This document shows positions 1 to 64,000 of a stretch of 64,000 nucleotides of DNA, one piece after another. Numbering within the stretch: the first letter of the stretch is position 1; the number at the start of each line of letters is the position of its first letter. Under the pieces are notes generated by a model that made no database searches, was not told the DNA's origin, and saw nothing but the letters and a program-made list of their open reading frames with translations. The DNA lies in assembly GCA_015062805.1 (NCBI GenBank), contig SUTQ01000001.1, forward strand, positions 62,001 to 126,000, given 5' to 3'. The position numbers and the translations under genes are program-made. The stretch comes from Methanosphaera stadtmanae. GTDB taxonomy: Archaea; Methanobacteriota; Methanobacteria; Methanobacteriales; Methanobacteriaceae.

Positions 1-262
1 TAAATAATGATGAAATTACAGAGATAATATTTCCATGAATTAAAGGTCTTGCAATATTCAATGGATTTGCTGCTAAAGGTTCTTTACGAATAGTTGAACT
101 ATCAATTAGTAAATCTCCTGAAACTACGGTAGAACCGTTTACTGCTTTAATGCTGTCAGTTGCGTTAGCAGCGCCTGTAAATGCATTACACATAACTCCA
201 GAAGCAATTACTGTTAGTAATAAAATTCCAATTAATAAATAGGGATTGGTTAGTTTTGCCAT
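1..262 (-). CDS. Secreted or membrane-anchored protein, N-terminal part (cut by window edge)
   Basis: The frame opens with an ATG behind a good ribosome site (AGAGAGGT about 10 bases upstream) and stays open to the window edge, so 87 codons are visible. Residues 7-27 form a hydrophobic segment (LLIGILLLTVIASGV) that reads as a signal peptide or a single membrane anchor, followed by a polar region that would lie outside the cell. A lone Cys follows the hydrophobic run, but I see no convincing lipobox. I do not recognise the family. The codons are somewhat richer in GC than those of the neighbours. The next gene is on the same strand but lies about 160 bases upstream with its own 3' T-rich stretch, so this is probably a separate transcription unit. 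Confidence 0.6.
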   Translation of the reverse strand, partial: MAKLTNPYLLIGILLLTVIASGVMCNAFTGAANATDSIKAVNGSTVVSGDLLIDSSTIRKEPLAANPLNIARPLIHGNIISVISSLF

Positions 263-420
263 TTATGTATTAACCTCTCTAATTTTATTAAATTAATTTA
301 ATTGATAATTATAATAAAAAGATTCAATGATTTATTATATAGTTATATTATATTTATTGTAATTAATAATATTTTTTCTATTATTTCATTATTTTTTTAA
401 AAAAAGTAATTTAGTGGGGA

Positions 421-1641
421 TTAAAACAGTTTTGATGTGATTTCAGTAATTTTTGCTTGTCCATTTCCACCAATAAAAATTTTTTTATTATCCAGGGTGT
501 CAATGAATTTAATTATATTTTTAATTTCCTTGATAACCATCAAATCTTTGTTGTAACCTAATTTATTGATGTATTGTACGTAATCATATGTAATATCATC
601 TAAACCGGGGAATATTATTAATGTATCAGGGTTATATTCTTTAATGTAATCTAATATATTAAACCTACAAACTTCATGTTTTCGGGGAGTTCCTACTATA
701 ATTATGTTGAATTTATCTTCTTCAAGAACTGCTTTAAGGGCATCTACATTGTCCGTTTTACCGGATACAATTTCATTGTTGTTATAATTTATTTTAATGG
801 TTCTTCCTTCAACTGATTTAAATGTTTTTAGGTATTTTAGTATTATGTTTTCTCTAATTCCTAATTCTAAACAAGCAATTCTTGCTGCTTCAGCATTTTG
901 GAGATTAAATGAACCAAATAAGTTTAATTCATGTTGGTATTTATCAAATAGTAATGTTTTATTACTTTTGTCAACTATCTTTAAAAGATTTTGATCATTT
1001 TTATTAAGAACAGCTATTTTATTCTCAATAAATTCTCCAATTTCTTCAGTGTAATGTTCTAAAGAACCATGGACATCCATATGGTCATAACCAATATTTG
1101 TTGTAACAACTAAATCTATGTCAAATACATAGTCACAGAATGCTAATGTCATGTCACATACTTCGATAACCATGAAATCATAGTCATCTTCATTTGCTTT
1201 CAGAAGTAAATCCGTATATCCTGAAAAACCGCCACCACCATTTCCTCCAAGAACAACCTTGTATCCTGCATTACTTAAAACATGGTAAATCATATGGCTT
1301 GTTGTGGTTTTTCCATTGGTTCCAGTAACAGCTATTGTTTTAATCTTTTTATGATTTGTCATCACATCAGAAATAAATATATTTTTATCAATAATTTTTT
1401 TACAAATGTCTTTATCAAATAAACTAGGACTAACTGACACTGCTTCTGATTTAAGAATTTTGTCTAGATTATGACTTCCAATTTCTAGGTCTAAGAATTC
1501 TTTATTAACATCACTTTGATTTAAAATACTTAAATCTATTTTTCGGTTAATATCTGAAGAATAAACTTTATGTCCTCTTGTTAATAGGGCAATTGTCGCT
1601 TGTTGTCCTTCAACACCTAAACCCACAACACTTATATTCAT
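421..1641 (-). CDS. Mur ligase family protein (MurD-like ATP-dependent amide ligase)
   Basis: At 406 residues this has the full Mur ligase layout. An N-terminal Rossmann-like region carries GLGVEGQ (residues 7-13). The central ATPase has the P-loop GTNGKTTT (107-114) and the DHMD segment (about 186-189), and a C-terminal ligase domain follows. The family forms amide bonds through an acyl phosphate. In Methanobacteriales such enzymes build the pseudomurein peptide, and a relative (CfbE) closes a ring in coenzyme F430. The N-terminus is MurD-like, which argues mildly against CfbE, but the substrate cannot be read from sequence. GGAG sits about 10 bases before the ATG. It is divergent from hypD and appears monocistronic. 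The family call is firm and the role is open. Confidence 0.85.
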   Translation of the reverse strand: MNISVVGLGVEGQQATIALLTRGHKVYSSDINRKIDLSILNQSDVNKEFLDLEIGSHNLDKILKSEAVSVSPSLFDKDICKKIIDKNIFISDVMTNHKKIKTIAVTGTNGKTTTSHMIYHVLSNAGYKVVLGGNGGGGFSGYTDLLLKANEDDYDFMVIEVCDMTLAFCDYVFDIDLVVTTNIGYDHMDVHGSLEHYTEEIGEFIENKIAVLNKNDQNLLKIVDKSNKTLLFDKYQHELNLFGSFNLQNAEAARIACLELGIRENIILKYLKTFKSVEGRTIKINYNNNEIVSGKTDNVDALKAVLEEDKFNIIIVGTPRKHEVCRFNILDYIKEYNPDTLIIFPGLDDITYDYVQYINKLGYNKDLMVIKEIKNIIKFIDTLDNKKIFIGGNGQAKITEITSKLF

Positions 1642-1850
1642 ATGATGAACTCCTTTTTTCCATATTGTATTTAATTTTAAAGTTTTTACTATTTAGATTT
1701 ATTGAAAATATTGATTTAAAAAAGAAAGCCACATTTAAATATGTTAATCTTGATAATAATTATCATAGATACAAATTAATTATGGACTAAAATTTATTAT
1801 AATTTATGGGTAAACCCGTTCAATTCATTTTTATGGAGTTTTGGTTTAAA

Positions 1851-2897
1851 ATGAAAAATTTAACAAAAGAAATAGTTAAAAAAATAAATGATATTAAACA
1901 ACCAATAAAAATTATGCACGTATGTGGTTCACATGAACATACCATAATGTATAATGGTATTCGTTCAATGTTACCTGAAGAAGTACAAGTTGTAGCTGGA
2001 CCTGGATGTCCTGTATGTGTTGTTCCAGCAAGAGAAATTGATGAATGTGTTGCATTAGCAGAACAAGGAGTAACCGTAACTATTTTTGGTGATATGTTAA
2101 GGGTACCTGGTACTGAAAAATCATTGGCTGATGCTAAAGCAGAAGGGGCCGATGTAAGAATTGTTTATGGTATTGGAAATGCAGTTGAACTTGCAAATGA
2201 AATAGATAATGAGGTAGTGTTCATGTCTGCAGGATTTGAAACAACAGCACCAACAACTGCAAGTGAAATGTTGAATAATCCTCCTGAAAACTTTTCAGTA
2301 TTAAGTGGTCACAGGTTAGTACCACCAACTCTTGATTTTTTAGTGCATGATGAAGTAAAATTGGATGCTTTAATAGAACCTGGACACGTATGTACAATTA
2401 TTGGAACAAAACCATTTGAATTTTTATCTGAAAAATATGGAATACCTCAAGCAGTAGCCGGATTTAATCCTTTAGATATATTATATTCAATATATCTTAT
2501 ATTAAAACAGAAAAAAGAAGATAATCCTAGAATTCAAAATGAATATAAACGAGCAGTACGTGAAGAAGGAAATGTAAAAGCAATAGAAGCAATGGAGCAA
2601 GTATTTGAAGTAACTACCAAAGAATGGAGAGGTTTCCCAGAAATACCAAATTCCATTTATGAGCTTAAACCGGAGTTTGATGATCATAATGCAAGAAAAA
2701 AATTCGATATGGATTTACCTGATACTCAAAATGTACCAACAGGTTGTATTTGCGGACCAATTTTAAGGGGTATGGCAAGACCGGAAGATTGTAAATTATT
2801 CCGTGGGGAATGTAATCCTTTACATCCTATTGGGGCTTGTATGGTAAGTAAAGAAGGTACATGTAACATCGCTTACAGATATTCTAAAATGGATTAA
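1851..2897 (+). CDS. hypD: Hydrogenase maturation protein HypD
   Basis: HypD is the iron-sulfur scaffold which, with HypC, assembles the Fe(CN)2CO unit of [NiFe] hydrogenases. The 348-residue product has the family motifs CGSHEH (residues 25-30) and GPGCPVC (50-56), the segment GFETTAPTTA, and a Cys-rich C-terminus (TGCICGP, EDCKLF, GECNP, GACM, GTCN) that ligates the [4Fe-4S] cluster. An ATG 15 codons upstream is in frame, but the ATG chosen here has a GGAG 12 bases before it and gives the standard N-terminus and length. tldE follows after 15 bases, so the two are probably cotranscribed. hypE, its pathway partner, lies about 6 kb downstream in another operon. Confidence 0.96.
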   Translation: MKNLTKEIVKKINDIKQPIKIMHVCGSHEHTIMYNGIRSMLPEEVQVVAGPGCPVCVVPAREIDECVALAEQGVTVTIFGDMLRVPGTEKSLADAKAEGADVRIVYGIGNAVELANEIDNEVVFMSAGFETTAPTTASEMLNNPPENFSVLSGHRLVPPTLDFLVHDEVKLDALIEPGHVCTIIGTKPFEFLSEKYGIPQAVAGFNPLDILYSIYLILKQKKEDNPRIQNEYKRAVREEGNVKAIEAMEQVFEVTTKEWRGFPEIPNSIYELKPEFDDHNARKKFDMDLPDTQNVPTGCICGPILRGMARPEDCKLFRGECNPLHPIGACMVSKEGTCNIAYRYSKMD

Positions 2898-2912
2898 TTT
2901 AGAGTGGATATA

Positions 2913-4223
2913 ATGGATTATATAGTTGATGATATTCTAACAAAACTTTCAGATAAAGTAGATTACTCAGAAGTATATTTGGATACTGAAAAAGTAACTG
3001 AAATATCTGTATTAAATGATGAAGTAAATTATGCTAAAGAAGAAGATGTAACGGGTATTGGTGTAAGAGTACTTAACAATCAACAACAAGGATTCTCTTA
3101 CACAACAAATATCAATAGAATCGATGAAGTAATAGAACAGGCAATAAAAAATTCAAAACTAAATAATCCTGATGAAAATTTGGCAATCATTGAAAAACCA
3201 GAAGGATACAAAGATGTATCTGGATTGTATGATAAACGAATAGAAGAGGTAACATTACGGGAAGCAATTAAAACTTGTACTGATTTGATTGAAATGGTTA
3301 AAGAAAATGATTGTCAACCAACATCTGCAGAATATGAAGTAAGTGTAGGAAAAACAATTATTGCAAATTCAAACGGTGTTTTTGCAAGTGAAAAGCAAAC
3401 AGGTTCTGGAGTATCTGTCTCTGTAAATGCAGAAGATGGTGAAGGATTTTCAAGTGCGTATGCGTATGATTTAAGTCACAGTAAAGAGCTAGAGATGGAA
3501 CGAGTTGTTCAGGAATCAACAGATTTAGCTAAAAATTCTAGAAATGGTCAACCTACAGAAACCAGAACAACAAATGTTGTGCTTGATTATTTTGCAATAT
3601 CTTCATTATTAAGTACTTTCCTGTCTGCATTAAGTAGTGAAAATACTCAAAGGGGTAGATCATATTTCCAAGATAAGTTAAATGAAATGGTAACTTCGGA
3701 ATATTTCTCATTATATGATGATGGTACAATTCCCGGAGCTAGAGCTTCATCAAAGTTTGATGATGAGGGTACACCTTCACAAAAAACTGAACTGATAAAA
3801 GATGGTGAATTAAAAAATTTCATATATGATACTTATCATGCTAATAAGGATGAAAGAGATGTTGTAACAACGGCTAATGCTTCTAGAGCAGGATACAGTT
3901 CAGTACCTTCTGTTGGATTTACAAATATCCATGTAGAATTCAATGAATTAACAGGGGTATCTGACTTAACTGATGGAATAACAGTACATAGTGTAATGGG
4001 AGCACATACTGCTAATCCAATTACTGGTGATTTTTCAGTCGAGGCAAGAAATTCTTTTGAAATAAAAAATGGTGAAATTACTAAGCCTATACGAAAAGCA
4101 ATGATTTCTGGTAATATTTTTGAAATCATGAAAAATGCTACTGCAGCAACAGAAGATGTAAGACAAGTAGGTGCTTTAATAACTCCTAAAGTGCTTGCAA
4201 AAAATTTAAGAGTTATTGGTTAA
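2913..4223 (+). CDS. tldE: TldD/PmbA family protein, TldE (PmbA) type
   Basis: The 436-residue protein matches the TldE/PmbA half of the TldD-TldE metalloprotease: an N-terminal segment with ATGIGVRV-like VTGIGVRVL near residue 50, a central SSLLSTFLSALS region, and a C-terminal barrel ending in KNLRVIG. It lacks the HExxxH metal site of TldD, which is why I assign the non-catalytic partner. TldD itself is not in the window. A GTG nine bases upstream is possible, but AGAGTGG there works better as the ribosome site for the ATG chosen. The gene follows hypD by 15 bases. The pair degrades unfolded peptides in bacteria and archaea; a link to HypD is suggested by position only. Confidence 0.88.
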   Translation: MDYIVDDILTKLSDKVDYSEVYLDTEKVTEISVLNDEVNYAKEEDVTGIGVRVLNNQQQGFSYTTNINRIDEVIEQAIKNSKLNNPDENLAIIEKPEGYKDVSGLYDKRIEEVTLREAIKTCTDLIEMVKENDCQPTSAEYEVSVGKTIIANSNGVFASEKQTGSGVSVSVNAEDGEGFSSAYAYDLSHSKELEMERVVQESTDLAKNSRNGQPTETRTTNVVLDYFAISSLLSTFLSALSSENTQRGRSYFQDKLNEMVTSEYFSLYDDGTIPGARASSKFDDEGTPSQKTELIKDGELKNFIYDTYHANKDERDVVTTANASRAGYSSVPSVGFTNIHVEFNELTGVSDLTDGITVHSVMGAHTANPITGDFSVEARNSFEIKNGEITKPIRKAMISGNIFEIMKNATAATEDVRQVGALITPKVLAKNLRVIG

Positions 4224-4479
4224 ACTAACCTTAAAATGCTTAGTTTTATATGATTCTTTAAATTATTCCTTTTTTTATTAATAATCTATTTTTTTATTTT
4301 TTATACATTTTTTTATAATTAATCTTAGGATTTAAATATTATAATGAATATATAATTAATTAATATAAAATTCTAATTTGTAATCTAATAGAATATTCTA
4401 AATTCAGGGTATTATAATTTTAATTAAATTTTATTCATACTAATTAGTAATTATTTAAAAAAATGAAGGAGTAAAGTAA

Positions 4480-5994
4480 ATGTTTTGTAAAAAATGCGGG
4501 TCAGAACTAAACGCAAGTGATGAAACTTGTCCAACATGTGGTACATTTATAAATGATAAAGTTGCTACAGAAAAATACGATCCTTTATTGGCTTTAGATA
4601 AAGTGGAAAACATAGAAGATAATGTTATTTGGCAAGAAGCACCTTTGGGTGATGAGGCAATAATATTGAATGCTGAAAATATAGAAAATTCTACAGAACC
4701 GTTGATTAAGGACTCAACAATAACAGACTCTTTTGTTGATGAGTCATCACAAAAAATAGGAAATGAAGAAAATAATTATAAAGAAAACATGGCTCAAGGA
4801 ATAAGGGCTGCTAAATCAACAATAGCTCATCCAATTAAACCTAGAAAAAGGATTAAACCTAAAGTTGAATCTTCAAAACCAATAAATTCTCAAGTTGTTG
4901 AAACTCCTATTGAAGAAGTTAATTTAACAGAATCTTCTGAAAAAGTTGAACCAGTTGTTGGTGAAGTAACTTCTGTTGAAAACACAGTACCTTTGGAAGA
5001 AATTGTGGATTCTGAAGTAATAGATGAAACTCCTATAGTTGAAGATGTTCCTACAGAGAATATAGTTGAAGAGGAAGTTGTTGAAGAAATTCCCGTCACT
5101 GAGGATGTAGGTGATTCATTGGTAAATGATGATGAGTTAATAGACATTTTTGATGATTTTGTTGTAGATGATTCAATAGTTATTCTTGATGAAACTCCCG
5201 AAATAGTTGAAGAAGTTCCAGAAGTAGAAGAAACAACAAAAGTACTTGAAGAATCAGAAGTTCCTAAAGAAACAGCTCCTGTTGATGAAACACCGGTTGT
5301 TGAAGAAGTACCTGTACAAGAAACAATTGTTGAAGAGTCTGTTCCTATTCAAGAGACTGTTGTTGAAGAAACTCCTATAGTAGAAGAATCAGTTCAAGAG
5401 CCTATAGTTGAAAATGAAGTAACTCCTGAAGAAGCATTATTTGAAGAAAATTTCTTCGAAGAAAATTTCTTTGAAGAAGAACCAATAGTCGAAGAATCAA
5501 ATGTTGATTTGATGGTTGATGAACCTATTGAAACTCCGATAATGGAAGAAGTTCAAACAAAACTTGAAGAAATCGCAAAATCGGAAGAAATAGAAACCTC
5601 TGAAAAATCAATTATTGAAAAAGTAGAGACTGCTCCTAAAAAAGAAATAGCTTCTGGTGTGGCAGTTGCAGGAGCAGCTGTTGCAGGTGCTGCAGCTAGG
5701 GCAAAACAAACTACAACTCAAAAAACAGAAAATGTAGTTAGTGACAAGATAATAAAATCAATTGATGATACAACATTAGACAAAGAAAAACTAAAAACTA
5801 TTGATGATGATAGGGATTTTGCTATAAAATCTAAATTCAACGCATCTTTAGATGATGAATTTGATGAAGATTTAGATGTTGATGAAAATATTAATAGTTT
5901 GACTAGTAAAATAACAACAGTTTTAATTATTTTATTGATTTTAATAATTGCAATAGTTGTAGCCACATTTTTATTACAAAGGATTGGGTTATAA
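4480..5994 (+). CDS. Zinc-ribbon protein with long acidic Val/Glu/Pro-rich linker and C-terminal membrane anchor
   Basis: This 504-residue protein has three clear parts. Residues 1-22 form a zinc ribbon (Cys3, Cys6, Cys17, Cys20). Residues about 140-400 are low-complexity, strongly acidic, and rich in short repeats such as ETPIVEE, VVEEVP and EENFFEE. A 20-residue hydrophobic segment (about 478-498) ends in a short basic tail, giving a tail-anchored topology with the rest in the cytoplasm. An Ala/Gly-rich stretch (GVAVAGAAVAGAAARA) precedes the anchor. GGAG lies about 10 bases before the ATG. Zinc-ribbon proteins of this general plan are common in Methanobacteriales and are uncharacterised. 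The gene stands alone with AT-rich gaps on both sides. Confidence 0.85.
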   Translation: MFCKKCGSELNASDETCPTCGTFINDKVATEKYDPLLALDKVENIEDNVIWQEAPLGDEAIILNAENIENSTEPLIKDSTITDSFVDESSQKIGNEENNYKENMAQGIRAAKSTIAHPIKPRKRIKPKVESSKPINSQVVETPIEEVNLTESSEKVEPVVGEVTSVENTVPLEEIVDSEVIDETPIVEDVPTENIVEEEVVEEIPVTEDVGDSLVNDDELIDIFDDFVVDDSIVILDETPEIVEEVPEVEETTKVLEESEVPKETAPVDETPVVEEVPVQETIVEESVPIQETVVEETPIVEESVQEPIVENEVTPEEALFEENFFEENFFEEEPIVEESNVDLMVDEPIETPIMEEVQTKLEEIAKSEEIETSEKSIIEKVETAPKKEIASGVAVAGAAVAGAAARAKQTTTQKTENVVSDKIIKSIDDTTLDKEKLKTIDDDRDFAIKSKFNASLDDEFDEDLDVDENINSLTSKITTVLIILLILIIAIVVATFLLQRIGL

Positions 5995-6183
5995 TTTAAT
6001 TTTTATTCCTTTCATTACTTTTTTTTTAATCAATTAACAAATATTTTTCTGATTTAAGTATATATGACCAAAACGTTTTAAAATCTATTTTTAAAAAGAA
6101 ATTATAAATTCAATATTGTTTTTTTAGATAACGATATATCAAAGGCTCAATTATTTATAATAATTTAATAAATAATATATACT

Positions 6184-7842
6184 ATGGTACTTAAGGATAG
6201 ACGTCGAGATTTGGCACGTATAAATGAGATTGTTCACGTACTAGTAAAACATGGTTTCGAATCATTTGCAGGATATATTACTACTAAAAATTCCAGAATT
6301 CCATTTATAAACAGAAACATCTCAGAAGATATGCCAAGTGATGCTAATGTAAGACTACGTTTTGTTTTACAGGAGTTAGGAACTACTTTTATTAAACTTG
6401 GTCAAACATTAAGTACGTATCCTGAATTAATAGGTTTTGATTTAGCTCAAGAATTATCTTTATTGCAGGAATCTGCTCCAATAGATGATTTTGAAGTAGT
6501 TAAAGAAATTATTGAATCAGAATTTTCCAAACCTATTGATGAAATATTTGATGAATTCAGTGAAGAACCAATAGCATCAGCTAGTATTGGTCAGGTTCAC
6601 ACAGCATTTTTAAATAACAAATATGTCGCCGTTAAAGTACAACATCCTGGGATTAAAAATACAATAAAAAGTGATTTAAGGATTATGAATATTATTGCAA
6701 ACAGGATAGACAATAGTTTAGATGTTGCAAAATCATATAATTTACCCGGATTGGTCGATGTATTTGAACGTGATATTAAAAAGGAATTGGATTATAAATT
6801 TGAAGCAATGAATGCTATTCATTTGTATGATCTGTTAAAAGATGATGAAATTTACGTTCCTGAAGTTTATAAGGAATATACAACAAGTAAAGTATTAACT
6901 ATGGAATATGTGGATGGAGTTAGTTTAAATACGGTACTGAAGTCTAAAGATGATAAGTATGATAAGGAACATATTGCATTGCAGGGTGCTGACTCCTTTA
7001 TAAAACAAATTTTAGAATATGGTTTTTATCATGCTGATCCTCATCCGGGAAATATTTTTGTTTTAGAAAATAATAATGTTGCATTTGTAGATTTTGGCAT
7101 GATGGGTCATTTGGATGATGATCTAAGGGAAGATTTAGCAAAACTTTTTATTTTTATCTCTGAGGGCGATGCAAAATTACTGACCAAACAATTAATGTAT
7201 ATGGGTATTGTGGATGATTCTAATGATTACAAAGAAATAGAATATGAAATTCTGCAATTATTAGACAGATATTATGGAATTCAATTTAATGACATATCTG
7301 GAGTTCTTCGTGGATTAATTGAAGATGACTTATTAAATGAATATGGGGTAATTTTGCCAAGAGATTTGATGATGGTTATAAGAACACTTTCTATGATTGA
7401 TGATGTTGGGCAATCATTAAAACCAGATTTCAACACCACTGAAATGGTTAAACCTTATGCTTTAAAATTATTATTAAACACTACTAAACCTAAACGATTA
7501 ATATCTAAGTCTACATCAAAAATAATGGATGTTGAACATTTAAGTAAAAAATTGCCCGCATCTTTACTAAACTTTTTCAGTGTAGTTGAAGATGGACATT
7601 TGAATATAGCATTAGATATGGATGAAGTTGACAGAATAAGTGCTTTATCCTCACGTATAGTTAATGAAATTGTTTTAGCAATAATTACTGCAGCATTACT
7701 GGTAGGTTCATCCTTGATAATGGATGTTGAGACTGGAATACAAATCTTTGGTTATTCTATACTTGGATTTATAGGTTTTACTTTCAGTGCTATAATCGGT
7801 ATGGTATTAATAATATTGATTATACGCGGTGGAAACTACTAA
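6184..7842 (+). CDS. ABC1/UbiB/AarF family atypical kinase
   Basis: UbiB-family proteins are membrane-associated atypical kinases or ATPases tied to isoprenoid lipid metabolism. The signature elements are in order: KLGQ (residues 71-74), the alanine-rich nucleotide loop ASASIGQVH (131-139) replacing the usual glycine loop, the lysine in VAVKVQHPG (148-156), the catalytic ADPHPGN (284-290) and the metal-binding VDFGMMG (302-308). Two hydrophobic helices at the C-terminus (about 500-550) suggest membrane anchoring, as in other family members. Length, 552, is normal. Methanogens make no ubiquinone, so the client is probably another isoprenoid, which is inference. No strong ribosome site is visible, so the mRNA may be leaderless or short-leadered. 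Confidence 0.9.
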   Translation: MVLKDRRRDLARINEIVHVLVKHGFESFAGYITTKNSRIPFINRNISEDMPSDANVRLRFVLQELGTTFIKLGQTLSTYPELIGFDLAQELSLLQESAPIDDFEVVKEIIESEFSKPIDEIFDEFSEEPIASASIGQVHTAFLNNKYVAVKVQHPGIKNTIKSDLRIMNIIANRIDNSLDVAKSYNLPGLVDVFERDIKKELDYKFEAMNAIHLYDLLKDDEIYVPEVYKEYTTSKVLTMEYVDGVSLNTVLKSKDDKYDKEHIALQGADSFIKQILEYGFYHADPHPGNIFVLENNNVAFVDFGMMGHLDDDLREDLAKLFIFISEGDAKLLTKQLMYMGIVDDSNDYKEIEYEILQLLDRYYGIQFNDISGVLRGLIEDDLLNEYGVILPRDLMMVIRTLSMIDDVGQSLKPDFNTTEMVKPYALKLLLNTTKPKRLISKSTSKIMDVEHLSKKLPASLLNFFSVVEDGHLNIALDMDEVDRISALSSRIVNEIVLAIITAALLVGSSLIMDVETGIQIFGYSILGFIGFTFSAIIGMVLIILIIRGGNY

Positions 7843-7881
7843 TTAAATCATTTTAAAAATAGATAAAAAATTGGGGATTAT

Positions 7882-8532
7882 TTAAAAGAAACTATCAAGA
7901 CTGGTTTGTTTCTCATTATTCATTATTTGTTCTTCAGAATATCCAATAGATTCTAAAATACGCAAAGTTGCTGGTAATACTTGATTTTGAATATAATATT
8001 CTGGATCATATTCTTTATTACCAATAAGTTCTATTGGTTCTGCTCGTCTACTAATTGGTTCATTACCTTTAGTAATTATGTAGCGAATAATTGAACCACT
8101 AGTTACTTTCTGGCCACTTAATCTTAATTTTTCAGCAGCTATAACATGTGGTGCAATTTGTTTATAATGTTCGGGTTTTTTAGTTAATTTAGTATGGATA
8201 ACTAAATCTTCATTCTTTACTTCACCACTATTCAAATGTTTAATAACATTTTTCACTATTTTTTTAGCTTTTTTTGGTGAAGCATCTTTAAGAATAGCTT
8301 CCAACACATCATGTTGTGTGTTTTTAGCAACTGGTGCCCAATCTCTACGAACAAGCTCTAAACCTTTAACAGTGATTTCATTATCACATATGACAGCATA
8401 TCTCTTTTTTGAAACAAAGAAACCTCTATCATAATAGCCTTCCAGTTCTAATTCCATATCTTCTGGAAGATCATGGTTTATGGAGCTAAGTAGCTCCGTT
8501 ACCCGTTCTTCAATAATTTTTGGAATGCTCAT
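7882..8532 (-). CDS. polB2: Family B DNA polymerase, small C-terminal subunit (split PolB) with PCNA motif
   Basis: In Methanobacteriales family B DNA polymerase is encoded as two polypeptides; Methanothermobacter PolB1/PolB2 (MTH1208/MTH208) is the known case. This 216-residue product corresponds to the C-terminal piece. It covers the end of the palm (CDNEITVKGLELVRRDWAP includes the KG.E.VRRD motif seen in archaeal PolB) and the thumb, and it ends with QTSLDSFF, a PCNA-interacting PIP box (Qxx[LI]xxFF). The catalytic DTD motif is absent and must be on the large subunit, which is not in the window. Its ATG overlaps the rps8e stop codon as ATGA, implying coupled translation. The same rps8e neighbour is found in Methanothermobacter. 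Confidence 0.92.
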   Translation of the reverse strand: MSIPKIIEERVTELLSSINHDLPEDMELELEGYYDRGFFVSKKRYAVICDNEITVKGLELVRRDWAPVAKNTQHDVLEAILKDASPKKAKKIVKNVIKHLNSGEVKNEDLVIHTKLTKKPEHYKQIAPHVIAAEKLRLSGQKVTSGSIIRYIITKGNEPISRRAEPIELIGNKEYDPEYYIQNQVLPATLRILESIGYSEEQIMNNEKQTSLDSFF

Positions 8533-8909
8533 TCGATTAATACACCGTTTACGATTCCTTTTTGACCAGGTCTTGAAGTGATTTTTACTTTACCGATTTC
8601 AGTTTCTACAACTGCACCTTTTGTAACAATGTTCCTTCTTACAAAGTGAGTGTTTGCTGAGTTCTCGAGTACAGTAATAATTTCAACATTTTTACTTGAG
8701 TTGTCTTTAGGATCAATAACGTTGATTCTGTTTGCAACGGTTGCTCTGGTTTTAGTACCATTTCCTCTTGCAACAATTTCTTTTTTAACTTCCTCTCCGA
8801 TTCTGGTTTCTGCTGGTGTTCTACCAAATTCAAAGCTTCTTTTATTTCTGTTTCTTCTGGATCTAGCTCCAGATGGTTTTCTTAATGAACTTCCTTGCCA
8901 AATAGCCAT
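8529..8909 (-). CDS. rps8e: 30S ribosomal protein S8e
   Basis: The 126-residue basic protein begins MAIWQGSSLRKPSGARSRRNRNKRSFEFG, shown here only by its hallmarks WQG, SGAR and the Arg/Lys run, and ends TSRPGQKGIVNGVLIE, as in archaeal S8e. It is a structural protein of the small ribosomal subunit. AGAGGTGA lies just before the ATG. It is the first gene of a two-gene unit with polB2, joined by a four-base start-stop overlap. It is divergent from hypE across about 265 AT-rich bases that must hold both promoters. Confidence 0.96.
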   Translation of the reverse strand: MAIWQGSSLRKPSGARSRRNRNKRSFEFGRTPAETRIGEEVKKEIVARGNGTKTRATVANRINVIDPKDNSSKNVEIITVLENSANTHFVRRNIVTKGAVVETEIGKVKITSRPGQKGIVNGVLIE

Positions 8910-9174
8910 ATTTTCACCTCTAAGTTTGTTCCATGTAATACATGTTTAATTAATTAATAATTGATATAAAAATCCGATAATACTCATTAAAATCATGTTT
9001 TAATTCATTAGATTATAAATGAAGTATTATTATAGTATATACTATTTTACAATAATATTATAATATATCCTTTCTTTAATATTTATATTTTTGGTTGCAT
9101 GAAAATAGAATTTTAAATATTATGAATAATATATATTATATAATATAAATTAAGAAAATAGAGGGATGTATTAG

Positions 9175-10203
9175 ATGGCATATAATGATGACAAAATAAA
9201 TATGGTTCATGGTGCAGGTGGAGAAGTGATGCAAAGCATGATTTCCGATATTATATTAGGAAATCTTACAAAAACTAGTGTTAATGGTGGAATAGGTTTA
9301 GAAGCATTAGATGATAGTGCAACAATACCTTTGGATGATGATCATGTAATTGTAACAACAATAGATGCACACACTGTTCAACCATTATTCTTCCCTGGTG
9401 GGGATATAGGAAGAATATCTGCAGCAGGTACACTAAATGATATTTCGGTAATGGGAGTAAAACCAGTATCATTAAGCAATGCAATGGTTATAAGTGAAGG
9501 ATTTGAACGTTCTGATTTAGAACAAATCATCAAATCAATGAACGCTACTTGTGAAGAAGTAGATGCAGCAATTATCACAGGAGATACCAAAGTAATAGAT
9601 AGTGATAAACTTGATAGTATGATTATAACTACTGCAGGTATCGGAATTGGTAAAAAAGAAGATGTAGTACGTGATTCTGGACTTGAAGTAGGAGATAAAA
9701 TCATAATTACAGGAAGTGTTGGAGATCATGGTATGGCAATCATGTCTAAACGTGAAGGATTTGGATATGAAACAGAATTGAAATCTGATGTAGCACCTGT
9801 ATGGGGTATGATTGAAGCAGCTAAGGAAGTAGGAACAATCACAGCAATGAAAGATCCAACCCGTGGTGGAATTGCAAATGCATTAAATGAGATGGCTACA
9901 AAAGCTTCCGTCGGTATGTACTTGGATGAAGAAAGAATTCCAGTTAAACCTGAAGTGGAAGCTGTATCTGATATGTTGGGTATTGATCCATTTGAAGTAG
10001 CAAATGAAGGAAAAGTTGTCATGGGTGTAAAAGCCGATGATGCTGAAGATATGTTACAGGCAATAAAGAAAACTAAATATGGAAAAGATGCAGAAATCAT
10101 TGGTCAAGTAACTGAAGGTAAAAGGGTAATTATGGAAACTTTAATTGGTGGAGAAAGATTAATCGAACCTCCTATTGCTGATCCAGTACCAAGAGTTTGT
10201 TAA
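9175..10203 (+). CDS. hypE: Hydrogenase maturation protein HypE (carbamoyl dehydratase)
   Basis: HypE converts a carbamoyl group carried on its C-terminal cysteine into thiocyanate, the CN donor for [NiFe] hydrogenase, using ATP. The 342-residue product starts with the HGAGGEVMQ motif of the PurM/HypE fold, has GLEALDDSATIPL (the conserved D-D-S/A region) and KDPTRGGIANALNE, and ends in PRVC, the required terminal cysteine motif. GAGGGATG precedes the ATG at good spacing. It opens a tight operon with an RDD protein (12-base gap) and serS. hypD is encoded separately at 1.9 kb, and hypF, hypA, hypB and hypC are not in the window. Confidence 0.97.
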   Translation: MAYNDDKINMVHGAGGEVMQSMISDIILGNLTKTSVNGGIGLEALDDSATIPLDDDHVIVTTIDAHTVQPLFFPGGDIGRISAAGTLNDISVMGVKPVSLSNAMVISEGFERSDLEQIIKSMNATCEEVDAAIITGDTKVIDSDKLDSMIITTAGIGIGKKEDVVRDSGLEVGDKIIITGSVGDHGMAIMSKREGFGYETELKSDVAPVWGMIEAAKEVGTITAMKDPTRGGIANALNEMATKASVGMYLDEERIPVKPEVEAVSDMLGIDPFEVANEGKVVMGVKADDAEDMLQAIKKTKYGKDAEIIGQVTEGKRVIMETLIGGERLIEPPIADPVPRVC

Positions 10204-10215
10204 AAGAGGTGTATT

Positions 10216-10635
10216 ATGGAACACTTTATATTAAGAACTAAAGCATTAATCATTGATGCAGTGATAGTAACATTATTTGCAATGTTGGTTGACAATATAC
10301 TTTACATAATATTGTCTATGATCAATAATCAATTGCTTTTGGCTTGGTATCCAACTGTAGTTTTAATAGTTGTTACAATGCTTTATTTCACAATATTTGA
10401 AGCAAAAACTAATAAAACATTAGGTAAGAAAGTAACTCATTTATATGTTTCAGATGAAGATGGATACATGTCATATAGAAAAGCATTTGTAAGAAATTTA
10501 ACCAAAATATACTGGATACCATTAATTTTTGATATTCTTATTGGTAAAATATTAAACTATCCATCCAGATTATTTGATAAGTTAGCAGGAACTGATGTTT
10601 ACTCAGACATAGAATTAGAAGAAGTAGAAGAATAG
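10216..10635 (+). CDS. RDD family membrane protein
   Basis: The 139-residue product has the RDD pattern: a polar N-terminal helix containing R7 and D14 (ILRTKALIIDAVIV), two hydrophobic segments (about 12-35 and 43-62), a conserved TLGKKVTHLYV stretch, and a third partly hydrophobic region before an acidic tail ending ELEEVEE. RDD proteins are small integral membrane proteins of uncertain role, sometimes linked to ion exchange. GAGGTG lies before the ATG. It sits between hypE and serS with gaps of 12 and 10 bases, so it is translated from the same mRNA. The neighbours do not suggest a function. Confidence 0.85.
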   Translation: MEHFILRTKALIIDAVIVTLFAMLVDNILYIILSMINNQLLLAWYPTVVLIVVTMLYFTIFEAKTNKTLGKKVTHLYVSDEDGYMSYRKAFVRNLTKIYWIPLIFDILIGKILNYPSRLFDKLAGTDVYSDIELEEVEE

Positions 10636-10645
10636 AGGGGTAATT

Positions 10646-11923
10646 TTGTTAGATATAAAACTATTTAGGGAAGAACCAGAAACAATATTTGAATCTGAAA
10701 GAAAAAGATTTAGGGAAACAACAAATGCTGAAAAAGTAATCGAATATGATAATTTATGGAGAAATGGACTAAAAAGATTAAATGTTTTACGTTCTGAAAA
10801 AAATAAATTATCAAAATCATTCAAACAAGCAAAAAAAGAGGGAACTTTCGAAGAAGTTTTAGCAAAATCTAAAGAAGTTTCAAATGAAATTAAAGAACTT
10901 GAACCAAAAATCGAAGAATATCAACAACTCAGGGACGAGTACCGTTATAAAGTTGGAAATGTAATTGATGATGAAGTTCCAGTTTCTGATACTGAAGATG
11001 ATAATGTAATAATTAAAAAAGAAGGCACTATTCCTTCATTTGATTTTACACCACTAAATCATGTTGATTTAATAGAAAAAATTGATGGTGCAGATACAGA
11101 AACTGCAGGAAACATTGCAGGTTCAAGATTTTACTACTTAAAACAAGACATATTATTCATGAACTTGGCATTAATCCAGTTTGCATTAAATGAGTTAGTG
11201 GATAAAGGATACACTCCTCTTCAAACGCCTTTCTTTATAAAAAGTCAAGTAGCCGAGGAAACATCTGAATTAGGCGAATTCGAAGAAACTTTATATAAAG
11301 TTGAGAATGAAGATTTATATTTAATTGCAACAGCAGAACAAACATTGGCAGCACTTCACAGAGATGAAATTATAGATTCAGAAGAGTTACCATTAAGGTA
11401 CTGTGCATTGTCCACATGTTTCAGAAAAGAAGCAGGATCACATGGAAAAGATACATTAGGTATTTTCCGTGTTCATCAATTTGAAAAAGTTGAACAATTT
11501 ATCTATGCATCCCCTGAAGAATCAACTAATGAACATAAAAAACTGTTGGAAGTAACAGAAGACATCTATAAAAAATTAGGATTGCCTTACCGTATAGTTT
11601 CAATTGTATCTTCAGCTTTAAATGATAATGCTGCTATAAAATATGATCTCGAAGCATGGTTCCCTGGATCTGAAACTTATCGTGAACTGGTATCATGTAC
11701 AAATTGTAAGGATTATCAGGCAAGAAAAATTAAAACGAGAGTAGGTAAGGCAGGTTCCGGAGATTCAAAAATGCTACACACATTAAACAGTACTGCAATA
11801 GCAACTGAAAGAACCATGTGCTGTATACTTGAAAACTATCAACAAGAGGATGGAAGTATCAAAATCCCTGAGGTACTAGTTCCTTATATGAATGATAAAA
11901 CAGTTATTGAAGCTAAAAAATAG
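10646..11923 (+). CDS. serS: Seryl-tRNA synthetase, canonical (class IIa, bacterial/eukaryal-like) type
   Basis: The 425-residue enzyme charges tRNA-Ser with serine. It has the canonical architecture: an N-terminal coiled-coil arm (about residues 35-105) that grips the long variable arm of tRNA-Ser, then the class II core with the serine-binding TAEQ (229-232), motif 2 FRKEAG (259-264) followed by IFRVHQFEKVEQF, and motif 3 STAIATERTMCCILENYQ. Several methanogens, including Methanothermobacter, instead carry the unusual zinc-dependent methanogen-type SerRS; this gene is not that type. The start is TTG, chosen because AGAGGGG lies 5-11 bases upstream and no ATG fits. It is the last gene of the hypE operon. 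A T8 run follows the stop. Confidence 0.95.
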   Translation: MLDIKLFREEPETIFESERKRFRETTNAEKVIEYDNLWRNGLKRLNVLRSEKNKLSKSFKQAKKEGTFEEVLAKSKEVSNEIKELEPKIEEYQQLRDEYRYKVGNVIDDEVPVSDTEDDNVIIKKEGTIPSFDFTPLNHVDLIEKIDGADTETAGNIAGSRFYYLKQDILFMNLALIQFALNELVDKGYTPLQTPFFIKSQVAEETSELGEFEETLYKVENEDLYLIATAEQTLAALHRDEIIDSEELPLRYCALSTCFRKEAGSHGKDTLGIFRVHQFEKVEQFIYASPEESTNEHKKLLEVTEDIYKKLGLPYRIVSIVSSALNDNAAIKYDLEAWFPGSETYRELVSCTNCKDYQARKIKTRVGKAGSGDSKMLHTLNSTAIATERTMCCILENYQQEDGSIKIPEVLVPYMNDKTVIEAKK

Positions 11924-11935
11924 CCTTCTCTTTCT

Positions 11936-11943
11936 TTTTTTTT
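11936..11943 (+). terminator. Poly-T terminator after serS
   Basis: A run of eight T within a C/T-rich stretch begins about a dozen bases after the serS stop. Archaeal RNA polymerase terminates at oligo-T tracts on the coding strand. No hairpin precedes it. Confidence 0.5.
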
Positions 11944-12039
11944 AATATTGGGTATTGCGTAATTATATTTTTTTTTACTTATGTTGAATGAGGATAATAT
12001 TTGGATTAATTCTTATTTTAAATTTTTATTCTAATTTTT

Positions 12040-13345
12040 ACTATTGAATTTACTGTAGATATAGATAATGATCAAAAGATTAAAGAATTGGAATAATGTA
12101 TAACTAATTTGATTGATATTATTGAAAATCAGACAGGAATTATTGATGAATTAAACAACATGATTAATAATCAAACGGAAAGAATTGATAATCTTGAAGA
12201 ACAAATAAGCCAATTAACAGCAGCTAAAAATACCACATTAATACTTGATCCGATTGGGTGCTGAATATAATGGCAACATAACTATTAGTGGTATGTTGAT
12301 TGGTGAAGATTCTGTTGGATTATTCAATCAAGTTGTTACATTAACTATTGGTGACAAAAAAGTGAATGTAACCACCAAGGGTGGATTATTTGAATATAAT
12401 GCCACATTAAAAATAGTCGGTGAACAAACAATTGCTGCAAAATTTGCAGGAACAGACAAATACAAAGTATCCAATACAACACAGACCTTCACGGTAAGCA
12501 AAAAAGAATTCAAAGTCACAATAAGTGATATTGCAAGTGTAACATGCAAGGACAACGTAACAATTACTGGTATAATCACTGATGTTGATGATAATCCTCT
12601 TCGTCATGTAAATATTAATGTATACCTTAATGGCGAAGAGCAGCATGTGACAACATATAATAATGGTAAGTTTATAGTTACGTTCACAACTACTACTGTT
12701 GGACAACAGGATGTACTGGTTGTTTACAAAGGTAATAAAAACTATCTTGGTTCAAATGCCACTGCAACGGTTGCGGCAACAAGTGTCAAATTGGTTATGT
12801 TCACGGTTAAACCTGTGACATACAGGGATACATATACCATCCAGGGTAAACTGACAGATATTAAAGGTAACATTATAACTGGTGCAGAAGTTAAATTAAC
12901 AATCAATGGTGAAACAGTAACATTGACAACGGATAAAAATGGTAGATACACCTACAAGGCTCAGGCATTGGAATTAGGTAACTTCACGGTTACAGCTTCC
13001 TATACTGATGAAGCCACATCTACTGAATTGACAGTAACAAAAATATTATCGGTTACCAAACGTGCAGTTACTCTTGTAGTGGATGAAATTCCTGATTCAA
13101 CTGTTGCTAGTGAAGTTACGATTTCGGGTAAGTTAATCGATGATATTGGAACAGCCTATAAAAACTGTAACATATTCGTTAAAGTAAACGGAGAAGAACA
13201 ACAAATAAAAACTGACACTAAAGGAATATTCATATGCACCTACACGTCAACAAGTGCAGGAACACATAACTTAACAGTAACTTACAAAGGTAACTCCAAC
13301 TACTTGGGAGACAAAGTTACAACGTCTTTTGAATTAAAGACCTAA
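12040..13345 (+). pseudogene. Decayed Ig-like repeat adhesin (copy A)
   Basis: Readable coding sequence begins at 12040 (TIEFTVDIDND...) and is homologous to the decayed gene at 23.7 kb. In this frame a TAA lies at 12094-12096 and a TGA at 12262-12264. A net frameshift near 12256 (within DPI/GAEYNGN, where the paralogue reads NPITGAKYNSN) moves coding to a second frame, open to 13345. That frame holds about four Ig-like/carboxypeptidase-regulatory-like modules of about 85-90 residues, each with pieces such as VTITGIITD, GNFTVTASY and YKGNSNYLGD. The signal peptide and promoter region are missing. No ribosome site precedes the second frame. It was probably a cell-surface adhesin; no C-terminal anchor is visible. 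Confidence 0.75.
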
Positions 13346-13593
13346 AAAAAATATTCTAACAACAATGACAAGAGGTAATACTTAAAAGTACATTTCTCTT
13401 TTCATTCATTTTTTTTTATCACTTTCTTGAAAAACACAAATAATTTTTTAGAATACTTGTTCCTATTTTTAAATAACTTTTAATATAATAAACTACAAAT
13501 CTATAACATAATATAGTTTAATATAATAATTCATACTCATAATTTTTCAAAGTATCAATTATTCATAGTCTAGTAATTAACAAGGTGATCAAT

Positions 13594-14430
13594 ATGAAAG
13601 TAAAAGAGATCATGACTGAAGAAGTACAAGCAGGTTCAGTGCCGGGATCAGTTCAGACAGTTTATGAAATATTTCGGGATAAAAAAGTTTCTGGGATACC
13701 TATTGTAAAAAAACAGACTGGAGAATTAGTAGGTGTTCTTACTAGATCAGATTTAATCAAAAATCCAGATGAAGATCAAATAGCAATGGTAATGACAAGA
13801 AATCCTATTACAGCATCTCCTGATGAAGATGTGGAATCTGTAGTACATAAAATGATTAACAATAATATTAGAAGAATTCCAATCACAGAAGATAATAGGT
13901 TAGTTGGAATAGTAACTTCTTCGGATGTAATCAACAAAGCATTATGGCAGATAAATAATACGGAACCCGTTGAAAAATATATGGTTCGTAACATTCCTAC
14001 AGTATGGGATAAAACTCCATTATCCGTAGCATATGCCATCTCACACAACTTTGATTTCAAATCAGTTATTTCATTAAATGATGAAAGTAAAGCTTCAGGT
14101 ATTCTTACAGAAACTGACTTCATTAATGAAAGCAGAATTGTTGAAGAACAAGAAGTTCATAACAGTTCAGTCAGTACTGAAGGAGATAAATGGACATGGA
14201 ATAGTCAAAGTGTTATGTACATTTTAAAAAATAAACTTAAATTCTCAGATAAATTAGTAAAAGATGTATCTGGAGAAAAACTTATTTCAGTAACACGTAA
14301 AACATCAGTTAAAGAATGTGCAAACATTTTGAAAAAGAACAACATAGAACAAGTTCCTGTATTAAACATGTCTGATGAACCAATAGGTTTAATCAGAGCA
14401 AGTGATTTAATGAAGGCTATGATAGGATAA
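13594..14430 (+). CDS. Protein with four CBS domains
   Basis: The 278-residue cytoplasmic protein consists of two CBS pairs (Bateman modules). The recognisable repeats are VKEIMTEEV...VSGIPIV...LVGVLTRSDLI, MTRNPITASPDE...IRRIPITEDNRLVGIVTSSDVI, VEKYMVRNIPTV...ILTETDFI, and KDVSGEKLISVTRKTSVKECA...IEQVPVL...PIGLIRASDLM. CBS modules bind adenine nucleotides or S-adenosylmethionine and sense energy or cofactor state; the ligand here is unknown. A GTG nine bases upstream is in frame, but it lies inside AAGGTGA, the ribosome site of the ATG chosen. The gene is monocistronic and ends in a strong hairpin terminator. Confidence 0.92.
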   Translation: MKVKEIMTEEVQAGSVPGSVQTVYEIFRDKKVSGIPIVKKQTGELVGVLTRSDLIKNPDEDQIAMVMTRNPITASPDEDVESVVHKMINNNIRRIPITEDNRLVGIVTSSDVINKALWQINNTEPVEKYMVRNIPTVWDKTPLSVAYAISHNFDFKSVISLNDESKASGILTETDFINESRIVEEQEVHNSSVSTEGDKWTWNSQSVMYILKNKLKFSDKLVKDVSGEKLISVTRKTSVKECANILKKNNIEQVPVLNMSDEPIGLIRASDLMKAMIG

Positions 14431-14460
14431 GTGAGAAATCTCACTTATAATTTTTCTTTT
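14427..14460 (+). terminator. Hairpin terminator overlapping the stop of the CBS gene
   Basis: ATAAGTGAGA and TCTCACTTAT form a perfect ten-base-pair stem around two A bases (effectively a nine- or eight-pair stem with a small loop), followed by AATTTTTCTTTT. The TAA stop codon at 14428-14430 lies inside the left arm. The shape is that of a bacterial-style intrinsic terminator. Confidence 0.8.
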
Positions 14461-14580
14461 GACATAATATAATATATAATTAAATTTATTTTCAAAGTCT
14501 TCCATGGGAAGATATTTTATGTTAACTTTATTTTAATATGAAATAATCTTGAATTACTAATTCTTGAATATTGCAACACA

Positions 14581-15222
14581 TTATTCGGTCAAATTTTTTA
14601 TATATTCAATAACTTTTTTAGCGTCTTGTTTTTTAATATCAAATTGTTTTGAATCGATATACTCGTTTAGTTCTATCTTTTTATCATAATTTAGTGAAGA
14701 TTTCTTTATCACATAACTAAAAGATCTTTTAGGGTAATATGTATCTTTTGAAATCTGTAACAATTCATCACAATCTTCCTGTGTAATGATATTATCTTCT
14801 ACTGCAAATTCAAAATTATACTTCATATTTATCCATGATTCAGACATTTGTTCATATGTTTCTGGATTGAGACTTACTGCGACATCATCATCTGATTCTA
14901 TAACACCATTTTTATAATCTTCAAATATGTTGCCTATTCCAATCATACCAAAGGGATACAGTTCACATGCACGTAGTGCACCCATGCTGGAACCACCAAC
15001 AACTGTGATGCCACGTTTCAATGCTTCAAGAATTTCTTTATGGGCTACTGCAGGACTTTGGTGAAATACTCCGTCTATGATTCCTATTATTTCAATATCA
15101 TCTCTTTTTTCAAGTAGATTATAAATATCCCCTCTTTTAACTGGTGGAAGATATTCTACATCAAGCATATTTTTAGCCTCTTCAAAGGATAATGATAAAC
15201 CAGTAAATATTAAAATACTCAT
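14581..15222 (-). CDS. tfuA: TfuA-like protein (partner of YcaO in McrA thioamidation)
   Basis: The 213-residue product has the TfuA-like core near its start: IFTGLSLS, EYLPPVKRGDIYNLL, IGIIDGVFHQSPAVAHKEIL and VVGGSSMGALRACEL with the conserved Gly-Ser-Ser-Met-Gly. In methanogens YcaO and TfuA are needed to install the thioglycine of methyl-coenzyme M reductase subunit McrA, which is established for Methanosarcina. YcaO is not in this window. The ATG follows the stop codon of the upstream HD gene with no gap, and GGGTGAT inside that gene's end serves as ribosome site, so the two are translationally coupled. The last 60 residues are lysine-rich and less conserved. Confidence 0.88.
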   Translation of the reverse strand: MSILIFTGLSLSFEEAKNMLDVEYLPPVKRGDIYNLLEKRDDIEIIGIIDGVFHQSPAVAHKEILEALKRGITVVGGSSMGALRACELYPFGMIGIGNIFEDYKNGVIESDDDVAVSLNPETYEQMSESWINMKYNFEFAVEDNIITQEDCDELLQISKDTYYPKRSFSYVIKKSSLNYDKKIELNEYIDSKQFDIKKQDAKKVIEYIKNLTE

Positions 15223-15720
15223 TTAATCACCCAATAATTCTTTATGTAATTGTATTAACATATCTATGGATTCTTGTTTCATATTTTTGTTATTCCACTT
15301 GTCAATAACGAAATCTAAGTCAACTTTGGTCACACCATGAACAAGATTATCGGCATGAGCGACTATTTTTTCTTCAAGAGTTTCAGGTATGTAATTACGT
15401 TTTGGTAAACCCAATGATTTTGCTTCATCAGGGGTTATGCCTGCACCTATGTGGCGTTCGGTGATTAGACATATTTTTTCATCGACATCTAAATCTCTCA
15501 ATAAATCTGCACCAAGATAAGCATGTTCTATTCCATTTGTTATTGTACGACCAACATCATGTAACATACACCCCGCCTTAATTAAATCAAGGTCAAGTCC
15601 ATCATAAAATTTAGTAATGTCTTTTGATCTTTCATAAACTACTTTACAATGGTCTATAATGTAGTTTGAACATTCTAGTTTAATATATACATCATTTATT
15701 AATGTATCTATGTTATTCAT
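15223..15720 (-). CDS. HD domain protein (TIGR00295-type, HDIG)
   Basis: The 165-residue protein carries the HD metal-hydrolase signature: HCKVVYERS, CMLHDVGRT (the HD pair), the later RHIGAGI histidine and AHADNLVH (the last aspartate). This is the small archaeal HDIG family of unknown substrate, presumably a phosphohydrolase. A GTG start nine bases upstream is possible, but GGAGTG overlaps it and is well spaced for the ATG chosen. It lies between tfe and tfuA on the same strand. It directly abuts tfuA, hinting at a shared role, but no experiment known to me supports one. Confidence 0.85.
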   Translation of the reverse strand: MNNIDTLINDVYIKLECSNYIIDHCKVVYERSKDITKFYDGLDLDLIKAGCMLHDVGRTITNGIEHAYLGADLLRDLDVDEKICLITERHIGAGITPDEAKSLGLPKRNYIPETLEEKIVAHADNLVHGVTKVDLDFVIDKWNNKNMKQESIDMLIQLHKELLGD

Positions 15721-15768
15721 GGAACACACTCCATTAAATTAGTTTAAAAATAGTAAATAAAAGGGGGA

Positions 15769-16308
15769 TTATTTATTAACAGTATAATATGATTCCAGAT
15801 TCTTTAAATCATCAATAATGTCTGCATTGTCTTTAAATTCCAATTTTTCATTACATCTTGGACAAATGAATTGGAAATCTGTTGCTTCGTCAAATGGATA
15901 TCTACAACCATTAGGACATACGAAGAACATATTATTTTCTTCAAATTCTAGTGAATCTTTGATTTCTTGGTTATGACGATTGTATCGTTGTTCAAGAATT
16001 TGTGCTGCTTTCCTAGAATCAAATCTCCAATAATATGTAAACCATTGGGTTTCTGGATCTTTTTTTCTAGTATAATTTGCCATACCCACATCATACATTT
16101 TGTATAATATTTTTCTGACAAAATTTAGTTTAATACCAGTAGCTTCTGCAATCTGTTCATCAGTTACTTCGGCAGTAAATAAGCAATCTAATATTTTTTC
16201 GCTAGTGTCAGCATCATGGGTTACATCTGCTGCTAGTTTTTTAACGTTTTGTTCATTTAAAAATTTAGAATCATAATCAAATGTATATTTAACTTTTTTT
16301 CTAGCCAT
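15769..16308 (-). CDS. tfe: Transcription initiation factor E subunit alpha (TFE)
   Basis: TFE helps RNA polymerase open the promoter together with TBP and TFB. The 179-residue product has an N-terminal extended winged helix (about residues 15-90, with DEQIAEATGIKLNFVRKILYKMYDVGMANYTRKKD), a coiled linker (EQRYNRHNQEIKDSLEFE) and a zinc ribbon (CPNGC...FICPRC, four cysteines). Length is typical. A ribosome site AGAGAGAT lies before the ATG. The 3' end runs TAATCCCCCTTTT within about 15 bases of the stop. The gap to the HD gene is short, so read-through into HD and tfuA is possible. Confidence 0.96.
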   Translation of the reverse strand: MARKKVKYTFDYDSKFLNEQNVKKLAADVTHDADTSEKILDCLFTAEVTDEQIAEATGIKLNFVRKILYKMYDVGMANYTRKKDPETQWFTYYWRFDSRKAAQILEQRYNRHNQEIKDSLEFEENNMFFVCPNGCRYPFDEATDFQFICPRCNEKLEFKDNADIIDDLKNLESYYTVNK

Positions 16309-16516
16309 TATATCTCTCTTGTTTTATTTCTACAATAACTATACGAGTTTATTTCTACTTAAATTGTGTTATTTGTTAAATCACTGTTGTGTAAATGGAA
16401 ACTTGTTTGATTATAATTTAAGTACATATCCGTTGGAAAAAACATTTAATTTTTATTAAATTGTTTTATATTAGTAGATAATTAATATTTATTTATGTTT
16501 CTATTATTATAAATAG

Positions 16517-17347
16517 TTACTTGTGAAGTATTACTGCGGGAATGTGTTTAACACTATCTAACATTTCAACAGTTATTTCATCATATTTTACGTTGAATTT
16601 TTCCTGCATATTGTATATTGTTTCAAAGAAGTTCGTTGAATTATTTTTTTGACATTCCTCTACAATATTGGCCATATTGATTAATTCTTCTATGTCCATA
16701 TCAATGGTTGTTGCGAGAGGGGTTGCTCCTACCTTTTTTGTGAATGCTCGTAGAACATAACCGAATATGCCCGTATCATTTTTTATTCCTTTAATGGATT
16801 GGGGTAATGTGGTAAAATATATGTTTCTGAATTTATAAGTGGGATCTGTATCAATTATTATTATTTCAACATCTTTATTGGATTGTTTTTTAATCATATT
16901 TTTAATCTTTGAAGCACTTTTTTCAGGATTTTCTGGAAGTAATGAAACAAAATTTCCTGGAACATTACTTAAATCAACACCAGCTTCGGCAGTAGGTTGA
17001 AGTGCATGTTTCAACCCATATCTTTTTAAAATAAATTCTTTATGTTTTCGTGCTTCTTTTGGCATTTGTCTTAAATTTTTAATGGTACGTTCATTATATC
17101 CCAATAAAGGACATAAAAAATAGCCCCATAAGTACCTACACCAAAGTTCAGTAATTAGAAAGCTGGTGATTCCACTATTAATTTCACTTTCATCTATGAG
17201 ATTCCCTTCAATAGTAGAAATGGGGGTCTCGTTAATATAAATATAATCTCCTTCACTGCAATTATTGATTAAAACATCAATTAATCTGGAATAACCTTCA
17301 TTTGCCTTAAAGTAATTTGTTTCAACGGGTTTACAATAATAAGTCAT
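16517..17347 (-). CDS. F420-0:gamma-glutamyl ligase (CofE)-like protein
   Basis: The 276-residue protein has the CofE fold signatures: GDYIYINETPISTIEGNLI near residue 33 (compare GD.l.it.K.vS.aEGR in CofE), a central IIIIDTDPTYKFRN metal-binding Asp region, and GIFGYVLRAFTKKVGATPLATTIDMD near the C-terminus. CofE adds glutamates to coenzyme F420-0 using GTP. The substitutions around the first motif and the long insert with RQMPKEARKHKEFILKRYGLKHALQP suggest a divergent paralogue with another acid/amine pair, not CofE itself. It lies 25 bases after comA on the same strand, so a coenzyme role is plausible. The ribosome site is weak. Confidence 0.75.
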   Translation of the reverse strand: MTYYCKPVETNYFKANEGYSRLIDVLINNCSEGDYIYINETPISTIEGNLIDESEINSGITSFLITELWCRYLWGYFLCPLLGYNERTIKNLRQMPKEARKHKEFILKRYGLKHALQPTAEAGVDLSNVPGNFVSLLPENPEKSASKIKNMIKKQSNKDVEIIIIDTDPTYKFRNIYFTTLPQSIKGIKNDTGIFGYVLRAFTKKVGATPLATTIDMDIEELINMANIVEECQKNNSTNFFETIYNMQEKFNVKYDEITVEMLDSVKHIPAVILHK

Positions 17348-17372
17348 AATATCAAAAAAAGTTGATGTGAGG

Positions 17373-18131
17373 TTATACTTTTCCTAAAGTATCTCCTCTC
17401 AATCCACGTCTTAAAGTTTCAAGAGAAATAATTTCATCTGGACTAACATTTCCTATATTAACATTATTTCCAATACTTAAAATTAACTCTATTTGTTGAT
17501 TTTTATTGGGGGCTTCCCACATAATCTTATTTTGATCTACATTTTCAGAAATTCTGTTTAAGTCATCACTTTTAACATTACCCTTTTCATCATATATTCC
17601 AATATTTTTACCACTTTCTCTACCTTCAATGATAATCATATCTGAACCAGATTTGATATCTTTTTCTATTAATTCAATTCTTTTATCAATGGAATATTCA
17701 TGATCTTTTTCCGGATTTTTCTTACCGATTTCACTTAAAGTATAATAACCTAATGATTTTGCCTTTTTGATGAGATTATTCCTATCTTCTTCGGGGATTA
17801 CGGTAGAACCATCTGAAATTTCAATAGCAGTAAAACCTAACCTATCTATTTCATCAAAATATTCATCAATTTTGTCTTGCTTATTGGCTAATTCAAATAA
17901 TGTACCACCAGTATATGACTTAATGTTGTAGGATTCATAAATTTCATTCTTTTCTTGTACTATCTTATCGTCACATAATATTGAAGTTCCCCAACCATAT
18001 TTGATAAAGTTGAAATAGTCACCATTAACTTTTAACATATCTTCAACATGGGAAGAACCCAATCCTTTGTCAATAACCATTGTTTTAGAGTTTAATGTAT
18101 CAAATTTATCTAAAAATTCAAATGCTCTCAT
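17373..18131 (-). CDS. comA: Phosphosulfolactate synthase (coenzyme M synthesis step 1)
   Basis: ComA adds sulfite to phosphoenolpyruvate to make 2-phosphosulfolactate, the first step of coenzyme M synthesis. The 252-residue TIM-barrel protein shows MVIDKGLGSSHVEDML (residues about 18-33), FIKYGWGTS, YTGGTLFE, IEISDGS, IIIEGRESGKNIGIYD and the end LETLRRGLRGDTLGK, all characteristic of the family. Length is typical. GGAAG lies about 10 bases before the ATG. It heads a leftward group with the CofE-like gene. Later coenzyme M genes (comB, comC) are not in the window. Confidence 0.95.
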   Translation of the reverse strand: MRAFEFLDKFDTLNSKTMVIDKGLGSSHVEDMLKVNGDYFNFIKYGWGTSILCDDKIVQEKNEIYESYNIKSYTGGTLFELANKQDKIDEYFDEIDRLGFTAIEISDGSTVIPEEDRNNLIKKAKSLGYYTLSEIGKKNPEKDHEYSIDKRIELIEKDIKSGSDMIIIEGRESGKNIGIYDEKGNVKSDDLNRISENVDQNKIMWEAPNKNQQIELILSIGNNVNIGNVSPDEIISLETLRRGLRGDTLGKV

Positions 18132-18609
18132 ATTTATTCTTCCATATTTTTTAGGAGTATATTATTACTATGATTTTTGATTGTTAAATACTTGAATCAC
18201 TAAAAATTTAATTAAAGTTATATAAAATATGTGCATAATTGTCATAAAATGAAAATGTTTAAAAATTTTTTTTGAATAAACATTATTTTTTACTATTGAT
18301 AAATTTTATAAAAAAAAGCAAGTTTATATATTTTGTACTACATAGAAATATAATAATATAAAGTTAATTATTTTATAAATAAAATAATGTTCTAAAGATT
18401 AAGAAAATTATTAATCATATAAGCTATTATTGATTGATATGTTGGTTATTAGTTAATCTACTAATTAACAATGAATATTAAAAAGAATCATTACTCAATA
18501 ATAACTTATTGTTAATTAGGTTTGAAATAAACCGGTAATGAACATATTATATTAAATTTAATAATAATTAAATAATAAAAACTGTTATTAACTATAGTGA
18601 GGGTGTTAA
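18132..18609. promoter_or_regulatory. 478-base divergent promoter region between comA and ftsZ, with a 12-bp inverted repeat
   Basis: No gene fits here. The comA promoter must lie at the left end, and an A/T-rich ftsZ promoter with a long leader occupies the rest. CTAATTAACAAT (18461-18472) and ATTGTTAATTAG (18508-18519) are a perfect 12-base inverted repeat with a 35-base spacer, about 90-150 bases upstream of the ftsZ start. It could fold in the leader RNA or be a pair of protein sites. Confidence 0.55.
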
Positions 18610-19764
18610 GTGAAATCTCTAATAAACGATAGCTTAAAAGATTCAAAAGCTAATGAGCCAGAAGTACCAGATCTTTCTACTGCTAGTTTAGATGATATAA
18701 ACAGTGAATTAGTGGATCTTATAAATCAAAGTAGGACAAAAATTTATGTAATCGGTGCTGGTGGTGCAGGAAACAACACTATTTCAAGATTAGGTGAAAT
18801 CGGAATTGAAGGAGCAGAAACAATATCCATTAACACAGATGCACAAGATTTATTCTTCTGTAAATCCAATGATAAAATTTTAATTGGAAAAGAAACTTGT
18901 AAAGGATTAGGTGCCGGTGGAGTTCCAGAAGTTGGAGAAGCTAGTGCTGAAGAAAGTGAAGAGCAAATTAAAAGAAAAATTGAAGGAGCAGATATGGTAT
19001 TTGTCACCTGTGGGCTCGGTGGAGGAACAGGTACGGGATCTGCACCAGTTGTAAGTAGAATTGCACAAAAAGCAGGAGCATTAACTATCGCTGTTGTAAC
19101 AATGCCATTTAGTGCAGAAGGAATTAAAAGAAGAGAAAATGCTGAAAAAGGTCTTGAAAAATTACAAGAAGCAGCAGACACAGTACTTGTTATACCTAAC
19201 GACAAATTATTGGAAGTTGCACCAAGTTTACCTATTAACAAAGCATTCATGGTATCTGATGAATTACTCGGAAGAGCAGTAAAAGGAATTACAGAATTAA
19301 TTACAAAACCTGGATTAATTAGTTTAGACTTTGCAGATATTAAGAGTGTAATGGAAAACAGTGGAATGGCAATGATTGGTATGGGTGAATCCGATACTGG
19401 TGATCGTGCAATTGAATCTGTAAATGAAGCATTAAACAGCCCATTATTAGATTTGGATATTTCTACTGCAAAAAGTGCGCTTGTTAACATATCAGGTAGC
19501 AGTGACTTAACATTAAATGAAGCTGAAAAAATCGTACAAATTGTTGCAGATGAACTTGATCCAGATGCAAACATTATTTGGGGTACACAAATCCAAGATG
19601 ATCTTGCAAGTACAGTCAGAACAACTATTGTTGTTGCTGGAGTAACTTCACCAAATATGCTTGGATCTGATGATTCATATAAATCAGAACGTAGAGGAGC
19701 AGAAGAAACAAGTGGATCCTCCCCTGAAACTGATTTAGAAGGATTTATAGATGATGTATTCTAA
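18610..19764 (+). CDS. ftsZ: Cell division protein FtsZ
   Basis: FtsZ is the tubulin-like GTPase that forms the division ring. The 384-residue product has a 45-residue acidic N-terminal extension typical of euryarchaeal FtsZ, GAGGAGNN (about residues 50-57), the tubulin signature [10 protein letters not shown], and the T7 loop [11 protein letters not shown] that triggers GTP hydrolysis in the adjoining subunit. A short acidic tail ends [10 protein letters not shown]. The start codon is GTG with GAGGGTG five bases before it. It is followed by secE-nusG and the ribosomal stalk genes, the usual methanogen order, although a 190-base AT-rich gap suggests a new promoter before secE. Confidence 0.97.
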
Positions 19765-19954
19765 TTGTATCAACATTTAGAATTTCACTAATTTCTTTTT
19801 TTTAAAGTATTTTTTTTTAATCATTTTAAAATTAATTTTAATTTTTACATATTATAAAACCAAAGCTTTATTAATATTAAAATAAATATATATATTTGAA
19901 CCCTATCTTAGGTTTTAAATTTTCTCATTTTGAATTTTTAATGCAGGTAATAAT

Positions 19955-20140
19955 ATGAATATAAACAAAGAATCAATTTATGGTTTTTTAAAACAATGTG
20001 AAAGAGTTTTAAGAGTCGCAAAAAAACCAGATACTGAAGAATACAAAACTGTGGCTAAAGTTACAGGTGTTGGAATTCTTATCATTGGTGTAATTGGATT
20101 CATAATTGCTTTATTATCACAAGTATTATTTTACTCTTAG
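19955..20140 (+). CDS. secE: Protein translocase subunit SecE (Sec61 gamma)
   Basis: The 61-residue protein has the archaeal SecE plan: an amphipathic cytoplasmic helix (SIYGFLKQCERVLRVAKKPDTEEY) containing the conserved KP, followed by one transmembrane helix (about residues 36-58, VTGVGILIIGVIGFIIALLSQV). It clamps SecY in the translocon. TGCAGGTAAT before the ATG supplies a GGT ribosome site. Position between ftsZ and nusG agrees with the conserved archaeal order. Confidence 0.93.
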   Translation: MNINKESIYGFLKQCERVLRVAKKPDTEEYKTVAKVTGVGILIIGVIGFIIALLSQVLFYS

Positions 20141-20250
20141 ATCTAAAGTTTATCAAACCATTTACAATCAATCAAAATCAGAAAATATTATTAATTAATA
20201 TTTGTAAAATAATATGAATTAATCTTAAATCAATTATAAAAAGTGAAAAT

Positions 20251-20694
20251 ATGTTTTATGCAATGAGAGCAGCTATGGGACAAGAAAAAAATGTGGCAAG
20301 TTTATTAGCACAAAGTGTTAAGCATGAAGATCTTGGGATAAAAGCTATTTTATCTCCTGAAGAAATGCAAGGTTACATTTTTGTCGAGTCCGAACAAGCA
20401 TTAGATATGAGGCATCCTGCACTCAAAGTTCCTAATTTGAGGGGTTTAGTCGAAGGTGACATGGCTTTTGAAGAACTTAAGAAATTCTTGAATCCAGAAC
20501 CAGCAATGTCTAACATTGTCAAAGGTAGTATTGTTGTATTAACAAGCGGACCATTCAAGGATGAAAAAGCTAAAGTAGTCAGAATTGATGAAACAAAAGA
20601 GGATGTTGTGCTTGAATTAATAGAAGCAGCAGTTCCTATTCCTGTTACCGTGAAGGGTGACCAAATCAGATTAATACAAAAGGAGGCTGAATAG
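20251..20694 (+). CDS. spt5: Transcription elongation factor Spt5/NusG
   Basis: The 147-residue protein has the NGN domain ([20 protein letters not shown]...GYIFVESEQ, residues 2-85) and a KOW domain ([26 protein letters not shown], residues about 88-120). It clamps RNA polymerase over the cleft and, with Spt4, raises processivity. The start is MFYAMR, with only a modest GTGAAAAT before it. The stop overlaps the GTG of rpl11 by one base, and AGGAGG near its 3' end serves rpl11, so the two are coupled. Confidence 0.95.
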
Positions 20695-21179
20695 TGGCTA
20701 GTCAAACTATTGAAATCCTAGTGGAAGGTGGAAAAGCCACACCAGGACCACCATTAGGTCCAGCTATAGGTCCATTAGGTATTAATATGATGCAAGTTGT
20801 TGAAGAAATCAACAAAAAAACTGCTGATTTCAGCGGAATGAAAGTACCAGTAAAAATCACAGCAGATATGGATACAAAAGACTTTGAAATATCTGTAGGT
20901 ACACCACCAACTACTGCATTAGTTCTTGAAGAACTTGGTATTGGTAGTGGTTCTCACGAACCAGGTACAGAAGTTGCAGCTGATTTCACAGTTGAACAAG
21001 CATTTAAAGTTGCAAGAATGAAATTCGATGACTTACTTGCAAACGATTACAAACATGCAACCAAAGAAGTAATCGGTACATGTGTAAGTATGGGAATTAA
21101 TGTTGAAGGCAAAGATGGCCGTGACACCCAAAAAGACATCGATAATGGAGATTATGACTCAGTATTTGATAATTACTAA
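20694..21179 (+). CDS. rpl11: 50S ribosomal protein L11
   Basis: This 161-residue stalk-base protein shows the L11 hallmarks: an N-terminal [24 protein letters not shown] (residues 17-40, proline/glycine-rich) and a C-terminal rRNA-binding domain with the conserved [15 protein letters not shown]. The start codon is GTG, overlapping the nusG stop by one base, with AGGAGG eight bases upstream. About 150 bases separate it from rpl1, enough for a second promoter. Confidence 0.97.
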
Positions 21180-21331
21180 TCATATTCTATTTTGTGACGT
21201 ATTAATTATTTAATGATATTAATCAATTACGATTAGGCTTTAAATATAAAAATTTTATACAATGTACAATTTACATTAATTATTACACGTTGAACTATGA
21301 TTATTTAATCTAGTTCTTTGGAGGAAATTGA

Positions 21332-21970
21332 ATGACACAAGTTATTGAAGAAGCAGTGAAGAAGGTTTTAGAAGAATCAAAACCGAGAAACTTCACACAG
21401 TCTATTGATGTGGTCATAACCATCAACGATTTAGACGTAAACAAACCAGAAAACCGTTTAGATGAAGAAGTGCTTCTCCCTAATGGACGTGGAAAAGATG
21501 TTAAAATTGCATTTATTGCTGAAGGTGAATTAGCATACCAAGCTGAAAAAGCAGGTGCAGATTTAGTAATAGACAAAGAACAATTAGAAGCTTATGGTAA
21601 AAACAGAGCAGAAGCTAAAAAAGTTGCAAATTCTTTTGATTTCTTTGTAGCTCAATCTGACTTAATGCCAACAGTAGGTAGATTCTTAGGGCCTGTTTTA
21701 GGACCAAGGAAAAAAATGCCTAAACCAATTCCAGCAAGTGCAAATCCAGAAGTAATATTAGGAAGATTAAGAAGCACAGTTAAAGTAAGAGTGAAAGACC
21801 AACCTATTATACAATCTATTGTAGGATCCGAAGATATGACTGAAGCACAAATTGCTGAAAATGTGGATGCTGTATTAGATGTCCTTGACAGAAACCTTGA
21901 AAAAGGTCAAAAACAAATCAAGGCTTTGTATATTAAAACAACAATGGGACCTGTAACGAGGGTGATCTAA
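21332..21970 (+). CDS. rpl1: 50S ribosomal protein L1
   Basis: The 212-residue protein contains [17 protein letters not shown] near the start, the [24 protein letters not shown] segment (about 110-133) and the C-terminal [15 protein letters not shown]. It binds 23S rRNA at the L1 stalk. In Methanococcus L1 represses its own L1-L10-L12 mRNA; the same gene order here makes that likely, but I did not identify the binding site. GGAGG sits eight bases before the ATG. The rplP0 ATG follows the stop after one base. Confidence 0.97.
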
Positions 21971-21971
21971 A

Positions 21972-22967
21972 ATGCCACATGTTGCAGATTGGAAAAAAGA
22001 AAAAGTAGCTGAACTTGAAGAGTTAACCAACAATAATGAAATCATAGGAATTGTTAACTTAGCTGATATCCCAGCACCTCAATTACAAACTATGAGAAAA
22101 ACTTTAGGTGACAAAGCAATACTCAAAATGTCACGTAAAAATTTCATTAAAATTGCTTTAGCAAACTCCAACAAAGAAGTTGAAGGTTTAGCAGACTACC
22201 TTGAAGGTCAACCAGCAATGGTCTTCACTGAAATGAATCCTTTCAAACTATTTAAAATCTTAGAAGATAGTAAAACGGAAGCTCCTGCAAAAGCAGGTTC
22301 TATTGCTCCAGCTGATATTGTAGTTCCAGCAGGAGATACATCTTTCCCACCAGGACCTATCCTTGGTGAATTACAACAAGCAGGAATTCCTGCAAAAATT
22401 GACAAAGGATCAATTGTAGTTCAAGAAGATGCAACTGTTGTAAAAGAAGGAGAACCAGTTCCTAAAAACGTTGCAGATATTCTAACAAAACTTGAAATCT
22501 ACCCAATGGAAGTGGGAATGGACTTACTAGCAGTTTGTGAAGGAGATACAATATATACTGCAGATGTTCTTAAAATTGATGAAGAAGAAACTCTTCAAAC
22601 AATTGCAACTGCATATCAAAATGCAATTAACTTATCAGTTAATGCAGGTATAGCAAACAGTGAATCTGCTCCAATACTCATACAGAAAGCAGCTACTGAA
22701 GCTATGAACTTAGCAATTAATGCTAATATATTAACTTCTGAAACAACTGATAAAATATTATCTAAAGCATATGCTCAAATGTTAGCTGTAGCATCATTAT
22801 TATGTCCTGAGGCATTAGACGATGAATTAAGTGAAAAACTTAACTCAGTCCCTGCAGCAACAGCAGCACCTGTAGATAATACAGAAGAACCTGAAGAAGA
22901 AGAAGTCGAAGAAGAAGAAGACGAAGAAGAAACTGCAGCAGCAGGACTCGGAGCTTTATTCGGATAG
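21972..22967 (+). CDS. rplP0: Ribosomal protein P0 (L10), acidic stalk scaffold
   Basis: The 331-residue archaeal P0 has an rRNA-binding L10 domain (residues 1-105), the inserted domain ([32 protein letters not shown]) and a C-terminal helical spine that docks P1 dimers. It ends in a Glu-rich hinge plus [10 protein letters not shown], the factor-binding tail shared with rpl12. It is translated directly after rpl1 (one-base gap, with GAGGGTGATC as ribosome site). Confidence 0.97.
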
Positions 22968-23108
22968 ACTCAAGGTACTAGTAAAAAAACGTAAAATTAC
23001 AAATCTTAATAGCAAATTGGGATTTACTTTATAAAGATTTAAAAGGAAAAATCGATTGTAATTATTTACAATAAAAAAAATATATATTAAATTAAAAGGT
23101 GTATTAAC

Positions 23109-23417
23109 ATGGAATACGTATACGCAGCATTATTATTAAACGCAGCAGAAAAAGAAATTAACGAAGAAAACGTAGCAGCTATCTTAACAGCAGCTGGAAT
23201 CGACGCAGACGATGCAAGAGTAAAAGCTTTAATCGCATCATTAGAAGATGTTGACATTGAAGAAGCAATCGCAACAGCAGCTGTAGCAGCACCAGCAGCA
23301 GGAGCAGCAGCACCTGCAGCAGCAGAAGCAGCAGAAGAAGAACCTGAAGAAGAAGAGGAAGAAGAAGAAGCAGAAGAAGAAGCAGCAGCAGCTGGTTTAG
23401 GTGCTTTATTTGGATAA
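23109..23417 (+). CDS. rpl12: Ribosomal protein P1 (archaeal L12)
   Basis: This 102-residue acidic stalk protein has an N-terminal dimerisation helix pair ([22 protein letters not shown]...), an Ala/Pro hinge, a Glu run and the tail GLGALFG that recruits translation factors and matches the end of P0. AAAAGGTG lies nine bases before the ATG. The 141-base gap after rplP0 includes a TTTATAAAG box at about 23029, so rpl12 may also have its own promoter, which would help supply several copies per ribosome. Confidence 0.97.
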
Positions 23418-23440
23418 GTAACTTATCCAACCTTTCTTTT
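23412..23440 (+). terminator. Hairpin terminator overlapping the rpl12 stop
   Basis: GGATAAG and CTTATCC form a seven-pair stem with a three-base loop (extendable by one pair), followed by AACCTTTCTTTTTT. The rpl12 TAA at 23415-23417 is in the left arm. This closes the ribosomal stalk operon. Confidence 0.75.
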
Positions 23441-23704
23441 TTATCTTTTTAATATTAAACTCCCAATAAAATATATTCTATACTTTTAATTATCATTTTT
23501 TATAATTTAAATGGATTATATTATGATTTTACTGATATTCTTTAACTATTGCATAATAATTTTATATACAGTTATTTTTTTTATTAATAAAACATTTTAA
23601 TCAGTTAATTGAACTTTTTTTTATCTAAAAACTAATATAAAATTTAAATATCCTTTTCTCACATGTTATATATCATTGTAAAATGTAATTTGGAGGATAA
23701 TGCC

Positions 23705-25312
23705 TTGAAGAAAATAAGATAAGTACTCTATTTACAATTGTACTTGTACTGCTTGTAGGAGTAGCCAGTGCAAGTGAAGTATCCAACGATACCACAGCCA
23801 CTATGGAAACTTCCACAATAACCTCTACCGTACAGCAGATGCAGATGAAGCAGTGCAGAAGGACATAAACACCCCTATAGAAGACATAGAAGAAAAAGAT
23901 ATAATAAACAACACTGAAGGTAATGTGCAGATAAACATTACAGTAATAGACACAATATACAATTCACCAATACCTGACGCCAAAATAGAAATAACCGGAG
24001 TAATCACAGAAAACACCACCAGTGGCGTACTAACCAATAACACAATACCACAAGGCGACTACACGATAAATGTTCGATTCAATGAAACAACAAATTACTA
24101 AGCATCAGAGGCTACTATTGACTTCACTGTTGAAATGGATAAGGATGATTTAATAGATGAATTGGTAGATGAATTGGAGGAGTTATTGGGTCCGAAAGAG
24201 ACTGCAATTACACTCAACCCAATTACTGGTGCAAAGTATAATTCTAATGTTACTAATAGGGGTACATTGATAAGTGAGGGTACCAATGGTTTGATCAAAC
24301 GGTTACTTTAACAGTTGGTGGTAGTGAAGTTAATGTTACTACTGTTGGTGAATTATTTGAATACAATACCACATTTAAGTCAGTCGGTGAACAAACGGTT
24401 CTTGCAGTATTTGCAGGTACAGAGAAATATAAGGCATCCAACGCAACACAGACATTCACAGTTTACAAGAAGGAATCAGAAATCACAATAAATCCTATTG
24501 CTAGTGTAACATGTAATGATAATGTGACGATTAGTGGTATGGTTACTGATATGGAGGGTAATCCTCTTCGTAATGTAAACGTATTTGTATACTTAAATGG
24601 TGAAGAACAACATGTATTGGCAAATGGTCTTGGAAAATTCAGAGCAACATTTACGACTAGTACGATTGGAAAACAAATAGTACAAGTAGTATATAAAGGA
24701 AACAAAAAGTATTTTGATTCAGAGGCCAATACAACATTTACTGTTGCTAGTGTAAAATTAGTAATGTTTAAAGTTAAACCTGTAACATACAGAGATAATT
24801 TCACTATTCAAGGTAAATTAATTGATGCAGAAGGTAATATCATTGTTGGTGCAGAAGTTCAGTTAAATATCAATGGGGAAACTATTACATTAATCACAGA
24901 TAAAAACGGCAGATACACCTACAAAGCAAAAGCTTTAGCAGTAGGTAATTTTACAGTTACAGCTTCCTATATTGATGAAGAAACAGGTGTTGAATTAACA
25001 GCAACAAAAACTTTGGAAGTAACAAAACGTGCAGTAACTCTTATAGTCGACGAAATAAATGATGCAATGCTTGGAGAAGAACTAACTATAACAGGTAAAT
25101 TAACTGATGATAGTGGAACTCCTTATAAAAATTGTAACATATTCGTTAAAGTAAATGGTGAAGAACAACATATTAAAACAGATAACAAAGGTATTTTCAC
25201 TTGTATATACACACCAACAACTGCAGGAACACAAAACGTGGAAGTAAGATACAAGGGAAACTCCAACTATTTGGGAGATAAAGTTACAACAACCTTTGAA
25301 GTAAATGCTTAA
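23705..25312 (+). pseudogene. Decayed Ig-like repeat adhesin (copy B) with intact promoter and signal sequence
   Basis: A TTG start with GGAGG eight bases upstream and a TATA-like region still stands. The signal peptide (STLFTIVLVLLVGVASA) is out of frame because ATAAG is duplicated in tandem at about 23714-23723. A second shift near 23835 moves to the frame reading ADADEAVQKDINTPIED. That frame has a TAA at 24099-24101 and continues through LIDELVDELEELLGPKE. A third shift near 24288 leads to the last frame, open to the end (FDQTVTLTVGG to FEVNA). The last frame holds about four Ig-like modules very similar to copy A. At least four lesions make a working protein unlikely. It was a secreted surface adhesin without a visible anchor. 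Confidence 0.8.
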
Positions 25313-25570
25313 ATGCAGTTAATAAATAAATATTAAAAAATCAACATTTTTTTTCTTTTTTTCCATCTTTTCATTATTTTTTACATTGTTTAATTTCATA
25401 TTTCATTATTTTTTTTCTCAAATTAACTACAAAATTGTAGAGTATTTTTCAATTCATTTTTCAGATTAGTTTTTTATACTATTTTTAACATAAGTTTAAC
25501 TATAATGAATTATTAATTTAATAACTTATCATTAAACATTTAATATAAACATTTATACAGTGAGTAATTT

Positions 25571-28279
25571 ATGACTTTTGAATTAGAAGACTTAGGATTT
25601 AAGAAACAAGTTTGTAGTAAGTGTGGACAAACCTTCTGGTCTATTAAAGAAAGGTCAACATGTGGAGATGCTCCATGTGATGAATATGAATTCATAGGTA
25701 ATCCCGTCACTAACAAACAATTCGATTTAATGGGTATTCAAAAACAATTTAGGGAATTTTTCAAAAACAATAACCATACACCTATAGATAGATATCCAGT
25801 ATTAGCAAAAAGATGGAGAAATGATGTATTTTTAGTAGGGGCATCAATATATGACTTCCAACCTTGGGTAACCAGTGGAATGGTAAGACCTCCTGCAAAT
25901 CCTCTTACAATTGCGCAACCATCAATCAGATTAAATGATGTGGACAATGTAGGAAGATCAGGAAGACACATGACCTGTTTCACAATGGGAGCACACCACG
26001 CTTTCAACTCTGATGATAACCCAATATACTGGAAAGACCAAACATTAAGATATTGTTTTGAATTCTTAGTGAGCATAGGAATTAATCCTGAAGAAATATC
26101 CTACATTGAATCTTGGTGGAAAGGTGGTGGAAATGAAGGACCATCATACGAAATATGTGCACATGGAGTAGAACTAGCAACGTTAGTATTTATTCAATAT
26201 GCTACAACAAAAGACGGTCTTAAAGAAATTCCACTAAGAATTGTGGATACGGGGTATGGATTGGAACGTATTGCATGGGTAAGTCAAGGAACACCAACAG
26301 CATATGATGCTACATTCGGACCAGTAATTGACAAACTCACAGACTTAAGTGGAGTGGAACTTGACACAGAAATATTGTCCGAAAATGCACGTATTGCTGG
26401 AATGATGGATTTAGAAGACATTTCTGACTTAAAACTTTTACGTAAGAAAGTAGCAGAAAAATTATCATTGGATCCAGATTTACTTAAAGAAGCAACAGCT
26501 CCAATGGAAGCAATATATATTGTAGCCGATCATACAAGATGTTTAAGTTTCATGTTGGCAGATGGAATCATACCGTCAAATGTTAAGGAAGGATACCTTG
26601 CAAGATTAGTTCTTAGGAGAACAGTAAAATACATGAATGAACTAGGACTCAAAGAATCCCTATCAGACATAATGAAAATACAATTGGACTTCTTAAGCCA
26701 AACTTATCCTGAAATCAAAAATAATGCAGCACACATTCTAAACATTACAGATTTGGAAGAAGAACGATATCATACAACATTAACCAAAGGTAAAAACTTG
26801 GTCAAACGTTCAATAGACAAACTCAAAAAAGACAATATCAATTCATTCCCTACGGATATGCTTATTAACTTCTACGATTCCAATGGAATACCTCCCGAAA
26901 CAGTAGAAAGTATATGTAAAGACTATGATTTTGATGCAAATATTCCGGATAACTTCTACACTCAAATTGCAGCAGCACATGAAGAAGAAGAGGAAGAAGA
27001 AGTTGCACCATTAGAACTAGATTATCCACAAACATACTTGGCATTCTATGATGACTTACAACAAAGGGAATTCACAGCCAAAGTACTTGGAGTAGAAGAT
27101 TCAAACAAAATTATCCTTGACCAAACAGTATACTATCCTGAAGGTGGGGGTCAACCATCAGATGAAGGTACATTAACAAGAGCTGATGGAAGAGTACTTA
27201 ACATAGAATATGCTGAAAAAGTTGATGGAATAGTATTACACCACGTAGCTAAAGAAGATATGGATAAACTTGATGGAATTATTGGTGAAGAAGTAAATGG
27301 GGCTATTGATGCTTTAAGAAGGGATTTATTGACCAGTAATCATTCTGCAACTCACTTAATCATTGCTTCAGCAAGAAAAGTACTTGGAAAACACATATGG
27401 CAAGCAGGTTCACAAAACGGAATAGAAAAAACAAGAATCGACCTTTCACATTACAAACGTATCACAATTGATGATCTTAAGGAAATTGAAAAACTTGCAA
27501 ACGAATATGTTAAACAAAACCTTCCAGTAAACATACAATGGTATGATAGAACAGATGCTGAAGTAAAATATGGCTTCAAATTATACCAGGGAGGTATAGT
27601 ACCTGGTAAAGACATAAGGGTAGTTGAAATACCAGGAGTAGATGTGGAAGCATGTGCAGGTACACACGTTCAGACTACTGGTGATGTTGGAATCATCAAA
27701 GTACTCAGAACAGAAAGAGTACAAGATGGTGTTGAACGTATAGAATATGCAGTTGCAGATTCTGCAATCAACAAAATCCAAGAAATTGATGATATCTTAA
27801 GAGAAAGTAGTGAAGTGTTTGGGGTTGATGCAGATCAATTACCAAAAACATGTAACAGATTCTTCAATGAATGGAAAGAACAGCAGAAAACAATCAAAGC
27901 ACTTGAAAAACAGTTAGCTGAAGCAAAAATATCCTCATTACAGGATAATGTTGAAGAAATAAACGGTTACAAATTATTAACACAAATAGTGGATGCTGAT
28001 GCAGGACAATTAAGGGGTATTGCAACAAACCTGGTTGAAAAAGATCAAGTAGCAGACATGGCTATAGTAATTAATAATGATGGTAACATTGTAGCATGTG
28101 CAAATGATACTGTTGTTGGTCAAGGTCTAAAAATGGGTGATGCTATAAAAACTATTGGAGAATTCCTTGGTGGTCGTGGTGGTGGAAAACCAAACCTCGC
28201 ACAAGGTGCTGGAATGACCCAACTGGATAAGCAGGATGAAGCATTCCAAGCAATTAAGGACATAATAAACAGTTGGTAA
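25571..28279 (+). CDS. alaS: Alanyl-tRNA synthetase, archaeal type
   Basis: The 902-residue enzyme charges tRNA-Ala. It begins with the archaeal zinc-type leader (CSKCGQTFWSIKERSTCGDAPCDEY), then the class II catalytic core (RPPANPLTIAQPSIRLNDVDNVGRSGRH, residues about 98-135), the tRNA-recognition helices, the editing domain with HSATHL and CAGTHV (zinc/active-site histidines and cysteine), and a C-terminal Gly-rich domain (GGRGGGKPNLAQGAG). Glu-rich and Asp/Glu linkers occur around residue 475. The gene is alone, and a palindromic terminator spans its stop codon. The tRNA-Ala(GGC) gene at 63.3 kb is one of its substrates. Confidence 0.97.
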   Translation: MTFELEDLGFKKQVCSKCGQTFWSIKERSTCGDAPCDEYEFIGNPVTNKQFDLMGIQKQFREFFKNNNHTPIDRYPVLAKRWRNDVFLVGASIYDFQPWVTSGMVRPPANPLTIAQPSIRLNDVDNVGRSGRHMTCFTMGAHHAFNSDDNPIYWKDQTLRYCFEFLVSIGINPEEISYIESWWKGGGNEGPSYEICAHGVELATLVFIQYATTKDGLKEIPLRIVDTGYGLERIAWVSQGTPTAYDATFGPVIDKLTDLSGVELDTEILSENARIAGMMDLEDISDLKLLRKKVAEKLSLDPDLLKEATAPMEAIYIVADHTRCLSFMLADGIIPSNVKEGYLARLVLRRTVKYMNELGLKESLSDIMKIQLDFLSQTYPEIKNNAAHILNITDLEEERYHTTLTKGKNLVKRSIDKLKKDNINSFPTDMLINFYDSNGIPPETVESICKDYDFDANIPDNFYTQIAAAHEEEEEEEVAPLELDYPQTYLAFYDDLQQREFTAKVLGVEDSNKIILDQTVYYPEGGGQPSDEGTLTRADGRVLNIEYAEKVDGIVLHHVAKEDMDKLDGIIGEEVNGAIDALRRDLLTSNHSATHLIIASARKVLGKHIWQAGSQNGIEKTRIDLSHYKRITIDDLKEIEKLANEYVKQNLPVNIQWYDRTDAEVKYGFKLYQGGIVPGKDIRVVEIPGVDVEACAGTHVQTTGDVGIIKVLRTERVQDGVERIEYAVADSAINKIQEIDDILRESSEVFGVDADQLPKTCNRFFNEWKEQQKTIKALEKQLAEAKISSLQDNVEEINGYKLLTQIVDADAGQLRGIATNLVEKDQVADMAIVINNDGNIVACANDTVVGQGLKMGDAIKTIGEFLGGRGGGKPNLAQGAGMTQLDKQDEAFQAIKDIINSW

Positions 28280-28303
28280 TATTACCAATATTACTCTTTT
28301 TTT
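28273..28303 (+). terminator. Palindromic terminator spanning the alaS stop
   Basis: TTGGTAATATTACCAA is a perfect 16-base palindrome that contains the alaS TAA (28277-28279). It is followed by TATTACTCTTTTTTT. A stem of six pairs with a tetraloop is possible. Confidence 0.7.
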
Positions 28304-28319
28304 ACTCTTTTTAGATAAA

Positions 28320-30218
28320 TTAATTATACATGGCATTTTTAATGAGTTTTTTATAAGTGTTATTGTAATTAAGTGTATTTTTATTTCCAACGATTATTAG
28401 TTTTCTTTTGGCACGTGTTATTGCAACATTCAATCTCCGCAAATCATTCAAAAATCCAATTTCTCCCTTATCGTTACTTCTAACAGTGGAGATTATTATA
28501 ATTTCTTTTTCACGTCCCTGGAATCCGTCAACACTTTTAACTTCAACCTCAGTATTTTCAGAGATTAGTTTAACCTGGTCTGCATAGGGACTTATAATTC
28601 CAATCTGTTCTTTTTCAACACCTTTATTGAGGTATTTGTTAACTATTTCCAAACAGATTTTTGCTTCAACCCTATTAACATAGGATTTTGAATCATTTAA
28701 ATGTTCTTCATTATTGTTTTCCATTTGAGAAGTGTCAATGAAGTTGAGGATCTTTTCATCCTCATCATCGACAAAATCCTTTATTGAAATGTTTCTAACA
28801 CATTCATCTGTAGACAATAAGTTATCATAGAATTCCGAGTTTGGAAATTGCATAAGTTTTTCATTCATGCGGTATTGTACATTAAGTAATTGAGCTTTGT
28901 GAGGATATTTTTCTATAAGTGATTCAAATAATGTTTCTTCCAATTCGTATGCTTCATTGCTTATAATTGTTGGGGGGAGTTGTTTATGGTCTCCAGCCAG
29001 GATAAATCTATGTGCTTTTGATATTGGAATCAATACACTTGGAATAGTTGTTTGTGAAGCTTCGTCAATAATTGCTACATCAAACTTTGCATTGCTGATA
29101 CTATCTAAAGCAGCTGAAGAATTTGTTGATACAATTACGTCACTTTCCTCAATTATTTCGTTAATTATCTTATTTTCTAGTTTTTTTATCTTATCATAAA
29201 ATTCATTTATTTTGTCATTGTAATCAATCCATCTGGCCATAGATTTTATAGTATCTGAATTTACTCCTCTACTACTTTTATTCCTGCTTGCATATTGTTT
29301 AATCTGGTTATCTGTTAATCCTCTTCTATATTGGGGTGTTGGTTTTGTGAAGTATTTTCTTTCTTCAGTATATTCATCAATCACATTGTAGTAACTTTCT
29401 AGATTTGCACCTAAATGGTGATGTTCAACTTTATATGCTAAAGTATAGGATATATTTTCTTTAGAAACTCTTTGTGGATGACCTAATCTTGTTATTTTTA
29501 GTTTTTTATTGGGTGTTATACGCTCTAGGAGATTATCTACTGCAGTATTGCTTTCTGCTGTTGCTAATATTTTACAATCTTTTCTAACTTCTTGAAATAT
29601 TAGTTCAACCAATGTTCTTGTTTTACCAGTACCAAAAGGACCATGGATTAGAAAGAAGTCTGGGGTGGATAAGGCTTCTTTCACGGCTATTTTTTGGGAT
29701 TCGTTTAATGAATTATCGATGTATTCCAGGTAAGCATCCTCATTTTTTTTAGGATTTTTTATATTTAAATGATATTCTAATGCATTTTTACCTTTTGTTG
29801 ATATATTTTTTAAGTTATCTTCCATTCTTCTGAATGTTACATCGTTAACGTATAGATCTAAACGTACCTTCTTTTTTAATGTCCATCTTGGAATTTTTGA
29901 ATCAAATGCTAGTTTAATATATCTTAATCCTTTTTCAGTTACAGTTCCAGTCAATTGACTACTGAGGGGATTGTTTGTACTAACTAAAACAACATCTCCT
30001 ACACTTATTTCAGTATCTATAACTTTTGAACGGCCAAATTGTATGATTGTTTGTCCTAGTTCCTTACCTAATTTTTTTCCTCGCATACCATTAATTGCTC
30101 TACCTATCTGTTCTCTTTCATAAGCAGACATTTTTTTTATTTCGGTAAGCATTACATTAATTTCTTCTTCTCTTTCAAAGTTTATTAATTGGATTAACTT
30201 TTCAATGTATTTTTTCAT
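28320..30218 (-). CDS. Superfamily 1 DNA/RNA helicase (Upf1/IGHMBP2-like)
   Basis: The 632-residue product shows the SF1B helicase motifs in order: GPFGTGKTRTLVEL (Walker A, about residue 200), VSTNSSAALD, DEASQTTIPS (motif II), GDHKQLPPT (III), QYRMNEKLMQFPN (IV), KSVDGFQGREKEIIIIS (V) and RRLNVAITRAKRKLIIVG (VI). The N-terminal 170 residues contain a beta-barrel-like region (DVVLVSTNNPLSSQLTGTVTEKG) as in IGHMBP2 and Upf1 relatives. It probably unwinds RNA or DNA with 5'-3' polarity. An ATG four codons upstream is in frame; MKKYIEKLIQL is the likelier start. The gene is encoded leftward after an AbrB-like gene with a 32-base gap. Confidence 0.93.
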   Translation of the reverse strand: MKKYIEKLIQLINFEREEEINVMLTEIKKMSAYEREQIGRAINGMRGKKLGKELGQTIIQFGRSKVIDTEISVGDVVLVSTNNPLSSQLTGTVTEKGLRYIKLAFDSKIPRWTLKKKVRLDLYVNDVTFRRMEDNLKNISTKGKNALEYHLNIKNPKKNEDAYLEYIDNSLNESQKIAVKEALSTPDFFLIHGPFGTGKTRTLVELIFQEVRKDCKILATAESNTAVDNLLERITPNKKLKITRLGHPQRVSKENISYTLAYKVEHHHLGANLESYYNVIDEYTEERKYFTKPTPQYRRGLTDNQIKQYASRNKSSRGVNSDTIKSMARWIDYNDKINEFYDKIKKLENKIINEIIEESDVIVSTNSSAALDSISNAKFDVAIIDEASQTTIPSVLIPISKAHRFILAGDHKQLPPTIISNEAYELEETLFESLIEKYPHKAQLLNVQYRMNEKLMQFPNSEFYDNLLSTDECVRNISIKDFVDDEDEKILNFIDTSQMENNNEEHLNDSKSYVNRVEAKICLEIVNKYLNKGVEKEQIGIISPYADQVKLISENTEVEVKSVDGFQGREKEIIIISTVRSNDKGEIGFLNDLRRLNVAITRAKRKLIIVGNKNTLNYNNTYKKLIKNAMYN

Positions 30219-30250
30219 AATAAAACCCATTTTTACTCAATCACAAAAAA

Positions 30251-30433
30251 TCAATAAAAAAACTTTTCATTTTTTTTAGAAAATAAATTGCTTTTCTTGA
30301 ATGTAATTACTATTTCACCTTTTTCATTCTCATTCCATTGAACAATATCTCCCTCTTCTAAATTATGTGTTTGAATATAGTTTGTAGGAATAATTGTTCT
30401 AAAATCTTGGTCTAGTCTAGTTTCTATTTTCAT
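30251..30433 (-). CDS. AbrB/SpoVT-type DNA-binding or antitoxin-like protein
   Basis: The 60-residue protein has the swapped-hairpin AbrB fold pattern: MKIETRLDQDFRTIIPTNYIQTHNLEEGDIVQWNENE, where the RTIIP and LEEGD motifs are diagnostic, followed by a beta strand (GEIVITFKK) and a basic tail. Such proteins act as transition-state regulators or as antitoxins. No toxin-like gene adjoins; the next gene on the same strand is the SF1 helicase, 32 bases downstream. It may autoregulate that pair. GTGAT lies close before the ATG. Confidence 0.8.
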   Translation of the reverse strand: MKIETRLDQDFRTIIPTNYIQTHNLEEGDIVQWNENEKGEIVITFKKSNLFSKKNEKFFY

Positions 30434-30575
30434 ATATTATCACTTGTTGTACTAGTTTATTCTTTCTATTTTTTAGTTTAAATGGATTATGAAATCATGG
30501 TAAAATAAGGTTAAGATAAGAAATAGGTGGTGATAAATTTATAAAAATTTAAAAAAAGAATTTAGAAAATATATT

Positions 30576-30668
30576 TTAATTGTAGGCATGTTCTCCCAGA
30601 TATAATGTGTATATCATTATGAATATGATTATCAATACGTTTATGTTATTTGTTATTATTTCACTCAT
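30576..30668 (-). CDS. 30-residue single-pass membrane protein
   Basis: A short frame of 30 codons starts with ATG nine bases after a strong ribosome site, AAAGGGG. It encodes a polar N-terminus (MSEIITNNIN), one hydrophobic helix (residues 11-24, VLIIIFIMIYTLYL) and a GEHAYN tail. Its own TATA-like box lies about 60 bases upstream, and a nested dyad sits between the TATA box and the start, which supports a real, regulated gene. I do not recognise the family. It could be a small subunit of a membrane complex or a regulatory peptide. It is monocistronic, and the downstream AbrB-like gene on the same strand is about 140 bases away. Confidence 0.6.
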   Translation of the reverse strand: MSEIITNNINVLIIIFIMIYTLYLGEHAYN

Positions 30669-30693
30669 TTTTATTCCCCTTTCATAATATGTA

Positions 30694-30738
30694 ATACCTA
30701 TACCCCTATGGGTATTTTGGTATATTTTAATATATAAA
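30694..30738 (-). promoter_or_regulatory. Promoter with nested dyad operator for the 30-residue protein
   Basis: On the minus strand a TATA-like TATATATTAAAATATA is followed by a 30-base nested inverted repeat. Outer arms ATACC/GGTAT enclose inner arms ATACCC/GGGTAT around ATAG (plus-strand inner stem 30700-30705 with 30710-30715). The predicted start of transcription, about 25 bases from the TATA box, falls inside the dyad, an ideal place for a repressor. The GC-rich core stands out in AT-rich DNA. The TACC...GGTA framing recalls operators of the CsoR/DUF156 metal-sensor family; that likeness is only suggestive. Confidence 0.5.
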
Positions 30739-30961
30739 CTTTTAATCATTTTCATTTAAAAAACATTTAACAATATCAAATTTCATTGAAAAATAGAAGA
30801 TTCTTTGAAGAAATATATTAAAGTTGGTTCTTGTATAGTACTCATTTTTTAAACTATTTTTATGATAAATAACATATTGAATAATATTGAATTCTTTTAA
30901 TAAACATATAATATTAGAAAAGAACTTTAAATCACTATCAATCATATGAAGAAGGGAGTTT

Positions 30962-32212
30962 ATGGTAAAAACAGTTGAAGAAATTCAAACTAAATTAGAT
31001 TCTGGTGATGCAGTTGTATTTACTGCTGATGAATTAAAAAGTAAATTACGAAATGGTGAAGAAGTCACAGTTGAAGATGTTGATGTTGTAACCTGTGGTA
31101 CAAGTGGGGTTATGAGTGGAACAACAGCATTATTCCATATACCTGTTGCAGAACCAGGTTCATTCAATAAGGCTAAAGAAGTTTATCTTAATGGTATTCC
31201 TGCTTATCCGGGTCCTTGTCCAAATGAATTATTGGGGACTGTGGATGTAATTCTTTATGGAACAAATCATAGCCAAACAATTGAAAACTACGGCGGTGGA
31301 TTTTTAATCAAAGATTTGATAGAAGGTAAAGAGATAGATGTTAAAGTAATTGATGTTGAGGATAATGAATTCCAAACCACTGTAACATTAGAAGACTTGC
31401 CTACTGCCCGATTGATTGGAACACGTAATGCCTTCATGAATTACAGTTCCTTTACAAATCCTGACAAAGTTTCTGTTAAATCAATATTCAATGCTGCACC
31501 AATGGAAGGACCTTATAATTCTTTCACTTTCAGTGGCTGTGGTGAAATCAACCCTTTACAAAATGATCCTGAGCAATATATTATCACAAAAGGAACAAAG
31601 GTATTATTAAATGGAGCAGAAGGTGTAGTAATAGATAATGGAACTAGAAGTACTCTTGAAAAGCCAAACTTAATGTTAACTGCAGACATGAGGGATATGA
31701 AATCATATTACTGTGGTGGTTTTAAAACAGGTATGGGTCCTGAAATATTTAATTCAGTTGCAATAGCAATTCCTGTATTGGATGAAGATGTTTTGGAAAA
31801 TCTTAAAGTTTTAAACAAGGATATAGAATTGCCGGTTTGTGATATCCATGGAAGACATTTGCCAATTGCTACTGTAGATTATACTGTTTGGGAAGATGTG
31901 GATTATAGACCAACTACAGAACCAGACATGTGTTTCAACTGTATTCCATGTTTACCTGCACTTTATTGTCCTACAAATGCATATGATAAAGATACAAAAA
32001 CAGTAAATCAGGATCTATGTTTCGGTTGTGGCTACTGTTCTATGGTCTGTCCTAGAGGAATTCCAAGCATTAATATGGGAAGTATTTCAATTGAATCTGA
32101 TGGAAAAACAAGAAACATTCAGGTAACATGCAGACAATCCGATAAAAAACGGGCTTTGGATATTTCAGAAGAACTTAAAGAAAAGATTTTAGATGGGACA
32201 TTTAAGATATAA
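30962..32212 (+). CDS. Methanogenesis marker 16 metalloprotein (DUF39/HcyBio plus ferredoxin domain)
   Basis: The 416-residue product has the DUF39/HcyBio domain (residues 1-310, with TCGTSGVMSGTTALFHIP and YPGPCPNELLGTVD) followed by a ferredoxin-like domain with two cysteine clusters (CFNCIPCLPALYC and CFGCGYCSMVCP, about 335-375). This combination defines methanogenesis marker protein 16. Relatives of the DUF39 domain take part in homocysteine formation from aspartate semialdehyde and sulfide in methanogens; the exact role of the marker 16 branch is not settled. AAGGGAG lies before the ATG. It is probably monocistronic, with a 69-base gap before the HAD gene. Confidence 0.9.
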   Translation: MVKTVEEIQTKLDSGDAVVFTADELKSKLRNGEEVTVEDVDVVTCGTSGVMSGTTALFHIPVAEPGSFNKAKEVYLNGIPAYPGPCPNELLGTVDVILYGTNHSQTIENYGGGFLIKDLIEGKEIDVKVIDVEDNEFQTTVTLEDLPTARLIGTRNAFMNYSSFTNPDKVSVKSIFNAAPMEGPYNSFTFSGCGEINPLQNDPEQYIITKGTKVLLNGAEGVVIDNGTRSTLEKPNLMLTADMRDMKSYYCGGFKTGMGPEIFNSVAIAIPVLDEDVLENLKVLNKDIELPVCDIHGRHLPIATVDYTVWEDVDYRPTTEPDMCFNCIPCLPALYCPTNAYDKDTKTVNQDLCFGCGYCSMVCPRGIPSINMGSISIESDGKTRNIQVTCRQSDKKRALDISEELKEKILDGTFKI

Positions 32213-32281
32213 TCTCCTTTCAACTACTTTTTTATCATATTCATAATTTATTAATAATTCAAAAATCATAATTATATATGT

Positions 32282-32968
32282 ATGATAAGAGCAGTATTTT
32301 TTGATATGGATGATACTTTATATGATACTTCCGGGTTTGCTGCAATTGCCCGTAGGGCAGCAGTAAAATCTATGGTACATAACGGGCTTAAATGTACTGA
32401 AGAAGAAGGTTATGGAAAATTAATGGAGATTGTTAAAGAAAAAGGTTCTAATTATGATAAACATTTTAACAGATTGGTTGAAAAAGTCAATGGTAGTCCA
32501 GATCCATTAATTGTTGTAAATGGGATTATCACATACCATAACACAAAATTTGCTATGTTAAAATTAGAGCCAGAAACATTTTCAATCTTACTATATTTGA
32601 AAAGTAAAGGATATAAGGTAGGCTTAATCACTAATGGTAAAGAGTTAAAGCAGTGGGAAAAACTTGTTCGATTAGGAATGTATCCTTTCTTTGATGATGT
32701 CGTTACAAGTGAGTCAGTAGGTATTGAAAAACCAAATCCTGAAATATTTAAGATTGCTATGGAAAGACTTGGTGTAACAGCGGGTACTTCTCTAATGGTA
32801 GGTAACAATTTTGATGCAGATATTTTAGGTGCTTGTAATGTGGGGATGCAAAGTATGTTAATAAACTCTAAATTAACTGAAAAACAAAAAGAAAAACTTG
32901 AAGAACTTGGTTGTTTACATGATGTAAGAGAAATAAACAACTTGCTTGATATAATGAAAATATTATAA
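32282..32968 (+). CDS. HAD superfamily hydrolase (subfamily IA)
   Basis: The 228-residue protein has all four HAD motifs: DMDDTLYD (residues 8-15, nucleophile and acid aspartates), ITNGKE (motif II), the lysine in GIEKPNPEIF (motif III) and VGNNFDADILGA (motif IV, with D replacing the first acidic residue pair partly). An alpha-helical cap lies between motifs I and II. It is a cytoplasmic phosphatase or dehalogenase-like enzyme with unknown substrate. No strong ribosome site precedes the ATG. The next genes downstream are a small membrane protein on the same strand and a convergent PfkB kinase. Confidence 0.9.
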   Translation: MIRAVFFDMDDTLYDTSGFAAIARRAAVKSMVHNGLKCTEEEGYGKLMEIVKEKGSNYDKHFNRLVEKVNGSPDPLIVVNGIITYHNTKFAMLKLEPETFSILLYLKSKGYKVGLITNGKELKQWEKLVRLGMYPFFDDVVTSESVGIEKPNPEIFKIAMERLGVTAGTSLMVGNNFDADILGACNVGMQSMLINSKLTEKQKEKLEELGCLHDVREINNLLDIMKIL

Positions 32969-33052
32969 AATAATAAATTGTATATTCTATTCTATTTATA
33001 AATAATACTATCTTATTAAAAAAACGGGAAAATATAAAACGGAGATTAAACT

Positions 33053-33226
33053 ATGGAATTTTTATTATTATATTCTGAAATCATTCCTACAATTCTTGCA
33101 GTATCCGGAATATACTTTATGTTAACTGGAGGATTAGAGGAAAATAGAACTCAATTAGCAGTAGGTATAGGACTATTTGTTCTTGCTGTAGTAGTTCCAT
33201 TTGTTATATTGTCTATGCTCATCTAA
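33053..33226 (+). CDS. 57-residue protein with two membrane helices
   Basis: A 57-codon frame begins at an ATG eight bases after GGAG. It encodes MEFLLLYSEIIPTILAVSGI, a first hydrophobic helix reaching residue 25, a short polar loop GGLEENRTQ, and a second helix (residues 36-56) ending the protein. The ribosome site and helix-loop-helix pattern support a real gene. The last 54 bases lie antisense to the end of the convergent PfkB-family gene, so both 3' ends are double-coding. The family is not recognised; small two-helix proteins of this look are frequent in methanogens. Confidence 0.6.
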   Translation: MEFLLLYSEIIPTILAVSGIYFMLTGGLEENRTQLAVGIGLFVLAVVVPFVILSMLI

Positions 33227-34090
33227 TTCTTTTTCTATTTTTTCTTTAGAACTTTTTAGAGGTCCTTTATTTTCTAATTTTTCTTTTGCAGTAATTGATG
33301 CAAATAAACCAGATTCATATATATTATTTGATTCCTCTAATTTTGCAACATATGCAGCAATATAAGTATCACCTAATCCGGTAGCATCAACAGCATGTTT
33401 TGTTTTTATTGCGGGGATGTTGTATATATTATCTTCTGTATATATGGTTGATCCTTGTTCTGCTTTAGTAATGATTATTTGTTCAAGGTTATGTTTTTTT
33501 AATATTTTAATAATTAGTTCATCCTTTGTGCTATCTATTTTAAATGCCTTTTTTGCTTCATATTTATCCAAACAGATAATGTCAACATCTTTTAAGTATT
33601 GATCAATGTCATTCCAATCCCTTTCTATAACATTATTGTTGTTATCTGTTTGTCTTAATAGTCCTTGTGGAACCAATATGGTCTTAATATCGTTTTCTTT
33701 AAAATAAGTTATTGTTTCAATAGGTATGTCATAAGGGGATAAAGGTGATAAAAGAACTGAACTAATCTCCTCCAAATTTATATTAATTTGTTCTGGATAA
33801 ATAGGGTTTTTTGGTAGGATGGCCTTTTGTCTTCTCTTAAGTTTTTGATTATAGATGTTTGTATACTCCATTGTTTTGTCTGCAAATACATACTTAATAT
33901 CTGCATCAATTTCATCCAGCAACTTCATGTCATCTTTTGATATGGAAATAATTGAAATAACATTATAATTTAATCTAGTTAATGTGAGTGTTTGATAGAA
34001 TACTGCACCACCAATTTGAAAATATTCCTCTTCCGGCGTAATGATATAATCTTTTGTAATGGGACCTATAGCAAGTATTCTTTTATTCAT
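33173..34090 (-). CDS. PfkB family sugar/nucleoside kinase
   Basis: The 305-residue protein has the ribokinase/PfkB fold: ILAIGPITKDYI at the start, FQIGGAVFYQTLTLTRL (the GG substrate motif, about residues 26-43), and the C-terminal signature DATGLGDTYIAAYV with the catalytic Asp, where the usual GAGD reads GLGD. The substrate is unknown. An ATG four codons upstream is in frame, but TGGTGA, which contains the stop codon of the HisA-like gene, is well spaced for the start chosen. It is therefore tightly coupled to the HisA-like gene (gap of five bases). Its 3' end overlaps a small gene on the other strand. Confidence 0.88.
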   Translation of the reverse strand: MNKRILAIGPITKDYIITPEEEYFQIGGAVFYQTLTLTRLNYNVISIISISKDDMKLLDEIDADIKYVFADKTMEYTNIYNQKLKRRQKAILPKNPIYPEQININLEEISSVLLSPLSPYDIPIETITYFKENDIKTILVPQGLLRQTDNNNNVIERDWNDIDQYLKDVDIICLDKYEAKKAFKIDSTKDELIIKILKKHNLEQIIITKAEQGSTIYTEDNIYNIPAIKTKHAVDATGLGDTYIAAYVAKLEESNNIYESGLFASITAKEKLENKGPLKSSKEKIEKELDEHRQYNKWNYYSKNK

Positions 34091-34095
34091 ATTTT

Positions 34096-34785
34096 TCACC
34101 ATTTATAATCATCAAACAGGGAACCTTCATGCAAGATGCTACCTATTAAGAAGTTGTCTATACCTTCTGATTTGTATTTCTTGATGCTTTTATTAGTTAA
34201 TCCACCAGCAATAATATGCTGTGTGTATGGCGTTTTAGAAATAATCTCATTAATAAATTTGTCTGCATTGCCTTTTCTTGTACCTACCTGTGATATGTTT
34301 AACAATATCGTATAATCTGGTTTTACTTCATTAACTAATGATATTATCTCATTCATTTTGATGTTTGAATTATTAATCAGAAGTTCATTATTTTTAATAT
34401 CTATGCTAACAATTAATTTTTCAAAGGGTAATTCTTTGAATATTTCAATAGTGTCCTCAATACTTTTCATAGTTTCAGTAGCTAATATTGAGTATGCACA
34501 TATTTTTTTATTAAATAATATGTCCTCAATAGAACTTGCACCATTATCTAAGATGACAGGAAGAATTTTATTAATCTCTGATATTAACTCTGAATTATTG
34601 CCTCTATTTTCAATTTTGTCTAAATCGGCAATGTAGATATATTTTGCACCGGATTTTTTAAGATTAATGGTGATTTCAATAGGATTTTCACCATAAACAC
34701 TGTTTAATTTAGTATAAGTTTTTCTTTTTCCAGATTTTCCACTTACACATTCATTGTTTTTAATATCAAAAACTGGGATAATCAT
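34096..34785 (-). CDS. HisA-related TIM-barrel protein (COG1411-like)
   Basis: The 229-residue product resembles HisA, the ProFAR isomerase: MIIPVFDIKNNECVSGKSGKR (compare IPaIDlk.G.cVR), YIADLDKIENR, PVILDNGASS, and HIIAGGLTNKSIKKYKSEGIDNFLIGSILHEG at the C-terminal phosphate-binding loops. HisA itself has two catalytic aspartates; the first is present in FDIK, but the second half differs, so another isomerase or aldol-type reaction is likely. The archaeal HisA-like group is uncharacterised. It sits between DUF3194 (one-base gap) and the PfkB kinase at the tail of the RNA-processing operon. Confidence 0.78.
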   Translation of the reverse strand: MIIPVFDIKNNECVSGKSGKRKTYTKLNSVYGENPIEITINLKKSGAKYIYIADLDKIENRGNNSELISEINKILPVILDNGASSIEDILFNKKICAYSILATETMKSIEDTIEIFKELPFEKLIVSIDIKNNELLINNSNIKMNEIISLVNEVKPDYTILLNISQVGTRKGNADKFINEIISKTPYTQHIIAGGLTNKSIKKYKSEGIDNFLIGSILHEGSLFDDYKW

Positions 34786-34786
34786 A

Positions 34787-35062
34787 TTAATCTAAATTAT
34801 TGTTTCTTTTTTCTACGTATTCATCGACAGCATTTAAACTTAATTCTACAGCAGTTTCGGCTAAATTATCGGGTAATTGAGCATCACTATCCAAATCAAT
34901 ATTGATGTCAATATCAAAATTATCTTCACCACGTTCTAAATTAATTGTGATGTTAATGTCTTCAAAATCTTTTTTGTTTACATGTTTTAAAATATATGAT
35001 TCACTGGTAGAATATGCTAATTCAATAATTTCTTCAACTTCTTTATCTGTTAATGGAATCAA
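34787..35062 (-). CDS. DUF3194 family protein
   Basis: The 91-residue acidic protein begins with IPLTDKEVEEIIELAYSTSESYILKHV and continues with alternating Asp/Ile strands (NITINLERGEDNFDIDINIDLD) before a helical end. This is the pattern of DUF3194, an archaeal family usually encoded beside prefoldin beta and Pcc1, as here. GGAGACTTT precedes the ATG. The function is unknown. Position suggests a role linked to translation, folding or tRNA modification. Confidence 0.75.
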   Translation of the reverse strand: MIPLTDKEVEEIIELAYSTSESYILKHVNKKDFEDINITINLERGEDNFDIDINIDLDSDAQLPDNLAETAVELSLNAVDEYVEKRNNNLD

Positions 35063-35135
35063 AGTAAAGTCTCCTAAAAATTTATAAAATAAGATTGTTG
35101 TTGGAGGTTAAAAAAATTAACAATAGAAAAACAAT

Positions 35136-35483
35136 CTATTGTTGGATTTGGCTCATTGCAGCTTGAAGACTTGTTTGTAATTCTTCTAGTCTGCTGGAAA
35201 TACGTTTTTCTTGTTTTTCAATTGTTTTTTGTCTGATTTCAAGCATTTCTATATTGTCTTTTAATTCACTTTCTGTTTCATCTTTTGTTGTTTTAATGAG
35301 TAATGGTCCTGCTGTTTTATAAACATCTTGATCATCACTTGTTTTTGATAGTTCATCTAATGCTTTTTTAGCTTCATTAATTTGTAATGAAACTGTTTGT
35401 TTTTGCATAGCAATTGATTGAGCCTGTTGTTGTACTTGTTGGAATTGATTTAATTGTTCTTGAACATTTTGTTGAATATCCAT
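35136..35483 (-). CDS. pfdB: Prefoldin subunit beta
   Basis: Prefoldin is the hexameric jellyfish-shaped chaperone that passes unfolded proteins to the thermosome. The 115-residue subunit has the expected long coiled coils at both ends ([20 protein letters not shown] and IEKQEKRISSRLEELQTSLQ) around the central hairpin with DVYKTAGPLLIKTTKDE. An AGGTGAT ribosome site precedes the ATG. It follows pcc1 after about 87 bases, the standard archaeal order. Confidence 0.95.
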   Translation of the reverse strand: MDIQQNVQEQLNQFQQVQQQAQSIAMQKQTVSLQINEAKKALDELSKTSDDQDVYKTAGPLLIKTTKDETESELKDNIEMLEIRQKTIEKQEKRISSRLEELQTSLQAAMSQIQQ

Positions 35484-35570
35484 ATTATCACCTAAATTTT
35501 TTTTATAAAGTATATAATTAACGTAAATAGTATTATTTTATATTATAATAATATCTCTTTTTTATCCTTA

Positions 35571-35831
35571 TTAAATTTTTAAGATTTCTGTAGATAATTT
35601 TATCCATCTAACATATGAATTTATAGAAGCACGTAATGAAACAACATCATTAGAAAATATTTTTATAAGAATAGTATTGTCATTCAACTCAATTTCTGAA
35701 GTGGATCTTTCGTTACGAGCAAAAGATATTTCAGGTTTAATAGAATTGTAGACTATTTCTGCTTCACGATTATCCGTTAATTCAATAGTAAAAACAGTTT
35801 CAATACTTTTCAAAATTTTATTTTCTACCAT
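35571..35831 (-). CDS. pcc1: KEOPS complex subunit Pcc1
   Basis: The 86-residue protein fits Pcc1, the dimerising subunit of KEOPS, which makes the t6A37 modification of tRNAs. It shows FTIELTDNREAEIVYNSIKPEI near the start and ILIKIFSNDVVSLRASINSYVRWIKL near the end, the typical pattern with the DVVSLRAS.NS..R motif. Location between the Brix gene (14-base gap) and prefoldin beta matches other archaea. Other KEOPS subunits are outside the window. Confidence 0.9.
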   Translation of the reverse strand: MVENKILKSIETVFTIELTDNREAEIVYNSIKPEISFARNERSTSEIELNDNTILIKIFSNDVVSLRASINSYVRWIKLSTEILKI

Positions 35832-35845
35832 GTTATCACTTTAAA

Positions 35846-36367
35846 TTATTTATTTGATTTAAAACCTTTGATATAAACTTTAAATTTTGTGTCTTCACAG
35901 TTTTTATCTATAAAACTCGCACTAATAAATTCTTTTTCATCGTCACGTATAATAATGCAATTTTCTCTGATTTTTTCATTAGGTTTAATGATTTCACATT
36001 CTGAGAATAATTCTTCAAGGTCTGCAGATTTATTAATTATAATTATATCGTCACTATTCGTGTTGATTTTATTATTCTCTTGAGGTAATGAAACATTAAT
36101 GTAAATGCTGCTTTTAGGATTTTCAGAATCTTTTTCCAAATCATAAATATTTACACTGCTAGGATTTCCTTTAGTTTCAGTAATAATGATCAATGTGGAA
36201 TTTTCATATTGTTTTGATTGATTTACAACTTTAGAAAAGCTAGATTTACCTCTGTTGATGTAAATTCCATTAAAATAATGTTTTAAAAATTGTGCAAATC
36301 TTCTAGTAATTTGTGAAGGTTTTCTACTTGTTGATATAACAAGTTTAGAATTGATTTTAAATAACAT
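35846..36367 (-). CDS. Brix domain protein (probable ribosome biogenesis factor)
   Basis: The 173-residue product is a short archaeal Brix protein related to Imp4. It has VISTSRKPSQITRRFAQFLKHYF (a basic beta strand-helix typical of Brix, residues about 9-31), YINRGKSSFSKVV and ILIITETKGNPSSVNIYDL. Eukaryotic Brix proteins act in pre-rRNA processing; a similar job is inferred. It lies between rpoP and pcc1 in the RNA-processing superoperon. An 87-base gap before it holds a perfect palindrome. Confidence 0.88.
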   Translation of the reverse strand: MLFKINSKLVISTSRKPSQITRRFAQFLKHYFNGIYINRGKSSFSKVVNQSKQYENSTLIIITETKGNPSSVNIYDLEKDSENPKSSIYINVSLPQENNKINTNSDDIIIINKSADLEELFSECEIIKPNEKIRENCIIIRDDEKEFISASFIDKNCEDTKFKVYIKGFKSNK

Positions 36368-36419
36368 GTTAATTTCTCTCAGGTAAAATTATATAAAAAT
36401 AGTCAATAAAAAGGATAAA

Positions 36420-36433
36420 AGGGAATATTCCCT
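36420..36433. promoter_or_regulatory. Perfect 14-base palindrome between rpoP and the Brix gene
   Basis: AGGGAATATTCCCT is perfectly self-complementary and lies about 50 bases upstream of the Brix start and 20 bases after the rpoP stop. Related GGGA...TCCC palindromes occur upstream of rpl15e. It may be an operator or an RNA processing hairpin within the operon. Confidence 0.45.
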
Positions 36434-36454
36434 AGTAAAAATAGTAAAAAATAC

Positions 36455-36586
36455 TTATCTGGCTTTAACAGTACGTTTTACTACTGGTACTTCTTTGAAT
36501 AAAATTCTGTATCTGCATTTAGGACATTTTGATTCGGAATATTTTTTAATATCCACGGTTTGCCCACATTTAATGCATTTGTACAT
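36455..36586 (-). CDS. rpoP: RNA polymerase subunit P (Rpo12)
   Basis: A 43-codon frame encodes [15 protein letters not shown], then [14 protein letters not shown], and a basic end. The two CxxC pairs (Cys4, Cys7, Cys21, Cys24) form the zinc site of archaeal Rpo12/RpoP, which joins the Rpo3/10/11 assembly platform. The upstream rpl37ae ends only two bases before, and GGAGGA within its last codons is the ribosome site, so the pair is translated together. Confidence 0.95.
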
Positions 36587-36588
36587 GA

Positions 36589-36858
36589 TTATTCTCCTCC
36601 AACGATACGTTTGATATTACGTTTTGCAACTTTTCCCATTGGTGTTGTTGGAATGTATGCTCCACCAGTAAATACGTTACCACATTTTTTACATTTCCAG
36701 ATACCAGCATGAGTTCTTTTTACTCCTGGTCTGTCACATCTAGGACAAATATGTTTTGCGTGCATTTTGTCTTCAATATCTCTGACAGTTCTTTTAGCTT
36801 TTCTACCATATCTAGCACCAAAACGTCCAGTAGATCCTACTTTACTTTTTCTTACCAT
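36589..36858 (-). CDS. rpl37ae: 50S ribosomal protein L37Ae (eL43)
   Basis: The 89-residue basic protein contains [19 protein letters not shown] near the start and a four-cysteine zinc ribbon (CPRCDRPGV...WKCKKCG), as in archaeal L37Ae. GGAAGGTGA lies before the ATG. It heads the second part of the superoperon, after a roughly 300-base gap behind rrp42 that may hold a fresh promoter. rpoP overlaps its ribosome site with this gene's last codons. Confidence 0.96.
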
Positions 36859-37159
36859 TTTTTCACCTTCCGTTAAGTTAATATTGAAAATATTATTTCA
36901 TCTTTCATAATCTCTGAAATATTTTGAAGATAATAAACAATATGTTGAGTTTAATTTACTAACAAAAACCTATAAAAATGTTATATAAATTTCACTCTTT
37001 TTTGTATTCATTTACTAAAAAAAAGTTACAACTAACTTGTTGAACTTCGAATAATTAGCTTAAAAAAATATTATTTCGGAATTAAAGTGATAGACACCTA
37101 AAATCTATCATCCTTATAATATAACTATATAATATCTTTAAACTTTATCTAATATATAC
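36859..37159. promoter_or_regulatory. 301-base gap between rrp42 and rpl37ae with a small hairpin
   Basis: No gene fits. TGATAGA (37088-37094) and TCTATCA (37104-37110) make a seven-pair hairpin with a nine-base loop. On the minus strand it is followed, some 20 bases later, by a T-rich run, so it may end the rrp42 transcript. AT-rich segments nearer rpl37ae could serve as its promoter. Confidence 0.4.
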
Positions 37160-37963
37160 TTATTGATTTATAGTATCAAGTATTGAAAACAACTCTCTAC
37201 TCATATTAAATGCAATGTTCATAGCTTGCATTACTTCTTGTGCACTCAATATATCTAAACCACACTTTTGGATGGCACATAGTGTTCCATCTTCTCTAAA
37301 ACCAATGGATAAACTAGCATCCATCAATGTTTCTTCAACATAAAGCGGATCAACAATCAATTGATTATTCATTTTGATAATGGTACAGAGAACACTTCTA
37401 TTTTTAATAGGTAATTTTGTTAAATGTTCTGTATCAATAGTAATTTCATCATTAACAAATTTAATTGTAGGAATTTTGGTTGTCAATAATGCACTAACAG
37501 CAGCTAAACAGGCAGCATCCATCAAATTGCCATCATGATCTAATATGTTTATGTCAATATGTAACTTCCAAGTTTTACTACCTTCAACAATACATAATTT
37601 CTCCAAGTCAATTAAAGGAGCTTCCCTAATGGCGCGGTCAACAACTCTTGATATTTCCACGGCAAATTTATTTGGAGGGCCATACTCAAAGTGTCTACTA
37701 GCAATGGCAAGTAACTCTGTATTTGTTATAATAATTCCTTTATCTGGTGCATTACTAAATGGGGTGCCAATTTGAGCTTTGACTCCAGCAAGTACAGTTG
37801 TTCCACCGATAGAAACCATTGCAGAACCTTCAGCTTTACTTATGTAATTTGTTCTAATACGGATATCACGGTATTGTTTGAGGTCTCTTTCATCTATTCT
37901 TTGTTCATGATTAATCAAATCAAATATTTTTTCTTTAGATACCTCTGAAAGAATGTTCACCAT
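37160..37963 (-). CDS. rrp42: Exosome complex subunit Rrp42
   Basis: Rrp42 is the non-catalytic RNase PH-like subunit that pairs with Rrp41 in the archaeal exosome ring. The 267-residue protein shows RIDERDLKQYRDIRI, SAEGSAMVSIGGTTVLAGVK-type residues (here EGSAMVSIGGTTVLAGV), VVDRAIREAPLIDLEKLCI and a C-terminal helix. I chose an ATG one base after the rrp41 stop, with GGTGGTGAA as ribosome site; an upstream start 23 codons earlier would overlap rrp41 and give an unlikely leader. It is the last gene of the exosome group. Confidence 0.96.
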   Translation of the reverse strand: MVNILSEVSKEKIFDLINHEQRIDERDLKQYRDIRIRTNYISKAEGSAMVSIGGTTVLAGVKAQIGTPFSNAPDKGIIITNTELLAIASRHFEYGPPNKFAVEISRVVDRAIREAPLIDLEKLCIVEGSKTWKLHIDINILDHDGNLMDAACLAAVSALLTTKIPTIKFVNDEITIDTEHLTKLPIKNRSVLCTIIKMNNQLIVDPLYVEETLMDASLSIGFREDGTLCAIQKCGLDILSAQEVMQAMNIAFNMSRELFSILDTINQ

Positions 37964-37964
37964 T

Positions 37965-38660
37965 TTATTCACCACCGTATTTTTTAAGTAATGTCTGTTG
38001 TTGTAATTGATAAATATAATAACAACCATCATATGCTAATTGTAATGCTTCTTCAAATTCAGGTACGGACAGATTTCCATCCATTTGTAAAAAGGTAATA
38101 TTGCCTGTTCTAGGCATTATGGCTACAGGCATATCTGCTTGTCCTGTTTGATCTTCTTCTTCAGATAAATCAACTACAATATGATTGTCTATTTTTCCAA
38201 CAGCACAAGCACTAATCAAGTCTCTCATTGGAATTTCAGCATCAGCAAGTGCAAGACTTGCACCTACTATGCCTAAACATCGAGTTCCACCTTCAGCTTC
38301 TAAAACCTCAATAGAGATGTCAATGGAGCTTCTGGGATATTTTTCTAAGAATATTGCTGGTGTAATTGCTTCGGAGATTAATTTTGAAATTTCAGTTGAT
38401 CTACGATCAGGTCCAGGTCTTTTACGTTCTGATACTGAAAAGGGAACCATATTATATTTACATCTTAAGACGGCACCATCAGGTTTTGAATGTTTTTTTG
38501 AATATAATTCTTTAGGACCGTATACTCCTACCAATATTTTGTTATTTCCACATTCAATATATGCTGACCCATCAGCGTTGTTCAATACACCCACTTCCAT
38601 TTTTATATTACGTAATGAATTAAACGGTCGTCCATCTTTTCTAATAAATTGTTCATTCAT
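37965..38660 (-). CDS. rrp41: Exosome complex catalytic subunit Rrp41
   Basis: Rrp41 carries the phosphorolytic RNase PH active site of the archaeal exosome. The 231-residue protein has [15 protein letters not shown], the phosphate/RNA-binding [13 protein letters not shown] (about residues 77-89), [24 protein letters not shown] and [12 protein letters not shown] with the conserved aspartates. GGAG lies ahead of the ATG. It is flanked by rrp4 (16-base gap) and rrp42 (one-base gap), forming the expected exosome gene set. Confidence 0.97.
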
Positions 38661-38676
38661 TTTTAATTCTCCTCTC

Positions 38677-39339
38677 TCATAAGTTCATTATTTTTGATTG
38701 AACGATTTTGATTAAATTGTGTTTAAATGGTTGGTTTTCAATTTCTTCAATTATTTTTAATATTTTTTCTACATTTTCATTTAAACCATTTATCCATATT
38801 AATCCATTTTTTGCAACTATCATATCTGTACAGGTGTATTCCTGAATCATGCTAGTTAAAAATGCATTTTCTTCACTCAAGAAATGTACGGTGGGTTGTT
38901 TAACTCTGATGATTGTTCCTTGATTAAATTTACCTAACCCATGTGACCTGATAGTTAATTTAACTCTATTAATCTCATCAACTTGAGCAACTCTTAGTAA
39001 TAAAATATCTTTAATATTTATAATTTGATTCATATTTTGCTCATTTTTGTCGTATAACTCTGAAGTTGATAAGTATCCTTGATATGTACTATTAATATTA
39101 ATACTCCAAGATGAATATGATGAACTTGTAACTCTTCCAATAATCAAATCACCATATTTTGGTTTATACGTATACTTAAATGGAATTACACTTATAGTTT
39201 GACTTTCTAAATAAACTATTCCTGTGATATTGGAGTATATTTTCCCATCTTCTCTAAAAGTTCCTCTACCTAATGTAAGATTACTATCTGATAATAAGTG
39301 TCCTGGTAAAACAATCTGTTTGTTATCTACGAACATCAT
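38677..39339 (-). CDS. rrp4: Exosome RNA-binding cap subunit Rrp4
   Basis: Rrp4 caps the exosome ring and feeds RNA to Rrp41/42. The 220-residue protein has an N-terminal domain ([28 protein letters not shown]), an S1 domain ([22 protein letters not shown]...[10 protein letters not shown]...[21 protein letters not shown]) and a C-terminal KH-like domain ([14 protein letters not shown], where the usual GxxG is IVAKNG). A GTG three codons upstream is in frame but sits in the AAGTGAT ribosome site of the ATG chosen. Length is close to other methanogen Rrp4 proteins. Confidence 0.93.
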
Positions 39340-39363
39340 TGTTATCACTTCTTACAATAATTT

Positions 39364-40056
39364 TTAAAGAAGTTTTGTTTCAACTTCACCATGAGTTAAA
39401 CCACTTAACTCTGTGTAAAATTTATCTTGAAGACCACCAGGTATTTCTACAATTCCAATCCAGCTACCATCATTTTCCCATTCTTCTTTAATTAGTTTAC
39501 CATAATTGGTAATCACAGAATAAGACTTACCTGTATATGTTCCAGGTATTTTAACGGCAACTTGTACTTTTTCTATTCTAATCGGAATTTTTGTTAAAAT
39601 AGCTTTAACTGTGGGTTCAATTTGTTCTTCAACAGTTTTCATAGGATCTATGTGGACTTTTGCTTCTTCCATTGCTTTTTCAATACGTTTTGGAGGGTGG
39701 GGGAGTTTTGTCTGTGGATTAATAGCTTCTTGTGCAATTTTGTTAATAACTTGTTTGGTTTTTTCTTCTTGCATTTTTCGTCTTTGGTTTGCAGTAATCT
39801 GTATGTTTCCTTTTTTAATGATTATGTCTGCTACTTCCAAAGGATCAGTTGTTTCAAAAGCTTTTTGCATATTTTCTTCAGAAGCTTTATCTGCTTTATG
39901 GGCATCTTTAAATATTTCCTCAACCGCTAAAACTTTTTCTATTTCAATATCATTTCCACGTTTATAGTCAGCAGCTAATTCAGCATCCACTAATATTTCA
40001 AATCTTTCACCATAACTTTCTAATCGTGCTATAACTGCATCATCAACATTTACCAT
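39364..40056 (-). CDS. sdo1: Ribosome maturation protein SDO1/SBDS homologue
   Basis: SBDS proteins help release the anti-association factor aIF6 from new large subunits. The 230-residue protein has the FYSH domain ([30 protein letters not shown] and [17 protein letters not shown]), a helical middle domain ([26 protein letters not shown]) and a C-terminal ferredoxin-like domain ending GETKLL-type GEVETKLL. The ATG follows AGGTGA at good spacing. It lies between psmA and rrp4, the usual archaeal place. Confidence 0.96.
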
Positions 40057-40242
40057 TCTATTCACCTATTGTAAATAACATTTTTTTTCATTTTTAAATT
40101 CATTTCTTTTATCAATTAATAGTTTATAAATTATAACAAATAATTATTATGATATTTTCAAATTTGATATATGAATTAGAATGATATATTTAATTAAAAA
40201 ATAGATTACTTTATAGGGGATTAAAAAAATGTGGGATGAAGA

Positions 40243-41136
40243 TTATTCTTCATCTTCGCTTTGGGTTTCTGGTTCTTCTGAAGATTCTGCTTCTTCATGT
40301 TCTTTAGCTATTTTTTCAGCTTCTTTTTTAGCTTTTAATTCAGCTTTTCTGGCTTCTTTCTCTTCAGCTTCTTTTTTAGCTTGTTCTTCAGCTTCTTTCT
40401 TTTCTTGTTCTTTACGTTCAAGAACTTTGGTTAAATAGCAATCAATATCTTCTGCTTCTAATTTTCTATATTTTGCAGTTTTTTTGTCAACAATAGATAT
40501 TTCTACACTGTCATCTGCTACTTTACCATCAGTTGCTTTGTAAATACCTTCGATAGCTAAATCAATTGCTTCTTCAAGTGATAATTCATCATCATATTTT
40601 TCTTCGAAAAATTCCAATGCTTTTTCACGGCCAAATCCAATGGCTGTTGCTTTATATTCTACTAATGCACCACTAGGATCTGTTTCATAGACTCTGCATT
40701 CACCATCAGATACTCCACCAATAATTAATGAAATACCGAATGGTCTGATTCCACCGCTTTGCGTGTACATTTGTTCTAAGTCACCGATGTATTTGGCAAG
40801 ACCGGTTACGGAAATAGGTTCATGATATTGTAATTTGTTTACTTGTGCTTGTTTTCTTGCAATGTCGACTAATCTTCTTGCATCTGCAACTAATCCACTG
40901 GATGCAGTACCAATATGTTCATCGATTTTGAATATTTTTTCTATTGAAGTTGGTACCACTAATTTGCTTTTGACTTTTTTATCTACTGCAAAAATTACAC
41001 CATCTTTTGAAACTATCCCTACAGCGGTTGTTCCTCTTTTTACTGCTTCTCTAGCGTATTCAATCTGGAATAAACGTCCATCTGGGCTGAATACAGTTAA
41101 TGCTCTATCATATCCTTGACTTGAAAATTGTTGCAT
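40243..41136 (-). CDS. psmA: Proteasome subunit alpha with long charged C-terminal extension
   Basis: The protein forms the outer rings of the 20S proteasome. The core (about residues 1-240) is typical: SQGYDRALTVFSPDGRLFQIEYAREAV with the gate YDR, GTTAVGIVSKDGVIFAVD, and SGLVADARRLVDIAR. About 55 further residues follow (from ERKEQEKKEAEEQ to ETQSEDEE), a Lys/Glu/Ala-rich stretch that should be helical or coiled and ends acidic. Usual archaeal alpha subunits have about 240-260 residues; this one has 297. The extension would project from the outer face near the regulator-binding surface. GAGGTAA lies before the ATG. It is the first gene of the leftward superoperon. Confidence 0.95.
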   Translation of the reverse strand: MQQFSSQGYDRALTVFSPDGRLFQIEYAREAVKRGTTAVGIVSKDGVIFAVDKKVKSKLVVPTSIEKIFKIDEHIGTASSGLVADARRLVDIARKQAQVNKLQYHEPISVTGLAKYIGDLEQMYTQSGGIRPFGISLIIGGVSDGECRVYETDPSGALVEYKATAIGFGREKALEFFEEKYDDELSLEEAIDLAIEGIYKATDGKVADDSVEISIVDKKTAKYRKLEAEDIDCYLTKVLERKEQEKKEAEEQAKKEAEEKEARKAELKAKKEAEKIAKEHEEAESSEEPETQSEDEE

Positions 41137-41403
41137 TATTTTACCTCACTAAATTTTTTCTTTAAATAATTATAGTTATTTCTTTTTTTATTTTTTCATT
41201 TTTTAATTATAATAATTATTATTACTTTATGTTATTAATATATTTTTTCCATATCTTCTTTTTATAGTTAATTATTATTATACTCTCTGACAATTGTAAA
41301 AAAATATATTAATAAATGATATATATTCAAAAAAATATATATTGGTATGTCTCATATTTTATGAGGGTTATTTTATAAAACCATTGATAAAGGAGGTGAA
41401 AAG

Positions 41404-42930
41404 ATGCGAATGAAATATCTAGTATTGTTCTTATTATTAATGATATTATCATTAAGTTGTGTTAATGCAGAAAATCAGACAGACGATGCAGTTAATTCAC
41501 AACATACCATTTTACAAGACAGTTTTGATAATGCTGATATGGAATTTGAAAGTGAAACAGTTTTCACTAAAAATTCATCAAAAGAAGATGTTAAGGAATC
41601 TGATGATATTCGAAAAAACAATGTATTATCATTGAATCCTCTTTCAAATATAAAAACTGGTGAAAACGTTCATGTTTCTGGTAGATACGAGGATATTGAC
41701 GGGAATCCAATTTCTAATTCCACAGTAGATTTAATGTTTTATCAGATACCTTATGGTTATAAGTTATTTGAAATTTATTATTCTAAAAGGATTACGACAA
41801 ATGATGAAGGAATCTACAATTTTACATATACACCCGTTATAGCAGGTTCGTTAAGTATTCACGCTTATGCTAAAGGAGTTGGGTTGGTAGCTGTAAAAAA
41901 TGCTACTTTAATATATGTATTGCCTAAAAATACAACAGTTACTTTGACTAATATAACTTATAATATTGACCAAGTAGTCTTAAAAGGTATGTTAAAAGAT
42001 GAAGAGAATCATGCATTGAGATATACTGGAGTAGGAGTACTTTTAGGTCAATATGTGTATGGGGATTATGGTGAAAATGGAAATCTAAAATACACAAAAA
42101 TTTCCAAAAGTTATATTAAAACGGATAAAAATGGATTTTTCACTTTTACTTATAAACCCAAAAATGGTGGAAGATTAAATATTAGTCTTTATTATCCTGG
42201 ATATGGGGATTATGGATTTACAGAAACAATTTTAATGCCTTATATCTTGCCTAAATCTACAGTGGTTTCTTTAGATGCTTTACCCCCAAGAGTAGATGTT
42301 TATCAATGTTTTAACATTACTGGTAAATTTACAGACATTGGTGGAAAAATTTTAAAGAATAAAACTATTGGTATATTGATTGGTAAAACGCCATATAGTA
42401 ATTTAACCAATAATTACATTACAAAGGAATATGTTAAAACTGATCAAAATGGTAACTTTAAATATCAAGTAGTTCCTCGGGATGTTGGGGATATCTATAT
42501 CACAGCTTATTATCCCGGATATCGTTATTATAGATTTAATCTTACAGAGGCTCATGTTAATGTAATCGGTACTCCATTTGTTGAATTTGATTCAATAAGA
42601 GATATCAAATTAGGTGAAGGAATAACTCTTAAAGGTAAATTATTATTTGAAAATGGTTCTGCATTATCCAATGAAAATGTCCATGCTCATTGTTCTCCAG
42701 ATCGTGGTTATTATCATTCAAGTGCTTATGGTGAAGCAACCACTAATTCTGAAGGGGAATTTGTGATATTATGGTTAGAAGAGACATTTGATAATAAAAC
42801 AACCTATTATAAAGAACCATCAGAACTATATTATCCACCTAAAATAGGAGATTATGAATATATAATTGCAGCTGAAAATTATTCAGTATATTACAGGGAG
42901 GCTTTCCCTTCATTTAAAGTAATGGCTTAA
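41404..42930 (+). CDS. Secreted Ig-like repeat surface protein (intact adhesin-like)
   Basis: The 508-residue protein starts with a signal peptide (MKYLVLFLLLMILSLSCVNA, residues 3-22) and a polar Asn/Asp-rich spacer. It then has four modules of about 100-115 residues that share TGxVHVSGRYEDIDGNPI-like, GMLKDEENHALR, TGKFTDIGGKIL and KGKLLFENGSALS starts, TDKNGFFTFTYKP turns and YYPGYGDYGF/YYPGYRYYRF ends. The modules look like carboxypeptidase-regulatory/Ig folds. N-glycosylation sequons are frequent. No C-terminal membrane anchor is seen, so it may stick by its repeats. AAAGGAGGTGA before the ATG is the strongest ribosome site in the window. It differs in repeat sequence from the decayed copies at 12 and 24 kb. 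Confidence 0.85.
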   Translation: MRMKYLVLFLLLMILSLSCVNAENQTDDAVNSQHTILQDSFDNADMEFESETVFTKNSSKEDVKESDDIRKNNVLSLNPLSNIKTGENVHVSGRYEDIDGNPISNSTVDLMFYQIPYGYKLFEIYYSKRITTNDEGIYNFTYTPVIAGSLSIHAYAKGVGLVAVKNATLIYVLPKNTTVTLTNITYNIDQVVLKGMLKDEENHALRYTGVGVLLGQYVYGDYGENGNLKYTKISKSYIKTDKNGFFTFTYKPKNGGRLNISLYYPGYGDYGFTETILMPYILPKSTVVSLDALPPRVDVYQCFNITGKFTDIGGKILKNKTIGILIGKTPYSNLTNNYITKEYVKTDQNGNFKYQVVPRDVGDIYITAYYPGYRYYRFNLTEAHVNVIGTPFVEFDSIRDIKLGEGITLKGKLLFENGSALSNENVHAHCSPDRGYYHSSAYGEATTNSEGEFVILWLEETFDNKTTYYKEPSELYYPPKIGDYEYIIAAENYSVYYREAFPSFKVMA

Positions 42931-43048
42931 TAAGTCTCTTTAAATAAATTAATATTAAAACACTCTTTTTTATTTTTTTTTCATTTAAAACTAGTTTTGA
43001 TAATTTAAGATTAAAAAAAAAAGATGGTGGAGAAAAAAAAGAAATAGG

Positions 43049-44401
43049 TTATTCAATGAATTTTTGTGCATATTCTATTACATTATCCACAAATTTATCG
43101 CTACTTCCCAGGTAAGTATGTGGATCTAATGTTTTATCTATTTCTTCTAAACTCATATATTTGAGAATTTCATCCTGTTTTGAAACCATTTCACGTAAAC
43201 CTGTATTTTCTGCATATGCATCCATAGCACAACGCCTTACAAGAGCATAGGCACTTTGTCTTCCCATCCCTTTTTGTGTAAGTTGGGACATGAATCTTTC
43301 TGCCATTACCAATCCGTTACTTGCATTTAAGTTACGTTCAATGTTTTCTTCATAAAAGTCAAGTTTTGAGAATAATTTGATGGATAAATTGAGTATGTAA
43401 TCTGTTAATATAGCTGATTCTGGTAAGATAATTCTTTCACATGATGAATTGGTTAAGTCACGTTCATGCCATAGTGGGTTGTTTTGTAATGCAGCGTTAA
43501 CATATGATTTAACTACTCTTGCAACACCACAAATTCTTTCTCCTGTAATAGGATTTCTTTTGTGTGGCATTGTACTACTTCCCATTTGTTTTTCCGGATC
43601 GAATTTTTCTCCAACTTCTGAAAGTTCTGTTCTTTGTAAGTTACGCACTTCCAATGCCATTTTTTCAAGTGTACTGCAAAGGTTTGCAAGTGTCATTACA
43701 TATTCTGCATGGTTATCTCTTTGTACAACTTGATTGGAGATGTGTACTGGGTTTAATCCCAATATTTCGGAAACTCTCATATGGATGTCGTAACCAGTTT
43801 CACCTAATGCTGCTGTAGTACCTACTGCACCAGTCATCATTCCAACACAGACATGTTCTTTTGTAAGGTCAAGTCTTTCTAGTTGGCGGGTTAATTCATC
43901 TATATAAATTGCGAATTTCATACCATAAGTAGTAGGTAATGCATGTTGTCCGTGTGTACGACCAATTGTAACAGTATTTTTATGTTCTTTTGCTAAGTCT
44001 ATTAAAATTTTTATTAATTTGATGATTTTTTCTCTAATTATTTCTATTGAATCTTTTAGTTGTAATGATTGTGAAGAGTCTATAATATCATTACTTGTTG
44101 ATCCATAGTGAACATATTCTCCAGCACCATTGTCACATACTTCTTCAAGTGCTTTCATTAATGCACCGATATCGTGATTTGTTGCTCTTTCAATTTCGTC
44201 CACTCTTTCTTGTTTTACGTATTCAGTTGTAGCTTTTTTATTGATTTCATCCGCTGCTTCTTTAGGTATAAGTCCTATTTCACCTTCAGCTTTAGCAAGT
44301 GCAGCTTCAACTTTTAACATATTTTGTAATTTTGATTCCTGTTCCCATACTGCCTTCATTTCTGGAGTACCGTAACGGAATTCTATTGGATGTATTGCCA
44401 T
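43049..44401 (-). CDS. purB: Adenylosuccinate lyase
   Basis: PurB acts twice in purine synthesis, splitting fumarate from SAICAR and from adenylosuccinate. The 450-residue protein shows MAIHPIEFRYGTPEM, the active-site regions HYGSTSNDIIDSS and TVGRTHGQHALPTTYG, and the family signature GSSTMPHKRNPITGE. The start chosen, MAIHP, is the family's usual N-terminus; a TTG three codons upstream is in frame. No clear ribosome site is seen, so it may be leaderless. It is divergent from the KaiC-like/PPDK_N gene, and a 16-base palindrome lies between them. Confidence 0.96.
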   Translation of the reverse strand: MAIHPIEFRYGTPEMKAVWEQESKLQNMLKVEAALAKAEGEIGLIPKEAADEINKKATTEYVKQERVDEIERATNHDIGALMKALEEVCDNGAGEYVHYGSTSNDIIDSSQSLQLKDSIEIIREKIIKLIKILIDLAKEHKNTVTIGRTHGQHALPTTYGMKFAIYIDELTRQLERLDLTKEHVCVGMMTGAVGTTAALGETGYDIHMRVSEILGLNPVHISNQVVQRDNHAEYVMTLANLCSTLEKMALEVRNLQRTELSEVGEKFDPEKQMGSSTMPHKRNPITGERICGVARVVKSYVNAALQNNPLWHERDLTNSSCERIILPESAILTDYILNLSIKLFSKLDFYEENIERNLNASNGLVMAERFMSQLTQKGMGRQSAYALVRRCAMDAYAENTGLREMVSKQDEILKYMSLEEIDKTLDPHTYLGSSDKFVDNVIEYAQKFIE

Positions 44402-44734
44402 AATAATCAATTTAGTAATTTGTTTATAATATTTAATTAGAAAAAAATATTCTTTATTATTACTTGTTTTATTTTTTAAAATTAATAAAAATTTTTAAAT
44501 CGGAAGTATACTTCCGTTAAAATTATACTTTTATTAAAAATAATACTATTTTTTAATTATTTTTCTATTTTTATTGATTCATGTCTGTAAAAAATCTAAA
44601 TATTTTAAATAGTTATTGTACACTGTTTATTGTATATTTTAAAAATATTTCAGTATATATTTATATGTAGTTGAACAAATACACAAAATAATAAGATTTT
44701 TAGGAAAAAAATTGAACATTTTGGAGAAATACGT
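44402..44734. promoter_or_regulatory. Divergent promoter region with perfect 16-base palindrome
   Basis: The 333-base AT-rich gap between purB and the KaiC-like/PPDK_N gene holds both promoters. CGGAAGTATACTTCCG (44501-44516) is perfectly self-complementary and is by far its most GC-rich part. It lies about 100 bases upstream of purB and 220 bases upstream of the other gene, a likely operator or short hairpin. Otherwise I see nothing in the gap. Confidence 0.5.
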
Positions 44735-47374
44735 ATGGTTGCTTTTGAAAGAATAAAATGTGGTATTGAACAATTAGATGAAACCTTGGATAATATTCGG
44801 TTAGGAGATAATGTGGTATGGCAAGTATCAAATCTTAAAGAATTCTCATACTTTGCAGAACCTTTTATCAAACAGGCATTAGAAGACAAGAGAAATTTAG
44901 TATATATAAACTTTGGACTACATGAACCATTAATATCATTAACAGATAAAGATTTAAAGGAACTGGAAGAAATAAAGAATAATAAAGAAATAGAATTTGC
45001 AATGATTGAAAGAAATGGGATAAAAATATACAAAGTCGATCCAATGGAACAGTTTGAATCATTTACATTAGAAGTACATAATATAATTACCAAAGAGGGA
45101 TTTGATGCATTTTATGTATTTGATTGTTTATCGGACTTACAATCAATATGGTCCACTGATTTAATGATGGGAAATTTCTTCAGAGTAACCTGTCCATATT
45201 TATTTATTTTAGATACTGTTGCCTATTTTCCAATATTAAGAGGAAAACATTCTTTCGAAGCAATAGCAAAAATAAGAGAAACAACACAATTATTCCTGGA
45301 TATTTACTCTAATGATGAAGAAGTATATGTACACCCATTAAAAGTATGGAATCGATACTCAAAAGAGATGTTCTTGGGGCACAAATTCAATCCAAAAACA
45401 AATAATGTGACTGCATTAACAGATGGTATGGAAGTAAGCAACTTTTATAAAGTCATAAACTCAAGTAATCGAAATGAACAAAACACGGATAGTTGGGAAA
45501 GATTCTTCACAGCAACCAAACTTCTACATGATACGGGAATTGATGTTTCGGATAAATGTGACTTAATGTGTAATATGATGATGGCCAAAGACAAAAAGGT
45601 ATCTGAAAAAATTAAAGAATACTTTGAATATGAAGATTACATGGCCATATATGACAGATTAGTGGGAAGTGGGATGATTGGAGGAAAAGCTTGTGGAATG
45701 TTGCTGGCACGAAAAATTATAGAAAAAGAAAGGCCAGATATTTTTGAAAACTTTGAACCGGATGACTCTTATTACATAGGTTCTGACTTATTTTACACAT
45801 ATATAGTATCAAATGATTTGTGGAATATTAGAGTTCGACAAAGAACTAAAGAGGGATATTATGAAGCGGGTAAGGAATTGGAAGAAGGATTAAAAAATGG
45901 AACTTTTTCTGATGATATCAAAGACGAATTCCGGAGAATATTGGATTATTATGGGCAAAGTCCAATAATAGTTCGTTCAAGTAGTTTACTTGAAGATGGT
46001 TTTGGAAATGCTTTTGCAGGAAAATATGAATCAGTATTCTGTGTAAACCAAGGAAATCTAGAAGACAGATTAGAAGCTTTCGAAGAAGCTGTTAAAACAG
46101 TTTATGCAAGTATGATGAATATTTCCGCTTTGGAATATAGGGTATTAAATGACTTGGATGATAAGGATGAGCAAATGGGATTGCTTGTACAAAGGGTATC
46201 TGGTTCGTATTATGGGGACTATTTCTTCCCTACAATGGCTGGAGTAGGATTTTCATACAGCCCATATTTACCAACATCTAAAATAGAACAAAATAGGGGG
46301 ATGTTAAGATTGGTTATGGGGTTAGGAACAAAAGCAGTAGACAGAACACAAAACGATTATCCGCGAATAGTAAATCTAAATCGTCCTAATGCAATTGACC
46401 ATCCTGATGTAGCTGAACGACACAGATATTCCCAACATTCACTTGATATACTGGACATAAAAAACATATCAATTCATGAAATACCCGTAGATGAAGGTCT
46501 AAAAGTACTGCCACGTTATGCTAGAAAAAACGTAGTAGAACATGATGTTGATGCAGAACAGAGACTTAGAGAACGAGGACAGAATAGGGAAGTAGTATTT
46601 GTTAACTGTAATGGAATAGTACACAATGATACGTTTATTGAAATGATGAAAGAATTATTAAATACTCTTGAAACAGCATATGATTATCCAGTAGATATAG
46701 AATATACTGTAAATATAGGTCAGGATAATACTTTTGTCGTAAACTTATTGCAATGTCGACCACTGCAAATATCCACAACCAAAAAAGTGATAGAAATTCC
46801 TACAGATTTTGGTGAAACGTATTTCCATATAACTAATTCATCCATGGGTCGTTCACGTAAGGAAGATATAGAAACATTGGTTTATGTTGATCCTCATGAT
46901 TATTACGAATATCCATATGTTAAAAAAAGTTCTATAGCTAGAATAATTGGACAAATCAATGAATATTGTAAAGAAGGAAATAAAAATTCAATGTTGATAG
47001 TGCCTGGTAGAATAGGAACATCCTCTCCTGAATTGGGAATACCTGTATCTTTTGCAGAAATAAGTCAATTTTTGGCAATACTTGAAGAGTCTTATAGTCA
47101 GGTAGGGTATATGCCTGAATTATCTTTTGGAAGTCACATGTTCCAGGATTTAGTTGAAGCTGACATATATTATGGAGCAATTTTTGAAAATGAACAAAGG
47201 GTGGCATTTAATAAAGATTTAATAAAAGGATATCCGAATAAATTATATGATATTAACCCTCAGTTGGATGAAGAATTGTATGATATGATTCATGTTATTG
47301 AATTTAACAATCAAAAATTGGAATTTTATCATGATATGAAAAAAGATGAAAGTAAATGTATTTTGATAAAATAA
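44735..47374 (+). CDS. P-loop-less KaiC/RecA-like domain fused to PEP synthase-type nucleotide-binding domain (PPDK_N)
   Basis: The 879-residue protein starts like a KaiC-family ATPase (IKCGIEQLDETLDNIRLGDNVVWQVSN, residues 7-33). The Walker A loop is absent, and the LVYINFG and FDAFYVFDCLSDLQ strands follow. From about residue 310 it has the PPDK_N/PEP synthase ATP-grasp features GSGMIGGKACGMLLARKII and SPIIVRSSSLLEDGFGNAFAGKYESVF. Further on are LGLGTKAVDRT-like and VNLLQCRPLQ elements. The phosphohistidine and the C-terminal PEP/pyruvate barrel of true PEP synthase are missing. It may be a kinase or transferase acting on another partner, or a regulator. It is monocistronic and followed by T12. 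Confidence 0.8.
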   Translation: MVAFERIKCGIEQLDETLDNIRLGDNVVWQVSNLKEFSYFAEPFIKQALEDKRNLVYINFGLHEPLISLTDKDLKELEEIKNNKEIEFAMIERNGIKIYKVDPMEQFESFTLEVHNIITKEGFDAFYVFDCLSDLQSIWSTDLMMGNFFRVTCPYLFILDTVAYFPILRGKHSFEAIAKIRETTQLFLDIYSNDEEVYVHPLKVWNRYSKEMFLGHKFNPKTNNVTALTDGMEVSNFYKVINSSNRNEQNTDSWERFFTATKLLHDTGIDVSDKCDLMCNMMMAKDKKVSEKIKEYFEYEDYMAIYDRLVGSGMIGGKACGMLLARKIIEKERPDIFENFEPDDSYYIGSDLFYTYIVSNDLWNIRVRQRTKEGYYEAGKELEEGLKNGTFSDDIKDEFRRILDYYGQSPIIVRSSSLLEDGFGNAFAGKYESVFCVNQGNLEDRLEAFEEAVKTVYASMMNISALEYRVLNDLDDKDEQMGLLVQRVSGSYYGDYFFPTMAGVGFSYSPYLPTSKIEQNRGMLRLVMGLGTKAVDRTQNDYPRIVNLNRPNAIDHPDVAERHRYSQHSLDILDIKNISIHEIPVDEGLKVLPRYARKNVVEHDVDAEQRLRERGQNREVVFVNCNGIVHNDTFIEMMKELLNTLETAYDYPVDIEYTVNIGQDNTFVVNLLQCRPLQISTTKKVIEIPTDFGETYFHITNSSMGRSRKEDIETLVYVDPHDYYEYPYVKKSSIARIIGQINEYCKEGNKNSMLIVPGRIGTSSPELGIPVSFAEISQFLAILEESYSQVGYMPELSFGSHMFQDLVEADIYYGAIFENEQRVAFNKDLIKGYPNKLYDINPQLDEELYDMIHVIEFNNQKLEFYHDMKKDESKCILIK

Positions 47375-47378
47375 AATG

Positions 47379-47390
47379 TTTTTTTTTTTT
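47379..47390 (+). terminator. T12 terminator
   Basis: Twelve consecutive T bases begin five bases after the stop of the KaiC-like/PPDK_N gene. This is a strong archaeal oligo-T termination signal. Confidence 0.65.
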
Positions 47391-47450
47391 GGATGAAGAA
47401 GGGAGAATACTCATTTTTATTTTTTTAAAAAATTATATATGGTGAATAAT

Positions 47451-48428
47451 ATGTTGAAAATTAGCATAATTGGGGCTTCTGGTACAATTGGAAAAAATGT
47501 AGCATTTAATTTAACAAAAAATGAGGTTATTGATGAAATTGTATTATATTCTAGGAGACATAATTATGAAAAAATTATTGGAGAAGTACTGGATATTTAC
47601 GATGCACTTGTTGCAGAAAATATTGATAGTACATTAATTCCAACCTCTAACATTGAAGATATATCTGGTTCTGATATAGTTCTTCTTACAGCAGGTGTTC
47701 CAAGAAAAAAGAGTTCAACACGACTTAATTTAGCACAAACAAATTCCAAGATAATTAAAAAATATTCTCAATATATTGCAAAATATGCTCCTAATTCAAT
47801 AATATTGGTTGTTACGAACCCTGTTGATGTGATGACTTCAATTGCATTAGAATATTCTGGATTTGAAAAAACTAAGGTAATTGGTTTGGGAAATCATTTA
47901 GATTCACTTAGACTTAAAACAATTTTAGCAAAACATTTCAATATAAATAGTGGTGAAATCCATACTAGGGTTATAGGAGAACATGGTGAACATATGGTTC
48001 CTCTTCTAAGTTCAACTACTATTGGTGGGATTCCATTAAAATACTTTGTAAGTCATAATGAGTTGAATGTTAATGAACTGGTTATTAAACTAAACAATGC
48101 GGCAGAGGATATTATATCCAAAAAGGGTGCAACAGAATATGGTCCCTCTTATGCTATTGGAAATCTTATTTCTACTATTGTTACTGACAGTAGAAAAATA
48201 TTAACTGTTAGTACTTATCTTGAAGGTGAAATTGAAGATGTTTCGGATGTTTGTTTGGGTGTTCCAGTAATTCTTTCTAAAAAAGGTGTTGAACGTGTAG
48301 TTCCTGTTCGCATGAAAGATTATGAAAAAGAAGAATTTTTTGGGGCTGCTAAAGTTGTGAAAGAATGTACTGATAAAATTAGGAATTTATTGGAGGATTA
48401 TTATTTTTTTTTTAAAAAAAGTATTTAG
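47451..48428 (+). CDS. mdh: Malate dehydrogenase (LDH/MDH family)
   Basis: The 325-residue protein oxidises malate or reduces oxaloacetate with NAD(P). It has the Rossmann loop IIGASGTIG (residues 6-14), the substrate loop AGVPRKKSSTR, in which Arg at the discriminating position favours malate over lactate, VTNPVDVMT and the catalytic IGEHGEHMVPL. The start chosen has GGTGA seven bases upstream; an ATG four codons earlier overlaps that site. The last codons run through a T10/A7 homopolymer, giving an odd DYYFFFKKSI tail. The stop codon overlaps the stop of the convergent rnp2 gene. Confidence 0.93.
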   Translation: MLKISIIGASGTIGKNVAFNLTKNEVIDEIVLYSRRHNYEKIIGEVLDIYDALVAENIDSTLIPTSNIEDISGSDIVLLTAGVPRKKSSTRLNLAQTNSKIIKKYSQYIAKYAPNSIILVVTNPVDVMTSIALEYSGFEKTKVIGLGNHLDSLRLKTILAKHFNINSGEIHTRVIGEHGEHMVPLLSSTTIGGIPLKYFVSHNELNVNELVIKLNNAAEDIISKKGATEYGPSYAIGNLISTIVTDSRKILTVSTYLEGEIEDVSDVCLGVPVILSKKGVERVVPVRMKDYEKEEFFGAAKVVKECTDKIRNLLEDYYFFFKKSI

Positions 48429-48787
48429 ATAAGTTTATATTTTTTGTTTAAAGATTTAATTGTACCTGATGTACCAATAGTATGGACAACTAATCTATTT
48501 TTTTTATATCTATAAATTGAGTTGAATGCAGTAATCAATTCAGTTTCATAACCACGTTGACATTTGACTACTATGTTATATTGATTTCTTTTTTTATTTT
48601 CTATTTTTGAAGTATCAATTATCCATAAGTTTATTTTACTTGATTCAATTTCTCCATAGATGTTTATAATGCTGTTCCATAATATATTGAAGATTTCCTC
48701 TTTTTTTAAGTTTTCTTCACTATACATTTTTAGGCCAATATATCTTTTTTTTTCACGTAATGTTGGAGGTAAAATTTTTAATTTCAT
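48425..48787 (-). CDS. rnp2: RNase P protein component 2 (Pop5)
   Basis: Pop5 pairs with Rpp30 to activate archaeal RNase P RNA, which trims tRNA 5' ends. The 120-residue protein begins MKLKILPPTLREKKRYIGLKM and contains VVKCQRGYETELITAFNSIY, the RNP-like strand-helix typical of Pop5, ending with GTSGTIKSLNKKY. It lies downstream of rnp3 by 28 bases. In related archaea psmA follows next; here the next gene is the convergent mdh, with overlapping stop codons. Confidence 0.93.
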   Translation of the reverse strand: MKLKILPPTLREKKRYIGLKMYSEENLKKEEIFNILWNSIINIYGEIESSKINLWIIDTSKIENKKRNQYNIVVKCQRGYETELITAFNSIYRYKKNRLVVHTIGTSGTIKSLNKKYKLI

Positions 48788-48815
48788 GTTATCAACGACT
48801 ATTCATATAATTCTT

Positions 48816-49520
48816 TTAATCTTTTATAATTCTTACACCTTGAACAATACTTTCTTGATGTATGGTTATATTTTCAATTATTTCTAAGGGGTTTTGTGTA
48901 ATGCATTTTTTAGCATAATCAATGTCCATGTCAGTAAGTTGACTTAACAAAATCATACTTTGAGGTGACCGAACATCATAAAATGATTCACTTCCACTAC
49001 TTAAAATAGTTCTAAAACCATATTTTCTTTGCAACATAAGTAATTGGTTTATTTGATTCAATATTTTTGCTTTAAAATAACCTCTATGTTGCAATATTTC
49101 TGTTAAATTGATATTAACACTAATATTGTTCTCAACCATAAGTTTCGACAAAACATGATTGATACCACTATTACGTTTATGTAAATAGGGATGATTTATT
49201 ATGTCAATTTGTGGCGTTTCACAGATAATCCTATTAATTTTTTCTTCTCCACCATTAGCCATTATCAAATCTACTTTTTTATAGAGGCGTTGAACATCTT
49301 TTCTAAGCAATTGTGGATTTGTCTGATTAATAACTATGCCTTGGTATAAATCAAGTTTTGTAGACTCATTCAATTGATCAAAAGATTTTTTAATCTCATT
49401 TTCTTTCTCAAAATATTTTTGAGAATTATAAAATATACATGCACCTTTAAAATCAAATTTTTCTAACGTTTCAATAATTTCTTCCTTTGGCGCAATATTA
49501 AAATCATAAAAAATAGTCAT
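48816..49520 (-). CDS. rnp3: RNase P protein component 3 (Rpp30)
   Basis: The 234-residue TIM-barrel-like protein starts with MTIFYDFNIAP (family: fyDlnv), includes LIMANGGEEKINRIICETPQIDIINHP and NHVLSKLMVENNISVNINLTEIL, and FRTILSSGSESFYDVRSPQS with the conserved SSGA-type motif. It binds Pop5 in RNase P. It follows the COG1325 gene after about 36 bases and precedes rnp2, the standard archaeal order. Confidence 0.93.
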   Translation of the reverse strand: MTIFYDFNIAPKEEIIETLEKFDFKGACIFYNSQKYFEKENEIKKSFDQLNESTKLDLYQGIVINQTNPQLLRKDVQRLYKKVDLIMANGGEEKINRIICETPQIDIINHPYLHKRNSGINHVLSKLMVENNISVNINLTEILQHRGYFKAKILNQINQLLMLQRKYGFRTILSSGSESFYDVRSPQSMILLSQLTDMDIDYAKKCITQNPLEIIENITIHQESIVQGVRIIKD

Positions 49521-49556
49521 AAAATTAATCCTAAGAGTAGTTTATAAAAAATTTAA

Positions 49557-49985
49557 TTATAAGAAGTTAAAAAGTTTTTTAGCAACATTAATTGCATTTT
49601 CTTTACTAACTGGGTAACTAGCAATTTTAATTCTGATATGTATAGCATCACCAGAATAGGTTAACTTAAGTGTTTCATCATAAGCTAACTGTTTATCAAA
49701 TCTAAGAAATAGATTTCCTTTTTCATCTATTCTACGATCCAATTCATTTTTAATAATGGTTTTATCTTCTTGTGATAAATTATCATTTAAAAATGCTATA
49801 AAATCTTTGTTAGTTCTTTTTTTGGTAATTTTATCTGTTAATACTATGATTTTATTACCAAAATGATCTTCAGTTATACTTTTTTCTGGTAAAGAGTTTG
49901 AAAAGAGATAACTTATTGAAGTCATCACCTTTTCTTCGTCTTCGGTACCATAAACAAAAGTTCGATAGGTAATATTATGTATCAT
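49557..49985 (-). CDS. COG1325-type RNA-binding protein
   Basis: The 142-residue protein begins IHNITYRTFVYGTEDEEKVMTSISYLF, has EDHFGNKIIVLTDKITKKR, and ends with a strand-helix region (IHIRIKIASYPV). This matches the archaeal RNA-binding family encoded between rpl15e and rnp3, sometimes described as exosome-associated. Its start lies directly at the rpl15e stop with no gap. The role is not established. Confidence 0.8.
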   Translation of the reverse strand: MIHNITYRTFVYGTEDEEKVMTSISYLFSNSLPEKSITEDHFGNKIIVLTDKITKKRTNKDFIAFLNDNLSQEDKTIIKNELDRRIDEKGNLFLRFDKQLAYDETLKLTYSGDAIHIRIKIASYPVSKENAINVAKKLFNFL

Positions 49986-50531
49986 CTATCTAACCTTTTC
50001 AGCACCTTTACCTTTATGACGTAATCCTCTTCCTTTTTTACCAGCACTAGTTAATCCACGGAATGCACGTCTTGTGTGTTTTTTACTGCATATCCAGTTG
50101 ATTTTGTTATCGTGTTGGATTTCTGGACGTTGTGGGTCAACTAAGATTACTTCATAGTATTTTGCTTTACCATCTTCCCAAACCCAGTATGAATTGAGTA
50201 CTTCTAAGTTAGGGTATTTACGTGCAACACGTTCTTCTGCCATTCTTTGAATGGATTTTGCACCTGAAATTTTGTTTACACCCATTCTTTTAGGATCTCT
50301 ACCGTTTACAAATCTGGATTTTCTTCTTGATCCTCTTCTTACTCTAATTCTTGCAACAACATATCCTGTTTTTGCTTTGTAACCTAATTTTCGAGCTTTA
50401 TCAATCCTTGTTGGTTTATCAATTCTGATAATAACAGGTTGTCTTCTCCATTTAGGTAATCTTTCTCTCATAAGTTCTTTTACGTATGATTCACTTGGGT
50501 TTTTCCATGCTTCTTGCATATGTTTATACAT
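49986..50531 (-). CDS. rpl15e: 50S ribosomal protein L15e
   Basis: The 181-residue basic protein starts [12 protein letters not shown], contains [45 protein letters not shown] and the end [21 protein letters not shown], as in archaeal L15e. AGGTG lies seven bases before the ATG. It heads the rpl15e-COG1325-rnp3-rnp2 unit. Two GGGA...TCCC palindromes lie within 155 bases upstream. Confidence 0.97.
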
Positions 50532-50835
50532 ATATACACCTCATTGTTCAGCCTATAGGCCACATCCAATTTATTTTAATTGTGTATTAAGGGAGTATTC
50601 CCTCAAAATAAAAACTAATATTGAAATTTTTAAAATTAGTTTCTTTTTATCTTATTACAGTCATTAAATCGGGAAGATGATTCCCTAATTTTCATATAAT
50701 AATATTAGATTATTTATGAAATATCATTATATAATCTATATACTATTGAATATTTGTTTATGTTAGTATATAATGTTGTGGTTTATTATACATTAAAAAT
50801 AAATATTAATCTAGAATTTTTAAAGGGTTGATTTA
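50532..50835. promoter_or_regulatory. Divergent rpl15e/tfs promoter region with two imperfect palindromes
   Basis: AGGGA-GTAT-TCCCT (50590-50603) and GGGAA-GATGA-TTCCC (50671-50685) are the only GC-rich points in this 304-base gap. They resemble each other and the palindrome at 36.4 kb. They may be operators for ribosomal and transcription genes, or short RNA hairpins in the rpl15e leader. I see no gene. Confidence 0.45.
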
Positions 50836-51147
50836 ATGGAATTTTGTCCTGAGTGTGGAAAAGTTTTAATTCCAAAACATAATATTCTTCATTGTTATGG
50901 TTGTGGTTTTGAAAAAATCATTGCTGAAGAAAATAAGAAAGATTATGTTATCGAGGAAGATGTTTCAGAAAAACAGAATATCATAGTTACTGGGGATAAG
51001 GTAAACACTATGCCTACAACCAACGGTTTATGTTATCGTTGTCATAACAGGGAATTGGAATGGTGGATGGTTCAAACACGTAAATCTGATGAAGCAACCA
51101 CTATTTTTTATCGTTGCACAAAATGTGGCAATACTTGGAGACGTTAA
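50836..51147 (+). CDS. tfs: Transcription factor S (TFIIS-like cleavage factor)
   Basis: TFS rescues backtracked RNA polymerase by stimulating transcript cleavage. The 103-residue protein has two zinc ribbons: MEFCPECGKVLIPKHNILHCYGCGF (N-terminal) and CYRCHNRELEWWMVQTRKSDEATTIFYRCTKCGNTWR (C-terminal), the latter with the acidic DE loop that reaches the active site. AAAGGGTTGAT supplies the ribosome site. It is monocistronic and divergent from rpl15e. Confidence 0.96.
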   Translation: MEFCPECGKVLIPKHNILHCYGCGFEKIIAEENKKDYVIEEDVSEKQNIIVTGDKVNTMPTTNGLCYRCHNRELEWWMVQTRKSDEATTIFYRCTKCGNTWRR

Positions 51148-51164
51148 GAAACAAAAAAAGTAAA

Positions 51165-51512
51165 TTATTTGGAAAAACTTAAAGAGTACTTATTTAGGGA
51201 ACTTAGTACGCTATCAGTGGTTTTTCTTTGTATTTTGTCCAAGTTAGTTTTTTGTTTTTGAATAGTTTCTGTTATTCCTAATAACTTTTCAACTTCTTCA
51301 ACATCATCACTTTTACACATCCATCCGGTTGTGTTTCCTGCAACATTATCTAAGTTCTCAAAATTATCAGGGGTATAATATTTAAAATATGATTTAATTT
51401 TTGATTTTTGTTGTTCGTTAAGTGTTTGGGTTACTTGATAATATTTGGTTGATGTATTGCAGTCTAGCGTTGAAAGTCTAAGTTTTAGCTCTTGTTCATT
51501 ATTATTCATCAT
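51165..51512 (-). CDS. Unrecognised 115-residue protein
   Basis: The frame encodes a polar protein with no signal peptide or membrane segment. Visible elements are LNEQQKSKIKSYFKYYTPDNFENLDNV, a GNTTGWMCKSDDVEEVEKLLGI middle part, and a C-terminal helical, Lys/Gln-rich end. I do not recognise a family. It could be real: it has a continuous frame with ordinary codon use and no competing gene. The ribosome site is weak and two adjacent ATGs could serve as start. It converges with tfs across 17 bases. Confidence 0.55.
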   Translation of the reverse strand: MMNNNEQELKLRLSTLDCNTSTKYYQVTQTLNEQQKSKIKSYFKYYTPDNFENLDNVAGNTTGWMCKSDDVEEVEKLLGITETIQKQKTNLDKIQRKTTDSVLSSLNKYSLSFSK

Positions 51513-51879
51513 AACATATGTTCTTATATCTTTACTATATACTATACTTTTGGGTATTTATTTTCCAATATTTTTATACAATGTTTAATAATTGCAATAT
51601 TTTATAAAAAATAATTAAATCTCTATTTTTATTAATAATGATAATTAATTATGCTTATTTTTAATAGACTTTGAACTATTTTTATTTTTTTTTAAGTCAT
51701 TTTTTCTTCTATTTTTAAGACTGTATTTTTTTAAAAAAATAGTAAATATTGGTTTATTTTTTTTAAATAATTTTTTAAATCTGTTTTGATTAATTTAAAG
51801 CATTTGTATTAAAAATAATCTTTTTGCAATAATTTATAAAAAATAGGGGTGGGGAATGTTTTAATATGTTGTTAATTAA
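51513..51879. other. 367-base AT-rich gap, nothing recognised
   Basis: The region is dominated by A/T homopolymers. It holds the promoter of the 115-residue protein at its left end and the 3' trailer of ribC at its right end, where the minus strand reads CCCCACCCC followed by T6. I see no gene, RNA or repeat. Confidence 0.5.
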
Positions 51880-52344
51880 TTATAAAGGGCCTTTATTTTC
51901 TCTACCTTCACGAACTCCAGTTCCTGCTTCTTTTTTCATTTGTTCAGGTTTAAACAACATTTTAACCAGGTTATCTGCATGTTGGGTGGCTCTATTGTAA
52001 GCTAATTGTTTTAAATCATTTTCATCGTAACCTTCATCTTCATGAACAAAAACTTCTAAAATATGTGTATTGGTCATTAATTGGGCTTGTATGAGTCCTG
52101 TACTTGCTTCATGAGCACAAAGTTTATCAATTTTTTCTCCACCAGGCATACCAAATGCCATAACAATATCACAATTTTCTTCTTCAATAAGCTTTTTTGC
52201 AGCTACTGGTAAATCTTTAACTCCTGGAACATAAGATTCAATGAATTTTACACCAGTAACCTGTTTTTTTATTTGATTAACTGCAGCACTTGCCATATCA
52301 AAGCGAGCAAAGGTAGTGCTACATATTCCTATTCTTTTTGACAT
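51880..52344 (-). CDS. ribC: Riboflavin synthase, archaeal type
   Basis: The enzyme dismutates two 6,7-dimethyl-8-ribityllumazine molecules into riboflavin, feeding FAD and coenzyme F420 synthesis. The 154-residue product starts MSKRIGICSTTFARFDMASAAVNQI, has ESYVPGVKDLPVAAKKL and the catalytic-region CDIVMAFGMPGGEKIDKLCAHEAS, characteristic of the archaeal pentameric family related to lumazine synthase. It is the last of the four leftward genes metE-thyA-mch-ribC, about 19 bases after mch. Confidence 0.94.
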   Translation of the reverse strand: MSKRIGICSTTFARFDMASAAVNQIKKQVTGVKFIESYVPGVKDLPVAAKKLIEEENCDIVMAFGMPGGEKIDKLCAHEASTGLIQAQLMTNTHILEVFVHEDEGYDENDLKQLAYNRATQHADNLVKMLFKPEQMKKEAGTGVREGRENKGPL

Positions 52345-52363
52345 TAATTAACAACTCTTCTTT

Positions 52364-53347
52364 CTATAAAAATTTTACTTCTTTAACTTCAAATGATTTT
52401 TTAAGTCTTTCTAAATCGATACTGCCTGTATGGAACATTTCACCAGTAACCATGTCATTTACGATAACTTGTGCAGGTGCAAATACTTCCTTAGGTATTT
52501 TGTAGAAATCACCATCAGCTTCTTCGAAGAATTCGAGGAAACTTTTACCATAATTTTCAGATGAAGATGATGGTAAGTTTGTTGCTAACTCTTCTAAACT
52601 TTCTCCTTCATCTGGTTCAATATAGTAATATGTTCTTCCACCGAAAATAATGGCATCATTTGTTTTCCCCATAGCTTTAAGATTATCCGGATCTACAGGA
52701 GTAATAGGTGTAATACCTGCAGCATATGTAATTTTTGTTACATCAAAGTCCATGACTTCATACATTTTATAAATTCCAACTTCTAATGCACGGCCGGATA
52801 TTTGTATAGAACCAACAAGTGAGGCTGTAGGTGCTACTAAAATTGTTAAATTGTCTGTTTTTACTCCACATTCGTCTGCAATAAATTGTGCAACTTTTTC
52901 GTCAGGAAGTTTATTTGATTCTAAAGTAATCACTGCAATATCAGAATCTTCAGTATAATTTGTCATTGCATATATTTCATCATTTTTGAATTTATGTGTT
53001 TGTGCAGGACCGGATGCCATTGCAAAATAATCCTCTACTTCTATTTTCCAGCCTGCTTTTTGTGAACCTAATGTGGTTAATGCAGGGAAATCAGTTTTTA
53101 CCTTAACTGCAGGCATAGCCATTATATCACTTAAATCTCCAGGAATTGAAATACCTACATCACATATTCCACCTAAACAAACCTTTGTAAAAAGTTCTCC
53201 ACCTTTAATACTACCTTTGGCATTAACACCACAATCTATTACTAAAGTTCCATTGGATAATGTGGATGCAATCAATTTAAGTTTATCTGCATCAGCAACC
53301 ATTTTATCTGCAATTTTCTTTGCTGCAACGTTCATACTTTCACTCAT
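52364..53347 (-). CDS. mch: Methenyltetrahydromethanopterin cyclohydrolase
   Basis: Mch interconverts formyl- and methenyl-tetrahydromethanopterin in methanogenesis from CO2 (or the reverse for methanol growth). The 327-residue protein shows MNVAAKKIADKM, TLVIDCGVNAKGSIKGGELFTKVCLGG, FAMASGPAQ and AGITPITPVDPDNLKAMGKTNDAIIFGGRTYYYI, all typical of the family. GGAGAAAAAGG lies before the ATG. It follows thyA after about 137 bases and precedes ribC. Confidence 0.97.
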   Translation of the reverse strand: MSESMNVAAKKIADKMVADADKLKLIASTLSNGTLVIDCGVNAKGSIKGGELFTKVCLGGICDVGISIPGDLSDIMAMPAVKVKTDFPALTTLGSQKAGWKIEVEDYFAMASGPAQTHKFKNDEIYAMTNYTEDSDIAVITLESNKLPDEKVAQFIADECGVKTDNLTILVAPTASLVGSIQISGRALEVGIYKMYEVMDFDVTKITYAAGITPITPVDPDNLKAMGKTNDAIIFGGRTYYYIEPDEGESLEELATNLPSSSSENYGKSFLEFFEEADGDFYKIPKEVFAPAQVIVNDMVTGEMFHTGSIDLERLKKSFEVKEVKFL

Positions 53348-53484
53348 AACCTTTTTCTCCTAAATAATAGTTTATTTTATATCAATGTTAGTTTATTACG
53401 ATATATTTTACTCTAATGATTTTATAATAGCTTATTATAACTTTTATTAATATTAAATTTTATGTAATAAGGATATTGCTTTAT

Positions 53485-54114
53485 TTACCATTTTTTCAAT
53501 ATTTCTTTACACTTATCCCAATCGTGTTCATAAATATGCAAACTCATGGCATGATGAACCATATTTACAAGTTGTGTGTTGGTGTTTTCAGCCACATAAT
53601 ATCCAACTTCTCTGATTCCAAAAAGATTTGGAAAAGTTGCCCCTCCACAATCGTTACTTCTGAAAAAATCAGTCATATATAAATTATCATCACGTATTAG
53701 GAATGCAATTTCTTGAAGACAAGGTATTTCATCAACTTTATTGTCTTGGATAGGATCAATAGTAATGGCTATTGCACGACGAGATTCTCTACAATTATTT
53801 AATTTTTCTATACATGTATCTAATTGATCAATATCAAAATATTGTCTTAAACGATTTCCATATGTATAAACAAAACCCTGGTCATTGTTAGGATCTAATA
53901 ATTCCTGTTTATATGTTTCAAGTCTATCGTCACGCCATGGGGAACATTCAGGAATCGTGTTGTCATCAGGATTTGTTATTTCGAGCATAACATTTTGTAA
54001 CTCTTTGGTTAAACTGCCTCTTTCATCTGTTACTTCGTGACCTTCCTGCATAATCTTTTTAACACAAGTTAGCCAAGCGTTTGCAATATTGTTTGTTCGA
54101 ATAAATTTTGCCAT
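53485..54114 (-). CDS. thyA: Thymidylate synthase, archaeal (ThyA-like) type
   Basis: The 209-residue protein corresponds to the short methanobacterial thymidylate synthase: CRESRRAIAITIDPIQDNKVDEIPCLQEIAFLIRDDNLYMTDFFRSND contains the nucleophile Cys in IPCLQ and the RS.D region, and YGNRLRQYF precedes it. It methylates dUMP, presumably using methylene-tetrahydromethanopterin. The ATG follows the metE stop codon without a gap (GGAATTTAA then ATG), so the two are coupled. Length is shorter than bacterial ThyA, as in the Methanothermobacter protein. Confidence 0.9.
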   Translation of the reverse strand: MAKFIRTNNIANAWLTCVKKIMQEGHEVTDERGSLTKELQNVMLEITNPDDNTIPECSPWRDDRLETYKQELLDPNNDQGFVYTYGNRLRQYFDIDQLDTCIEKLNNCRESRRAIAITIDPIQDNKVDEIPCLQEIAFLIRDDNLYMTDFFRSNDCGGATFPNLFGIREVGYYVAENTNTQLVNMVHHAMSLHIYEHDWDKCKEILKKW

Positions 54115-55092
54115 TTAAATTCCTTCCAATTTAATTTCTTTTAAAATATCCAGTTTTCCTTTACTAATTTCACTTTCTAACATTCTCATACCGCAGTCCG
54201 GATCGATAATTATATTGTCCTTTTTAATAATTTCAGTTACATCTTTAACAGTTTGTTTTACATCTTCTATATTATCTACAGACTCCATTTTTGTATTAAC
54301 ACAACCAATTCCAATCTGTTTACTTGAATTACTTTTCCATTCTTTTTTCAGAGTTCCAATATTTTGACTCATTCCCGAAAACTCAAAGTCTAAAATATCA
54401 ACGTTAAATTTTAATAGATTGGACATAACATCCTTTAAATCACCACAAACATGTAAAATAACAGGGATATCTAACTCCTCACTAATAGTTTCGACTGCTG
54501 TTTTTGATACATTTATATCTTCAGCACCCGTAGAAATAAAAGGTTCATCTATTTGAATTGCACAAGCTCCTGCTTTTTCTAATTCTTTAGCTTCAACAAG
54601 TAGGGCCTTTGCCATATCATAAATAGCATTTTCTTTATTTGAGTAGAAGTTTTCTATTATTGAAGAATGGATAAGTGTTGTTGGTCCTGTAATTATACCT
54701 TTAACACCTTTAGCTTCATGATTATAAATGTCTTCCAAACTAGCATTTAATTTGAACTTTTTATTTAAAGATTTTGCAGTTTTAAATGCTAGGTTAAAAT
54801 CTTTTACAGAAATAGGATGGGCTGCAGGTGTAATTTTACCTTTAATATATGAAGTATTGTCTTCTATCTTGAATCCATTTATTTTACTGGCAAATATTTT
54901 CACCATATCTCCTCGTACTTGTCCATCACATATTATATCAATATCTGATTCAACAAATGCATTAACAGATTCTATAATTGATTTTTTATAAGAATCGAAT
55001 AAACCTAAGGACTCAGTTATTTTTTCATTAAATGTATGAGCTTCAAAACTATGTGTTGGATAACTACCAACTACGGTTGTAATAATGTTCAT
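54115..55092 (-). CDS. metE: Methionine synthase, archaeal MetE type
   Basis: The 325-residue barrel matches the short archaeal MetE that transfers a methyl group to homocysteine, known in Methanothermobacter to use methylcobalamin. It shows IITTVVGSYPTHSF, DGQVRGDMVKIF, ITGPTTLIHSS, QIDEPF, ILHVCGDL (the zinc His-x-Cys), and DPDCGMRML (the further zinc Cys). It lacks the N-terminal folate domain of bacterial MetE. An ATG three codons upstream is possible, but AGGA is better spaced for the start chosen. It is coupled to thyA. Confidence 0.92.
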   Translation of the reverse strand: MNIITTVVGSYPTHSFEAHTFNEKITESLGLFDSYKKSIIESVNAFVESDIDIICDGQVRGDMVKIFASKINGFKIEDNTSYIKGKITPAAHPISVKDFNLAFKTAKSLNKKFKLNASLEDIYNHEAKGVKGIITGPTTLIHSSIIENFYSNKENAIYDMAKALLVEAKELEKAGACAIQIDEPFISTGAEDINVSKTAVETISEELDIPVILHVCGDLKDVMSNLLKFNVDILDFEFSGMSQNIGTLKKEWKSNSSKQIGIGCVNTKMESVDNIEDVKQTVKDVTEIIKKDNIIIDPDCGMRMLESEISKGKLDILKEIKLEGI

Positions 55093-55294
55093 ATTTTCCA
55101 TATCCTAAAACATGATAATTAAAAATCTATTATTAGATATGTAATGAAAAATATTTAATTATGTCTTATCCTAAAAAATATAAATTTTTGTCTTAAACCA
55201 AACTTTAATTAACATATTCTATAAATTATTAAACATATTTTCTCATTTTTTAATCAATGCAAATAAATATTATTAACAATTTTAGTGATAAACA

Positions 55295-55348
55295 ATGGAT
55301 AACGTAGAAAATAGGTATGGATATCCTTCATGACAAGAAGGAGAAGAA
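55295..55348 (+). pseudogene. 5' coding remnant of the methyltransferase, ended by an in-frame TGA
   Basis: An ATG at 55295 opens MDNVENRYGYPS, which ends at TGA 55331-55333. The frame continues without shift as QEGEE into the downstream methyltransferase ATG at 55349. Methyltransferases of this type usually carry an RYGYPS...EG..ML-like leader, so the TGA probably replaces a sense codon such as GGA. It could also be a short upstream open frame. Confidence 0.55.
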
Positions 55349-56029
55349 ATGTTAGATGAAATGAATGAATGTCACGCACCAGTAGCACTTTGGGCATTAA
55401 CTAACATCAAATTTAATGAAGATGATACTACACTTGACATTGGCTGTGGTGGTGGAATAAACATTTGTAGAATACATAAAAAATCACCAAAAGCCAAAAG
55501 TTATGGAGTAGATTATAGCAGTACGAGTGTTAAAAAATCAAAATTATTCAACAAAAAATTAGTTGATTCTGGCTGTGTAGAAGTTTATGAAGCAAATGTT
55601 TTGGATATGCCCTTTGATGATAAAAAATTCAACATAATAACAGCTTTTGAAACCGTCTATTTCTGGCCAGACATAGTAAATTCATTCCAAGAAGTTAAAA
55701 GAATATTAAAAGATGATGGCAAATTTTTCATAGTTATGGATGCTAATGGATGTTATACTCCAAAATTAGAGGAAATAACTAAAAATGAAAACTGCATATT
55801 TTATACAGATGAAGAATTAAAAGAATTGCTCTTAGAAGCAGGTTTTACAAAAATAACCTCAATTATACGTAAACGTAAAACTGATGAGAAACTTATTAAA
55901 AAAACTATCAATGATAAATATTGTGAGAAAATAATTGAAGAAAAATATCCTGATGATGTTTTTGAAGAATATAGTGAAGACGGTTTTCCAAGCAGTCCTG
56001 AATGGTATTGTATAATTGCCAAAAAATAA
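55349..56029 (+). CDS. SAM-dependent methyltransferase
   Basis: The 226-residue class I methyltransferase has EMNECHAPVALWALTNIKF, the SAM-binding DIGCGGGINICRI (about residues 31-43), GVDYSSTSVKKS, and VLDMPFDDKKFNIITAFETVYFWPD. The substrate is unknown; related methanogen proteins methylate small molecules. It starts at an ATG with GGAG six bases upstream. The same frame continues upstream across an in-frame TGA for 18 codons that look like the true family N-terminus. The loss of this leader may not destroy the SAM domain, so the shorter product could be active. Confidence 0.88.
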   Translation: MLDEMNECHAPVALWALTNIKFNEDDTTLDIGCGGGINICRIHKKSPKAKSYGVDYSSTSVKKSKLFNKKLVDSGCVEVYEANVLDMPFDDKKFNIITAFETVYFWPDIVNSFQEVKRILKDDGKFFIVMDANGCYTPKLEEITKNENCIFYTDEELKELLLEAGFTKITSIIRKRKTDEKLIKKTINDKYCEKIIEEKYPDDVFEEYSEDGFPSSPEWYCIIAKK

Positions 56030-56076
56030 TTTTTCTCATTTTCCTTTTTTTATTAATAAAAAAATAGTAAAAAAAG

Positions 56077-56688
56077 TTATAACTTATTTATATCATTAAA
56101 TATTATGATATCATCAGCTATAACTTCAAGTAAATCTTTATCATGGCTTACTGCGAGAATACCCATCTTATTTTGTTTACAGTAATCAAGAAGGGCATCC
56201 CAGATTTGTACCTGAGTAACAGCATCAAGCATAGTGCTAATCTCATCAGCAATAATAAACTTAGTTTTAGGATTCAATGCCCTCAATATACTAAAACGCT
56301 GCAACTCCCCACCAGACAACTCATTAGGCCAACGACCAAGCCAATTCTCCTTAAGACCAAAAGTATCCATAATCTCCGGGGGAGGATTCCAAGACTCACT
56401 AAGAACCTTATGCATCTTCCACTTAGGATTCATAGTCTTTTCAGGATGCTGAAAAATTAATTGAACAGGATAATAATCCTTAGTATCAATAACCTTATCA
56501 TCCAATGTTACAGTTCCAGAGTAATTCTGTAAGTAACCTGCCATTACCTTACAAAGAGTACTTTTACCACTACCACTATCTCCCATAAGTCCAATAACCT
56601 TATTGTTTGGAACACTGATAGAAATATTTTGTAGAATTGGTTTATTCTTCTTATAAGCAAAAGATATATTGTTTGCATTAAGATACAT
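56077..56688 (-). CDS. Opp/Dpp/Nik-type ABC transporter ATPase (second subunit)
   Basis: The 203-residue ATPase has Walker A GDSGSGKST (about residues 36-44), the Q-loop LIFQHPEKTMNP, the signature LSGGELQRFSILRAL, and Walker B FIIADEISTMLD followed by the H-loop VSHD. It is shorter than OppF proteins because the C-terminal oligopeptide domain is missing, as in NikE/CntF-like subunits. Its start overlaps the stop of the preceding ATPase gene. With the four upstream genes it forms a complete importer. Confidence 0.93.
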   Translation of the reverse strand: MYLNANNISFAYKKNKPILQNISISVPNNKVIGLMGDSGSGKSTLCKVMAGYLQNYSGTVTLDDKVIDTKDYYPVQLIFQHPEKTMNPKWKMHKVLSESWNPPPEIMDTFGLKENWLGRWPNELSGGELQRFSILRALNPKTKFIIADEISTMLDAVTQVQIWDALLDYCKQNKMGILAVSHDKDLLEVIADDIIIFNDINKL

Positions 56689-57629
56689 TATTCAACCTCC
56701 TTGTTATAGTTATGACAACGTATCATAGCACCATCATATTCAATAAGTTCAGGCTTAACTTTTAAACATTTATCAGTTCTAAGTGGACAATTTTCATGAT
56801 ACACACAACCATCAATATCTTCTAAAGGCTGCACACCCTCAGTTAATTTAAAACCATTTTTAGGAAGAGCCTCCATCAACGACTTAGAATAAGGATGTAA
56901 AAGATTCTCATAATTCCTAAAATTATCCACATCATTAATTTCAATCACATACCCAGAATAAAATATAGCAATCCTATCAGCAGTTTTAAGAGCCACATCA
57001 ATCTCATGAGTAATAAGAAGAACACCCTTACCATCAGCAGCTAACTTCTTAATATCATTAATAGTTTCTTCAACACTCTGCACATCAAGACCCGGAGTAG
57101 GCTCATCAGCCACAACCAAATTAGGATTAGATAACAATGCCGTAGAAAGAAGAACCTTCCTAGCCATACCACCAGACAATTCAAAAGGATACATACCATC
57201 AACTTCTTCACCAAGACCATACTTAGCAAAAACTTCCCGCTGATGTTTAAATGCTTGCTCTTTTTCCTCTTTAGGCACATCCCCAATTGCCTGTTCACTA
57301 ACCTTCATCAAAGGATCCAAATAATTAACAGACTGAGGAATAAGACAAATCTCTTTACCACGCAACCTTTCCTTATCCTCCTGACTCATCACATTACCCA
57401 TATACGAAATCGTTCCATCACAAATAGCATTTTCAGGCAAAATACCAAGAATCGCATGAGCCAATAAACTCTTACCACTACCACTACTACCAAGAATAGC
57501 AACTACTTCCCCCTCTTTAACACTTAAAGTTAAATCAGAAATTACCTTTAGGATGTGTTGTTCTAAACCTTGAAGATATTGAGTGAAAGAAATTGAAACA
57601 TTTTCTACTCTTAATAAATCATTATCCAT
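56688..57629 (-). CDS. Opp/Dpp/Nik-type ABC transporter ATPase (first subunit)
   Basis: The 313-residue ATPase has Walker A GSSGSGKS, LIPQSVNYLDPLMKV, LSGGMARKVLLSTAL, Walker B LVVADEPTPGLD and H-loop THEID. Its C-terminal domain has the four-Cys pattern CVYHENCPLRTDKC...RCHNY found in Opp/Dpp ATPases, where it can hold an iron-sulfur cluster. AGGAGGTTACAAT precedes the ATG. It pairs with the shorter ATPase encoded next. Confidence 0.94.
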   Translation of the reverse strand: MDNDLLRVENVSISFTQYLQGLEQHILKVISDLTLSVKEGEVVAILGSSGSGKSLLAHAILGILPENAICDGTISYMGNVMSQEDKERLRGKEICLIPQSVNYLDPLMKVSEQAIGDVPKEEKEQAFKHQREVFAKYGLGEEVDGMYPFELSGGMARKVLLSTALLSNPNLVVADEPTPGLDVQSVEETINDIKKLAADGKGVLLITHEIDVALKTADRIAIFYSGYVIEINDVDNFRNYENLLHPYSKSLMEALPKNGFKLTEGVQPLEDIDGCVYHENCPLRTDKCLKVKPELIEYDGAMIRCHNYNKEVE

Positions 57630-57640
57630 ATTGTAACCTC

Positions 57641-58489
57641 CTATTTTTGTGCCTTAGTTGGGTCAAGTAATTTTTCCACCTGTTCACCAATTACATCAAA
57701 TAATAACACCACTATAAGTAATGCTAAACCAGGGAATAATGCCAGCCACCAAGAACCCATTGCTAAATATTTCATTGATTCTGATAATATTACACCAATT
57801 GCTGGTTCATGAGGTGATAAACCAAATCCAAGGAACGTTATACTTGCTTCATGCATTATAGCATGAGGGAAGATAAGAAGTGTTCCTACAATAATCTGTG
57901 TAATAACTAATGGTAAAATATGTTCTTTTGCAACCCAAAAATTATTTTTACCAAATTTACGTGCAAGATTCACATATTCTGAAGTATTAATTTCTTTAAT
58001 TTCAACTCTAAGAACTCTTGCTAGTGATAACCAGTGTGTGAATGCTACACCTATAATTACACCTATTGCACCTTTACCTAAACATATTGAAATTAATATT
58101 AATAACAAAAGATGAGGCATTGAAGCAAATAAATCAATAAGCCAAGACATAAAACTATCCGCATATTTATTTAAACTTGAAAAAAATGCCATCACCATAG
58201 CAATTAAACTAGAAAGAATGGATGCTATTGCTCCAATCATAATACTTAATCCAAGACCCTTAACAGTTCTTATGAACATATCCCTACCAAGCCAATCTGT
58301 TCCAAATAAATGTTCTAAAGATGGTGGTCGTTGACGAAGAGCAAAGTCAGTTGTAATTGTTGATGTATCAATATTTAAACTGGAGATAAATATAAGTACT
58401 AATAATAATGTTGTTAAAGTAATTATCACAATAGTTTTTTGTCTTAAATTCAAAGAATTAAATGGACTTAATTTACTCAAATTATTCAT
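57641..58489 (-). CDS. Opp/Dpp/Nik-type ABC transporter permease C
   Basis: The 282-residue membrane protein has an N-terminal TM helix, a periplasmic-side stretch with HLFGTDWLGRDMFIR (the DppC/NikC hallmark), and five further helices with the ATPase-docking EAA loop (RVLRVEIKEINTSEYVNLARKFGKNN). I set the start at MNNLSKLS, seven bases after the stop of permease B begins, with GGAGTGAA as ribosome site. A start 17 codons upstream would lie inside the permease B gene. It is followed by the ATPases. Confidence 0.93.
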   Translation of the reverse strand: MNNLSKLSPFNSLNLRQKTIVIITLTTLLLVLIFISSLNIDTSTITTDFALRQRPPSLEHLFGTDWLGRDMFIRTVKGLGLSIMIGAIASILSSLIAMVMAFFSSLNKYADSFMSWLIDLFASMPHLLLLILISICLGKGAIGVIIGVAFTHWLSLARVLRVEIKEINTSEYVNLARKFGKNNFWVAKEHILPLVITQIIVGTLLIFPHAIMHEASITFLGFGLSPHEPAIGVILSESMKYLAMGSWWLALFPGLALLIVVLLFDVIGEQVEKLLDPTKAQK

Positions 58490-59450
58490 CTTGTTCACTC
58501 CTAATTCTTGGATCAATATACTTATATGATATATCTGCAAGAGTATTACCTATAAATACAAATATAGTACTTATTAAAACAATACCTAAGAGTAATGGAA
58601 CATCCGAACGTAATCCTGCTTCAATTGTTGCTTGACCTATACCCGGATATGCAAAAACTTGTTCTACAAGTACTGCACCACCAAATAATTCACTGAAATT
58701 TAAAAACTGTAAAGTTATTGCAGGTAAAAGAACATTACGTACACCATGTCTCAATATCAAACTCCATTTATTTTCTCCTCTTGCTCTAGCAAATAAGAAA
58801 AAATCACTGTTTTCAATATTAATTAATCTATCACGTGTGTATAAAGCTATTCCAGAGATTCCAACAATACTTAATGTAAAAGCAGGTAAAATTAATCTAT
58901 GTAACCATTCCCAGAATGTTACTTGACTTGCCATTACTCCTACAGGTACTGCTAATCCTATAGGGAACCATTTTAACCATACCGAAAATACCATCATGAC
59001 AATTAATGCAATCCAAAATGCAGGTGATGATTGTAAAATGTAACAATATGTTTTTATAATTTTATCAACCCATGTTCCACGTTTAGCTCCAGCCAATATG
59101 CCCAATACAAATCCAATTACTCCAGAAATCAACCAAGAAGTCATCATAAGTATAAAGGATGCTGTGAATTTTTCCATTATTACTTGTGATACTGGTATTC
59201 TATAGATAAGAGAAGTTCCAAGATTTAATTGACATATATCCTTTAGCCAACCTATTACTTTATCTTGTAAAGGTACATTTACACCCCAATATTCACCCAA
59301 TTTAGCAAGTTGTTCGGCAGAACCTGCCATTTCTCCAAGATAAGCTCTAACAGGATTAATAGGTGATATTTCAATCATGATAAAACTAATAGCAGCAACA
59401 ACAATTAATAGAATTAACAGTCTAACTGCCTTATATCCTAAAAATTTCAT
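58482..59450 (-). CDS. Opp/Dpp/Nik-type ABC transporter permease B
   Basis: The 322-residue protein has six predicted helices, the DppB/NikB leader (KAVRLLILLIVVAAISFIMIEISPINPV), the QLNLGTSLIYRIPVSQVI segment and the EAA loop (FLFARARGENKWSLILRHGVRNVLLPAI). It ends PRIRSEQDE. Together with permease C it forms the channel. AGGGGTG lies before the ATG. The substrate-binding protein gene lies 99 bases upstream on the same strand. Confidence 0.94.
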   Translation of the reverse strand: MKFLGYKAVRLLILLIVVAAISFIMIEISPINPVRAYLGEMAGSAEQLAKLGEYWGVNVPLQDKVIGWLKDICQLNLGTSLIYRIPVSQVIMEKFTASFILMMTSWLISGVIGFVLGILAGAKRGTWVDKIIKTYCYILQSSPAFWIALIVMMVFSVWLKWFPIGLAVPVGVMASQVTFWEWLHRLILPAFTLSIVGISGIALYTRDRLINIENSDFFLFARARGENKWSLILRHGVRNVLLPAITLQFLNFSELFGGAVLVEQVFAYPGIGQATIEAGLRSDVPLLLGIVLISTIFVFIGNTLADISYKYIDPRIRSEQDE

Positions 59451-59548
59451 AAATTTATTGGTATTAATAATAACACCCCTGTAAAATTCTTTTAAAGGAT
59501 TAAAATAATAATAAGAAAAGTATTAAAAAACTTTTTCTTAATATAATT

Positions 59549-61147
59549 TTATTCTGTACTATTTGTGTCTACATGTTTCCAATCAGCAATGTTACCCCAT
59601 TCATCTCCACCATGACCATAAATGTAATGAGTATCTGGAGACATATCTACAGATTCAGATACAAAGAAGAGATAATCAAGTGAACCAACCCAAACATATG
59701 GATTATCTTTTTGAGCTAAACTAACTGCTTCTGCCCATGTAGAATAAGATGAATTTAAATCTTGAGCCATAGCTTTAGTCATTAGTTCTTCTACTGCAGA
59801 ATTATTATAATAAGCTGCATTATTCCATGCGATACCTGCAACATCAGAACTGTATCTTCCATGGATAAAGTACGGATCTATGTCTCCTCCACCTTCCCAC
59901 CATGCATTACAATTTTTTGTTGATTTTTCAAGTTCATCCCATGTTTGTCCCACAGGTTCTATTTCTATACCAAATTCTTTTGCTTGTTCAACTACTTGTA
60001 ATGCAAGAGATTGTCTTGTTGTATCTCCAGAAATATAATCTAATTCGAATGTTGCTTTTTGTCCATCTTTTTCTACTATTCCATCACCATCAGTATCTGT
60101 CCATCCAGCATCTGCAAGTACTTGTTTTGCTTGTTCAACATCACCATCAGTTAAATTTTCTTTAGGAGCTATTGGTGTTCCACTCTGTGTAATGTAGTAT
60201 GAAACATCCCCATATCCATTGTAAGAACCATCAATAAGTTTTTGACGATTGATTCCAACATTTATTGCTTCCCTAATTGCTGGGTCACAAGTTACATTAT
60301 TTCCAATACCAGAACCATCTTCATTAATTTCACCATTATTTGGTATTACAGGGAATGAAATTCCTCTTACGTCTATGGAAGGAATCGTTATTTTATTCAT
60401 ACCATCAATTGTTTCATTTGCATATGTTAATGGTAATTCAACTATATCTAATTCTCCTTTTTGTGCTGCAGCATAAGCTGCATCTGGTTCTAAGAAAAGA
60501 TTTGTTATTTTTGTATAGTATGGTTTTTCTCCATAGTAATTTTCATTAACTTCAAAGATTGCTTGTTGTCCTTTATCCCATTGTACTAATTTATATGGTC
60601 CAGAACCTACAGGATTTGAACCATAAGTTTCATTATTATATGAGTCAGAAGGAACTATACCAATTTTAGCCAGTTTATGAATGAATGTTGAATCTGGTTG
60701 GTTTAATGTAAATTTTACATGAGTATCATCGACAGCTGTTGCTTCTTCCATTGTAGATAAATCCGTCGTACCCATTTCTTTAGCAGAATTATATGTGAAT
60801 GCAACATCTTCTGCTGTTAATGGAGTATCATCTGTAAATTTAACACCATCACGTAATGTAACATCAACAGTTTTTAAATCATCAGAAACAGTATAACCTG
60901 TTCCTAAGTCATTTATTAATGTATCATTTCCATCAAATTTAAATACTCTACTTTGTATTAAAGGTTCTTTACTTCTTGCTGAAGCCCATCCAGTTAATGG
61001 ATCAAAACCTCCTTCTGGTTCTTCATCTATTGCTACTATTAATTCAGTATCTGCCTTTTCTGCAGAATTTCCTCCCATGGAAAAAGCAGATATTGCTATT
61101 ATAGCTAGAATAGCTATGATTATTCCAATAATATATTTTTTATCCAT
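59549..61147 (-). CDS. Substrate-binding protein of Opp/Dpp/Nik ABC importer (SBP_bac_5)
   Basis: The 532-residue protein has an N-terminal hydrophobic anchor (residues 4-25, IIGIIIAILAIIAISAFSM) without a lipobox Cys, then a family 5 solute-binding domain: EGGFDPLTG, RDGVKFTDDTPLTAEDVAFTYN, GSGPYKLVQWDKGQQ, NVGINRQKLIDGSYNGYG and DADGDGIVEKDGQK-like DTDGDGIVEKDG. It captures a peptide, nickel complex or opine-like metal chelate outside the cell. The ligand cannot be told from sequence. Nickel is an attractive guess in a methanogen. AGAGGC lies before the ATG. It is the first gene of the importer operon. Confidence 0.93.
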   Translation of the reverse strand: MDKKYIIGIIIAILAIIAISAFSMGGNSAEKADTELIVAIDEEPEGGFDPLTGWASARSKEPLIQSRVFKFDGNDTLINDLGTGYTVSDDLKTVDVTLRDGVKFTDDTPLTAEDVAFTYNSAKEMGTTDLSTMEEATAVDDTHVKFTLNQPDSTFIHKLAKIGIVPSDSYNNETYGSNPVGSGPYKLVQWDKGQQAIFEVNENYYGEKPYYTKITNLFLEPDAAYAAAQKGELDIVELPLTYANETIDGMNKITIPSIDVRGISFPVIPNNGEINEDGSGIGNNVTCDPAIREAINVGINRQKLIDGSYNGYGDVSYYITQSGTPIAPKENLTDGDVEQAKQVLADAGWTDTDGDGIVEKDGQKATFELDYISGDTTRQSLALQVVEQAKEFGIEIEPVGQTWDELEKSTKNCNAWWEGGGDIDPYFIHGRYSSDVAGIAWNNAAYYNNSAVEELMTKAMAQDLNSSYSTWAEAVSLAQKDNPYVWVGSLDYLFFVSESVDMSPDTHYIYGHGGDEWGNIADWKHVDTNSTE

Positions 61148-61681
61148 ACTTATTGCCTCTTAAAATAGTTAAAACTAAAAATATTAATTATAAATGAACT
61201 TACAATTTCTTTTTAACATTAAAGCTCACTGATTTTTTTTATCTACTATTAACATTAGATGGATTATGATGAATTGTTGTTTTAATTTGAAATTACAGTT
61301 TTTTTAATATAATATTTTTAATTTAAAAATATAGATACGTAAAAATAATTAATTATGACTTTTTTATTTTAATTTTAATTATTTAAACAAATAGCTAAAA
61401 TACAAATTTGTATTTTTCATCATATTAACACATAATTTTTTTTAATAGGTATTAATTGGTTTGATAAAAATAGAATAGGATATGTTGTTAAAAAAAACCT
61501 AAAAAAATATCATTTTTCATTTTAAAAGTCTTTTATTGTTATTAAATGTTTTTTTAATTTTTTTAGTTTTTTTGCATGTGTAATCTTTTTTTATCAGATA
61601 ATCCCTATAAACTTAATAAGGAATAAAAAAATAGTCAATATTATGAATAATTTCGAATGATTTGTTTTGGAATTATTCTAT

Positions 61682-61725
61682 GATGATAATAGAGAGTACC
61701 GCCCAAAGTATGTTCTATTATCATC
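61682..61725. other. 12-bp inverted repeat with GC-rich structured tip
   Basis: GATGATAATAGA (61682-61693) and TCTATTATCATC (61714-61725) pair perfectly. Inside, GTAC (61696-61699) pairs with GTAT (61708-61711) including a wobble, leaving a CGCCCAAA tip. The right arm is followed by GTTTTT on the plus strand, as in an intrinsic terminator. It may be the end of a small plus-strand RNA or an operator of two long half-sites. Confidence 0.55.
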
Positions 61726-62007
61726 GTTTTTAATCAAAATATTAAAAATTATTTTATCAATTATCAAGTTAATTTTATTTATGTCTTACTTATATTTATA
61801 GTTATAGTTATTTATTGAATATAACACCCCCATAGAGCTTTATTATAAAAAAAGATATATTTTAATTTGATATTTCAAAATCAGATATGTTGAAAATATT
61901 AATATTCAAAAATAATGATGAAAAGATAGATAATTTTTTGAAGATATGAAAAATTAAAATTTATTTTTTCATCTATGAAATACTCAAAAAATAAATAAAA
62001 ATAGAAT

Positions 62008-62017
62008 GGGGGGGGGG
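62008..62017. repeat. G10 homopolymer (C10 in the transcript)
   Basis: Ten consecutive G on the plus strand lie four bases beyond the stop codon of the minus-strand membrane-protein gene. This is exceptional in DNA this AT-rich and prone to slippage. Other minus-strand genes end with shorter C runs. Confidence 0.9.
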
Positions 62018-62021
62018 TTAA

Positions 62022-63104
62022 TTATCTTTTTGTAGTTACAACATTTGCAATTACCATTGCACTTAAGAATAAGTAAGTTACAAGTGCGGAACCGTTAATA
62101 GTCCTTGTAATGATGAATAATCCTAGTATTGTCTGCGCGATAAATGCTGATAATGAACCGGTAAGTAACGCCTCACGACCAAGATATTTCTTATTTCCAC
62201 GTTCGCGTTGTTGTCTATATTTGTTTAATACTGTTATTCCTATGAGAATAACGGAAATTACCCAAATAATCATTATTATTAAGAATAAATAACCGAAATC
62301 AAATCCGAAACCAAATATTCCTGGTAAGAAATAATCTATTACGTCTTTTTTTGTTACTAATATACCATAGAATAATGGGAGGGGTAATCCGAATAATGTG
62401 ACGAATGTTAAAGGTAAAGATATATATCCATCACCATTTCCTAAGCCAGTATTTCCCCAATAAGTGGCATTAGCTGTATGACCAAATAGGTTTGTATTTC
62501 CAATTACTAATTTTATACTTGACAATTGGTTATTGCTCATACGATCTATTCTTGAAAGAGGACTAATAATTTCCATTCCTAATAATTGGGATAATCCTTC
62601 CATTAATGCGAATAGTACGATTAAACCAATAACAATTAGTAGAATATTACGTACATTTACATAAGAATTTTCCCTTTTGAAATTTTTACTAATTATTAAG
62701 AATCCAGTTAATAAACCAAGAGCCCACATAATTAAGAAATCACGGTGTACAATTGCTCCGAAAAGAGTAATACCGGCAGTAATTAATATTACTAATAATT
62801 TAATATTTGATGTTTTAGATCCTTGGTCTTCTATCACGGGTATTATCGACCACGACGTTACCACAACCAGTATGGCTAAAGGACCATAAGGATGTGTAAA
62901 TTCGTGATGATTAAACATAGGCAGAATAAGACAAGCTGCATCTATACCGAATAGGACCGTTATTCCAACACCTAATATTAATGATAGAACAAAGACTAAA
63001 CTGAAATTCAAAGGGATAAAATTATATAATAATAAAACTCCTATATGCATCAGAATAGCAAATTCTAAGATTAACATCAAGTGACTTGAAGCTATTAATG
63101 CCAT
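62022..63104 (-). CDS. Polytopic membrane protein, family not recognised
   Basis: The 360-residue protein has about nine or ten hydrophobic helices spread over its length, with polar loops containing FNHHEFTHPYGP (about residues 64-75), AIVHRDF and a longer outer loop (LSRIDRMSNNQLSSIKLVIGNTNLFGHTANATYWGNTGLGNGDGY, given here by its ends only: LSRIDRM and GNGDGY). Basic segments RQQRERGNKK near the C-terminus point inward. The conserved His and Asp in loops could be functional. It does not match a transporter I know. Start ATG follows GGACAGATGAAAC. It is monocistronic between the AT-rich region and tRNA-Ala. Confidence 0.75.
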   Translation of the reverse strand: MALIASSHLMLILEFAILMHIGVLLLYNFIPLNFSLVFVLSLILGVGITVLFGIDAACLILPMFNHHEFTHPYGPLAILVVVTSWSIIPVIEDQGSKTSNIKLLVILITAGITLFGAIVHRDFLIMWALGLLTGFLIISKNFKRENSYVNVRNILLIVIGLIVLFALMEGLSQLLGMEIISPLSRIDRMSNNQLSSIKLVIGNTNLFGHTANATYWGNTGLGNGDGYISLPLTFVTLFGLPLPLFYGILVTKKDVIDYFLPGIFGFGFDFGYLFLIIMIIWVISVILIGITVLNKYRQQRERGNKKYLGREALLTGSLSAFIAQTILGLFIITRTINGSALVTYLFLSAMVIANVVTTKR

Positions 63105-63264
63105 GTTTCATCTGTCCTTTATTATTTTTTGTATAATATTTTATATTTTAAGATTAGATTAATCTTAATATTTATTAACTATAATTATATTAATAAGTGA
63201 TGTTATTAAAATTCTTTGGTAGAGAAGAAAATTGATAAATAAAAAAAGTCTAAAAATAGGTAAG

Positions 63265-63277
63265 TATATTATATAAT
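63265..63277 (+). promoter_or_regulatory. TATA box of tRNA-Ala
   Basis: TATATTATATAAT lies with its centre about 30 bases before the first base of the tRNA, the expected archaeal TATA spacing. Confidence 0.65.
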
Positions 63278-63300
63278 AAACACAAATAATAAAATAACTT

Positions 63301-63374
63301 GGGCTAGTAGCTCAGCTTGGTAGAGTGTCGCCTTGGCATGGCGGAGGCCTCGGGTTCAAATCTCGACTAGTCCA
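63301..63374 (+). tRNA. tRNA-Ala (anticodon GGC)
   Basis: The sequence folds into a full cloverleaf. The acceptor GGGCTAG pairs with CTAGTCC and includes the G3-U70 wobble that marks alanine tRNA. The D arm has TAGCTCAGCTTGG, the anticodon stem CGCC/GGCG holds the loop TTGGCAT, so the anticodon is GGC, and the T arm has GGTTCAAATC. The discriminator is A. CCA is not encoded. No intron is present. Confidence 0.96.
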
Positions 63375-63377
63375 TTT

Positions 63378-64000
63378 CTATTTCTTATTATGATATTCAT
63401 CATATGTTAGATAAATTTGATTAACAATTAAATCAATTAAATTATCTGTTTTTAAATCAACATGTTGTGGTTTTTGATATAATAATTCTTTGGACAATTC
63501 AATAATCTCATTTAAGTTGGTGGATCTTTTCATTAATCCTTTGTTGATGTAATATGTATCTACAGATAATTGTTTTCCAGGATAACAGGAAATTACTGGC
63601 GTTCCTAATAATGCAGCTTCTCTGTTCATAGTTCCACCAGCTCCAATTACCAAATCTGCTTTTTTCATTAAACTAAATGTATCAACAGGTGTTTTAAGAA
63701 CATGTACATTTTCCAGGTCTTTAAATATTTCACCTTGTGTTTTAAAACGTGGGAGAATCAGAATATCCGCAATATCTTTTAAAGAATCTACAATAGGTGT
63801 CAGAACAGATTTTGTACAGTCAGCATCTAAATATGAAGCTAATGAAGGTTCTGGTCTCATAAATATGATTTTATCGTTTTTAATTTTTAAATTCAAATCG
63901 TTCAAGATATTTTCATTATAAACAAAATCTTCTAAGTGACTAACTTCACAAGTTCCATTATATCTGACAATATCATTGGGATTCATACCGAAATGTATTG
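63378..64000 (-). CDS. DUF354 family protein, C-terminal part (cut by window edge)
   Basis: The frame is open to the window edge, so the 202 codons after the first visible ATG and a few before it are the C-terminal two thirds of the protein. Family features are RYNGTCEVSHLEDFVYN (usual yNGikE..YL..F), KIIFMRPEPSLASYLD, ILILPRFKTQGEIF and VIGAGGTMNREAALLGTPVISCYPG, the last being the nucleotide-sugar site of the UDP-glycosyltransferase fold. DUF354 proteins are archaeal and bacterial, of unknown substrate, often near surface-polysaccharide genes. The stop is three bases beyond the tRNA-Ala 3' end, so the two are convergent and almost touch. Confidence 0.85.
   Translation of the reverse strand, partial: IHFGMNPNDIVRYNGTCEVSHLEDFVYNENILNDLNLKIKNDKIIFMRPEPSLASYLDADCTKSVLTPIVDSLKDIADILILPRFKTQGEIFKDLENVHVLKTPVDTFSLMKKADLVIGAGGTMNREAALLGTPVISCYPGKQLSVDTYYINKGLMKRSTNLNEIIELSKELLYQKPQHVDLKTDNLIDLIVNQIYLTYDEYHNKK

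Follow-up and report, generated by a model that had tools for sequence, protein, structure and literature searches.

The window analyzed here, a stretch of 64,000 nucleotides of Methanosphaera stadtmanae contig SUTQ01000001.1, contains an open reading frame in which a PPDK-type ATP-grasp domain lies between long flanks of unannotated sequence, and it raises the question of what such a domain may phosphorylate in a protein where its usual histidine domain is not recognized. The frame (44735 to 47374, + strand) is intact and encodes 879 aa. Its closest orthologue, which is 97% identical and by its name comes from a Methanosphaera MAG, differs by 148 synonymous versus 28 nonsynonymous codons, an excess that places the gene under purifying selection. 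PF01326 (PPDK_N) is the sole Pfam domain recognized in the protein, and a literature search returned nothing on an architecture combining a pseudo-KaiC domain, PPDK_N, and the C-terminal domain described below. A defense function was rejected since PADLOC gave no match; phage families yielded matches below threshold only, and no relatives of the protein were found in the viral contigs searched. According to our analysis, the protein is a real, conserved, and unannotated architecture, of which one domain is possibly new. Its features and the adjacent gene are located in the window as follows.

44735..47374, +, whole gene, 879 aa: pseudo-KaiC, ATP-grasp (PPDK_N), and conserved C-terminal domain
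44735..45484, +, predicted KaiC/FlaH-like N-terminal domain without P-loop, about aa 1 to 250 (Foldseek, hhalign, no Walker A)
44822..44854, +, site of the KaiC Walker A, here QVSNLKEFSYF, aa 30 to 40 (alignment to KaiC; positions 30 to 35 variable)
45107..45133, +, Walker-B-like strand AFYVFDCLS, aa 125 to 133, with D130 invariant (orthologue alignment)
45665..46774, +, PPDK_N ATP-grasp domain, aa 311 to 680 (PF01326 match at aa 314 to 689), with K318, R414, E420-D421, E656, Q673, and R675
46382..46654, +, insertion in the ATP-grasp domain relative to PEP synthase, about aa 550 to 640 (alignment with PEP synthases)
46802..47371, +, undescribed conserved C-terminal domain, aa 690 to 879, ~190 aa, common to the Bacteroidota homologues
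47003..47017, +, PGRxG motif, aa 757 to 761; P757, G758, R759, and G761 do not vary in either archaea or Bacteroidota
47129..47137, +, G[ST]H motif with H801, candidate phospho-acceptor at a predicted helix start (13-protein alignment, AF2 model)
47439..48428, +, malate dehydrogenase-like gene, which follows in the same direction after 64 bp (NF004863 above cut-off, E 8e-104)

A KaiC-like N-terminal domain without P-loop

None of the 45 archaeal orthologues carries a Walker A motif in the first 320 aa, which were scanned for it. Although the P-loop is gone, the GI..LD start is retained together with D130 of the Walker-B-like YVFDCLSDL, the latter invariant in the same 45 proteins. At the sequence level, PF06745 (KaiC) had no match among 29 members even when E values as high as 1 were allowed, no Pfam ATPase matched any member examined, and KaiC was not among the matches of a PDB sequence (profile) search. 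The hhalign comparison with Methanobacteriales KaiC scored 23.9, while 60 column shuffles reached 22.4 at most, so that the profile relation is weak in absolute terms, though colinear and above the shuffles. The full-length AF2 model, built from 10 sequences, is of low confidence (mean pLDDT 47.8), and its ATP-grasp part was left uninterpreted. When the model was compared with the PDB by Foldseek, all of the 50 best matches listed were KaiC or FlaH (best E 4e-3, prob 1.00; matches spanning about 200 to 280 columns), and for this reason we accept a RecA/KaiC fold. The KaiC-like identity of the N-terminus is based on this predicted fold, not on sequence.

An ATP-grasp domain followed by a conserved C-terminal domain

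PF01326 is matched with an E of 9.3e-45 (153.8 bits versus a curated cut-off of 27). The residues K318, R414, E420, D421, E656, Q673, and R675 do not vary among the 45 archaeal orthologues, line up with those of the genome's own PEP synthase and of other PEP synthases, and are also retained in the Bacteroidota homologues, where the insertion at about aa 550 to 640 has a shorter homologous stretch as its counterpart. From family membership, this domain is expected to bind and activate ATP. The PF00391 (PEP-utilizers) swivel domain has no Pfam match anywhere in the 879 aa, nor does the PEP-binding domain (PEP-utilizers_C), and no more than about 190 aa remain after the ATP-grasp domain. Since both canonical domains are missing, the protein is not, by architecture, a PEP synthase.

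The remaining C-terminal sequence constitutes a domain shared by archaea and Bacteroidota (hhalign prob 99.2%), for which no Pfam family and no PDB sequence match were found. Its invariant motifs are PGRxG, LGxPV, and G[ST]HxFQ, and of all histidines, H801 alone is conserved throughout the 13 aligned proteins of the family. An AF2 model of the domain alone (pLDDT 75.6, pTM 0.79), which had ten similar sequences as input and is weak at domain residues 1 to 22 and 119 to 130, places H801 at the opening of a helix at domain residues 130 to 138, with low local confidence immediately before it; Foldseek found no significant match to this model in PDB or BFVD. Positive and shuffle controls led us to reject a hidden swivel domain as far as homology can be detected. 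Against swivel domains, the C-terminus reached an hhalign score of 18.7 and a prob of 1.3%, a score attained by 2 of 80 shuffles, whereas true swivel domains in leave-one-out controls reached scores of 95 to 177 and probs of 98.8 to 99.9%. It is improbable, though conceivable, that the C-terminal domain is a swivel domain diverged to an extreme degree.

These results bear out the domain picture drawn in the original prediction, which had named the KaiC-like N-terminus (upheld here by the fold of a low-confidence model, with no significant sequence match), the loss of its Walker A, the intact ATP-grasp motifs of PPDK_N, and the absence of the swivel and PEP-binding domains. It had overlooked the conserved C-terminal domain, the receiver-like variants in Bacteroidota, and the gltB/gdhA neighborhood, to which we now turn.

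Distribution and homologues

A clear copy is present in 84 of 151 Methanobacteriales genomes, all of them Methanobacteriaceae and concentrated in genera including Methanosphaera and Methanobrevibacter. Presence is patchy (8 of the 20 genomes of the window's genus), two divergent copies show 44 to 45% identity, and sampling the phylum more widely yielded just one further match, a weak one. In one carrier (G035, C40:29418-32053) the gene, directly downstream of gltB, is interrupted by stop codons in frame and by a shift of the frame, and is either a decaying copy or an assembly error. As regards KaiC itself, a strong match to PF06745 (KaiC ATPase) was seen in 16 of 60 sampled Methanobacteriales genomes and in none of those sampled from the genera of the target gene; the PF06745-positive genera are without the gene, apart from weak PPDK_N-only matches.

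Beyond the archaea, homologues with 23 to 25% identity occur in Prevotella, Phocaeicola, and Parabacteroides, annotated merely as "PEP/pyruvate-binding domain-containing protein" (e.g., WP_041525632.1). Homology covers the ATP-grasp domain and all sequence C-terminal of it, and receiver-like domains stand at the N-terminus instead of KaiC. These N-termini scored 27.2 and 28.2 bits against Response_reg, below the curated cut-off of 30.2; the acidic pair (ED), the Asp (D), and the Lys (K) are all present in the second receiver-like stretch, and the first reads ICMP at the expected Asp position. Signaling proteins typically combine an unchanging catalytic core with an input domain that varies between lineages, and the exchange of pseudo-KaiC for receiver-like N-termini suggests a signaling input.

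Gene neighborhood

In 53 of the 84 carriers the gene lies 18 to 158 bp downstream of gltB (glutamate synthase) on the same strand. The operon that precedes it encodes glutamate synthase (Glu_synthase) together with a class-II amidotransferase, a GXGXG protein, and an FrhB/Fe-S protein, and glnA (glutamine synthetase) is near these loci. In a quick tree of the protein, gltB adjacency falls on two separate branches, one of them a single large clade; most of the 53 cases belong to one clade and thus represent few independent events. Among the nonadjacent genomes, gltB is found nearby at distances of 1.1, 7.9, and 8.5 kb, on two more branches of the tree. The 31 carriers without directly adjacent gltB include the window's genome, where gltB is on another contig and the neighbors are purB (divergent) and the malate dehydrogenase-like gene. 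Some archaeal copies are near unrelated genes. In Bacteroidota, where the context comprises three homologues, gdhA (glutamate dehydrogenase) is beside those of Phocaeicola and Parabacteroides and not beside that of Prevotella. The link to glutamate metabolism is therefore recurrent, not universal.

Some further observations concern the surroundings of the gene. Its pairing with the malate dehydrogenase-like gene recurs in two other Methanosphaera genomes (L001 and L003), and in L003 the latter gene separates glnA and the target gene from the genes of glutamate synthase. In Parabacteroides and Phocaeicola (L063:5184-14476; L062:5143-15114), the homologue lies between two glutamate dehydrogenase genes in a segment of about 9 kb, an arrangement conserved in both. 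Elsewhere in the window, 41404 to 42930 (+) encodes a protein of 508 aa whose N-terminus resembles a signal sequence and whose Ig-like stretches are repeated; it is only 73% identical in the neighbor genome L001, otherwise 97% identical, and is a fast-evolving surface protein.

Proposed function and alternative explanations

The reading that we tentatively prefer, and to which we grant somewhat less than an even chance, is that of a cytosolic ATP-dependent regulatory phosphotransferase of glutamate/ammonium metabolism, with H801 as the likely acceptor. The pseudo-KaiC domain, or the receiver-like domains in Bacteroidota, would serve as an input or oligomerization module; the ATP-grasp domain would bind ATP and move its beta-phosphate to a histidine, most likely H801; and the phosphorylated state, or the phosphate passed on, might tune, for example, glutamate synthase or glutamate dehydrogenase. 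A regulator is suggested because the gene often adjoins glutamate-making genes, and a phosphotransferase of this kind by the ATP-grasp residues invariant in archaea and retained in Bacteroidota, by H801 as the sole family-wide histidine, by gltB adjacency on separate branches, by the gdhA neighbors, by the receiver-like inputs, and by the precedent of VadK, discussed below. Against it stand the position of H801 outside any recognizable swivel domain, the 31 carriers (the window's genome among them) without directly adjacent gltB, the small number of independent adjacency events, and the Prevotella homologue, one of the three Bacteroidota proteins examined, which has no gdhA beside it. The function is drawn from context only, and catalysis, the role of H801 as acceptor, regulation, and target alike are inferred. 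A bolder form of this proposal, which we consider doubtful though worth stating, is that the C-terminal domain is a new phosphate-carrying domain (via H801) unrelated to the swivel, which would make the protein a previously unknown signaling kinase, by which ATP and an input from pseudo-KaiC or receiver domains would be coupled to the making of glutamate in archaea as well as in Bacteroidota.

H801 might instead be the usual swivel histidine, in a swivel domain that has diverged past sequence and fold recognition, in which case the protein would be a PPDK relative minus the PEP-binding domain only. Swivel domains follow the order strand, helix, strand, His, helix, strand, and the region of H801 resembles it in the AF2 model (strand 82 to 87, helix 103 to 106, strand 109 to 115, His, helix 130 to 138, strand 142 to 145); moreover, an ATP-grasp domain of this type normally partners a swivel. 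We nevertheless deem this explanation unlikely, since the hhalign score lies within the range of the shuffles and far from that of true swivels, the best local alignment fails to place H801 on the swivel histidine, and no PPDK, PEP synthase, or RPH is among the Foldseek matches listed. A small-molecule phosphotransferase or ligase, in which the ATP-grasp domain would activate a substrate held on the C-terminal domain for a step near glutamate, without a phosphohistidine carrier, accounts for the intact ATP-grasp residues and for the metabolic genes nearby, and the many invariant G, P, R, and H of the C-terminal domain look like those of an active site. Among the relatives of PPDK_N are rifampin phosphotransferase and HpeHI, an aromatic dikinase (PMC4844700, PMC12167813), but these characterized relatives use a histidine swivel domain, which is not detected here, and the input-type N-termini (pseudo-KaiC, receiver) suggest regulation, so that we regard such an enzyme as a minority possibility to be taken seriously.

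A noncatalytic ATP or energy sensor, where ATP would close the ATP-grasp domain and alter how a partner, for instance glutamate synthase, is bound, without phosphate transfer, is in keeping with a KaiC half that is already dead and with the absence of the canonical acceptor domain; it appears improbable, however, in view of catalytic residues and PGRxG and GxH motifs that are invariant at about 25% identity, beyond the likely need of binding. The original prediction had reasoned that a phosphotransferase without its usual acceptor domain must act on another partner. This does not follow, since the invariant histidine of the conserved C-terminal domain could be a built-in acceptor. Phosphorylation of a histidine on a separate protein, e.g., the swivel domain of PEP synthase, is nonetheless conceivable for an ATP-grasp domain without a recognized acceptor, and split PPDK-type enzymes exist, HpeHI being a two-component kinase (PMC12167813). 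The separate phosphohistidine-domain protein that the original prediction suggested looking for across genomes did not emerge from our search. The window's genome has one PEP-utilizers domain, inside a canonical 768-aa PEP synthase, and the 84 carriers hold one such domain or none, with G011 (more than one) as the sole exception; it was undetected in 10 of them, mostly incomplete genomes, although one (G067) is 94% complete. Across the 151 genomes, those with two to four PEP-utilizers domains are mostly without the target gene, and in the loci read the gene is not encoded beside a PEP synthase. The lack of an extra stand-alone swivel (PF00391) protein in carriers argues against a separate partner, an explanation that we rejected and consider very improbable.

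Comparison with known systems and significance

The closest published logic for the proposed regulatory phosphotransferase is that of VadK (Rv1127c) of Mycobacterium tuberculosis, which derives from PPDK, is without the pyruvate domain, autophosphorylates on a histidine, and interacts with enzymes of the pathway encoded near its own gene (PMC13400623). The methanogen protein shares with it the PPDK-type ATP-grasp domain, the lack of a pyruvate/PEP-binding domain, and the proximity of pathway genes. VadK, however, keeps the canonical histidine domain (His422), and because this domain is undetected in the methanogen protein, which adds the pseudo-KaiC and the undescribed C-terminal domain, the latter is not, judged by its domains, a VadK orthologue. 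With PEP synthase and PPDK it has in common PF01326 with the GGK, RSSS, ED, FAG, IE, and QxRP residues, and differs in having no PF00391 swivel or PEP-binding barrel and in its extra N- and C-terminal domains. Rifampin phosphotransferase and HpeHI, in which the ATP-grasp domain is reused for other acceptors with a swivel domain (PMC4844700, PMC12167813), have the same type of ATP-grasp domain and likewise no PEP-binding domain, but both carry a histidine swivel and a substrate domain that is unrelated by sequence search. KaiC and FlaH (ArlH) resemble the N-terminal domain in predicted fold, GI..LD start, and Walker-B-like Asp, whereas Walker A is lost in every methanogen member. In the Bacteroidota protein WP_041525632.1, the ATP-grasp and C-terminal domains are homologous, while two receiver-like N-terminal domains replace KaiC, at 23 to 25% identity.

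The annotation "PEP/pyruvate-binding" hides that such proteins cannot, by their architecture, be PEP synthases. If our reading is true, the dominant gut methanogens, Methanobrevibacter and Methanosphaera, would have recruited a PPDK-type ATP-grasp enzyme to regulate nitrogen assimilation, and gut Bacteroidota would possess a parallel form of it. The family would then define a protein domain not described before, give a dead KaiC domain a role, and present a testable point of control over ammonium assimilation.
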